From Methylococcaceae bacterium (GTDB taxonomy: Bacteria > Pseudomonadota > Gammaproteobacteria > Methylococcales > Methylomonadaceae): 41,210 bases of DNA. Positions within the stretch are counted from its first letter, which is position 1; the number at the start of each line of letters is the position of its first letter. A model generated the notes under the pieces. It ran no database searches. It saw only the letters and a list, made by a program, of their open reading frames with translations, and had not been told where the DNA came from. The stretch covers positions 1 through 41,210 of the forward strand of contig JABFRM010000036.1 of assembly GCA_013141155.1 (NCBI GenBank). The letters are read 5' to 3'. Below are positions 1 to 41,210 of this stretch, piece by piece. Made by a program: the position numbers and the translations under genes.

Positions 1-1124
1 ATCCAAATTAAGGCAATGACTAATGCACCGACGCAACAGCAGGCCGCTAATAAAAATAAACGTTCGGCGCCTAAAAAATCCCAGAGGTAACCGCTGTAAT
101 ACCCCCCTAGTACGCCGCCTAAACCGAAACTGACGCTGGTATATAAAGCTTGGCCTTTGCCTTGATGATGGACACCAAAATACTGTTGGATTAAGTGCAT
201 GGCAACAACATGCACGCTGGCAAAGGTGGCGGCATGTAAGAGTTGTGCGATAAGGATTACCCAGAGTAAATCTGCGTAACGGGCGATTAATAACCAGCGC
301 ACGGCACTTAAAAAGATACTGACGAGTAAGATCCGCCGTAAACTAATCCATTGCAATAATCGCCGCATTAACATAAATAAACCGATTTCTGCTATAACGC
401 CCAGCGCCCATAAAAAGCCGATTATAGAAGCGGAGTAGCCATATTGCTTGAGATAAATCGAAAAAAACACGTAGTAAGGGCTGTGGGCAATTTGCAATAA
501 TAGATAGACAGCTAAAAAAGCCAATACTTCTGCGGTAAACACAATCCGCCAAATACCTTGATCCGCTTGAATGGGCTTATCCGCCTCGGCTTCTGGTGTT
601 GTTAAAGTTATCAACCAAGTGATCGCCAATAAGCCGGAAATCACCAGCGGTAATATCCTGATTGGCTGATAGTCCAGTAACCGGCCTATGCCCAACACGG
701 CGGCAATAAATCCGATTGAACCCCAGAGTCTAATTTTAGCGTAACGTAGCGGTTCGGTTTGTATATGCAATAGCGTAGCGACTTCAAATTGCGGTAAGGC
801 GGCATTCCAAAAAAAACTAAACAGGATAGTCACTAAAGCGAAGCCAAGATAGTGTTTTACACCTAAAAAACCCAGAAAAAACAGCGCGGCAAAAAACAGG
901 GCAACGCGAATAAGGCGTAAACTTTTGCCGGTATGGTCGGCAATCCAGCCCCAAATGTTGGGTGCGATCATTTTAGTGCCGACCAACAACGCACTTAATT
1001 CGCCTATTTCTAAGGCATTAAAGCCAAGGGCTTCCAAATATAAGCTCCAAAAAGGCAGCAGTCCGCCCAGAGACGCAAAATAAAAGCAATAAAAACCCGA
1101 TAAGCGCCAATAAGGAATAGTCAT
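1..1124 (-). CDS. MFS transporter, HcaT-like (3' end cut by window edge)
   Basis: The reading frame starts at an ATG at 1124 and stays open to base 1, giving 374 residues without a stop, so only a short C-terminal piece is missing. The translation is almost entirely hydrophobic helices, starting MTIPYWRLSGFYCFYFASLG, with small basic loops typical of a major facilitator. The motif GWIADHTGK after helix 2 is a version of the MFS loop 2-3 signature. The overall pattern (LPFWSLYLEALGF near the N-terminus, RLWGSIGF in the middle) resembles the HcaT/MFS_1-like group, annotated as 3-phenylpropionate or nucleoside permeases. The substrate cannot be read from sequence. The gene is divergent from yciO, with 144 bases between the starts. 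Confidence 0.85.
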   Translation of the reverse strand, partial: MTIPYWRLSGFYCFYFASLGGLLPFWSLYLEALGFNALEIGELSALLVGTKMIAPNIWGWIADHTGKSLRLIRVALFFAALFFLGFLGVKHYLGFALVTILFSFFWNAALPQFEVATLLHIQTEPLRYAKIRLWGSIGFIAAVLGIGRLLDYQPIRILPLVISGLLAITWLITLTTPEAEADKPIQADQGIWRIVFTAEVLAFLAVYLLLQIAHSPYYVFFSIYLKQYGYSASIIGFLWALGVIAEIGLFMLMRRLLQWISLRRILLVSIFLSAVRWLLIARYADLLWVILIAQLLHAATFASVHVVAMHLIQQYFGVHHQGKGQALYTSVSFGLGGVLGGYYSGYLWDFLGAERLFLLAACCCVGALVIALIW

Positions 1125-1229
1125 AGTACACTCTTGAAATAAAAATAACGGGTTGTTTAAGTCTATGTAGGTTGATTAAGGCAAATGCTTTCTTGATGAT
1201 CTTAATTTAGTGCAGCTTAGCGAGTAAGG

Positions 1230-1235
1230 TATAAT
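1230..1235 (+). promoter_or_regulatory. -10 box upstream of yciO
   Basis: A perfect TATAAT lies 33 bases before the yciO ATG in the divergent MFS/yciO gap. No good -35 hexamer is visible 16-18 bases upstream, so this promoter may need an activator or may be fortuitous. Confidence 0.4.
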
Positions 1236-1268
1236 GCGAGTATTTTAAGGCGGCTTCCAATTACCACC

Positions 1269-1892
1269 ATGGCGCAATATTTTGAAATTCATCCGGAAAA
1301 TCCGCAGCGGCGTTTAATCCATCAAGCCATTGAGATTATTCGCAAAGGCGGCGTAATCGCGTATCCGACGGATTCATCTTATGCCTTAGGTTGCCATATT
1401 GGTGACAAACAAGCGGTTGATAAAATCCGCCGTATCCGTCAACTCGACGAAAAGCATGATTTTACCTTAATTTGTAAAGATTTAACGCAGGTGTCCACTT
1501 TTACCAAAATGGGCAATGATGCGCATCGTTTAATTAAAACCCTTACGCCAGGGGCGTTTACGTTTATCCTAGATGCCACCAAGGAAACCCCGCGGCGCTT
1601 ACAGCATGTTAAAAAGAAAACCATTGGTATTCGCATTCCTGAACACCCCGTCGCGCGGCTATTGGTTGAAGAGCTGGGTGAGCCGTTATTGAGCGCTACC
1701 TTAATCCTGCCAAACGAGCAACATGCTATGACAGATCCCTATGATATTCGCGCGCGTTTGGAACATGAATTGGCTTTAGTCATTGATTGTGGGGTGATTG
1801 AGTATGAGCCGACTACCATTATTGAATTTACAGATATTGGTGCGGTATTAGTCAGGCAAGGCAAGGGGCTTGCGCCGATGTTGGAGAGTTAA
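1269..1892 (+). CDS. yciO: YciO, Sua5/YrdC/YwlC family protein
   Basis: The 207-residue protein closely follows the E. coli YciO pattern: FEIHPENPQRRLIHQA at the start, then KGGVIAYPTDSSYALG (the nucleotide/threonine-binding PTDS-YALG motif of the YrdC fold, residues 27-41), KTIGIRIPEHP and PTTIIEFTD near the C-terminus. Family members bind RNA and make, or are paralogues of enzymes that make, threonylcarbamoyl-AMP for tRNA t6A37. YciO is a paralogue of TsaC/Sua5 and its own role is less certain. It is the first gene of a five-gene + strand block and ends 3 bases before the protease gene, so co-transcription is likely. Confidence 0.92.
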   Translation: MAQYFEIHPENPQRRLIHQAIEIIRKGGVIAYPTDSSYALGCHIGDKQAVDKIRRIRQLDEKHDFTLICKDLTQVSTFTKMGNDAHRLIKTLTPGAFTFILDATKETPRRLQHVKKKTIGIRIPEHPVARLLVEELGEPLLSATLILPNEQHAMTDPYDIRARLEHELALVIDCGVIEYEPTTIIEFTDIGAVLVRQGKGLAPMLES

Positions 1893-1895
1893 CTT

Positions 1896-2549
1896 ATGAT
1901 GGATGATTTAACACTGGTTCAACGTATTGTGGTGTGGATACTGCCCGTGGTATTTGCGATTACGGTGCATGAGGTTGCACATGGCTGGGTCGCGAAACTA
2001 TACGGCGACAAAACAGCGTTTTTAATGGGACGCTTAACCTTAAATCCACTTAAACATGTCGATTTAATTGGTACCCTGCTATTGCCAGGAATATTATTAT
2101 TGACCGGCACTGGCTTTATTTTTGGCTGGGCAAAGCCAGTTCCGGTTGATGCCCGTAATTTTAAAAATCCGCGCCGCGATATGGCAATAGTGGCACTTGC
2201 AGGCCCCGTATCTAATCTGATTATGGCCTTATTGTGGGCATTGCTAGCCAGAGTTGGTGTAACCTTGAATATAGATGCCATATCCCATCCATTGATTTAT
2301 AGCGGTGTGGCAGGTATTTCGATTAATCTGGTATTGGCATTGCTGAATCTGTTGCCGTTACCCCCTTTAGATGGTAGCCGTATTCTTTCTGGCATGCTGC
2401 CGGAGCAAATCGCTGAGTACTATAACAAACTGGAGCGCTTTGGTTTCCTGATTATCTTGTTGTTATTAAGCTCCAATATTTTAAGCGTTATTTTGGCGAC
2501 GCCGATGTTTGAAATGCAAAAATTGTTTTTCACCATTGCCGGATTGTAA
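1896..2549 (+). CDS. Site-2-protease family (M50) membrane metalloprotease
   Basis: The 217-residue protein has five or six hydrophobic segments. HEVAH (H25, E26, H29) in the first membrane segment is the zinc HExxH motif, and NLLPLPPLDG (D159) is the second zinc-binding motif of S2P-type intramembrane proteases. There is no PDZ domain, so it belongs to the small minimal group rather than RseP. The gene starts 3 bases after yciO, and its stop overlaps the scpA start by one base (TAATG). This position next to scpA is common in proteobacteria. The substrate is unknown. An ATG ATG start leaves a one-codon ambiguity. Confidence 0.92.
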   Translation: MMDDLTLVQRIVVWILPVVFAITVHEVAHGWVAKLYGDKTAFLMGRLTLNPLKHVDLIGTLLLPGILLLTGTGFIFGWAKPVPVDARNFKNPRRDMAIVALAGPVSNLIMALLWALLARVGVTLNIDAISHPLIYSGVAGISINLVLALLNLLPLPPLDGSRILSGMLPEQIAEYYNKLERFGFLIILLLLSSNILSVILATPMFEMQKLFFTIAGL

Positions 2550-3382
2550 TGTTAGCCATTGCCAGCACTGATTTTGCAATGGAGCAGACCCCAATAGCCC
2601 CTGTTTTTACGACCATTAAAGTGCAAGGGGCAGATTACGGCGCGTTGCCAGAGGATTTATATATTCCCCCAGATGCGTTGCAAATTTTTCTGGAAGCGTT
2701 TGAAGGCCCGTTGGATTTGTTGCTGTATCTGATACGCAAGCAAAATATTGATATTGTACATATTCCGGTTGCGGAAATTACCCGGCAATACATCAGCTAT
2801 ATAGCCTTGATGGAGCAATTGCAGCTTGATCTGGCAGCAGAATATTTGTTGATGGCAGCGTTGTTGACGGAAATTAAGTCGCGTTTATTATTGCCGCGTA
2901 AAATTGAAGCAGAAAATGAAGAAGAGGATCCGCGTGCCGAATTAATCCGGCGGTTACAAGAATATGAACGCATTAAACAAGCCGCAGAAGAGATTGATAC
3001 CTTGCCCAGACTGGAACGGGATATTTTTGAAACCTTTATTGATGTGAGTCAAATTACCGTTGAGCGGCCTTTACCGGACATCGCGTTTAAAGATTTATTG
3101 CTGGCGTTTCAGGATGTTTTAAAACGCGCCCATCAATTGAGCCATCATCAGATTATCAAAGAAGCTTTATCGGTACGGGAACGTATGAGCGCCATTTTAG
3201 GCTATTTAAATGGTTTGGAAAATGCCCTGTTCACTAAATTATTCACCCAAAAAGAAGGCCGGCACGGGGTGGTAGTGTCTTTTTTGGCGATTTTAGAATT
3301 AAGCAAAGAAGGTTTAATAGAAATTATTCAACCTGAACCGTTTGCAGAATTACGCGTTAGAAGTGTTGCGCAAAATGCTTAA
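2549..3382 (+). CDS. scpA: Segregation and condensation protein A
   Basis: The 277-residue kleisin subunit of the SMC-ScpAB condensin links SMC heads during chromosome segregation. The signature LEAFEGPLDLLLYLIRKQNI is near residues 48-67, followed by an acidic stretch (EAENEEEDPRAEL) and a C-terminal winged-helix region (HGVVVSFLAILELSKEG). The N-terminal 40 residues before the kleisin core are longer than usual. An in-frame ATG at 2579 is an alternative start, but the TAATG overlap with the protease gene supports coupling from 2549. No smc gene is present here. Confidence 0.93.
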   Translation: MLAIASTDFAMEQTPIAPVFTTIKVQGADYGALPEDLYIPPDALQIFLEAFEGPLDLLLYLIRKQNIDIVHIPVAEITRQYISYIALMEQLQLDLAAEYLLMAALLTEIKSRLLLPRKIEAENEEEDPRAELIRRLQEYERIKQAAEEIDTLPRLERDIFETFIDVSQITVERPLPDIAFKDLLLAFQDVLKRAHQLSHHQIIKEALSVRERMSAILGYLNGLENALFTKLFTQKEGRHGVVVSFLAILELSKEGLIEIIQPEPFAELRVRSVAQNA

Positions 3383-3404
3383 CAATGACTAATCCTTACT
3401 CAAC

Positions 3405-4034
3405 GTGAACATTAAAAAAATTGTCGAAGCCGTGTTATTTGCCAGTGATAAACCATTGTCACTCAAGCAATTGCAGGCGATTTTTCCTGAATTGCAACAA
3501 CCTGACATTAAAGCGCTCGAAGTGGCGGTAGCAGAGGTGATGCAAGATTACCATGATAGACCCGTGGAGTTGAAAGCCGTCGCCAGTGGCTATCGCTTTC
3601 AGGTCACTCAGGAAATGTCACCTTGGGTGTCGCGCTTATTTGATGAAAAGCCGCCCCGCTACTCACGCGCCTTATTGGAAACCTTAGCCATTATCGCTTA
3701 TCGGCAACCAGTTACGCGCGGCGAGATAGAGGATATTCGCGGTGTAGTCGTCAGCTCTAATATTATCCGCACGCTACTGGAACGCGAATGGATCAAAGTG
3801 GTCGCACACAAAGAAGTGCCAGGGCGGCCAGCGTTATACGCCTCCACCCAACAATTTTTGGATTATTTTAATTTGACCTCATTAGGTCAACTCCCCACCT
3901 TACAGGAAATTCAGGAACTGAATAAGCCCCTTAAGGATAATGAACAACCTACGCAGGCAGATCGTGAACAACAAGAAATCAACACACAACCCCTTCAAGA
4001 AACCGCAAGCATCGAAACCGAAAACGACACGTAA
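3405..4034 (+). CDS. scpB: Segregation and condensation protein B
   Basis: The 209-residue partner of ScpA has two winged-helix domains; KIVEAVLFASDKPLS begins the first, and LLETLAIIAYRQPVTRGEIE with IRGV is the family signature around residues 88-112. The reading frame begins at a GTG, and no ATG fits better. The C-terminal 40 residues are polar and Q/E rich, as is usual for ScpB tails. The last 95 bases overlap the predicted rluB start, so either rluB begins further downstream or the two genes overlap extensively. Confidence 0.92.
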   Translation: MNIKKIVEAVLFASDKPLSLKQLQAIFPELQQPDIKALEVAVAEVMQDYHDRPVELKAVASGYRFQVTQEMSPWVSRLFDEKPPRYSRALLETLAIIAYRQPVTRGEIEDIRGVVVSSNIIRTLLEREWIKVVAHKEVPGRPALYASTQQFLDYFNLTSLGQLPTLQEIQELNKPLKDNEQPTQADREQQEINTQPLQETASIETENDT

Positions 4035-4989
4035 AGAACCTGTCGCCACCGGTAAACATGCTGGAAAACAACCCAGAACTCCGCGCAAATCGAGCAGTGC
4101 TGCCCCCCCTGTGTCCACGGGTATGCAAAATAAAAACGTAGCGCAACCCGTCAAATTTAATGCGGCACTTAGAAGCCAAGACCCCGAAACCCCACCGGTA
4201 TATGCCAACGAAGCCGAGAGCAGTGAACGCATCCAAAAAGTATTGGCACGCGGCGGCATCGCCTCGCGCCGTGAAATTGAACGCTGGATTACCGAAGAGC
4301 GGCTTAAGCTCAATGGTCAAATCGCCAAGTTGGGTGACCGCCTAAAACCTGGCGACCATGTGTATGTTAATGGTCGCCCAATTATGTGGGAAAAATACGC
4401 CATTCAACCCACGCGGGTGATTGTCTACCATAAGCCAACTGGAGAAGTGGTTTCGCGCAAAGATCCACAAGGCCGCCCCTTAGTATTCAGCAAACTACCC
4501 AAGTTGTTGGTGGGTCGTTGGATTAGTGTCGGTCGCTTGGACATTAACACCTCCGGTTTATTGCTGCTCACCAATAACGGTGAATTAGCCAATCGCCTGA
4601 TGCACCCCGCCAGCATTATTGATCGCGAATATGCCGTACGGGTATTAGGAGATGTGAATGATGAGCTGTTAGCGCAGCTAAAACAAGGCATTGAGCTGGA
4701 AGATGGCCCTGCGAAATTTAACGATATTCAGCACTACGGCGGTGAAGGAGCCAATAAGTGGTACCACGTCACTGTTTGCGAAGGCCGCAATCGCTTGGTG
4801 CGGCGTTTATGGGAGGCGGTGGGGGTAACGGTCAGCCGCTTAATGCGCGTGCGTTACGGCCCGGCTTTTTTACCTAAAGGTTTAAAAACCCAAGATAGTT
4901 ATGAAATGACCGCTAAAGAACTGGACTTGTTGTTAGAGTATGTGGGCCTGCCGAAACAAAAGCTGTTTGCTGCCCCTGAGCGCCATTAA
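3940..4989 (+). CDS. rluB: 23S rRNA pseudouridine synthase RluB
   Basis: RluB converts U2605 of 23S rRNA to pseudouridine. After a basic, disordered N-terminal stretch of about 85 residues (many K, R, P) comes an S4 RNA-binding domain (ERIQKVLARGGIASRREIE). The RsuA/RluB catalytic domain follows, with the active-site motif GRLDINTSGLLLLTNNGEL (catalytic Asp in GRLD) and the C-terminal EGRNRLVRRLWEAVG. The frame from 3940 overlaps scpB by 95 bases; an in-frame ATG at 4123 would avoid the overlap and still keep the S4 domain, so the true start is uncertain. The stop codon sits inside the terminal repeat of the adjacent inverted-repeat element. Confidence 0.9.
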   Translation: MNNLRRQIVNNKKSTHNPFKKPQASKPKTTRKEPVATGKHAGKQPRTPRKSSSAAPPVSTGMQNKNVAQPVKFNAALRSQDPETPPVYANEAESSERIQKVLARGGIASRREIERWITEERLKLNGQIAKLGDRLKPGDHVYVNGRPIMWEKYAIQPTRVIVYHKPTGEVVSRKDPQGRPLVFSKLPKLLVGRWISVGRLDINTSGLLLLTNNGELANRLMHPASIIDREYAVRVLGDVNDELLAQLKQGIELEDGPAKFNDIQHYGGEGANKWYHVTVCEGRNRLVRRLWEAVGVTVSRLMRVRYGPAFLPKGLKTQDSYEMTAKELDLLLEYVGLPKQKLFAAPERH

Positions 4990-5165
4990 GGATTCCGTCA
5001 AAAATAACCTCCCCCCCTTTGAAAAAGGGGGATGGAGGGGGAGAGCAAAGCGAGGGGCGATATCTAATAAATCTCCCCTAACCCCTCTTTTTCAAAGAGG
5101 GGAACTGAGTGGCTACCCAGCAAGAACATTCACAAATCAGGAAGTTATTTTTTACGGAGCCTTAA
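4986..5165. repeat. MITE-like inverted-repeat element, copy 1
   Basis: This approximately 180-bp non-coding element is repeated almost base for base at 27908-28086. Its ends are imperfect inverted repeats: the left end reads TTAAGGATTCCGT then AAAAATAACCTCC, and the right end reads GGAAGTTATTTTTT then ACGGAGCCTTAA. Inside are two strong hairpins, CCCCCTTT-GAA-AAAGGGGG near 5013-5031 and CCCCTCTTT-TTC-AAAGAGGGG near 5083-5103. It begins on the rluB stop codon. The structure fits a miniature inverted-repeat transposable element with no transposase, possibly also acting as the rluB terminator. Open frames across it (PPFEKGG-type peptides) are artefacts of the hairpins. Confidence 0.8.
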
Positions 5166-5276
5166 ACTTAGGTGAGGAATCATTCCAGCTAAAATTGAAA
5201 AAAGTATCGAATTAATCTACAAAACGCCTAATTTTAAAGGCTTGCTAGTGCGGCATTTTTTCACTATATTCCAGAT

Positions 5277-5303
5277 AAAAACAAGGGCGCAATAAGCGCC
5301 CTT
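5277..5303 (-). terminator. Rho-independent terminator of the transketolase gene
   Basis: An 8-bp perfect G/C-rich stem, AAGGGCGC/GCGCCCTT, with a five-base loop lies 30 bases after the transketolase stop. On the minus strand it is followed by a short T run (GTTTTTATC). Confidence 0.8.
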
Positions 5304-5332
5304 GAGTGTTGCACTGAACAAACGACTAATAT

Positions 5333-7234
5333 TTAGCCTTTTAACAACGCCTTAACTTTCGTCATAATCCCAACTGGATCAATACCTTGGTGCGGGAATT
5401 GTTCCCACAAACCGCCGCAACCTTCTTTGTGCGTGGCGATATGCGCGAATTTCGGCGTTAAGCCGCGTTCCAATAACCAGCTACCATAACGACTGCCCAC
5501 GCCGGTTTTACGGTTGAAAGATTCAACCACTAACACCATTGGCGATTTGCCGACTTTTTGCAGCATGTCTTCGTCAATAACATTCAAAGTTGGTTTGTTG
5601 ATCAAACCCACGTCAATGCCTTCTTTTTTCAGGCGTTCAACCGCATCCAGCGCGCGGTACAACGTTTCACCGAAAGCGACCACATAACCTGCCGTGCCTT
5701 CGCGGATCACTTCATCTTTGCCTGGGACAAATTTGTAATCGCCACCGAAGAATTCGTTGCCTTTGTCATCCAAAATCAAGGGTGTTTTAGAGCGGGTTGA
5801 GAACACAAACCGTAAGCCTGGATCAAAGAAAATCTTTTCGACAACGGCTTTCATTTGGTTAGGATCGGCTGGGAAATACAAGTCTGTCGCATAACCATCA
5901 GACAAACCGTTGTCGGCAAACATATTGTTCAAACCGAAATGGCAAGTGTTGTCCGCCATGTCGTCGATACCAGAATGCGAGAAATGGCTTAACACGTTGG
6001 AGTTGTTCAAACGTGCCATGGTGATTTCAGACATCAGCATTTCTAAGAACGCGCTGAACGTGCCGAAAATACCTTGTTTGCCTGCTTCCATACCGAAGCC
6101 AGCAGCGGCGGAGAAGTTACCGCGCTCCATGATGCCGGAAGAAATGAACGATTCTGGGAACGCCGCGTGGATTTTGTGCAAGCCACAAGAACCTTCCAAA
6201 TCGGAGTCAATAACGCGGACTTTGGCTTTACGGTCTGCTTCGCTCATACCGTTCATCACAGCAACCACGGCATCGCCGAACACGTTACGGTTGGCATCCC
6301 ACTTGTCACTAGAGCCTAAGAAAGTATCGGTCATTTTAGGTGCAACGACAGCTTTCAAGAACTCAACAGCGGCAGTATGGCCGCGTGTTTCCAAGTATTC
6401 CAAAGCGACTTTTACAGAGACCACATCATGACCGTGGGTAGAGCCTTCCAAGCCCACAATGCCAGGGCACATTTTACGGTGGTTGATAATCGCAACTGGG
6501 CCGTCGGTATTGATGGCTTTGCAGATATTGGCATATAAGCTGTCCAGATCTTCGCCGTCGCCTTCCAATACAGTCAAACCGTGCCCTGTCAAGGTTTTTG
6601 CAGTTGAGCAACCTTTCAGGTATTTAGACGGATGACCTGCAATCGTGACATCGTTATCGTCGATGATCAATTTGACGTTCAAGCCTTGCGCAACTGCCAA
6701 ACGTGCTGCTTCGGCATCGTCGCCTTCTTGTTGTGAGCCGTCTGAACCTAAGCAGAACAATACTTTGCTGGGGTTAGCAATAGCCACACCGTTGACATAA
6801 GGCCACATGTGACCTAAACGGCCTGAACTGAATTTAACGCCGGGGGTAAAGCCTAATTCAGGGTGGCCTGGCAGATGTGAATGCGCTGCGCGGTATTCAG
6901 TCAATTTTTCAGCGGGCATGTCCCCGTTTAATACGGACATTAAATATTGTGTGGCAACACGGTGTCCGGCTTCATCGAAGAAGGTCGGTACATATTTGTC
7001 TGAACCACGGAACAGCGCGTCCATGATCATCACTTCTGGCACGGTATCATACGGCCCGCCGGTATGTCCACCCACGCCACGGGCGGCACCCGTTGCAGTA
7101 AAGAACACAATGGCATCGCGGCATAATTGGATATTGGCTTTAAGCGCTGATTTTTGCTCAGCTGTTAAAGTCGGGATGCTGGCATCCAATTTGATGCGTT
7201 GATAAGCGCCAAGATCAATCGGGAATTTAGACAT
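5333..7234 (-). CDS. tkt: Transketolase (divergent clade)
   Basis: The 633-residue thiamine-diphosphate enzyme is predicted to transfer two-carbon ketol units in the pentose phosphate, ribulose monophosphate or Calvin cycles. GSDGSQQEGDD (residues 163-173) with IDDND (191-195) forms the ThDP/Mg site, and GHTGGP (56-61) replaces the usual GHPG. The pyrimidine domain begins near residue 340 and contains the catalytic Glu region (MERGNFSAAAGFGME). A C-terminal transketolase domain follows (VLVVESFNRKTGVGSRYG). It is slightly shorter than E. coli TktA (663) and differs in several signature positions. A ribosome site AGAGG lies 8-10 bases before the ATG. It is separated by 274 bases from the gene upstream on the same strand and has its own terminator. 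Confidence 0.85.
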   Translation of the reverse strand: MSKFPIDLGAYQRIKLDASIPTLTAEQKSALKANIQLCRDAIVFFTATGAARGVGGHTGGPYDTVPEVMIMDALFRGSDKYVPTFFDEAGHRVATQYLMSVLNGDMPAEKLTEYRAAHSHLPGHPELGFTPGVKFSSGRLGHMWPYVNGVAIANPSKVLFCLGSDGSQQEGDDAEAARLAVAQGLNVKLIIDDNDVTIAGHPSKYLKGCSTAKTLTGHGLTVLEGDGEDLDSLYANICKAINTDGPVAIINHRKMCPGIVGLEGSTHGHDVVSVKVALEYLETRGHTAAVEFLKAVVAPKMTDTFLGSSDKWDANRNVFGDAVVAVMNGMSEADRKAKVRVIDSDLEGSCGLHKIHAAFPESFISSGIMERGNFSAAAGFGMEAGKQGIFGTFSAFLEMLMSEITMARLNNSNVLSHFSHSGIDDMADNTCHFGLNNMFADNGLSDGYATDLYFPADPNQMKAVVEKIFFDPGLRFVFSTRSKTPLILDDKGNEFFGGDYKFVPGKDEVIREGTAGYVVAFGETLYRALDAVERLKKEGIDVGLINKPTLNVIDEDMLQKVGKSPMVLVVESFNRKTGVGSRYGSWLLERGLTPKFAHIATHKEGCGGLWEQFPHQGIDPVGIMTKVKALLKG

Positions 7235-7508
7235 AGTGGTTTTCCTCTGGTTAGTTTCTAGTTATAAAATCTGATGTATTATCCAATAAACAGCAGCACC
7301 CGCAAAGCAGTCTTTATAAAATGTCCTAGAGGACGGTTTTATGGCGGGTGTTAGTTTAGGGTGATACGGTGTGCAGGTATTTTAACGTATGAAATGGAAT
7401 TTAAACGCTATATTTTTTAAATCAGCGTCTTAGGCGAATATTACATGCTGCACTAACCTAGGGACAAGCTATTTAAGCACTGGCTATGGATTTATTATCT
7501 TGATTAAT
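7235..7508. other. 274-bp intergenic region before transketolase
   Basis: No coding frame is convincing. A small imperfect hairpin (GTCC-TAGA-GGAC near 7323-7334) with flanking A and T tracts is visible. The transketolase promoter probably lies here, but no clear -35/-10 pair could be assigned. Confidence 0.4.
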
Positions 7509-10211
7509 TTAAGGACACCATTCATCTATTAATATCGCGACTAAAGTGGTCCAAGTTTGATGTGAGGCGCCCAAACCTTGCCCCGTCTCCGCATGAAAAT
7601 ATTCATGGAATAATAGGTGTTCCTGCCAGTGCGGATTATTTTTAAAATGTGCTTCATCGCCGTAAATAGGTCGGCGTTGCTTGGCATCGGGCAAAAATAA
7701 GCTGATCATCCGCTGCGCAAGTTCGTTGGCTAAAGCACCTAAACTCATCATGATTGGCTTGGCGCTAGCGTCTAAGCACACCTCAATTTTAAAATCGGCG
7801 CCTAGCGCTATATCCAGTTTACGCAAAGTTTCGATCATTAAAAAGCCCGTTGGAAACCAGATCGGGCCGCGCCAATTGGAGTTGCCGCCTTTGAGCTTAG
7901 ATTCTGCTTCGGCGGGTTCATAACGTACCTCGCTGGCACCGTATTGAAAGGGGTGCTGCGCATGAAACTTAGACAAGCTGCGAATGCCAAATTGCGCTAA
8001 AAATTCATTTGGATCAAACACTATGGCCAGTATGCGCCGGATTTGATCCTGATTGGGAATGCTTAACACATAGATTTTTTGGTCATTTTGGCAGGTTGCA
8101 TGATAACTAAATTGCGCGAAATCATTGCGGTTTTTCAAAAACCACTGGAGATTACCCCTAAACACCGGAAACGGTTCAATCCACTCGGCTTCTAAACGTT
8201 CTACGGCAAATAACGGAATTAAACCGACCAGAGATCTGACCCGAAATTTATCAAAACTACCGTCAGCGTGGCGTAACACGTCATAAAAGAAACCATCCGT
8301 TTCATCCCAGAGCGGGTAATCGCAGCCGCCGCAGCGTTTCATCGCCGCCCCTATGTAAACATAATGCTCTAAAAACTTGGTCGCCAAGCCTTCGTAAGTT
8401 TTATTTTCAAGCGCCAGCTCCAAAGCGATGCGCATCATATTTAAACAGAACAACGCCATCCAGCCGGTGGCATCGGATTGCTCTAGCTTTTCACCGCTCG
8501 GTAAGCTGATGCTGCGGTCAACCACGGCAATATTATCCAAGCCTAAAAAACCGCCTTCAAAAACGTTGTTGCCGTCGCTGTCCACCTTATTAATCCACCA
8601 AGTAAAATTGATTAATAATTTATGAAAACAACGCTCTAAAAAGGCACGGTCAGTTTTATGATGGCGACGTTTTTCCATGTTGTAAACGCGCCACACTGCC
8701 CACGCGTGTACCGGCGGATTCAAATCCGAAAAATCCCATTCATAAGCGGGAATTTGGCCATTGGGGTGCTGAAATTGTTCAAACAACATCAACCATAATT
8801 GTTCTTTGGCAAAAGCAGGGTCAATTAAAGACATCGGAATGCAGGCAAACGCCAAATCCCAAGCTGCAAACCAGGGATATTCCCATTTATCCGGCATAAT
8901 CAAAACCCGCATGGAATTCAGATGCTGCCAGTGGCGATTACGGATATTAATTCGCGAAGCGGGCGGCGGGGCATTGGGGCGATCCCCCTTAAGCCACTGG
9001 CGGACATCGAAAATATAAATTTGTTTACTCCACAATAAATTTGCAAAGGCTTGTCGTTGTACGTTACAAAGCTCCAAACCGGCATTGGGCGGATGAATCG
9101 TGGCATAAAAAGCATCGGCTTCGGCTTTACGTTGACTAAAAATACGGGCAATGTCAGCAAAAGGTGCCGCAGTTACTTTCGAGGTTAAGCGCAATGTGAG
9201 TTGCACAGACTCGCCAGCCGGAATATTCAGCAGATAATGCAGACCTGCTTTAGTGCCTTTGTTGGCAGGATTGATGCACGCTTCGCCGTCAATCAAGTGC
9301 CGATGAAAAGCATCTTTGCTATAGCGCGGCGTATCGGTTGCTCCGTAAACGCGTTGTTGATTGGTTTCGTTATCAGTAAATAACGGGGTGCAGTCGCCGT
9401 GGGCATACAGGTAATAATTAGGCAACTGATAGGGAAACAGCAGTCCTGGCAGCGGGTCACTTTGGTTGCTATCGGCCAAGAGACAGGTTATGTGCGCTGC
9501 TTGCTCACCGACTAATTTAATGATCGGCGCAACGCCGCGCGGCTCGCTCCACGCCCAGGTATTGCGAAAACAGAGTTGTGGCAAAATATGCAACGGCGCA
9601 GCCTCCGGCCCGCGGTTAAATGCGGTAATACGGATACAGATATCATCGGGGGAGGCTTTGGCATAGTCCACTTCAACATCAAAATAACGGTTATCGTTAA
9701 AGATGCCGGTATCTAACAGTTCATATTCAGCGCCTTTACCCGCGCGGCGCTGATTTTCAGCAATCAGCTCCTGGTAAGGGAACTCACCTTGCGGATATTT
9801 GTACAAATAACGCATGTAGCTATGCGTCGGGGTATTGTCCAGATAAAAATAATAGTCTTTAACGTCCTCGCCATGATTACCTTCCCAAGCATCCAAACCG
9901 AAAGCGCGCTCCTTCAAGATCGGATCGCGACCATTCCAAAGCCCTAAGCCAAACACCAATAACTGATACCGGTCACAAATCCCTGCCAGACCGTCCTCAC
10001 CCCAACGGTAAGCTTTACTACGTGCCAGATCATGCGGCAAATACCGCCAAGCATCGCCATCAGCACTGTAATCCTCCCGTACCGTCCCCCAAGATCGCTC
10101 ACTGACATACGGCCCCCACTGCCACCAGGGCGGGGTGTCGCCGATATTCTCTTGCATTCTTTGCTGTTCTTTGGTGTTCATAGTCAGTGCATCCAGTTGG
10201 TTGATGGTCAA
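7509..10211 (-). CDS. GH63/MGH1-like glucosidase
   Basis: The protein is about 890-900 residues with the (alpha/alpha)6-barrel pattern of the bacterial GH63 / mannosylglycerate-hydrolase-like group, usually annotated simply as glucosidase. Characteristic segments are [14 protein letters not shown] (about 437-450), [10 protein letters not shown] (around 640) and [11 protein letters not shown] (about 773-783). It has no signal peptide, so it is probably cytoplasmic and acts on a glucoside or compatible solute; the substrate is unknown. The start shown is a TTG whose first bases overlap the stop of the SulP-carbonic anhydrase gene (TTGA overlap). An ATG at 10181 is an alternative; neither has a good ribosome site. 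It appears to be the last gene of the inorganic-carbon array, an unexpected partner for those functions. Confidence 0.8.
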
Positions 10212-12448
10212 TCCTTGCTGGTTTTTTCTGGACTTGGTTCGTTGAAAAAGTTCACTTTACCTGTTTCGACATCATACATGCCACCTACAATAGCAATTTC
10301 GCCGGTGGCTGATAGTGAGGCTAATAATGGGCTTTGTTGTTTAATTTGCTGAACCGTTAGCTGTACGTTGCGATCAGCGACTTTTTGCACCAATTGATGA
10401 TTATCGCCATTGATAACAATGGCTTCTTCAGTGCAAATGGCATCTACTGCGGGTTTAATTTTAGCCAACAACCCCGTTAAATGATCCAACTCTACGCCAG
10501 CACATGCGCCTTTAATCGCGCCGCAATGCGAATGCCCTAAAACCACAATCAACTTTGATCCTGCAATTTTACACGCATATTCCATGCTGCCGAGAATATC
10601 GTCATTGATGATATTGCCAGCAATACGGGTACTGAAAACATCGCCTAAGCCCTGATCGAAAATCAACTCCACCGAAGTACGGGAATCCATACAGCTTAAA
10701 ATAATGGCAATTGGAAATTGTCCCTGTTGCGTATCATTGACTTGCTCCAGAAAATTTCGATTGGCTTCTAAGTTATTGACAAAGCGCGCGTTGCCTTCTT
10801 TCAATAATGCAAGTACGTCAGAGGGCGTTAAGGCTTGCTGACTATGGTAGGTTTGCGCGCGCGCATATTCAAGTGGCGGCAGCACACCAAATCCACGTAA
10901 GTTTTCAATGGTCAATTTGATTTTTTTTAGTGCGGCTTCCTGTTCAAAATTTTGAATAATTTCAAAAATATCGTAATCAATATATTTAGCCCGGCTGGCA
11001 TCTATCACGACTTCACTGCCATTAGGCAGGCGGTTAAGCGTTTGCAGGATATTGGCTTTATTCAAAAAAGAAACGTGATCAGAGAATTTTATAATGGTTT
11101 TATTGTTCAGATACGTCTCTTTAAAATAAAAAGCACTTTTATAGTTGCCGATTAATATTGAAACCAATGCGGTACCAAAACCAATGATGATCCCCGTCAG
11201 CATATCGGTAAAAATCAACCCCAGCACGGTTGCACAGAATGGGATGAAATTATTAATCCCTGCACGATACATGTTTATAAAGAGGCTGGGGCTGGCTAAT
11301 TTATAGCCCGCGACCATTAGAATACTGGCTAAGCTGGCTAAAGGAATTTTATTGAGTAAAGCGGGTATTAACAACACGGCTGAAAGAAATAACAAGCCAT
11401 GAATAAAGCTGGCTGCTTTGGTTTTAGCCCCAGAACGGATATTAATCGCGCTGCGAATAATGACTTGGGTTAATGGCAAACCGCCCAGTAATCCTGAGCA
11501 GATATTACCGATACCTTGAGCGATTAATTCCTGATTGGTGGGTGTTACTCGCTTGTAGGGATCCAGTTTATCAATCGCTTCAATAGATAAGAGCGTTTCA
11601 AGGCTGGCGACTAAGGCAAGCGTTAATGCTGTCAGGTAAATAGCGGGATTGTTAAGTTGCGTAAAATCAGCGAAATTGAATGCTTTAATAATATCGCTCG
11701 TATTTAAAAATACCGGTAAGTTCACCAAATGTTCATTGTGTAAGGCGAATGGCGGATAAAAAGTGTGTAGTAGCTGATTAGTGCCTATGCCAGCAATAAT
11801 CGCCAGTAACACGCCTTGAAATAATTGAAAAAATCGGTATTTTTTTATAAACGGCTGTTCCCCGATGATTAAAATAAGCAACGAGATAGATGAAATTAAT
11901 ACCGCGCCAGGCGTTATAAAAGTCAGCATATTCGCAAGTTCTGAAAATGAAGAATTATGATCCGCTTGTATAAACGATAAATCACCTTCATAGTCACGGT
12001 CATAACCCAGCGCATGGGGGATTTGTTTAAGCAGAATAATCAGTCCAATGCCGGACAACATGCCATTGGTTACCGATGAAGGAAAATAATAAGCAATAAT
12101 CCCTGCCTTTGCTAATCCTAAGCCAATCTGGATAAAACCCGCCATCACAACGGCCAGTAAAAAAGCATTAAACCCCAATTGCTGAATATCGGTATAGGCA
12201 ATAACCGCTAAACCCGCAGCAGCGCCACTTACGCCTAAGGCTGAACTCCCTAATGACGCAACAACCAAACCGCCAATAATGCCCGTAATAAGTCCTGAAA
12301 ACAACGGCACGCCAGAGGCTAATGCAATGCCCAATGATAAAGGAATAGACACCAAAAATACCGCGATGCCCGCAGGAACGTCATACTTTAAATGGCTTAA
12401 TGCGCTGAGATTAGCAGCGTTTAGCTTAGGCAAACGTTTGGTTATCAT
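10208..12448 (-). CDS. SulP anion transporter fused to beta-carbonic anhydrase
   Basis: This 746-residue fusion has three parts. Residues 15-435 form a SulP/SLC26 membrane domain ([45 protein letters not shown]). Residues 450-515 are a STAS-like domain ([14 protein letters not shown]). Residues 545-735 are a complete beta-carbonic anhydrase: C586, D588 and R590 in SCMDSR, and H639 and C642 in GHSHCGA. SulP-carbonic anhydrase fusions have been proposed as bicarbonate transporters, and coupling import to CO2/bicarbonate interconversion is the likely role. A ribosome site AAAGGA lies 9 bases before the ATG. The gene sits 59 bases downstream of ppc. The anhydrase part is strikingly similar to the separate anhydrase at 15335-15985. 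Sulfate transport cannot be excluded from sequence. Confidence 0.93.
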
Positions 12449-12507
12449 GGGTAAAAATCCTTTACAAGGTCATTGCACTGGCTAAATAGGCTAAGCAGTG
12501 TGCCGTA

Positions 12508-15306
12508 TCATCCGGTATTGCGCATCCCCGCCGCGATGGCGTTAATGCTGCGTAACAAAGGTTTCAGCCACGGATTCTCATCGGCAGGGGTGTTTTCTAC
12601 TTGGCGTATTTTTTTGAGCAAAAACACTTGCAGATAATTCAGCGGTCCTAAAAAGGCATCGCGGCGTTGTAGTGAATGTGCCAGTACCGGATTTTCTGCC
12701 AGTAATTGCGGGATATTGGCAATGCTCAATATCCATTGCACACTACGCTGATGCTCACTGGCGATTAAGTCGTACACTTGCTCGCCTTCTTCCGGTTTAA
12801 GGCACAGCCCCGCATATTCTTTCGCAATGGTCATGTCGGATTTGCTTAACGCCATTTGCGCGTTGCTTAATAAGTTACGAAAAAAGGGCCACTCACGGTA
12901 CATCGTTTGCAAAGTGGCAAGGCGTTCGGGTTGATTTGCACACCACTGATCCAAACTGTAGCCAATGCCATACCACGCCGGAAACGTTTGCCGTGATTGC
13001 GCCCACGCAAATACCCAGCCGATGGCACGTACCGAATTTTTAGAGCGGTCTTGCGACTTACGATGCGAGGGGCGTGAGCCGATATTCAGTTGCCCAAATT
13101 CGCCAACAGGCGTGGCTTCGTAAAAATAATTCAAAAATCCGGGGGTGCGTTCAGTGAGTTCGCGGTAGCTGTGTTCGCCTAAGTGCGCTAATTCATCCAT
13201 CACCGCCAAATGCGCCGGTGTCTCTTTTTGGACGGGTCGCACCAAGCTGACACTGGCTTTCATCAAGCCGGTAATGCCCAACGTCAACTCATAGATAGCC
13301 GTTTCCATGTTGTTATAACGATAAAACAACACTTCGCCTTGCTCGGTGAATTTGATTTGTCCGCGCACTGTATCGGGCGGCTGTGCCAATATCGCCTCGT
13401 GCGTAGGACCGCCGCCACGACCGACTGTGCCGCCGCGCCCATGAAACAGCAGGCATTTAATATCCCGCGCCTCAGCAATGGCAATGATTTTGCGTTGCGC
13501 TTGAGCGAGTCCCCAAACGGAAGCCAACGTGCCGCCGTCTTTGCAAGAATCGGAATACCCCAACATCACTTCTTGACGATTACCCGATACGCGCAATAAT
13601 TCACGGTAAGTCGGGGTGTCAAACAGCCGTGTCAACACTTCATCAATGCGGTTTAAATCATCAATGGTTTCAAACAGTGGACTAACGCCGAGATGACAAT
13701 ACCAATGCCCACTTAAACGCCCCACCAAGCCACTTTGTGCCGCCAGTAGCATCACTTCCATGATATGACTGGCGGCATGGGTCATGGAAATGACATATTT
13801 ACCAAAGCAATTTTTGCCAATTTCACGGCGCATGGCCGCCATCACTTCAAAGCTTGCCAACATGTCAAGCGTGGCGGGTGACAGGCTTGCGTGTTCATAC
13901 GTCAAACCACCCGGGGTGGCTACCGCTTCACTGAGCAGGGCTAAACGCTGGTTTTCATCCAGCTTAAGGTAATCTAGCCCCAATGCCGCGTTTAAAATAT
14001 CCGCCACCGCCTCACTATGCCGCGTGGATTCTTGCCGGACATCGAGTTGCATCAAATGAAAACCAAACGTTTCCGCCAAGCGGATTAAATCGTGTAAATC
14101 CAAATCGGCAATGTTGGCATCATTATGGCCACGCAGCGCACGGTCCAATAAATATAAATCCGCCAAAAAAGCGGCAACATCCGCGTAAGCGCGTCCGTCC
14201 GGCAAAATGGCTTCACCGCGCAGGCGTTGCTGCACTTGCGTTAAACTGCGCGCCATGCGGTATTTCATAATCGCCAGTTTGTGCCGATACGGCTCTTGTA
14301 AAAAGGGATTTTCCAATTCCGTGATTAACGCGCCCAATTGCTGGCGATCCGCTGCCAAGCTGTCTACGAATTCAGTCGATAATTCGCAGAAACCATACGA
14401 ATGCGAATATTGATTAATCAACACATCCAGCCGCTGAATGTATTCTTGCAACACGGTTTGCGCTTGTAAACGTAGCGCGAGGGTAGTGATTACTGGGGTT
14501 ACGTTAGGATTACCATCACGATCACCGCCAATCCAGCTGCCATATTGCAAAAAATTCGGGACGCGAATGTTAGCGGCGGCGACCTCTCCATAAACATCGG
14601 CTAAAGAACGCTCAAAATTGCGGTAAACCTGCACGGTTGCTTGAAATAAAGACAGCGGAAAATAAAAAAGCCCCGCATCAATTTCATCCGCCACCGTCAG
14701 TTTGCGACCACGCACCTCATCGGTTTTCCACAGCAATTGAATTTGCGCGTGCAGGCGATTGAGTGCCTCTTGCCGCAAATAGCCTTTTAACTGCTCATCC
14801 GCTAAGGCTTCGTGCGATAAAAACACATGCCGTAGCGCATTTTTGACCGTGCGGCGTTTGGCTTCGGTGGGATGCGCGGTCATGACGGGCAGATACAGCA
14901 ATTCGTCTAACATGACTTGTAGCTTATCCGCCGTTACGCCAGACTCTTTCAGGTTAAGCAAGGTGTCATGAAAAGAATTTTGCCAATAATGTCCACCTTG
15001 CTCCGCAAGTTTTCGCCGTAAACCTAAATAATGCGATTCTTCTGCAATATTCAGCAGACTAAAGTAATGGTTAAACACCCGAACCACATCACTCATGTCG
15101 TCAAGTGTTAAATTTTCGATGCTGGCGCGTAAAGCATGCAATTCCTTAACATCCCCTTCTGCCAACCAGCGCGCAAAATGGCTTTGTAATTGCTCAACGG
15201 TGTTGGTAATTTCGGGGTGGATTTGGTTACTTAAAACCCGTGTCAACACGGCATTTAAAAGATCGCTGGCGTGGTTAAGTGCTTCATTATCAGCAGAAAT
15301 ATTCAT
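12508..15306 (-). CDS. ppc: Phosphoenolpyruvate carboxylase
   Basis: The 932-residue cytoplasmic enzyme forms oxaloacetate from PEP and bicarbonate and replenishes the TCA cycle. The catalytic histidine is H145 in VMTAHPTEAKRRT (most relatives have AHPTEITRRT). The second signature, FHGRGGTVGRGGGP, is near residues 613-627, and the C-terminus ends in the invariant MRNTG. Length is within the usual 880-970 range. It lies 28 bases downstream of the carbonic anhydrase gene and 59 bases upstream of the SulP-carbonic anhydrase fusion on the same strand, so it sits between two enzymes that supply its inorganic substrate. This context is the main argument for a dedicated bicarbonate-fixing operon. 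Confidence 0.97.
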   Translation of the reverse strand: MNISADNEALNHASDLLNAVLTRVLSNQIHPEITNTVEQLQSHFARWLAEGDVKELHALRASIENLTLDDMSDVVRVFNHYFSLLNIAEESHYLGLRRKLAEQGGHYWQNSFHDTLLNLKESGVTADKLQVMLDELLYLPVMTAHPTEAKRRTVKNALRHVFLSHEALADEQLKGYLRQEALNRLHAQIQLLWKTDEVRGRKLTVADEIDAGLFYFPLSLFQATVQVYRNFERSLADVYGEVAAANIRVPNFLQYGSWIGGDRDGNPNVTPVITTLALRLQAQTVLQEYIQRLDVLINQYSHSYGFCELSTEFVDSLAADRQQLGALITELENPFLQEPYRHKLAIMKYRMARSLTQVQQRLRGEAILPDGRAYADVAAFLADLYLLDRALRGHNDANIADLDLHDLIRLAETFGFHLMQLDVRQESTRHSEAVADILNAALGLDYLKLDENQRLALLSEAVATPGGLTYEHASLSPATLDMLASFEVMAAMRREIGKNCFGKYVISMTHAASHIMEVMLLAAQSGLVGRLSGHWYCHLGVSPLFETIDDLNRIDEVLTRLFDTPTYRELLRVSGNRQEVMLGYSDSCKDGGTLASVWGLAQAQRKIIAIAEARDIKCLLFHGRGGTVGRGGGPTHEAILAQPPDTVRGQIKFTEQGEVLFYRYNNMETAIYELTLGITGLMKASVSLVRPVQKETPAHLAVMDELAHLGEHSYRELTERTPGFLNYFYEATPVGEFGQLNIGSRPSHRKSQDRSKNSVRAIGWVFAWAQSRQTFPAWYGIGYSLDQWCANQPERLATLQTMYREWPFFRNLLSNAQMALSKSDMTIAKEYAGLCLKPEEGEQVYDLIASEHQRSVQWILSIANIPQLLAENPVLAHSLQRRDAFLGPLNYLQVFLLKKIRQVENTPADENPWLKPLLRSINAIAAGMRNTG

Positions 15307-15334
15307 TGTATTCGTTCTTATGGCTTAAATTGAG

Positions 15335-15985
15335 TTAAGGGTTATGCGGGATAATTAAAGTGTCTTCATAAAAACAGACCTGCCCCGTGGTTATATCGTG
15401 TACGCCGCCAACAATGCCAATTTCCCCAGCACTGAGCATGTCTTTTAAAATCGGGCTACGCTCCATAATCCCCTGCACCGTTCTTTTGACATTAATGCTG
15501 GCGACTTTTTCCACAAACACCTCATTACCGGAGTGGCGGTTGTCGGTCTCAGTTTTTTCGTTATACACCGCAGGCTGTATTTTACACAACAAAGCCGTGA
15601 GGTTACCCATCTCGATATGATCACACGCGCCTTTAATTGCACCGCATTTGGTGTGACCCAAGACCACAATCATTTTAGCCCCAGCGACTTTGCAGGCAAA
15701 TTCCATACTGCCCAAAATATCTTCGTTGATGATATTGCCCGCAATCCGCACGCTAAATACATCCCCTAAGCCTTGGTCAAAAATCAATTCCACCGAGGTG
15801 CGCGAATCTATACAGCTTAAAATCACCGCAAAAGGATGTTGACCATCTGAGGTTTCATTGGCTTGTTCTAATAAATTACGGTGCGCTTTGAGGTTGTTGA
15901 CAAAGCGTTTGTTGCCTTCTTTTAACAAATCTAAAGCCAAAATGGGTGTGATGGCGGCTTGTAATTCTTTGGTTAAGGTTTTCAT
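15335..15985 (-). CDS. Beta-class carbonic anhydrase
   Basis: The 216-residue zinc enzyme interconverts CO2 and bicarbonate. Zinc ligands and the Asp-Arg dyad are visible: C58, D60 and R62 in SCIDSR, and H111 and C114 in GHTKCGA. No signal peptide is seen, so it should be cytoplasmic. It lies between the small membrane protein gene (51-base gap) and ppc (28-base gap). From LLKEGN to GAIKGAC it matches the anhydrase half of the SulP fusion at about three residues in four by eye, and both include the same preceding segment TP-x(n)-LLKEGN-x-RFVNNL, so the two are recent paralogues. Confidence 0.95.
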   Translation of the reverse strand: MKTLTKELQAAITPILALDLLKEGNKRFVNNLKAHRNLLEQANETSDGQHPFAVILSCIDSRTSVELIFDQGLGDVFSVRIAGNIINEDILGSMEFACKVAGAKMIVVLGHTKCGAIKGACDHIEMGNLTALLCKIQPAVYNEKTETDNRHSGNEVFVEKVASINVKRTVQGIMERSPILKDMLSAGEIGIVGGVHDITTGQVCFYEDTLIIPHNP

Positions 15986-16036
15986 ATTTTTTTACTCGTT
16001 GAACGGTTAGGTTAATAATGCCTGGAAAACGTTTAG

Positions 16037-16519
16037 TTAGGTGAGCAGTAAAACAAACGCACTGATCAATCCAGTGAAGGGGATTACGGATAAGTAAATT
16101 CTTTTGGCGACTGACAAGCACTGCCAATACTGCCAATAATGAATAATTTGTATACTCATACGATAATATTGCTCAAATAGCTGATTCTTAAAGGACTGAG
16201 TCCAAGCTGGCAATTGCCGACACACCTTGTAAAAAACCCATAACAGTAAGCCGCTGCTCAAGTAAAAAAAGACCAGTTGGCTTTGGAACTTATCCAGCCC
16301 AAAAGCATGATCCAGCATTTCCTCAAGCAGTAATTCCAAGCCTTCGTACAAGGTATGTGCGAAAACCAGCAGCGTGTGCAATAACAGGTCTGAGATGGAG
16401 ATTAAACTGAACAGTAATAGCATCGCACCCAGTTTTTTGACAAAGATAAGCCGTGTTTGCGAAGATTCATACAGATGTCGGGCATGTTTTTTGGTTGAGT
16501 GTAGTAATAATTTTTTCAT
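16037..16519 (-). CDS. Unknown small membrane protein next to bestrophin
   Basis: I do not recognise this 160-residue protein. It has a basic N-terminus (MKKLLLHSTKKHARHLYES), a hydrophobic segment around residues 30-55, a second around 82-100 and a third at the C-terminus (about 142-160), with an acidic Glu-rich loop (EGLELLLEEMLDHAFG) between the first two. It starts 9 bases after the bestrophin gene ends, so translation is probably coupled, and it lies between bestrophin and carbonic anhydrase. An accessory subunit of the channel is a reasonable guess, from position only. Confidence 0.65.
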   Translation of the reverse strand: MKKLLLHSTKKHARHLYESSQTRLIFVKKLGAMLLLFSLISISDLLLHTLLVFAHTLYEGLELLLEEMLDHAFGLDKFQSQLVFFYLSSGLLLWVFYKVCRQLPAWTQSFKNQLFEQYYRMSIQIIHYWQYWQCLSVAKRIYLSVIPFTGLISAFVLLLT

Positions 16520-16528
16520 GATGCCAGC

Positions 16529-17449
16529 CTAACATTGTGATTGTTTTAGCAATGCCAGACACTGAAGTTTTATGGTGTCACAAATCGTGTGTAAAGGTAG
16601 ATGGCTTAAATTTTGGGTGGCAAATGGATTTTGTAGCTCGATACCAATTCTATCCAAAGATAACAAGGGATAAGCGACTAGAAAATAAATAAATATCACA
16701 CTAAATCCCAAGTTTTCTATTAATGAAAACGGCAGCAATAATAAAAAAATCAAAATAAAGCGCCTGGCTTTAATGGCATAAACCAAGGGCATAGGCGTTT
16801 TTAAGATTCTTTCACAAGCACCGAGGTGATCAATCAGTAAAATCAGCTGTCCTTCCAACTCTGAAAAAATGAAGCCATCAATCTGTTGGCTAAGCCTTGC
16901 CTGCTGTATTAATGCGGCTATTTTTCCGGCAACAAACAGCGGCATGTGGGTGGCAGACTTCAGCGACTCAAGCTCCTGCTCATTGAGTAAATCCGTTAAG
17001 TTGTCGAAGTTTTTACCATTGCGTAAAGATTCTTTAGTGGCAAAAGAAAATGCCACTGTCCATTTCACTATTTCTTTACGCCACACATTTGCTTGCGTGC
17101 TGCTGTCTAAAGCTTCGCTATAATTTAAGGCGGCAATAACAATATTCCTGCTTTGATTAACAATGCCACCCCATAACTTTCGCGCCTCCCACCAGCGTTC
17201 GTGACCAGCGTTAGTTCTAAAGACTAAGACCAGACCAAGTACTACGCCAGTATATTCAAATGGTGTCACGGCAAGATGCGGCAAAGGCCGCCAATATTGA
17301 TCCAATGCCACGATCAATAACGGGTAACAAGTTATGAGCAGCAGACTGGGCAGAATACGTGGCGTAACCGAACCTCGCCACATGAGAGCACCCCGTAAAA
17401 AACCAAGCGATTCATCTTTGTTGCTGTGTAAGTAGGTAGAGTCTTTCAT
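16529..17449 (-). CDS. Bestrophin family anion channel
   Basis: The 306-residue protein carries the bacterial bestrophin (UPF0187) signature around residues 77-101: FRTNAGHERWWEARKLWGG followed by SRN. Four main hydrophobic regions are present, two near residues 30-76 and two near 228-265, as in KpBest-type pentameric channels. Bacterial bestrophins have been studied as ion channels, and algal thylakoid bestrophins are linked to bicarbonate supply in carbon-concentrating mechanisms. Here the gene lies between a SulP transporter (51-base gap) and a carbonic anhydrase on one strand, so bicarbonate conductance is the attractive reading, but the ion is not determinable from sequence. Confidence 0.88.
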   Translation of the reverse strand: MKDSTYLHSNKDESLGFLRGALMWRGSVTPRILPSLLLITCYPLLIVALDQYWRPLPHLAVTPFEYTGVVLGLVLVFRTNAGHERWWEARKLWGGIVNQSRNIVIAALNYSEALDSSTQANVWRKEIVKWTVAFSFATKESLRNGKNFDNLTDLLNEQELESLKSATHMPLFVAGKIAALIQQARLSQQIDGFIFSELEGQLILLIDHLGACERILKTPMPLVYAIKARRFILIFLLLLPFSLIENLGFSVIFIYFLVAYPLLSLDRIGIELQNPFATQNLSHLPLHTICDTIKLQCLALLKQSQC

Positions 17450-17500
17450 GTTGCTAATCCTCAGGTTAAAAGAAAAGATTTTTGAATGACTATTGAAGGG

Positions 17501-19081
17501 TTAATGATTGATAACCACAAGTGAGTCATGCTTAGGGCTTTGTGCTTTGCCATAAACCTCAATTAATTCCACTTGAATATTGTCATCTGGTGCGGTCGCG
17601 ACAAAATCTGCAAGCGTTTCTAAAATATCATGGTCAATAAATTGCGCCTTGCGGGCATCAATCGTTACGGTGCTATTGGCTTGAATGCTTAAAATGAGTT
17701 TTCGCAACAACGCCTTATTCAAAAATGATACGTCTTTATTCATGACCAAGTGATAATTCGAACCTCCTTGCACCAGCGTAATCGCGGCGTTGAAGTTGGA
17801 TTTTAGGACAAAAAACAAACCCACCACCACGCCGATCAACATGCCTTTTAATAAATCGGTCATTAAAATGGCGATAATGGTAATGACAAAAGGCAAAAAC
17901 TGGCTCATACCTTTGCGGTAAAAGTCCATAAACAACGCGGGCTTGGCTAGTTTATACCCCGTATGTAATAACACCGCCGCCAAACACGCCAGCGGTATGG
18001 TATTAAGGTAGCGCGAAAAAAACAGGATACTGACCAGCAGGCAAAGCCCATGAACAAAGCAAGACAAACTGGTTTTGCCGCCTGCATTGATATTGGCAGA
18101 ACTTCTGACAATCACCGCCGTAATCGGCAAACCGCCAAGCATTGCGCTGATCATGTTACCCACGCCCTGCGCCTTTAGTTCCCGATTAGTGGGGGCGATG
18201 CGTTTTAAAGGATCAAGCTTATCGACCGCTTCAAGGCTTAACAACGTTTCTAGGCTGGCAATAATCGCAATGGTAAAGGCAACGCTGTAAACGCTTGGAT
18301 TATTAAGGTAGCTAAAATCAGGGGACATAAAGCTGTTAAAAAAATCTGTGGGGTGTTCAAACACGGGCAAGCTGACCAAATGTTGCGGATTAACAGCCCA
18401 TTCTGGGGCATTTTTTAACGCCCAAAAATTAAAACCGACACCCCAGCAGACCGCAATCAATGGGCCGGGGATCAATTTCATGCCAGCTTGTTTTTTAAAC
18501 CACTTTAATTCCCACATAAACAAAATAATCAGCGCCACACTGCTAATAAAAACCGCGCCCTGCGAAACGCCTTGGAAAGCGCTTAATAATTCTTGAAAGC
18601 TAGAACTCGCTGTCTCTTTCATATAACTTTCATCGCCTTCAAAGCTGGCATCAAAGCCAGTAGCGTGAGGAATTTGTTTGATAATTAAAATTAAACCAAT
18701 CGCCGCTAACATGCCTTTAATCACGGCGGAAGGAAAAAAAGCGCCGATAATACCCGCGCGCAGATAACCCAACAGCAATTGTAAAAATCCTGCCAATACC
18801 ACCGCGACTAAAAAACCTTGAAAGCTGCCGATTTGGGCAATGGCATTGAACACAATCACGGTTAAACCCGCCGCAGGTCCTGATACACTGAGTTGCGAAC
18901 CACTGAGCCACGCAACCAACAAGCCCCCGACTAAGCCTGCAATTAATCCGGCAGACAGCGGTGCACCTGAGGCTAACGCCACGCCTAAACACAGCGGCAA
19001 GGCAACCAAAAACACCACGACACCTGCGGGGATGTCGCTTTTTAAATGTTGTAAGTAATAAGGGACTTGTTTGTGGATCAT
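17501..19081 (-). CDS. SulP family anion (candidate bicarbonate) transporter
   Basis: The 526-residue transporter has about 12 hydrophobic segments and SulP signatures: LKSDIPAGVVVFLVALPLCL at the start, SVSGPAAGLT (about 72-81) and AMLGGLPITAVIVRSSANI (about 310-330). A short, degenerate STAS-like tail follows (TVTIDARKAQFIDHDILE). It lacks a fused anhydrase but is clearly paralogous to the membrane half of the fusion at 10208-12448. A ribosome site AAGGA lies 8 bases before the ATG. It is the first gene of the minus-strand array and is divergent from the response regulator gene. Bicarbonate is the inferred substrate because of the neighbouring anhydrases and PEP carboxylase; sulfate is the alternative. 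Confidence 0.9.
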   Translation of the reverse strand: MIHKQVPYYLQHLKSDIPAGVVVFLVALPLCLGVALASGAPLSAGLIAGLVGGLLVAWLSGSQLSVSGPAAGLTVIVFNAIAQIGSFQGFLVAVVLAGFLQLLLGYLRAGIIGAFFPSAVIKGMLAAIGLILIIKQIPHATGFDASFEGDESYMKETASSSFQELLSAFQGVSQGAVFISSVALIILFMWELKWFKKQAGMKLIPGPLIAVCWGVGFNFWALKNAPEWAVNPQHLVSLPVFEHPTDFFNSFMSPDFSYLNNPSVYSVAFTIAIIASLETLLSLEAVDKLDPLKRIAPTNRELKAQGVGNMISAMLGGLPITAVIVRSSANINAGGKTSLSCFVHGLCLLVSILFFSRYLNTIPLACLAAVLLHTGYKLAKPALFMDFYRKGMSQFLPFVITIIAILMTDLLKGMLIGVVVGLFFVLKSNFNAAITLVQGGSNYHLVMNKDVSFLNKALLRKLILSIQANSTVTIDARKAQFIDHDILETLADFVATAPDDNIQVELIEVYGKAQSPKHDSLVVINH

Positions 19082-19199
19082 GACTTTATTCCTTAAAGGT
19101 TTTAAACAGGTATAAAAATCGCTCAGCTAATAACACTTGTTCTAAAATGCTTAACTGTTAGTCTAGGTCATCAACCTTTCAGAAACCTTTCAACAGCTC
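19082..19199. promoter_or_regulatory. Divergent control region with tandem AACCTTTCA repeats
   Basis: This 118-bp gap separates the SulP operon from the response regulator gene and must hold both promoters. AACCTTTCA occurs twice as a direct repeat at 19173-19181 and 19184-19192. The 11-base offset, one helical turn, is the spacing favoured by OmpR-class regulators. A related AACCTTTAA sits on the other strand at 19093-19101, but there it overlaps the SulP ribosome site. Assignment as a regulator site is inference. The repeats end only 7 bases before the regulator ATG, implying repression or a very short leader. Confidence 0.4.
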
Positions 19200-19874
19200 A
19201 TGAAACTTTTATTAATTGAAGATGATGCCATCTTGGCCGATGGTCTTATGCACACGTTGCGTAACAGTGGTTACAAGATGACGTGTGCAGGCAGTGGCAA
19301 AGCAGTTGAACAATTATTGCTGGCGCAAGATTTTGATTTAATCCTGTTGGATTTAGGATTGCCGGATATGGATGGTTTGACCTTATTACGCAGCATCCGC
19401 CGCCGTAAACTGCCGATACCGATTCTGATTTTAACCGCAAGAGATGGCATCAATGACCGCATCGAAGGCATTGAACAAGGCGCGGATGATTATTTATCTA
19501 AACCTTTTGAGCTGCGTGAATTAGAAGCCAGAATACAAGGACTGATTCGCCGTTGTTATGGGGGGTTTGCCAGCACGATTGCGCTGGGCGGATTGGTTTT
19601 GGATACCCAGCAACATCAAGTGTTGGCGGAAGGTCAAATTCTGCCGTTGTCGGCGAGAGAATTAGGCTTGCTGGAAATATTGCTTTTGCAAGCAGGCAAA
19701 GTGGTGTCCAAAGACCGTTTGGCACAACGTTTAGCGCAAGATGATGAGGCGTTAAGCGACAATGCCATTGAAATTTATGTGCATCGCTTGCGTAAACGGA
19801 TAGAATCTTGCGGTGTGTCGATTCGCACTGTTCGCGGTTTGGGCTATTTGATTGAGGCGGCCGATGCGACCTAA
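19200..19874 (+). CDS. OmpR-family response regulator (TctD-like)
   Basis: The 224-residue regulator has a receiver domain beginning MKLLLIEDDAILADGL, phosphoacceptor D51 (LLDLGLPDMDG) and conserved K101 (LSKPF). A winged-helix DNA-binding domain follows at about 127-220 (LSARELGLLEILL, SDNAIEIYVHRLRKRI, IRTVRGLGYLIE). The kinase partner at 20649 is in the same orientation but separated by a toxin-antitoxin pair. It is divergent from the SulP operon, so that operon is its most obvious candidate target. No ribosome site is strong upstream, but the start fits the family exactly. Confidence 0.93.
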   Translation: MKLLLIEDDAILADGLMHTLRNSGYKMTCAGSGKAVEQLLLAQDFDLILLDLGLPDMDGLTLLRSIRRRKLPIPILILTARDGINDRIEGIEQGADDYLSKPFELRELEARIQGLIRRCYGGFASTIALGGLVLDTQQHQVLAEGQILPLSARELGLLEILLLQAGKVVSKDRLAQRLAQDDEALSDNAIEIYVHRLRKRIESCGVSIRTVRGLGYLIEAADAT

Positions 19875-19928
19875 CAACCTAAAGGGTGCAAGTAGATATA
19901 GGGCTATATTTTTATTTAAGGGGCATAC

Positions 19929-20207
19929 ATGTTAAAAAGTTATGAAGCGATTTACGATCATGGCAATATTCAGTGGTTGTCTGAACCGCCAAAAGTTGAA
20001 CACTTTAAAATGTTAGTAGTTATTGAACAGCCTGAGTCAGAAAATAACCTTGAACATTTAAAGCAAAGAATGCCGCCACCCGAATTAAAAGGCAGCATTA
20101 AGTGGCTTGACGATCCCTTAACGTCTGTGATTTCAGAAACGGAGTGGAACGCCTCATTAGCGCGCACTGCCCGTCAATTTGCAGGTGATCCTGAGGCTTT
20201 TAAATGA
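19929..20207 (+). CDS. Putative antitoxin partner of PIN toxin
   Basis: This 92-residue protein has the compact beta-rich N-terminus MLKSYEAIYDHGNIQWLSEP typical of a group of small antitoxins found upstream of PIN-domain toxins, and a polar C-terminal half suited to wrapping the toxin. I cannot name the family with certainty; AF2212/DUF104-type is the closest impression. Its stop overlaps the toxin start by four bases (ATGA), the usual arrangement. The pair lies between a response regulator and its kinase, suggesting insertion. AAGGGGC about 5 bases before the ATG is a plausible ribosome site. Confidence 0.7.
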   Translation: MLKSYEAIYDHGNIQWLSEPPKVEHFKMLVVIEQPESENNLEHLKQRMPPPELKGSIKWLDDPLTSVISETEWNASLARTARQFAGDPEAFK

Positions 20208-20615
20208 AGGATGCTGCTGTTTTAGTGTTAGATACGCATATTTGGCTTTGGTGGATTAATCAAGACCCACATTTACCACGAGGTATTCACGAGTTGATTG
20301 TGACGTTCAGCGGTAGTGTGGCGGTGTCGGCAGCTTCTGTTTATGAGGTTACGTTTCTTGCTGTACGCCAAAGAATTGTTTTAAACCGTGAAATCAATGA
20401 TTGGCTTGATCTTGCTACACAAAGCGTAGGAATTGAAGTTTTTCCGATTACTGACAGTATCGCTCGTCAAGCCGCATCTTTGCCAGTGCAACATGGAGAT
20501 CCACTGGATAGACTTAATTATTGCAACTGCTTTAAATCATAACGCCTTACTGGCGAGTGTTGACGCTAAGTTTCCGGCGTATCAGGTTTTACAAGACAAA
20601 TTGATTACCCAATAA
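20204..20615 (+). pseudogene. VapC-like PIN-domain toxin, frameshifted
   Basis: The first frame (20204-20542) encodes a PIN ribonuclease start: VLDTHIWLWWI with the first acidic residue, SAASVYEV with the conserved Ser and Glu, then HGDPLDRL with the third acidic residue. It then turns into an unrelated tail. The expected continuation IIATALNHNALLASVDAKF is found in the +1 frame up to 20615. Removing one A at 20516/20517 (CTTAATTATT to CTTATTATT) restores an intact protein of about 136 residues. So it is either a recent disabling mutation or a sequencing error; programmed frameshifting is possible but there is no obvious slippery site. Confidence 0.8.
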
Positions 20616-20648
20616 TACGTGCGTTTAATACGCTGAGTGAACGTGTAG

Positions 20649-22112
20649 ATGTACCCTAAAAAGCATAAACAACCTAAAGTCGCCAACCCCAGCTTAAAAA
20701 CTAAGCTACTGTTACAGCTTGCTGTGCCATTGCTGTTTTTTATGCTGGTTGAAAGTGTAATGTCTTATTTTGTGACTTTGCACTATGTCAATGATGCTTA
20801 TGACGGCTGGTTGCTAGATTCTGCGCGCTCACTGGCGCAAGAAGTTAAGCTGCAAAACGGTAAGGTGGTGGTCGAATTACCGCCCGCTGCGTTGGAGATT
20901 TTCAAATGGGATGATGAAGATAAAACCTATTTTAAAGTCATCTCCGAAAGCGATAAGCTCATTGCAGGTGATGCAAAAGTCCCTGATCCTCGGCATATTG
21001 CACCTGCGCCAACGCTAACCTTTTGGCAAAAACTAGGCAAGCTTCGCGGTGATCCTCCCGCTTTAGATTGGTCAAAACCGATTTTTTTAAACCATGCGTT
21101 ATACGGCGAGCCGATCAGAGTGGTCACTATGCTGCTCACTTTGCCGCAGTCACCGGAAAAGCTCTACGTTGCCGTTGCCGAAACCGAACACAAACGCCGC
21201 CGTATGATGCTGGATATTTTGCTTGCCGATTTATTGCCGCAAACCTTGCTATTATTGTTTGTCGGGGTGTATTTGCTGACTGGCGTTAAGCGCGGTTTAC
21301 AGCCATTGCACAATTTAACCAATGAAATTGCCAAACGTTCGCCGCGTGATTTGCACCCCATTCCTGACACCCATATTGTCAAGGAAGTGCAAACCTTGAT
21401 TCACACCATTAATGATTTGTTTGGGCGCTTAAGTTTGGCTATTGCCACGCAAGAACGCTTTATAGCCAACGCCGCGCACCAATTGCGTACGCCATTGGCG
21501 GGTTTAAAACTGCAAGCTGAGCGCGCTTTACGCGAACAAGACATCAATGCCATGCAACCGGCTTTGGTGCATATCCAAAACAGTGCTGATCGCCTGTCAC
21601 ATTTGACCTCACAGCTTTTAGTCTTGGCGCGTACCGAACCCAATCAGCACACTTATGAATTGCGCCCATTGGCGCTTGACATCTTCACCCGTGAAATTTG
21701 CATGGACTGGGTACCGAAAGCCTTAGAGCGCAAAATGGAATTAAATTTTGCCTGTCCTGAAACGCCAACCATGATTATGGCGGATGCGTTATTGTTGCGG
21801 GAGTTGCTGGTTAATCTGTTAGATAACGCTATTGCTTATGGTGTTGAAAAAGGCACGGTAACGGTTAATATTCTAAACCACCCACAGCCACAATTAACTA
21901 TCATGGACGATGGCGTAGGGATAGCCGTAACGGAGATGGATAAGGTATTCGAGCGTTTTTATCGCGTCCCAGGTAGCAGTGGCAATGGTTGTGGCTTAGG
22001 GTTGGCGATTGTAAAAGAAATTGCGGATTTGCATGGGGCGGAGCTTAGGCTAAATCGTTTAAATACTGGAGGTGGAACGCAAATTGAGGTGATATTTACG
22101 GCAACTCGGTAA
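20649..22112 (+). CDS. Sensor histidine kinase, TctE/QseC-like
   Basis: The 487-residue inner-membrane kinase has transmembrane helices at about 20-44 and 190-212. The periplasmic segment starts VNDAYDGWLLDSARSLAQEV, typical of the 2CSK_N sensor domain of the TctE group. A HAMP-like stretch precedes the DHp motif ANAAHQLRTPLAGLK with phosphoacceptor H277. The ATPase shows the N box (LLVNLLDNAIAYG), G1 (MDDGVGI) and G2 (GNGCGLGLAIVKEI). TctE relatives respond to tricarboxylates, which would make sense beside an oxaloacetate-forming operon, but the ligand is not readable here. It pairs with the regulator at 19200 although a toxin-antitoxin pair separates them. Confidence 0.92.
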   Translation: MYPKKHKQPKVANPSLKTKLLLQLAVPLLFFMLVESVMSYFVTLHYVNDAYDGWLLDSARSLAQEVKLQNGKVVVELPPAALEIFKWDDEDKTYFKVISESDKLIAGDAKVPDPRHIAPAPTLTFWQKLGKLRGDPPALDWSKPIFLNHALYGEPIRVVTMLLTLPQSPEKLYVAVAETEHKRRRMMLDILLADLLPQTLLLLFVGVYLLTGVKRGLQPLHNLTNEIAKRSPRDLHPIPDTHIVKEVQTLIHTINDLFGRLSLAIATQERFIANAAHQLRTPLAGLKLQAERALREQDINAMQPALVHIQNSADRLSHLTSQLLVLARTEPNQHTYELRPLALDIFTREICMDWVPKALERKMELNFACPETPTMIMADALLLRELLVNLLDNAIAYGVEKGTVTVNILNHPQPQLTIMDDGVGIAVTEMDKVFERFYRVPGSSGNGCGLGLAIVKEIADLHGAELRLNRLNTGGGTQIEVIFTATR

Positions 22113-22470
22113 GGCGAAGTGGTGCGTTAATAGCCGATAGGCTTATTTACTGCCTGTTATTGGTGCGGTCATGATGCAATACGCTTATCGGTTATTGTTT
22201 GGTGGCGATTTATTACGAGTGATAAAACAAGGCCATGCAAATTAGAGGCCACTCAAAAACCCCAACCAACTGAAAAAAATACAGAATCAGCAATAAATGT
22301 TAAAATTAAGTGTACAGGAAAAGCCCCTAAGCCTTCAAAACCCATGCACTTATGATCAGAATTCACCAAACATTTTTTCGGGATATTTTTGATTAAAATT
22401 TCGTAGGGGGGCAGGCTCAGCGCAGTGGGTAGGGACATAACATGCAAGGTCTCTAAGGCCTACAGGACAT
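22113..22470. other. 358-bp intergenic region with imperfect inverted repeat
   Basis: The region lies between the convergent kinase and LOG genes. AATAGCCGATAGGCTTATT at 22129-22147 pairs with AATACGCTTATCGGTTATT at 22178-22196 in inverted orientation (16 of 19 positions), giving a long A/T-rich hairpin that could end kinase transcription. The remaining sequence contains short frames on the minus strand with no recognisable protein and no ribosome site, and I see no gene. Confidence 0.45.
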
Positions 22471-23205
22471 TTATGGCAACGGTTGACGGTAATCGACGGT
22501 GCTTTGCGTTTGTGGTAATTGACGTTGCTGATTTTTCCATGCACGATGTGCCAACATGATGCGTAACACTTCTTGCGGATCATCGGTTATGGTGATGTAG
22601 TTTAAGTCTTCACTGGAAATCGTAGCGTATTCCAGCATTTTGCTTTTAATCCAGTCCAGCAAGCCGCTCCAAAAATCAGTACCGAACAAAATCAGCGGCA
22701 AGGGATAGATTTTATGGGTTTGCATTAAGGTCAGCGCTTCAAAAAACTCATCTAAAGTGCCAAAACCCCCAGGCATACAGACATACCCCATCGAGTAACG
22801 TACAAACATCACTTTGCGGACGAAAAAGTAGCGAAAATCCAACGAGATGTTTTGATACGGATTGGGGTGTTGCTCGGTGGGCAGTTGAATATTCAAGCCG
22901 ACGGAGGGTTGTTTTTGCAGGTAAGCTCCCTTGTTGGCAGCCTCCATAATGCCAGGGCCGCCGCCGCTGATAATGGCAAAATCATGTTGCCCTAGGAGTT
23001 CCGCCAATTCGATGGTTTTTTGATAATAGGGGTGATCAGGCTTTAAGCGTGCAGAGCCGAAAATGGAGATGGCATCACACAGATTGGAAAGCTTATCAAA
23101 ACCCTCAGTAAATTCACTGATGATCCGAAAAATACGCCAGGACTGATCACCTTTAACATCGTCGATAATGTTGGCGGTAGTTTGGTTTTGGCTATCGCAG
23201 TTCAT
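22471..23205 (-). CDS. LOG family protein (nucleotide 5'-monophosphate phosphoribohydrolase-like)
   Basis: The 244-residue protein has the Rossmann-fold LOG signatures: SIFGSARL with GGGPGIMEAANKGA (about 80-93) and CMPGGFGTLDEFFEALTLMQ, which holds the PGGxGTxxE active-site motif. Members cleave ribose-5-phosphate from nucleoside monophosphates; some make cytokinins and others act in purine turnover. The gene overlaps the preceding pyrC' by four bases (ATGA), so it is translated together with the pyrimidine genes, which suggests a housekeeping nucleotide role. Confidence 0.9.
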   Translation of the reverse strand: MNCDSQNQTTANIIDDVKGDQSWRIFRIISEFTEGFDKLSNLCDAISIFGSARLKPDHPYYQKTIELAELLGQHDFAIISGGGPGIMEAANKGAYLQKQPSVGLNIQLPTEQHPNPYQNISLDFRYFFVRKVMFVRYSMGYVCMPGGFGTLDEFFEALTLMQTHKIYPLPLILFGTDFWSGLLDWIKSKMLEYATISSEDLNYITITDDPQEVLRIMLAHRAWKNQQRQLPQTQSTVDYRQPLP

Positions 23206-24533
23206 GCGTGGTTAAGGTTTCGGCTAAGTAAACGGCGGTTGGCGCGGATGTTGTGCGTGGTGCTGAAAATGATTTCCCCACTTTGTAGCGTGTGTGCGAC
23301 TTTTCCGGTCAGGGTTTGCCCCCAGTAAGGGGTATTTTTACCTTGGCTGCGCCAGTTTTGGGCGGTGACTTGCCAAGTGGCGGTAGGGTCAAACACGCAA
23401 ATGTCGGCACATGCGCCTATACTTAAAGAGCCTTTGGGTTGCCGGATGATCGCGGCGGGTTTTTGGGTTAATGCTGCGATACCTTGAGATAAAGAACAAA
23501 CGCCTTCATTCACCAGTTTTAACATGAGCGGCAGCAGGGTTTCTAAAGCTGAAATACCCGGCGCGGTTTCGGGAAAAGCACCCAGTTTAGCATCGAGGTC
23601 ATGCGGTTGATGATCAGAACAAATCGCCTCAATAATGCCTTTGGACAGCGCGTCCCTGAGTGCCTCGCGATCTTTTTGTGAGCGGAAAGGTGGGATAACA
23701 TGATAAGCGCTGTTAAACGGTTCAATATCATCTTCGGTCAGATGCAATTGGTGCATGGCCACATCGGCACTAACTTTAAGGCCATATTTTTTAGCTTGCT
23801 GAATTTTAATGATCGAGCGCCAGCCACTGAGCTGACTAAAATGGACGCGGCAACCAGTCAGTTCGGTCAGTTCCAAACATTGTGCCAAGGCAATGGTTTC
23901 GGCAGCCTCAGGAATGCCGGGCAAACCATAACGGGTGGATATCGCGCCTTCATGTACGCAACCTTGATTAGACAAGCTGAGATCCTGCGGGCGAAACATC
24001 AGCAGCAAATCATGGCTGGCGGCATATTCCATCGCGCGCCGCAACACCAACAAATTTTGTACCGGCTGATTGGCATTACTCACGGCGATACAATCGGCTT
24101 GCTTAAGCCCGAGCATGGCGCTTAATTCTTGTCCCGCCAGTTTATAAGTCAAGGCGGCAATAGGATAAATATTTTCATAGGCGCATTGTTCGCCAAGTCC
24201 TTTGATTAGCTCTACTACCGCAGGGTTATCAATAACGGGATGCGTATCCGGTTGTAAACACATGGCGGTGATGCCGGCACTGGCGGCGGCGTTTATTTCG
24301 CTGTTAAAAGTGGCTTTGCGGCTTTGCCCAGGTTCCCGTAAGCGTGTGCTTAAATCAATAAAGCCAGGGCAAATGACGTGTCCAGTGGCATCAATCACCA
24401 GATCCGGCGTAAAATCCGCTGGGGCGGTGATGACCGCAATAATTTTGCCCTCGGCAACCGCAACCGAACCGAGGCAATCAAGCTGATTGGCAGGATCTAT
24501 AATCTGACCATTTTGAATGAGTATTTTGCTCAT
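23202..24533 (-). CDS. pyrC': Dihydroorotase-like protein without catalytic histidines (PyrC'/PyrX)
   Basis: The 443-residue protein has the amidohydrolase fold of type I dihydroorotase ([22 protein letters not shown]). The metal-binding DxHxH motif, normally in DLHVHLREPG, reads D60-L-S62-T-R64 here, so both first-strand histidines are lost and catalysis is very unlikely. Pseudomonas pyrBC' encodes such an inactive homologue, needed to assemble a dodecameric aspartate carbamoyltransferase. The four-base overlap with pyrB (ATGA) fits the same structural role. A separate active dihydroorotase should exist elsewhere in the genome. Confidence 0.9.
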
Positions 24534-25495
24534 CTTGCCTCTCCGCTGTTTTGCATGGCCATTGATAGCACCGCCATACGAACCGCAATGCCATTACTGA
24601 CTTGTTGCAAGATCACTGATTGTGGGCCGTCGGCAACGCTGGAATCAATTTCAACACCGCGATTAATCGGGCCTGGGTGCATCACAATGGCATCGGGTTT
24701 GGCCAGTTTCAGCTTGGCTTGGGTCAGTCCGAAGCATTTGTAATATTCGCTTTCACTGGGCAACAAAGCGGAAGTCATGCGTTCTTTTTGCAGGCGTAGG
24801 GTGATGATGACATCAATGTCCTGCAAGCCTGCCTGTAAGTCATGGCAGACGGTAACGCCCAAGGTTTCAACCTTGGCGGGCAATAAAGTTCTGGGAGCAA
24901 TCACGCGCACTTCTTTAACCCCTAAAGTGGTAAGCGCGAATATTTGTGAGCGCGCCACCCGGGAATGCAGAATGTCACCAATGATCGCGACCCTTAAGTC
25001 CGTTAAATCCGGCTTATGTTGCCGGATGGTAAACATGTCCAGCATGGCTTGCGTCGGGTGGGCGTGTTGCCCGTCACCCGCATTAATGACGCTGATATGC
25101 GGCGCGGTATTTTGCGCCATAAAATGTGCCGCGCCGCTTAAGGAATGCCGCACCACAAACATGTCAACGTGCATGGCTTCGAGATTACGAATAGTGTCCA
25201 GCAAGCTTTCGCCTTTAGAGGTCGAGGAGGTGGCGATATTCATATTCAGCACGTCAGCGGACAAGCGTGTGGCGGCCAGTTCAAAGGTGGTGCGGGTACG
25301 GGTGCTGTTTTCAAAAAATACATTGACGATGGTTTTACCACGCAGCAGCGGTACTTTTTTGACTTGATTGCCCGCCATTGCGGCAAAAGACTCGGCGGTA
25401 TCGAGGATTTCAGTCAGCAAGGGGCGGCTGAGTCCGTCGATAGTTAAAAAATGCTTGAGTTTACCCTCAGCATTTAATTGGATGTTTTTCGTCAT
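24530..25495 (-). CDS. pyrB: Aspartate carbamoyltransferase catalytic subunit
   Basis: The 321-residue enzyme condenses carbamoyl phosphate and aspartate, the committed step of pyrimidine synthesis. It shows the carbamoyl-phosphate motif [12 protein letters not shown] (about 55-66), [18 protein letters not shown] near the middle, and [12 protein letters not shown] near the C-terminus. No pyrI regulatory gene is nearby; instead it overlaps the inactive dihydroorotase gene, as in class A enzymes of pseudomonads. It starts 4 bases after the end of pyrR. Confidence 0.96.
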
Positions 25496-25499
25496 AAGC

Positions 25500-26018
25500 T
25501 TATCCGATGGCTGGAATTGTTTCCAGATGCAGCGCTAAGGGAGCGGGGCCAGTTAGTTTAATACGTTGGCCAGGTTCAAGATGGCAACTGGCACCGTAAC
25601 AGTCCGGTCGAATTGGAATTTGCCTGCCGTTGCGTTCCAATAACACCGCCAGGATCACTTGCGCTGGACGACCATAATCGAAAATTTCGTTAAGCGCCGC
25701 GCGGATGGTGCGGCCAGTGTAAAAAACATCATCCACCAAAATCACATTGCGACCATCAATTTGATGTGGCAAGTGGCTGGGTTTTACATTCGGATTGATG
25801 CCGATTTGTGAGAAATCATCCCGGTAAAATGATATATCCAGCAAACCCAATGGTTCAGTGATGGCGAGGCGGGTGTGTAGCGCTTGTGCAACCCAAACAC
25901 CCCCCGTGCGGATGCCGATCATTAAGGGGTTGCTCAGATATCGATCCTGGATGAGTTGTTTTAAATTAACGTCCAAAGTGTCCAGTAAAGCAGCTACGTC
26001 TAAAGAGTTATTGGGCAT
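25500..26018 (-). CDS. pyrR: PyrR bifunctional regulator / uracil phosphoribosyltransferase
   Basis: The 172-residue type I phosphoribosyltransferase has the PRPP-binding signature [18 protein letters not shown] (about 93-110) and the GIRTGGVW loop. In Gram-positive bacteria PyrR attenuates pyr transcription by binding RNA; in pseudomonads it is positioned upstream of pyrB with a less direct role. Here it lies one base after the ruvX stop and 4 bases before pyrB. I did not find a convincing PyrR-binding attenuator, and there is no leader space for one. Confidence 0.93.
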
Positions 26019-26019
26019 G

Positions 26020-26484
26020 TCATTTAATTAAAGTAGTGTTGTCGTTAAGCCAGGTTTGTAAAATTAATTGCGCGGCCAATTGATCTTGCACCGCCCATAA
26101 TTTGCTCGCGCTAACGTGCATTTCGTCAAATAATAGTTGTTTGGCTTCGTAGGTGGTTAAGGCTTCATCTATTTGATAAACAGGTAATGCAAAACGTCCT
26201 TCTAATTGCCTGCAAAATTTCTGCATACGCGGTGTAACGGGATTATCTGCGCCATCCGCTTGTTTGGAAATGCCGACCACTAAACCAGCAGGCGACCATT
26301 CCGCACAAAGCTTGCTAATGATTGTCCAGTCTGGCTGGTCATTTAGCGATCGAATCGTTTGTAAGGGACTCGCTATGCGGGTGATGGTTTGTCCGACAGC
26401 GACGCCAATTTTTTTAAGTCCGAAATCAAAACCCAAATAAGTATCCCGCTGGAGTTTGGCTTTAAGCGGGTCATTTTTAGGCAT
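26020..26484 (-). CDS. ruvX: RuvX/YqgF, Holliday junction resolvase-like / pre-16S rRNA nuclease
   Basis: The protein has the RNase H-like fold of YqgF: YLGFDFGLKKIGVAVGQ with the first catalytic Asp, LVVGISKQADG, and an acidic IDEALTTYEAKQLL motif. E. coli YqgF processes the 5' end of 16S rRNA. The ATG at 26484 gives 154 residues; a GTG at 26493 would add three residues and increase the overlap with yqgE from 8 to 17 bases. The yqgE-ruvX pair is conserved in gammaproteobacteria. Confidence 0.92.
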   Translation of the reverse strand: MPKNDPLKAKLQRDTYLGFDFGLKKIGVAVGQTITRIASPLQTIRSLNDQPDWTIISKLCAEWSPAGLVVGISKQADGADNPVTPRMQKFCRQLEGRFALPVYQIDEALTTYEAKQLLFDEMHVSASKLWAVQDQLAAQLILQTWLNDNTTLIK

Positions 26485-27040
26485 GACCGGCACGCATGGT
26501 GAGTAAATTAATATCTATGCCTATTTTTTTGGCGGCTAGATCCCAGCGTTGGGTAAAGGGCGTGGTAAATAATATATCCGTTGCGCAGGGGACGTTTAGC
26601 CAAGCATTGCTAACAAACTCTTGTTCTAATTGACCGGCACCCCAGCCTGCGTAACCTAATGCGACTAAGTAGTGTTTAGGGCCGGTGCCGTTGGCAATGG
26701 CTTCCAATACATCGCGCGAGGTAGTCAACGCAATACCCTCGGAAATAAGGATGGAAGAATCCCATTCGCCGCCAGCGTCATGGATGACAAAGCCACGTTC
26801 TTGCTGCACTGGGCCGCCGGAAAAAATATCGACATCCAGCGTTTCTGTGGCGGTGGCTTGAATGCCCATTTGCTTATAAATGTCACCCAATTTCATGCCC
26901 GCTGGGCGGTTAATCATAATGCCTAATGCGCCTTCAGTAGTGTGCTGACACAAATAGGTGACGGTATGAAAAAAACCGGGATCGGCTAACGTTGGCATAG
27001 CAATTAAAAACTGGTTGTTTAAAAAAGTAGATTCAGTCAT
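26477..27040 (-). CDS. yqgE: YqgE/AlgH family protein
   Basis: The 187-residue protein starts with LNNQFLIAMPTLADPGFFHTV and shows LGIMINRPAG, the family hallmarks, plus GGPVQQERGFVIH and LGYAGWGAGQLEQE in the C-terminal half. Function is not settled; AlgH was linked to alginate regulation in Pseudomonas. It appears to be the first gene of the yqgE-ruvX-pyrRBC'-LOG block, and its promoter should lie in the A/T-rich 27041-27277 gap. Confidence 0.92.
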   Translation of the reverse strand: MTESTFLNNQFLIAMPTLADPGFFHTVTYLCQHTTEGALGIMINRPAGMKLGDIYKQMGIQATATETLDVDIFSGGPVQQERGFVIHDAGGEWDSSILISEGIALTTSRDVLEAIANGTGPKHYLVALGYAGWGAGQLEQEFVSNAWLNVPCATDILFTTPFTQRWDLAAKKIGIDINLLTMRAGHA

Positions 27041-27277
27041 AAAGTGCTTATTTTTAGTTGGTTAGTTTTTATAGTGCATTTTGCGAGGGACGCACTCGCA
27101 CAGGGGAAACGATTATATGCTTGCTCTTAATAGCGCTACGTTTAAGTATAGCTAACTTTATCTTCAGCAACTATTTTATGCGATATAAATTTATCAGGAT
27201 GCCAAAAAATGGAGCTTCTGGTGGGTGTAAAAAATGCTCTGCTATTATTTAAAACCGTCATTTCTGGTGTGTTATTT

Positions 27278-27850
27278 TTAGTTGGCAGACGTACGTGATT
27301 TATCCGAAAAAGTATATATTCGGCTGATGATCAGTATATCCAGTTCGTTTAATAATGCTTCGGGTAATCTTGGGAAAGGCGCACTCATGTTAACAATTTG
27401 TATGGCCGCTTTATCTAAATCTGGGTAGCCAGAAAATTTTTGGATATTAATGCTGTCAATACTGCCGTCTGCCTTAATACCTACATCTATGGTCGCATGC
27501 GCTACTGCAATATTTTTCATGGCCGCCTCGGGGAAATTCCGAGAACCGACCGCTTCAACTTTTTGTATAAAATCGTTTTTATATTGCGCTACAATTGATT
27601 CATTGGCGCTCACGGCATTGGCCAGTTTGATGCGTGAGACTTCTTCACCCTGTTTTTCGTGATTAGTGATTTGCGCGCCTAATTCTGCAATTTGCGTTTG
27701 TAACTCGTCGAGTGATAATTGTGGCTGTGTCTTAGGCGCTTTACGTTCAGTTAGCTTGGCTGTGGGCAAGGCTTTAGATTCACCTGAAGTTAAAACTATT
27801 CCCCAAAAAAGAAAAGTAAAACACATAAATTTAAACTTCTGTGATTCCAT
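27278..27850 (-). CDS. Secreted TonB C-terminal-domain duplicate
   Basis: From an ATG at 27850 the protein has 190 residues with a signal peptide (KFKFMCFTFLFWGIVLTSGESKA, likely cut after SKA), a short coiled segment (LQTQIAELGAQITNHEKQGEE) and a TonB-type C-terminal domain (VGIKADGSIDSINIQKFSGYPDLDKAA). AAAGG lies 8 bases before this ATG, which is why I prefer it over the in-frame ATG at 27907. It lacks the N-terminal anchor and proline-rich region of true TonB, so it is likely a soluble periplasmic protein. It is a close copy of the C-terminal half of the gene at 28125-29006. Confidence 0.75.
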   Translation of the reverse strand: MESQKFKFMCFTFLFWGIVLTSGESKALPTAKLTERKAPKTQPQLSLDELQTQIAELGAQITNHEKQGEEVSRIKLANAVSANESIVAQYKNDFIQKVEAVGSRNFPEAAMKNIAVAHATIDVGIKADGSIDSINIQKFSGYPDLDKAAIQIVNMSAPFPRLPEALLNELDILIISRIYTFSDKSRTSAN

Positions 27851-27907
27851 TTTGCTAGCCTTTCTAAAATTGTTAATTGTTATCTGAAAGTCCCGTTTTT
27901 GACTCAT

Positions 27908-28086
27908 GGTTAGGATTCCGTCAAAAATAACTTCCCCCTTTGAAAAAGGGGGTCGAGGGGGAGAGCAAAGCGAGGGGCGATATCTAATAAATCTCCCCTA
28001 ACCCCTCTTTTTCAAAGAGGGGGACTGAGTGGCTACCCAGCAAGAACATTCACAAATCAGGAAGTTATTTTTAACCAAATCCTTAG
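27908..28086. repeat. MITE-like inverted-repeat element, copy 2
   Basis: The element is nearly identical to 4986-5165 over its full length. The inner ends are a perfect 13-bp inverted repeat (AAAAATAACTTCC at 27923-27935 against GGAAGTTATTTTT at 28060-28072), and weaker pairing (AGGATT/AATCCT) continues outward. It carries the same two C5/G5-type hairpins and the same internal segment. It lies exactly between the two TonB-like paralogues and could insulate or terminate transcription from the upstream copy. Confidence 0.8.
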
Positions 28087-28124
28087 TTAAAAAAGTAAAG
28101 TCACTACTTTTGACACTTGATTTC

Positions 28125-29006
28125 TTAGTTAGCAGACATACGTGATTTATCCGAAAAAGTATATTCTCGGCTGATGACCAGTATATCCAGTTCGTTCAAT
28201 AATGCTTTGGGTAGTTTTGGGAAAGGTGCGCTCATACTAACGATTTTTTTAGCCGCTTTATCTAAAGCCGGGTAGCCGGAAGATTTTTGGATATTAATGC
28301 TGTAAATACTGCCATCTGCCTTAATGCCAACGTTCATAGTTACATGTGCTAAAGCAACGTTCTTCATTGCCGCCTCGGGGAAATTCAATGAGCCGATGCG
28401 TTCAACTTTTTGTATGAAATCATTTTTATATTGCGCTGCAATAGATTTATTGGCACTCACAGCGCTGGTCAATTTGATGCGCGAGATTTCTTCACCCTGT
28501 TTTTCGTGCTTAGCGATTTGAGCGCCTAATTCTGCAATTTGCGTTTTTAAGGTGTCGAGTGATAATTGCGGTTGTGGTTGCGACGGTGTTTTAGGGATTT
28601 CCTGTTCGACTATTTGGGTGGTGGGCAGTGCTTTTTTGGATACTTTTTGGGTAATGATTTTGGGGGCTGCCTGATGTTTTACTGGTGCAGGGTTTTGGGT
28701 TAAGACGGGCTTTTCTGTTTGCCCTACGCTGGGTATTTTTTGCTTAGGGGACGTGGGTTTTATTTTTTTCTGTCCCCCACCGAGTTGATGTTCTGGCGCC
28801 AAATAGCGTGCATGTTTGGGAGGCTTTGGCGTCGTTTTGGCTTCCAGGGTTATTTCAATGTCTCTATTGATACGTTTGGGTTTGGACGATGAAAAATTGA
28901 TGAGCAATAATAAGGCATGAAAAATAATCGCCGCGAATACCGCAATGAGCAAGCGATCATTACGGGAAACGACGGAAGTGGGCTTAAATAAAATGGAATT
29001 AGCCAT
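28125..29006 (-). CDS. TonB-like energy transducer
   Basis: The 293-residue protein from the ATG at 29006 has one N-terminal membrane anchor (LLIAVFAAIIFHALLLLINF), a long Lys/Pro-rich periplasmic spacer, a short coiled segment (LKTQIAELGAQIAKHEKQ) and a TonB C-terminal domain (VGIKADGSIYSINIQKSSGYPALDKAAKKI). It would couple the proton motive force to outer-membrane receptors, although no exbBD or receptor is nearby. A TTG at 29027 is an alternative start. The ATG overlaps the gshB stop by 8 bases, implying coupling to gshB. Confidence 0.85.
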   Translation of the reverse strand: MANSILFKPTSVVSRNDRLLIAVFAAIIFHALLLLINFSSSKPKRINRDIEITLEAKTTPKPPKHARYLAPEHQLGGGQKKIKPTSPKQKIPSVGQTEKPVLTQNPAPVKHQAAPKIITQKVSKKALPTTQIVEQEIPKTPSQPQPQLSLDTLKTQIAELGAQIAKHEKQGEEISRIKLTSAVSANKSIAAQYKNDFIQKVERIGSLNFPEAAMKNVALAHVTMNVGIKADGSIYSINIQKSSGYPALDKAAKKIVSMSAPFPKLPKALLNELDILVISREYTFSDKSRMSAN

Positions 29007-29955
29007 GATGCGAGAGGGTATTGGCAATATGATCCATTAATAAGCCGCTAATGTTGATATTAAATTGCTTATTGAGTTCTTGTACACAAGTGGGGCTGGT
29101 AACGTTGATTTCGGTTAAATAATCGCCAATAACATCTATGCCGACAAACACCAGACCTTTTTCGCGTAAAGTTGGCCCTACCTGCTCGGCAATCCATCTG
29201 TCGCGTGGGGTCAATGGACGCCCTTCTGCCGTCCCGCCAGCCGCCAAATTGCCACGGGTTTCGCCTGGTGCGGGGATGCGCGCCAAGGCATAGGGGATTA
29301 CTTCGCCATTGACCAATAAAATACGCTTATCGCCGCCCTTGATTTCGGGCAAATATTTTTGCGCCATCACATAGCGGGTATTGTACTGAGTCATGGTTTC
29401 CAAAATCACGCTTAAATTGGGGTCGCCCTGTTGCAGATAAAAAATGGAGGTGCCGCCCATACCGTCTAATGGCTTTAAGATGATTTTACCGTGTTCGGCT
29501 AGAAAATCCCTAAACAAATGCGGCTCTCTGGCAACCAAGGTATCTGCGCAACACTGTGGAAACCAGGCGGTAAACAGTTTTTCATTGGCATCACGCAGCG
29601 ATTGCGGTTTGTTGATGACATAAGCCCCCAAACTTTCTGCACGTTCCAGCAGGTAGGTGGCATAGATGTACTCTTGATCAAAAGGCGGGTCTTTGCGCAT
29701 TAAGATCACATCCAGCTCATCCAACGGCAAATTTTGTTCTGCCGTAAATTCAAACCAGCACTTAGCATCCCGTTGCACCCGCAGTGTTTGCGTTCTGGCG
29801 TAGGCGCGACCATTGCGTAGATACAAATCGTTGAGTTGCATATAATGCAGCTCCCACCCTCGTGCTTGGGCTTCAAGCAGCATGTCGAAACTGGTGTCTT
29901 TTTTAATGTTAATCTGAGCGATGGGATCCATCACTATACCGAGTTTTATAGGCAT
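28999..29955 (-). CDS. gshB: Glutathione synthetase
   Basis: The 318-residue ATP-grasp ligase adds glycine to gamma-glutamylcysteine. It starts KLGIVMDPIAQINIKKDTSF, the usual GshB opening, and shows ILKPLDGMGGTSIF (ATP-grasp P-loop-like), RILLVNGEVIPYALARIP and FVGIDVIGDYLTEINVTSPT (metal-binding Glu/Asn near the C-terminus). Length matches E. coli GshB (316). It is followed by tonB with overlap and is divergent from rpmB. Confidence 0.96.
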   Translation of the reverse strand: MPIKLGIVMDPIAQINIKKDTSFDMLLEAQARGWELHYMQLNDLYLRNGRAYARTQTLRVQRDAKCWFEFTAEQNLPLDELDVILMRKDPPFDQEYIYATYLLERAESLGAYVINKPQSLRDANEKLFTAWFPQCCADTLVAREPHLFRDFLAEHGKIILKPLDGMGGTSIFYLQQGDPNLSVILETMTQYNTRYVMAQKYLPEIKGGDKRILLVNGEVIPYALARIPAPGETRGNLAAGGTAEGRPLTPRDRWIAEQVGPTLREKGLVFVGIDVIGDYLTEINVTSPTCVQELNKQFNINISGLLMDHIANTLSHHG

Positions 29956-30093
29956 ACAAGTCTCATAAGTGTCTGGGCGTAAATAATGGTTGTGGTGTTA
30001 AAAATAAAACAAGTAGCCAGTGCGTGTCATTGGTATGTGCTAACGATTTAAGTTGCTTTTAAAATCAATGAAAGTCACTATTTTAACGGGTTA

Positions 30094-30137
30094 TTTTACA
30101 GATTGTTATTTACCTGTAAAAGATTTTTTGGTATAAA
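30094..30137 (+). promoter_or_regulatory. rpmB promoter with overlapping inverted repeat
   Basis: TTTACC (30109-30114) and TATAAA (30132-30137) are spaced by 17 bases, giving a reasonable sigma70 promoter 42 bases before rpmB. A perfect 8-bp inverted repeat, TTTTACAG at 30094-30101 and CTGTAAAA at 30114-30121 with a 12-base spacer, spans the -35 box and could be an operator. The activity is not proven. Confidence 0.5.
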
Positions 30138-30179
30138 GGACGGCTAACTTTTGAATCACGGCATACTAAGAGGTTAATC

Positions 30180-30416
30180 ATGTCCAGAATTTGCCAAATA
30201 ACCGGAAAACGTCCCGTTACCGGAAACAATGTATCACATGCTCACAATAAAACCAGAAGACGTTTCTGCCCCAATTTGCAACACCATAGATTTTGGGTGG
30301 AAAGTGAGAATCGCTGGATTCGTTTGAGAATTTCCACCAAAGGTTTGCGTATTATTGATAAAAAAGGCATTGATGCCGTTTTGGTTGATTTACGCAGTAA
30401 AGGCGAAAAAATTTAA
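30180..30416 (+). CDS. rpmB: 50S ribosomal protein L28
   Basis: The 78-residue protein begins [20 protein letters not shown], the standard bacterial L28 start, and contains [14 protein letters not shown] ribosome site AGAGG lies 8 bases upstream. It is followed after 12 bases by rpmG, the usual pair. Confidence 0.98.
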
Positions 30417-30428
30417 GGAGTCCCCCTC

Positions 30429-30584
30429 ATGCGCGATAAAATAAAATTAATTTCCAGTGCTGGCACTGGGCATTTTTATACCACTGATAAAAATAAACGT
30501 AACATGCCGGAAAAAATGGAGATCAAAAAATTTGATCCTGTAGTTCGTCAGCATGTGATGTACAAAGAAGCCAAAATTAAATAA
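30429..30584 (+). CDS. rpmG: 50S ribosomal protein L33
   Basis: This 51-residue gene starts [20 protein letters not shown] and ends in MYKEAKIK, matching bacterial L33. It has no zinc-binding cysteine pairs, so it is the zinc-independent (C-) form. An AAGGAG ribosome site precedes it, and a terminator follows within 40 bases. Confidence 0.97.
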
Positions 30585-30620
30585 GCCACATTATTGTTGC
30601 TTAAGTTAAGGTCGTCATAA

Positions 30621-30650
30621 AAAAACCACAGTTAAGCGACTGTGGTTTTT
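30621..30650. terminator. Bidirectional terminator between rpmG and the cNMP gene
   Basis: The stem AACCACAG/CTGTGGTT with an 8-base loop is flanked by an A run on the left and a T run on the right. It can therefore serve rpmG on the + strand and the convergent gene at 30668 on the - strand. Confidence 0.85.
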
Positions 30651-30667
30651 GCTTTTTGGCCGTTGCT

Positions 30668-32011
30668 TTACGTGTGCTTTACTTGCTGCAAGGTTTCTTT
30701 GAGCTGATCGGTTTGTTTGGCCAAATCTTGAAATTGTTTTTCAATAAAATCTTTTTCCTGTTGCGTGACCGCACACTGCTGCTTTAATTTTTGCAGCATG
30801 GTTTTAAGCTGCTTGTTTTCAGCCACTAACTGTTCCAATGTTATTTCTTCAGGCACATTGGGTATTTCAGTTGCTTCCGGCTCCTGTTCTTGGCCTGCAT
30901 CTTCTAAAAATGTTTTCCTCATCGTGGAATTACGCACAAAGCTAACCAACTCGCCGGACGGCTCGGTCGGTAAGCTACAGAGTCCGTTTTTGAGTATTTT
31001 CACGGAAAACTTATGCCGTAAGAGTAAAAATGCAGCTGCGGCACTGATTTTTCCATCTTCGCAGACGACGATTACGGTTCTTTTGCGATCAAAGGTTTTG
31101 AACTGCATCAATATTGAGAAAAAAGGCGCATTAACGCTGCCTTTCAGATGCCAAGCACAATAATCATCTTGTAAGCGTACGTCTACAATAAACGCACCTG
31201 TCTTTAGCTCATCTTCCAATTCGGTAGCATCTATATATTTTAAGGCGGGTGTCTTAATCAGCGTAATAAACTTTTCTTTGTTTAGCCGTAGCAAGATTAA
31301 ATCGGTTAAAGCGGTTACTGATACGCTAATTGGTTGATCGGATAGCAGGGCATTTTCGCCGAAGGTATCACTTGAACGTAATTGTGCTAGTTTAATTTCG
31401 CGCGCGTTAGGGCTGGGTTTACGCGACAGCAGGCATTGACCTTGCTTGATCAGATAATAATATTCACCAATATCCCCTTGTCTTAATACCACCGATCCTT
31501 TAGTGACGCGAACTTCTTCCAAGCTCATCAATAACTTTTGCAGATTGGCGGGGGGTAAGCTTTCAAAGATAGGTGAATTTAACAGAGTCGTCATCCAATC
31601 GTCAGGATTATCTTCTGATTCATTGCCAGCCATATAAGTATTATCCTCGTGATTAATATGTTTTTTGTGTGAAGCGAGCCAATCAGCATCTAAGCGTAAA
31701 TAACGTAAAGAGCTTAACGCAACGGCATTGATTTTTCTAGGGATATGATGTGCCAGTGCAAAGCGTCCGGAAAAACTTTGTGCATCAATAATTTCAACTT
31801 GCATGCCAGCAGCTTGCAGGGAAACTTCACCACTTAATAGATAAACCAACTCATTATCATCATCACCTCTTTTAAACAGAACATCCCCTGGAGCCGCGGT
31901 CAGCACTTCTATTCTCGCACAAATGCTTTCGAATCGGGATAGCGGTAATGTCGCTAAAGGAATAAACTTGCGAATTTCTTGTGCTTCTTTAGAATTAGCG
32001 GCTATCGGCAT
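30668..32011 (-). CDS. Double cyclic-nucleotide-binding / rhodanese / coiled-coil protein
   Basis: The 447-residue cytoplasmic protein has four parts: a cNMP-binding domain (about 20-110; PGDVLFKRGDDDNELVYLLSG), a second cNMP-binding domain (about 145-255; RQGDIGEYYYLIKQG with TFGENALLSD), a rhodanese-like domain (about 260-355) with C317 in VVCEDGKISAA at the active-loop position, and a C-terminal coiled coil (about 390-445). The first cNMP site lacks the phosphate-binding Gly-Glu-x2-(A/L)-L motif and may be degenerate; the second retains it. No DNA-binding domain or enzyme output is visible. It may signal through sulfane-sulfur or redox chemistry and oligomerisation; the function is not established. 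It is divergent from degQ. Confidence 0.85.
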   Translation of the reverse strand: MPIAANSKEAQEIRKFIPLATLPLSRFESICARIEVLTAAPGDVLFKRGDDDNELVYLLSGEVSLQAAGMQVEIIDAQSFSGRFALAHHIPRKINAVALSSLRYLRLDADWLASHKKHINHEDNTYMAGNESEDNPDDWMTTLLNSPIFESLPPANLQKLLMSLEEVRVTKGSVVLRQGDIGEYYYLIKQGQCLLSRKPSPNAREIKLAQLRSSDTFGENALLSDQPISVSVTALTDLILLRLNKEKFITLIKTPALKYIDATELEDELKTGAFIVDVRLQDDYCAWHLKGSVNAPFFSILMQFKTFDRKRTVIVVCEDGKISAAAAFLLLRHKFSVKILKNGLCSLPTEPSGELVSFVRNSTMRKTFLEDAGQEQEPEATEIPNVPEEITLEQLVAENKQLKTMLQKLKQQCAVTQQEKDFIEKQFQDLAKQTDQLKETLQQVKHT

Positions 32012-32068
32012 GTCACTATCCAGGGTCTTGTCAAAGTAAGGTATCCGTCATTTAGCCTTGCCAGAACT

Positions 32069-32092
32069 GATAATGCGGGTGATGGCATTATC
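32069..32092. promoter_or_regulatory. Perfect inverted repeat in the cNMP/degQ divergent gap
   Basis: GATAATGC, an 8-base spacer and GCATTATC form a perfect 8-bp inverted repeat with 16 bases between half-site centres. It lies 58 bases before the cNMP-protein ATG and 93 bases before degQ. The geometry suits a dimeric regulator. No T run follows, so a terminator is less likely. Confidence 0.4.
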
Positions 32093-32184
32093 CCGAAAAT
32101 TAAATTTATAGCGACATTAAACATTTTAAACGTGTCATTGTCTATTATTGCATTTATTACTCTTTAACTTTTGGTCAAAACGTT

Positions 32185-33561
32185 ATGCACACAAAATTAA
32201 TTTTTTCATGTTTATCTTTGATGTTGTTGAATATAGGATTATTTACGTCGGTGAAAGCTTATGCAACTTTACCTACCATACTCAACAATCAGCCGCTGCC
32301 TTCCATTGCGCCGATGCTGGAAGTGACTATGCCAGCCGTGGTCAATATATCGACGTCCAAAAATATTCAGGTCATGGATAACCCGTTGCTAAGGGATCCT
32401 TTCTTCCGAAATTTTTTTCAAATTCCTGATGCACAACAGCAACCACAACAACAAAAGCAACAAAAAAACAGCTTAGGGTCTGGCGTTATTATTGATAGTG
32501 GCAATGGCTATGTACTGACCAATAATCATGTCATTGATAAAGCGGATAAAATCATGGTGACGCTAAAAGATGGGCGACAATTAGATGCTAAGCTTATTGG
32601 TACTGATCCTGAAGCCGATGTTGCGGTCATTCAAATTAGCGCCGACAACCTCACCGCGTTACCGATAGCCGATTCTAGCCAACTGCGTGTCGGCGATTTT
32701 GTGGTGGCAATTGGCAATCCCTTCGGACTTGGGCAAACAGTCACTTCCGGTATCGTCAGTGCTCTAGGGCGTTCTGGATTGGGCATTGAAGGCTATGAAG
32801 ATTTTATTCAAACTGATGCCTCCATTAATCCCGGTAATTCCGGCGGTGCATTGGTCAATTTACGCGGTGAGTTTGTCGGCATGAACACCGCTATTTTAGC
32901 TCCAACTGGCGGTAATGTCGGCATCGGTTTTGCCATTCCGGCGAATATGACCATGACCATTAAAGAGTCGTTGGTGAAGCACGGCGAAGTCCGTAGAGGG
33001 TTATTGGGCGTAAGTACGCAGGATTTAACGCCTGAGCTAGCGAAAGCCTTTAATTTACAAAATCAACGGGGTGCGGTGGTTAGTCGTATTGAGGGTAACT
33101 CCCCTGCCGCCAGAGCAGGCTTGGAGCCTGGTGATATTATTGTGGCCGTTAATGCTAAGCAGGCTAAAAATAGTTATGACATCCGTAACATGATTGGTTT
33201 ATTGCAAATTGGTGATGAGGTCGCGCTTGAATATTATCGCGGCAATAAAAAATTGACGACCACTGCCGTTATTGGCAAACCAAAACGCCCGACTTTGGAC
33301 GGGGAGACGTTACATCCAATTTTAAAAGGTGTGCAATTAAGCGTACCGCAAAAAAACCAAGTAGAAGGCGTATTGCTTGAAAAAATTGATTCCCGTTCGT
33401 ATGCCTGGAAAACCGGTTTGCGTTCTGGCGATATTATTATTTCAGCCAATCGTTATCGAGTGCGTAATTTGGAGGAATTGGCACAGGTAGTGAATCCGAA
33501 TAGTGGATTGGTGATTAACATCCAGCGGGGCGAGGAAGCGTTTTTTGTGGTGTTAAGATAA
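32185..33561 (+). CDS. degQ: DegQ/HtrA (Do) periplasmic serine protease
   Basis: The 458-residue protease has a signal peptide ending SVKA (residue 25). A trypsin-like domain has catalytic H115 (LTNNHVI), D145 (DPEADVAVI) and S219 (NPGNSGGAL), and two PDZ domains lie at about 270-360 (RRGLLGVSTQDLTPELA) and 375-455. The Q-rich loop (about 84-94) is the LA-loop region that distinguishes DegP/DegQ types, and its moderate length points to DegQ/MucD. It degrades or refolds damaged periplasmic proteins. It is flanked by a divergent cNMP protein and a convergent cytochrome/oxidase block. Confidence 0.94.
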   Translation: MHTKLIFSCLSLMLLNIGLFTSVKAYATLPTILNNQPLPSIAPMLEVTMPAVVNISTSKNIQVMDNPLLRDPFFRNFFQIPDAQQQPQQQKQQKNSLGSGVIIDSGNGYVLTNNHVIDKADKIMVTLKDGRQLDAKLIGTDPEADVAVIQISADNLTALPIADSSQLRVGDFVVAIGNPFGLGQTVTSGIVSALGRSGLGIEGYEDFIQTDASINPGNSGGALVNLRGEFVGMNTAILAPTGGNVGIGFAIPANMTMTIKESLVKHGEVRRGLLGVSTQDLTPELAKAFNLQNQRGAVVSRIEGNSPAARAGLEPGDIIVAVNAKQAKNSYDIRNMIGLLQIGDEVALEYYRGNKKLTTTAVIGKPKRPTLDGETLHPILKGVQLSVPQKNQVEGVLLEKIDSRSYAWKTGLRSGDIIISANRYRVRNLEELAQVVNPNSGLVINIQRGEEAFFVVLR

Positions 33562-33638
33562 ACATGGCTTCAGAAATATCAACTCCTCGGTAGCTATATA
33601 GCATTTATCCGGAGAAGTGAACCACCGATTGGAAGTGG

Positions 33639-33683
33639 CACGATACTTGATGGCGTAGGATAATGAACGCCTTAAGTATCGTG
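33639..33683. terminator. Two-part stem-loop between degQ and cytochrome c genes
   Basis: CACGATACTT (33639-33648) pairs with AAGTATCGTG (33674-33683), and GGCGT (33652-33656) pairs with ACGCC (33667-33671), forming an interrupted 45-base hairpin. No T run touches it, so it could be a weak terminator for either convergent gene or a palindromic repeat unit. Confidence 0.5.
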
Positions 33684-33735
33684 TTGCAAGTAGGGGCTGC
33701 GATCTTTTTTTCTGGTTTTATATAAGATGGCGATT

Positions 33736-34380
33736 TTACTGATACGCCTGATAATATTCAGCCAGCTCCTTAATTTCGGCCTCACTGAGTTGCCCTGCAA
33801 TCAGGCGCATACGGCTGTAAATATCGTTATGTCGTTCGCCATTTTTATAGGCCAATAAGGTTTTGGCTAAATAATCCGCCTGCTGTCCTGCGAGTGCCGG
33901 AATATCCATTTTTTCGCCCTGTCCTTTAGCCCCATGACAAACAAAGCAGGGCGGCAGGATGCGTTTGCCATCACCATCCGCGACCATTTTTGCTGCCCGT
34001 GTCAGTTTGGCATTGCTTTTTGATGCTTTTGGTGGCGGCAAGGTGCTAAACCAGACCGCCAAATCAGCGGCAGCTTGCTCACTGAGTTTTTTAGCCTCGA
34101 CAGCCATCATCGCATCAGAACGCTGATCGCTTGCATAATCCATTAATTGCTTGTAAGTATAACTAGCAACCTGCCCTGCCAGTGCAGGCGCCAATGACGG
34201 TGTACCTTGGCCTTGGTCACCGTGGCAACTGGCGCAGGTTTCGGCTAATTTTTTGCCATTATTAGCATTGCCGTTTTTAACGAACTTCAGTAGCTCAGGT
34301 GTCCAGGCAATATCTGATGCAACTTCGGCATGAATGCTCAACGGTGTTAATAGCGCCAGTAATAATAATGTGTATTTCAT
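33736..34380 (-). CDS. Dihaem cytochrome c (c4-like)
   Basis: From the ATG at 34380 the protein has 214 residues, with a signal peptide (MKYTLLLLALLTPLSIHA). Two haem-binding CxxCH motifs are visible: CASCH at 49-53 and CFVCH at 145-149. Methionine ligands are plausible in each half (e.g. MMAVEAKKL; RMRLIAGQL). The duplicated architecture is that of cytochrome c4, a periplasmic electron donor to terminal oxidases. It follows the oxidase subunit I gene by two bases, so it is most likely the oxidase's donor. An ATG at 34395 is an alternative that would add five residues and overlap subunit I. Confidence 0.92.
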   Translation of the reverse strand: MKYTLLLLALLTPLSIHAEVASDIAWTPELLKFVKNGNANNGKKLAETCASCHGDQGQGTPSLAPALAGQVASYTYKQLMDYASDQRSDAMMAVEAKKLSEQAAADLAVWFSTLPPPKASKSNAKLTRAAKMVADGDGKRILPPCFVCHGAKGQGEKMDIPALAGQQADYLAKTLLAYKNGERHNDIYSRMRLIAGQLSEAEIKELAEYYQAYQ

Positions 34381-34382
34381 GA

Positions 34383-36008
34383 CTAATATCCCCATCCGCT
34401 TGACTCGAAAGTATCCATAATAAAAAACTGTAAGATCGGAAAGCCAAAGCTGATTGCCATCAGCACCGCGATGACCTTATTCCATAGGCTTAAATCATTC
34501 AGAAATTCTGGCAGGTTGGTGAGCGGATGAATGGGTTCCGCATATTCAACCTGTTGCGTAAAATCTGTTGCGACCGGATTGAGCTGGGTCTTGACCAAGT
34601 TATAAATAAACAAACACGCCGACCCTAACAAAATTAAGCCACCGAAAATCATCATCAGCTCATAAGGCTTCCAAGACAGCGTTAACAAGTTGTTGTAAAC
34701 CACACTGGAAATCCGCCGAGGCTGCCCCAGCAAACCCAGCACATGCCACGGCGTGGTCATGATGCTCATGCCGATAAACCATAACCAAAGCTGCACCAAG
34801 GCCATCGCATTGGAAAATAAGGGCTTGCCAACCAGCATCGGCCACAAATAATAGGCAATGGCAAAATACATGATCACCGTCGTCCCTGCAAAGATCAAAT
34901 GGAAATGCCCCGGTACCCAAGCGGTGTTATGGATCATCGCGTTCATGGCATAGCTAGCATTGACGATGCCGCCAAAGCCGCCGAAGATCAGCATCAACAA
35001 AGATAAAATCACCGACAATACCATTGGGTTTGACCACGGCAGTGTACCTATCCAACCGAATAAGCCTTTGCCGCCACGCAATCTGCCGGCAATTTCTAGC
35101 GAGGCAATGACGGTGAAACCCGTGACTAAGGTCGGCAAAGCCACTACAAATGTGCCAATACCGTGCAGTAGTTTCCAGCCTTTTGCCTGTTCTGGATCCA
35201 TGTACAGATGATGGAAACCAATCGGCAGGGCAAATACCGCTAATATGATAAACGCCGCCCGCGCCATTTCGTCACTGAACAAGTAGCCACCCGCTTGTTT
35301 CGGCACAAACACATAAAATGCGGTGTATGCTGGGATTAACCAAAAATACACGATAGGGTGCAATGTCCATGCAAATAAAGTGCGGGCTAAACCAGCATCA
35401 ACCGTATCAATCCAGCCCAAGGCCAGCGGGATGGCTTGAAATAAAACTTCCAATGCAACCCCCGCACTTGCCCACAGCCATAACATCGCGTTCGCGCCCG
35501 TAGCAAACATCGCCAACGGTACCGGTAGACCGGGATTAGCTTTTTTCCACTGGTTAAACATCACCAGCATGATCACGCACCATATCCAAGAACCGACTAC
35601 CAGCAAGGTAGCGCCGATGTAAAACGCCACATGCGCCTGCATGGGCAAGTAAAAGGTGTACAGCACCGAGGCCTTGCCGCTGAGCAACGGCACTGCTGCC
35701 ATGATCGTCCCAGCCAAGGACAGCCAGAATCCGCCCCAAGCTAAGGGCTTGTTCCAAACCGGTTGTTTTAGGCTGGTGGTCGCGGTGTAATAGCCAAAGC
35801 CCATGATAAAAAAAGTGGTCAGCACAAAGCCCATCAATACACCGTGGGTACTGACCGAGGCAAAATAGACCGTCGGTGAATCTAAGGCGGCAATAAACCC
35901 GCTGCGTTCCAAGACTTGATATTCGCCCATAAAGCAGGCAACGATAAACGCCCCAAACGCGACCCACAGGTGATAGAGTGCTAATTTACGTTCTGCTGCC
36001 TCATTCAT
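34383..36008 (-). CDS. ba3-type (B-family) cytochrome oxidase subunit I
   Basis: The 541-residue haem-copper oxidase subunit has about 13 membrane helices. Ligands are visible: H55 (STHGV) and H370 for the low-spin haem, H368 for the high-spin haem (PGHFHL), and H217 with H266/H267 for CuB (TLHPIVYFW; FHHLYMDP). Y221, four residues after H217, is the cross-linked tyrosine. The K-channel glutamate and D-channel motifs of A-type enzymes are absent, and the layout matches the Thermus ba3 group. It reduces O2 to water at high affinity and pumps protons. Its start overlaps the subunit II stop (ATGA), with AGGAGG upstream. Confidence 0.93.
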   Translation of the reverse strand: MNEAAERKLALYHLWVAFGAFIVACFMGEYQVLERSGFIAALDSPTVYFASVSTHGVLMGFVLTTFFIMGFGYYTATTSLKQPVWNKPLAWGGFWLSLAGTIMAAVPLLSGKASVLYTFYLPMQAHVAFYIGATLLVVGSWIWCVIMLVMFNQWKKANPGLPVPLAMFATGANAMLWLWASAGVALEVLFQAIPLALGWIDTVDAGLARTLFAWTLHPIVYFWLIPAYTAFYVFVPKQAGGYLFSDEMARAAFIILAVFALPIGFHHLYMDPEQAKGWKLLHGIGTFVVALPTLVTGFTVIASLEIAGRLRGGKGLFGWIGTLPWSNPMVLSVILSLLMLIFGGFGGIVNASYAMNAMIHNTAWVPGHFHLIFAGTTVIMYFAIAYYLWPMLVGKPLFSNAMALVQLWLWFIGMSIMTTPWHVLGLLGQPRRISSVVYNNLLTLSWKPYELMMIFGGLILLGSACLFIYNLVKTQLNPVATDFTQQVEYAEPIHPLTNLPEFLNDLSLWNKVIAVLMAISFGFPILQFFIMDTFESSGWGY

Positions 36009-36622
36009 GGCTTGCCTCCTTTAACAAGTGTTTTGGCTGGCGCTTGCCAGTCTTCTTTAGCAATAACTGAAATGTTGCTCCACATGTGGTTATGGCCCAA
36101 ACCGCAATATTCATTACACAACATCGGATACTCGCCCGGTTTCGGGATAGTAGTGGTCACTTCGGCAACATACCCTGGCACAATCATGGTACTCATATTG
36201 GTCATGGGGATATGCACACCGTGCAACACGTCCATACTCACCCAGCGAAAAGTGAGCTGGGTTTCAGCGGGTACGTCGATATGTTTGGGGAAAAAAGAAT
36301 AACGCCCTGCCACCATCCGAATGGTGACCTTGCCTTTGTCATCCACCTGCACACCCAAATTGTCTTCCGCAAACTCTTCGCTTAGATGTAGGCTGGCTGA
36401 GTCTATGGTCTCGACTTTACTGGGCGGATTAATGCCATCAAATAAAGCGTCAAGCGTGATGATGGTTACCATAAGACCAATCACCAACAGCGAAATCGTA
36501 ATCCATTTGCGCTCCAAGGCATCGACATGAATGGCACTTGTCTGTGTACGAAAATCAAGCCATAGCCGTCCACTTTCACGCCAGAGATGCGTACATTTTG
36601 ATTTTAAAGTTTCTGTGTCCAT
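36005..36622 (-). CDS. Cytochrome oxidase subunit II (CuA)
   Basis: The 205-residue subunit has one membrane helix (about 40-60) and a C-terminal cupredoxin domain with a complete CuA site: H134 (VLHGV), C169, C173, H177 and M180 in MLCNEYCGLGHNHM. The single helix and the short sequence are typical of ba3-type subunit II. It starts 10 bases after the subunit IIa candidate with AAAGGA upstream, and overlaps subunit I by four bases. Confidence 0.95.
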   Translation of the reverse strand: MDTETLKSKCTHLWRESGRLWLDFRTQTSAIHVDALERKWITISLLVIGLMVTIITLDALFDGINPPSKVETIDSASLHLSEEFAEDNLGVQVDDKGKVTIRMVAGRYSFFPKHIDVPAETQLTFRWVSMDVLHGVHIPMTNMSTMIVPGYVAEVTTTIPKPGEYPMLCNEYCGLGHNHMWSNISVIAKEDWQAPAKTLVKGGKP

Positions 36623-36631
36623 AATCGTCCT

Positions 36632-36775
36632 TTAGCCGCGCGGCAAAAATACACCGTAGTAGAGAAATAACCAAGCAATGACCATGCTGGCGATAACCGC
36701 TGACATGAGGGCGAAAGTGCCGATAGGCGGGCTTTCGAGAATTTGTTTGCGTTCTGCATCGGTTAGTTTTTGCAT
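36632..36775 (-). CDS. Candidate ba3 oxidase subunit IIa
   Basis: This 47-residue frame, MQKLTDAERKQILESPPIGT then one hydrophobic helix (about 20-44) and a PRG end, lies 10 bases upstream of subunit II on the same strand. A GAGG ribosome site is 7 bases before the ATG. Thermus ba3 oxidase has a comparable 34-residue single-helix subunit IIa that takes the place of the missing first helix of subunit II. Position, length and topology support the assignment; sequence alone is too short to prove homology. Confidence 0.75.
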   Translation of the reverse strand: MQKLTDAERKQILESPPIGTFALMSAVIASMVIAWLFLYYGVFLPRG

Positions 36776-36808
36776 AGTCTTACCTCGTATTATTAGTTTT
36801 TCTTCGGT

Positions 36809-37207
36809 TTACAGGCCAATGACGCATTTCGCCTCGTCAACCATTTGCATAATTTTCGCCTCAACTTCCTTGGCAACGTCGATTAAGGCGGCATCCTGAG
36901 ACAATGCCACCAACATTTGCATCGGCTTGATCAGGCCAAGCTTGGTTTTGCCTTGCTCGGTAAAGACCGAAATGCGGCACGGCAATGCCATGTTCAGGCG
37001 CATATCAATGGATAATACTTTCGCCGCCTGCCCTGGATTGCAGACCTCAAAAATTTTACAGTCGTTATCAAAGGCAATGCCCTTGCTGCGAAGGGAGCTA
37101 CCTAAGTCATGCACATGCAGCACCCCAAACCCATGCCGCTTAACGGCTGCTTCAAGGTCTGCCGCGGCTTGCTCGAATGACTTATTTGTTTCAACGATGT
37201 AATACAT
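36809..37207 (-). CDS. DUF302 domain protein
   Basis: From the ATG at 37207 (GAGG six bases upstream) the protein has 132 residues: YYIVETNKSFEQAAADLEAAVKRHGFGVLHVHDLG is the DUF302 pattern, and FEVCNPGQAAKVLSIDMRLNMALPCRISVF includes two cysteines. DUF302 proteins are small alpha/beta proteins, often found beside copper, thiosulfate or respiratory genes; the function is unknown. It has no signal peptide. The C-P-C-R-type cysteines could bind a metal. It lies between the cupredoxin and the oxidase genes, all in one direction. Confidence 0.85.
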   Translation of the reverse strand: MYYIVETNKSFEQAAADLEAAVKRHGFGVLHVHDLGSSLRSKGIAFDNDCKIFEVCNPGQAAKVLSIDMRLNMALPCRISVFTEQGKTKLGLIKPMQMLVALSQDAALIDVAKEVEAKIMQMVDEAKCVIGL

Positions 37208-37258
37208 AAGAACCTCGGTTTTGGTGGCTGAACTTAACAAAATTAGTTGAAGCGCGTC

Positions 37259-37341
37259 GTAGTCCGTCCGTACTCGACTGCATCGATGCAGAGCAACGCA
37301 GGCGCAGTTGCCGAGAGCTTGTCGAAGCGTGGACCGACTAC
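37259..37341. repeat. Short palindromic repeat unit between DUF302 and cupredoxin
   Basis: GTAGTCCGTCC at the left and GGACCGACTAC at the right are inverted repeats (10 of 11 positions). Inside are CTGCATCGATGCAG, a perfect 14-bp palindrome at 37278-37291, and a segment containing GAGAGCTTGTCGAAGC, a motif commonly seen in dispersed genome repeats. It probably is a REP-like element and contains no gene. Confidence 0.5.
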
Positions 37342-37348
37342 AATATGC

Positions 37349-38206
37349 TCATGGATGTTTAGTTTTATTAGGCAGTATCAGCTTGAACAAGGCGACCAAT
37401 ACTGTGGACAGCTTGTTAAATAAAAGCCCCAATAACTCAACACTATAAGCCACTATTTCGGCAACGCTCATGCCCTTAAATTGTCGTGCTAAAAAAGGCA
37501 TTAACAACAATCCTATCACCAAACCGATTAGCATCGTAGCAGAAATAAATGCAGGTTCTATTTCTGCGACTTTAGCAGGGGTTGCGCCCGCTTTAGCAGG
37601 TAAAACAACTGGCGGCGGCATCGCTTCGTTATAGTCGTCTTCAATAATATTGGCGGTGATACCTGGAATGCTCGGTAAATCACCGCTACCTTTGCCGACT
37701 TTAAGTTGTGCTTTTAAGCCTTTTTCCATGTGCTGCGCCATATCGCAATGCACCAGATAGGTTTGATTGCCCGGCGGCAAAATCAACGTACCAGACACTT
37801 CCCCAGGCCCTGACACTTCCAAATGAAACATGCCTCGCGGATAAAGATATTTAGGCAAGCCGTGCATCATCCATTGATGGCGAATACTGTCATCATTGAC
37901 AAAATGCACGGTCAATTTGGTGCAAGGTTCAAACTTGTACTCTTGCGTATCAAAAGCCCACATTCGCCCTGGAAATTTTTCAGCATACTTGTGTCCGGCA
38001 TGGACGGTGATTTCCTTAGTTGCAGCAATTTCATCACAACCTCCCGGCAAGGTGTCGGTGTTTTGCCCCATCACCATCGCCCCGCCCATATCCATGAGAT
38101 GACCATCACCGTGATTCATCAGCGCATCGTGCTTTTCAAATTCTTTTGCGCTGGCGTTTGCCGACAACAAAATCATTAAGGCGGTTATTGAAAATAACTT
38201 ATCCAT
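37349..38206 (-). CDS. Membrane-anchored cupredoxin-domain protein
   Basis: From the ATG at 38206 (GAGGAG upstream) the protein has 285 residues. A signal peptide ends ASA (20), a His/Met-rich stretch follows (about 25-50; MNHGDGHLMDMGGAMVMG), then a cupredoxin fold at about 65-170 with H110 (RHQWMMHG) and the C154-x4-H159 motif (LVHCDMAQHMEKG). Two C-terminal hydrophobic segments (about 222-240 and 255-278) would anchor it. The axial copper ligand is unclear: M160 directly follows H159 and the usual C-x4-H-x4-M spacing ends at L164. It may carry copper or electrons between the multicopper oxidases and the ba3 oxidase; that is inferred from gene order. Confidence 0.8.
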   Translation of the reverse strand: MDKLFSITALMILLSANASAKEFEKHDALMNHGDGHLMDMGGAMVMGQNTDTLPGGCDEIAATKEITVHAGHKYAEKFPGRMWAFDTQEYKFEPCTKLTVHFVNDDSIRHQWMMHGLPKYLYPRGMFHLEVSGPGEVSGTLILPPGNQTYLVHCDMAQHMEKGLKAQLKVGKGSGDLPSIPGITANIIEDDYNEAMPPPVVLPAKAGATPAKVAEIEPAFISATMLIGLVIGLLLMPFLARQFKGMSVAEIVAYSVELLGLLFNKLSTVLVALFKLILPNKTKHP

Positions 38207-38241
38207 AGGAAATCTCCTCTTTGCCAAATGCGTCCACTCAA

Positions 38242-38832
38242 CTACGCTTTAATTTTGTTCAAGACCCCGTCAACCTGACGTTTAAAGCCAGCACTGGATA
38301 GGTACAACACGTACAGACCCGCAAAGGCAAATAAGGCATACAAGCCGTAAGTGCTGGTAGAGGTTGCTTCACCTGCGCCTGCTGTAAAGCCCATGTGTGC
38401 GTCTAATCGGCTGCCGTCATCTTTCAACAAGGTAATGTGGATCAGATACTTGCCTTTTTCAGCCACGCCATTGGGTAAATTCAACGGTACCGTACCGGAT
38501 TTATGTTTTTTGGCTTCTTCAAAAAACACCCGCGTGCCTTCCGGTTCTTTAGTGACTTCAAACTCAACCGCCATGTCGCGGTATTTCATATCTTGGTAGT
38601 CAAACACCAATTGTGTAAGCGTGTTGAGTGCCGGAAGGCTACCGCAAAAATCCTGTCCGGGATACGTTTTTGATTGGTACGCTGTATAGTGAATCCAATG
38701 GTTGGGTTCTAATTCAAACTTACATTGGTCGGTATCCGTACCTGCTGCGCCGCCATGCGCCCAAATGGAGGCTGAAAATACCAAGCCTAATAACGCCAAG
38801 CCGCTTTTTTTAAATAATGTTGCTGTGTTCAT
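38242..38832 (-). CDS. Unknown secreted, C-terminally anchored protein
   Basis: I do not recognise this 196-residue family. It has a signal peptide (LALLGLVFSASIWA, cut before HGG), a beta-rich periplasmic domain with two cysteines (DQCKFEL and DFCGSL) and a C-terminal membrane anchor (YGLYALFAFAGLYVLYL) followed by a basic tail. The mature N-terminus begins His-Gly-Gly, which can bind copper. AAGGA lies 8 bases before the ATG. It lies between the multicopper oxidase and the cupredoxin, so a role in copper or electron handling is likely by context only. Confidence 0.8.
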   Translation of the reverse strand: MNTATLFKKSGLALLGLVFSASIWAHGGAAGTDTDQCKFELEPNHWIHYTAYQSKTYPGQDFCGSLPALNTLTQLVFDYQDMKYRDMAVEFEVTKEPEGTRVFFEEAKKHKSGTVPLNLPNGVAEKGKYLIHITLLKDDGSRLDAHMGFTAGAGEATSTSTYGLYALFAFAGLYVLYLSSAGFKRQVDGVLNKIKA

Positions 38833-38885
38833 GTTGATATTCCTTCTTAAGTGTTGAATTTTATTATTGTTAAGGATCTGAGCAT

Positions 38886-38995
38886 AAATAACCTCCCAAA
38901 ATTCTGCTCATATCGAATCGCCCCTCTTTGAAAAAGAGGGGCTGGGGGAGATTTTTTAAAAACTCCCTCAATCCCCCTTTTTGAAAGGGGGAAGC
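38886..38995. repeat. Related hairpin repeat overlapping the multicopper oxidase 3' end
   Basis: The left end reads AAATAACCTCCC, matching the terminus of the elements at 4986 and 27908. Two hairpins follow: GCCCCTCTTT-GAA-AAAGAGGGGC at 38920-38942 and CCCCCTTT-TTG-AAAGGGGG at 38973-38991. The internal sequence differs from the other two copies, so it is a diverged or deleted member. It provides the stop codon and last residues of the multicopper oxidase gene and can fold into a terminator-like structure. Confidence 0.65.
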
Positions 38996-40707
38996 GTTGT
39001 CGTGTGTCGAAACAAACCGACAATAGACCGCCATCGAACCGACAAGGTGTACAACGCAATACCAAGCAATAAGCCGTACATCCCCCTTAGTATTGGTGAA
39101 TTTTGCGTTGGCGACCCGCTTGGCGTAGCAGCGGGCGGTGTAATCGGATTAGCAACCGCCTTCGTGCCGCCCGTCAATTCCGGCAGCCCCAAACTACGCC
39201 ACGCATCATAATCTTGCCAGATCGGGTAATTGCGTTGCCAAAATTCTTTGGTGAAATAAGGCGCAAGGCTCATGCCGTGGGCTTTGGGTATGCCGCGTTC
39301 ATCGTAAAAACCTTTATACACCACTAGGCTAATATCACCACCTTCACCTACGCCATCGGTGGTAAAAGCTTTTTCAACGTGGTCGTGCATCATCCAGATA
39401 CCTTCGCCAAAACTGTGCAAGCCGTCATCTTGACCACTCAGTTCCAGATCCATCCGTTGCGCAGGTACCATGCCATGCACATCACGTTGAATATACGAAC
39501 CAGGCCCGTTATCCACGCCGTCATAGTGGGTGATGGTGGGTTTATGTCCATGTATATGTAGGGCAAACGATTCGGTGTGACCATTTAATACCCGCAATTT
39601 GACTTTTTCATCTTTGCCCATGTGAATCAACGATTCGCGCAGGGTATAAGGAAAAGCCCGACCATTGAGCATATAGTAATCATCTGTGGCATCCGTGCTG
39701 TCGTAATCCATGTTTAAATGCTTGGCAATGAGCCGTGGGTCATTAGCAGAGCGCGCCACTTGTTCATGCAGTTCCTTGTCGGCGGTTTCATAATGTAAAT
39801 CATATTCGCGGACATATTTCTCCAACACCGCTACCGAAGGATGGCGCACCTGCCCTGCCCCGACATTCAAGGTTTGCGGCCAGTTGTTAGGGCGGTTTTC
39901 TTCCACTACAATCATGCCTTGCAAGCCCATGGGAATATGCACATGCGGCTGCACATGACAGTGGTAATACATGGTGCCAGGTTGGCGCGGCTTGACCACA
40001 TAGGTTTTGCTCTCGCCTGGCATGGTGTCCATGTTGCTGGTTTGCCCCACGCCATCATTACCATGCCCACCGTGATCTTCAAACGGATGGTCAAGCCCAT
40101 GTAAATGAATGGAATGCGGCAAATAATGGGTGTTTTCCAACACCAACCACACCACGTCATCTTGCTCTACCCGAATGGTCGGTGACGGCACACGCAAGGT
40201 GGGGTTAGCACGGGTGTCGTACAAGTTCATGGTGGACATGTCACGGATTTTTGGGGCATACACCCAAAACGTTGGCTGGATACCGGGCGCAATATCAAAA
40301 GTGGTGATTGGGTCTTTGACATCCGGCGAATGTCCATTCAGTTCAACCACTTCCAGCTTGATGATGATATGGTCAGGGTCGCCATCGCCGTCCACATCAT
40401 CTGATAACGTCACGGCATCGGTCGCCAACTGCGTTTTCATCAAGGTTTCCATGGAAATGCCATTAGTGCCTTTAACAAACGCGGCAATGTCATTCGGGTT
40501 ATCGGGTTCACAAAGCCGTGATTCTTGAATTTTTACACCGTCTATTTCTTGGGCATTGCGCCACTCGGCAGGGTTAAAATCAACACAAACATCCTCAACA
40601 ACCCCTAATGGAATTTTCGCTGAAGCGGGTAAATCAATGGCGGCTTGGCTTAAGGCAGGCATTAATAATGCACTGCCGAGCAGGGTGTTAAACAATGTTT
40701 TACGCAT
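38968..40707 (-). CDS. Two-domain multicopper oxidase with C-terminal anchor
   Basis: The 579-residue protein has a signal peptide ending SQA (22) and two cupredoxin domains. Domain 1 has HLH (201-203) and YYHCHVQPHVHIPM with H249, C250, H251, H255 and M260, i.e. trinuclear and type 1 copper ligands. Domain 2 has HIH (384-386) and HDH (441-443), keeping trinuclear histidines but with Asp where the type 1 cysteine would be. So type 1 copper is only in domain 1, resembling type B two-domain oxidases. A C-terminal hydrophobic helix (about 540-560) suggests membrane attachment. The last residues (TTLPPFKKGD) come from an inserted repeat. A GAGG ribosome site is 7 bases upstream. Confidence 0.88.
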   Translation of the reverse strand: MRKTLFNTLLGSALLMPALSQAAIDLPASAKIPLGVVEDVCVDFNPAEWRNAQEIDGVKIQESRLCEPDNPNDIAAFVKGTNGISMETLMKTQLATDAVTLSDDVDGDGDPDHIIIKLEVVELNGHSPDVKDPITTFDIAPGIQPTFWVYAPKIRDMSTMNLYDTRANPTLRVPSPTIRVEQDDVVWLVLENTHYLPHSIHLHGLDHPFEDHGGHGNDGVGQTSNMDTMPGESKTYVVKPRQPGTMYYHCHVQPHVHIPMGLQGMIVVEENRPNNWPQTLNVGAGQVRHPSVAVLEKYVREYDLHYETADKELHEQVARSANDPRLIAKHLNMDYDSTDATDDYYMLNGRAFPYTLRESLIHMGKDEKVKLRVLNGHTESFALHIHGHKPTITHYDGVDNGPGSYIQRDVHGMVPAQRMDLELSGQDDGLHSFGEGIWMMHDHVEKAFTTDGVGEGGDISLVVYKGFYDERGIPKAHGMSLAPYFTKEFWQRNYPIWQDYDAWRSLGLPELTGGTKAVANPITPPAATPSGSPTQNSPILRGMYGLLLGIALYTLSVRWRSIVGLFRHTTTLPPFKKGD

Positions 40708-40742
40708 AGCGAAACCTCAAAAGTAACGTATTTTCTTAATTT

Positions 40743-41210
40743 TTATTGCACCAACAGATCCCGCATCATGCCCATGTCTTCGTGTTCCAGATTATGGCAA
40801 TGCACCATGAACACGCCGGCATAATCATTAAATGGTTTCAAAATAGTGACTTTTTCACCGGGCATCACTAACACCGTATCGTGCCAACCACTATCAACAA
40901 ATCCAGCGGCAACAGACGCATAGCTGCTCTGATTAGCATCCTTAATTTCACGTTTAACAATTTGGAATTGCTCGCCATGCAGGTGCATCGGATGTGGCAT
41001 ATCCATACGCATGCCCATACCCTGCCCATCGGTATAGCCATTATCAAATTCAATAAGCTGCACGGTATTCAGCGGCATAATTTCATCCGGCTTCACATCA
41101 TTCATGGCATAGCTGCGACCATTAAGCAAAGCCGACATGTGTTGCATGGACATCACAAAACGGCGTGGCTGATTAGCATTGGCAGCATCTGCCACACGCA
41201 GCGGTTTAAT
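40743..41210 (-). CDS. Multicopper oxidase, C-terminal part (5' end beyond window)
   Basis: The frame is open to the right edge, so only the last 155 residues are seen. They contain the final cupredoxin domain: HPMHLHGEQF and MVHCHNLEHEDMGMM, which supply trinuclear histidines and a type 1 copper set (Cys, His, Met) as in CueO/CopA-type oxidases. The Met-rich stretch GMGMRMDMPHPM resembles copper-tolerance enzymes. It precedes the two-domain oxidase by 35 bases on the same strand, so both are probably co-transcribed. Confidence 0.88.
   Translation of the reverse strand: MKPLRVADAANANQPRRFVMSMQHMSALLNGRSYAMNDVKPDEIMPLNTVQLIEFDNGYTDGQGMGMRMDMPHPMHLHGEQFQIVKREIKDANQSSYASVAAGFVDSGWHDTVLVMPGEKVTILKPFNDYAGVFMVHCHNLEHEDMGMMRDLLVQ

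Follow-up and report, generated by a model that had tools for sequence, protein, structure and literature searches.

A tandem partial duplicate of a gshB-linked TonB-like gene in a Methylococcaceae bacterium, probably a selected gene for a putative exported TonB tip

Overview

In the genome of a Methylococcaceae bacterium (assembly GCA_013141155.1), the 3' half of a gshB-linked TonB-like gene has been copied directly downstream, in a partial duplication specific to the lineage. The resulting short gene, seen in this one genome, is probably a real and selected gene for a putative exported TonB tip. We think, at a probability of about 0.45, that its product is a soluble or weakly tethered, un-energised periplasmic TonB tip, which would bind the partner of the long protein and dampen or scaffold the action of the latter. 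The window, i.e., the whole stretch of DNA that was analysed, comprises 41,210 nucleotides (contig JABFRM010000036.1, positions 1 to 41,210), and it is the source of all coordinates given below for this locus. Two PF02461 (AMO/pMMO) matches in the genome indicate that the host is most likely a methanotroph.

The locus and the extent of the duplication

On the minus strand the order of genes is gshB, long tonB, a MITE, the short tonB copy, yqgE, ruvX, pyrR and pyrB, the names having been assigned by eye and from gene order. The long gene (28125-29006, minus strand; open reading frame and Pfam) encodes 293 amino acids from its ATG and comprises an N-terminal membrane anchor with a conserved His, a Pro-rich spacer, a coil and a TonB C-terminal domain; its start is overlapped by gshB, the glutathione synthetase gene (28999-29955, minus strand). 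The short copy (27278-27850, minus strand; open reading frame, Pfam and AlphaFold2 model) encodes 190 amino acids, namely a signal-peptide-like leader, a spacer remnant, the coil and the TonB C-terminal domain, with no anchor. Its longest open reading frame spans 27278-27907 on the same strand, so that 27907 is an alternative start; the better ribosome-binding site, judged by eye, stands at the ATG at 27850.

Among 29 loci, which are those recovered from 36 other family genomes, gshB lies upstream of tonB in every one (about 550 nt away in one of them, L020), and yqgE follows tonB directly in 22, the remaining seven having no yqgE within the stretch examined. At the studied locus the short copy is inserted between the long tonB and yqgE (26477-27040, minus strand), and the site of the copying can be read from the order gshB-tonB-tonB'-yqgE. 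In two other genomes of the same genus (loci L070 and L076, genomes G001 and G002) there is no yqgE after tonB in the stretch examined, so this spot seems rearranged in both.

The tandem duplication claimed in an earlier note on this DNA is borne out: a shorter copy stands directly downstream of a full-length TonB-like gene and retains the coil and the TonB C-terminal domain, with 119 of 147 residues identical. The shared part, 147 codons long, holds 66 nucleotide differences (19, 13 and 34 at codon positions 1, 2 and 3), no stop and zero net length change, and a 300-nt core of the repeat is 84% identical. A gapped alignment of the copies contains one compensated one-base gap pair, which could equally be a run of substitutions. 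Strong conservation covers 27274-27728 (minus strand) and stops about 4 nt beyond both stop codons, and within the shared part the nucleotide identity varies little and reveals no clear boundary of a tract. From 27729 to 27776 (minus strand) there follows a weakly conserved remnant of the spacer (KALPT...), whose homology to the long gene was assessed by alignment against shuffled sequences; its score of 16 compares with a shuffled mean of 8.1 and was reached by none of 500 shuffles. The flanks tested beyond the shared part have no similarity between the copies. A larger duplicated block was considered and rejected, since these flanks are unlike each other and the 234 nt that separate the short copy from yqgE occur once in the genome (next-best match with E 0.11).

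Occurrence in other genomes

The long protein has a relative in all the 61 genomes of a first survey, and the short protein, used as a query, matches 224 of 237 family genomes; among the 13 with no match, 11 are less than 90% complete. The pair itself, which the earlier note proposed to seek in relatives, is present as a tandem in one of the 237 genomes, the one studied here. Seven genomes give two matches, and in the other six these are on different contigs. In G062 and G028 the second match is anchored, as judged by eye; in G115 the two matches are overlapping pieces, each at the end of a contig, and most likely belong to one split gene; and in G180, G211 and G237 the second match is weak. 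The 61-genome survey likewise gave one gene in two pieces (G010, G044 and G050) or a second match far away (G019, G028 and G053). Contig breaks could hide a pair in some genomes, as in G003, in which the contig ends 335 nt past tonB.

Some of these loci deserve mention on their own account. The second matches of G028 and G062 (L071 and L145), which belong to one genus, are anchored gshB-type TonBs, and among the relatives it is the gshB-linked copy of G028 (L072) that departs most often from invariant positions. Outside the family but within the order, the distant genome G060 (L069) has two anchored TonB-like genes in tandem, flanked by gshB and yqgE (2588-3502 and 3533-4366 of that locus), which is most likely an independent event.

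Domain family and predicted fold

Both copies score above the cut-offs of the TonB C-terminal families: 36.1 bits (short) and 39.5 bits (long) for TonB_C (PF03544; cut-off 24.6), and 31.4 and 40.2 bits, respectively, for TonB_2 (PF13103; cut-off 22). They also pass the cut-off of the NCBIfam model tonB_Cterm. AlphaFold2 predicts a TonB/TolA-type fold with good confidence for about residues 80-182 of the short protein, with pLDDT block means of 82-98 at residues 91-180 and of 46-59 at residues 1-40. The best fits of this model to TolA and TonB domains under VIA-align are those to TolA III of P. aeruginosa (Z 10.0, rmsd 2.9, 97 residues) and to TonB of H. pylori (Z 9.3, rmsd 2.8, 96 residues), the lower-ranked rows of the fold searches being unrelated proteins. 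A sequence search of the PDB gave 11 matches, eight of which are TonB, TolA or HasB chains and three unrelated. The near-invariant His of the anchor (column 34 of alignment A1) is present in the long copy and missing from the short one. This alignment holds 32 of the 35 related rows, leaving aside L009 and L017 (close to L006 and L014) and L074, and the start codons of the relatives were picked by rule.

The leader of the short copy

The earlier note also stated that the anchor and the Pro-rich spacer had been lost and a signal peptide put in their place. The loss stands, and the leader (27774-27850, minus strand) is signal-peptide-like by rule and finds no match in the long gene. Its source was sought by blastn of 27740-27912 in 41 genomes, with chance-size matches as the outcome (best E 0.002 over 25 nt). 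From the start at 27850, a simple home-made signal-peptide rule finds a hydrophobic core of 2.29, a charge of +1 and a first possible site at LTS. Five exported-looking controls have cores of 1.97-2.65 and 12 cytoplasmic-type controls have cores of at most 1.57; as most of the latter also have a "site", it is the hydrophobic core that discriminates. The anchor of the long protein scores a core of 3.3 under the same rule. From the start at 27907 the rule fails, with a core of 0.25 within the scanned stretch and no site. By eye, the core of the short protein spans some 13-15 residues, with possible cleavage sites after it at LTS (by rule) and SKA (by eye). We think that the leader is probably a Sec signal peptide, and that the product would be exported. 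Shuffling the leader 1000 times gave 24 signal-peptide-like leaders, all of them among the 122 shuffles with an open frame, so such a leader could easily arise de novo in T-rich DNA.

The MITE between the copies and the transcription signals

The element between the copies is a real MITE (27912-28082, about 171 nt), with terminal inverted repeats AGGATT...AATCC, TT flanks at 27910-27911 and 28083-28084, and no coding capacity. It has 36 matches in the genome, seven of them near full length, and the six copies in which both ends are present all have a 2-bp target duplication, TT/TT or TA/TA. A second near-full copy is present in the window at 4989-5155, and short pieces of its palindrome occur at 38921-38991, near a multicopper oxidase gene. 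The earlier note was right in seeing a MITE, and only loosely right in placing it exactly between the copies, as it begins 42 nt past the stop codon of the long gene and ends about 60 nt before the start of the short one. A role of the MITE as the maker of the duplication was considered and is unsupported, because the element reaches neither end of the duplication and recurs at other sites in the genome.

Inside the MITE, on the operon strand, there is a terminator-like hairpin (27952-27934), which may separate the short gene from the transcript of the long gene; the region scanned has eight terminator-like sites versus a shuffled mean of 4.0. Ahead of the short gene there is a weak promoter-like match (27876-27849), although such sites are not above the shuffled background (nine found versus a mean of 7.1, sd 3.0).

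Selection on the shared part

Between the copies, dN/dS is 0.207 (NG86), 0.325 (YN00) or 0.279 (ML). The copy-to-copy value was the only one used, because dS to other species is near saturation. The observed difference amounts to 32 amino-acid changes against 34 synonymous ones. Simulations were run with the short copy either neutral or constrained and with an omega of 0.07, 0.15 or 0.3 for the long copy, at 400 runs per setting. With a neutral short copy, none of the 400 runs at any setting (0 of 1200 in total) had as few amino-acid changes as observed, and 13, 28 and 24 of 400 runs, in the order of the long-copy omegas, were free of stops. With an omega of 0.5 for the short copy the observed count was reached in 142, 35 and 1 of 400 runs, and with 0.3 in 392, 373 and 90, so that a short copy under constraint agrees with the data. 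Thus, the simulations reject neutrality for the full period since the split, and purifying selection has acted on the shared part during that time. Gene conversion could mimic such selection, and selection may also have acted early after the copying and then given way to drift.

The comparison of substitution rates proposed in the earlier note has a double outcome. Constraint is evident from a dN/dS of 0.21-0.33, and the short copy is the faster one, with a branch length of 0.23 versus 0.032 for the long copy. When polarised with L003, 11 residue changes fall on the short copy and three on the long one, 14 others not being polarisable. This faster branch, together with the higher number of departures at near-invariant columns (see below), suggests that the constraint on the short copy may be loosening.

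Shared departures in the C-terminal domains of the two copies

In a tree of 41 rows the copies are sisters (support 100/100), and nearest to the pair is L003, a gene from a genome of the same genus (fork 99/89); the common stem of the pair is long, 0.70 changes per column. The upstream copy had been taken as a normal TonB in the earlier note, which does not hold for its C-terminal domain. Of 29 columns invariant in 31 relatives (the four most distant of the 35 related rows, L038, L069, L074 and L078, having been left out beforehand), the long copy departs at five and the short one at the same five. Both carry the same residue at four of these (H to N, W to F, N to S and W to Y), and the fifth is L to V or A. 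Leave-one-out counts for the relatives have a median of 0 and a maximum of 4 of 33, in L072. The contrast is less marked at columns conserved to 90%, where the long copy departs at 8 of 54 and the short one at 12 of 54, with a median of 2 for the relatives and 13 of 57 in L072. Four further departures of the short copy at near-invariant columns are A to V, M to I, S to F and K to I.

The identity to L003 is 62.7% in the anchor, 54.8% in the spacer and 59.9% in the C-terminal part, whereas that between L003 and L004 is 53.3%, 42.9% and 69.2%, respectively; the gshB genes of this locus and of L003 are 89% identical. The excess of changes is thus confined to the C-terminal part, which means either that remodelling preceded the copying or that changes were spread by conversion.

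Which TonB was duplicated

The genome has five TonB_C matches, two of which are the studied pair. Two other TonBs (contigs C90 and C13) adjoin exbD and an exbB-like gene, exbB being named by eye. The fifth, on contig C284 (L081:1907-2677), is weak, with 23.0 bits as a protein against the cut-off of 24.6 and 25.8 bits in the genome scan. It is a second exported-looking protein with a weak TonB_C at its end, and it lies beside a gene that we take to be CHASE2-like. ExbD has four matches, two of which go with the TonBs of C90 and C13. The one on C286 (L138) is at a contig end beside a TonB-dependent receptor gene, its TonB being beyond the assembled stretch, and hence the gshB-linked TonB may yet have a role in uptake. 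The one on C261 comes after ExbB and is followed by lpxK and a kdsB-like gene, surroundings that we take to be those of pocA-pocB in Pseudomonas. No exbBD genes are present beside the gshB-linked tonB or the short copy. In P. aeruginosa, tonB3 is presumably placed between gshB and yqgE, so the parent of the short copy is putatively TonB3-like and the exbB-exbD-lpxK cluster putatively PocAB-like, identities that rest on the gene order in Pseudomonas. PilQ is also present in the genome, above its cut-off.

Discussion

In the mechanism that we propose, the 3' half of the gshB-linked, putatively TonB3-like gene was copied directly downstream and the copy acquired a new leader, probably a Sec signal peptide. 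Judging from the leader and the predicted fold, the product would most likely be a soluble or weakly tethered periplasmic TonB C-terminal domain. Devoid of the anchor with its conserved His, it would not be energisable, and it would most likely bind the same partner as the long protein. Candidate partners are a type IV pilus/Poc-type partner, the cell wall or the C-terminal domain of the long protein itself, and the effect may be to dampen or scaffold the action of the long protein. A more daring version, which we consider a long shot, sees the short protein as a natural, exported and energy-blind tip by which the cell would itself supply a soluble antagonist or adaptor for a TonB3/Poc-type machine. 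The rare changes common to both tips would then reflect their co-evolution on one remodelled partner, for instance the PilQ secretin or the cell wall.

Several other explanations were weighed against this one. It is somewhat unlikely, yet to be reckoned with, that the short gene is a transient duplicate, selected for some time after copying and now drifting towards loss. Its long branch, its four further near-invariant departures and its occurrence in one genome speak for this, but 190 codons are free of stops, the model of the domain has high confidence and the simulations reject neutrality for the full period since the split. The history of the pair might also be older than it looks, the copies having been homogenised by gene conversion, which is compatible with any functional reading. 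The shared changes at invariant columns, the long stem and an excess of change confined to the C-terminal part, with anchor and spacer as close to L003 as expected, are consistent with it. The evenness of identity along the shared part argues against it, and the divergence from L003 sets in some 40 residues within the shared part and not at its edge; besides, the low identity of the spacer remnant is about that of unselected sites at the given dS, by a hand estimate. We thus regard homogenisation as unlikely.

It is quite improbable that the leader remains uncleaved and holds a mini-TonB in the inner membrane as a signal anchor, making it a short-reach partner of the long protein: the hydrophobic core is strong by rule, but it is short, possible cleavage sites come after it and the conserved His of the anchor is missing. 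Finally, the earlier note suggested a decoy, the exported domain binding TonB boxes of outer-membrane transporters and so damping uptake. This is possible in kind, given the TonB-like fold of the model, and it has a laboratory precedent, as the separately made periplasmic domain of TonB reportedly inhibits FecA/FhuA transport in E. coli (Howard et al. 2001); the ExbD beside a TonB-dependent receptor at a contig end, with its TonB unseen, also leaves some room for it. Nevertheless, the partner it names is probably of the wrong class. That the tip competes for receptor TonB boxes is a weak guess because the parent is gshB-linked with no exbBD, while two other TonBs adjoin these genes. Moreover, both copies have substitutions in and around the stretch corresponding to the YP motif in TonBs of solved structure, namely N to S at an invariant column and Y to F at a 90% column. 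We therefore find the decoy very doubtful.

If the gene is one kept by selection for an anchorless tip, it would offer a handle on what TonB3-type proteins bind, a point that the available text of PMC5285504 leaves open while suggesting the N0 domain of PilQ. If the copy is instead transient, it makes a modest example of a duplicate that shed its coupling to the motor and picked up an export-like leader, of a type obtained fairly often from shuffled DNA of the same make-up. Among the matches listed for the literature on TonB3/Poc and on periplasmic TonB, which cover few subscription journals and were available in part, there is no natural soluble tandem TonB copy.

Comparison with known systems

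The closest parallel to the long copy is TonB3 of P. aeruginosa, likewise a TonB-like protein with no adjacent exbBD, the presumed likeness being one of gene order. PocA, PocB and TonB3 are all three needed for the expression and/or polar placing of type IV pili in that species, and an interaction of TonB3 with the N0 domain of PilQ has been suggested (PMC5285504); a soluble second copy goes unmentioned in the available text of this source. The genome studied here has PilQ too, as well as putatively pocAB-like genes (exbB-exbD-lpxK).

The TonB energy transducers that work with ExbB-ExbD (PF03544) have the C-terminal domain and the fold in common with the short copy. They possess an anchor and a spacer, both absent from the latter, which thus would not couple to ExbB-ExbD in the known way, and neither copy here adjoins exbBD. 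The pair of genome G060, from another family of the same taxonomic order, likewise has a second TonB-like gene between the gshB-linked tonB and yqgE; unlike the short copy, that second gene keeps its membrane anchor (by eye) and is very diverged, with a branch of 2.06. The construct of Howard et al. 2001 resembles the short copy in being a periplasmic TonB domain made on its own, but it is a laboratory product derived from an iron-uptake TonB. A selected gene for an anchorless TonB tip, if this is what it is, would be the natural counterpart of that laboratory inhibitor.
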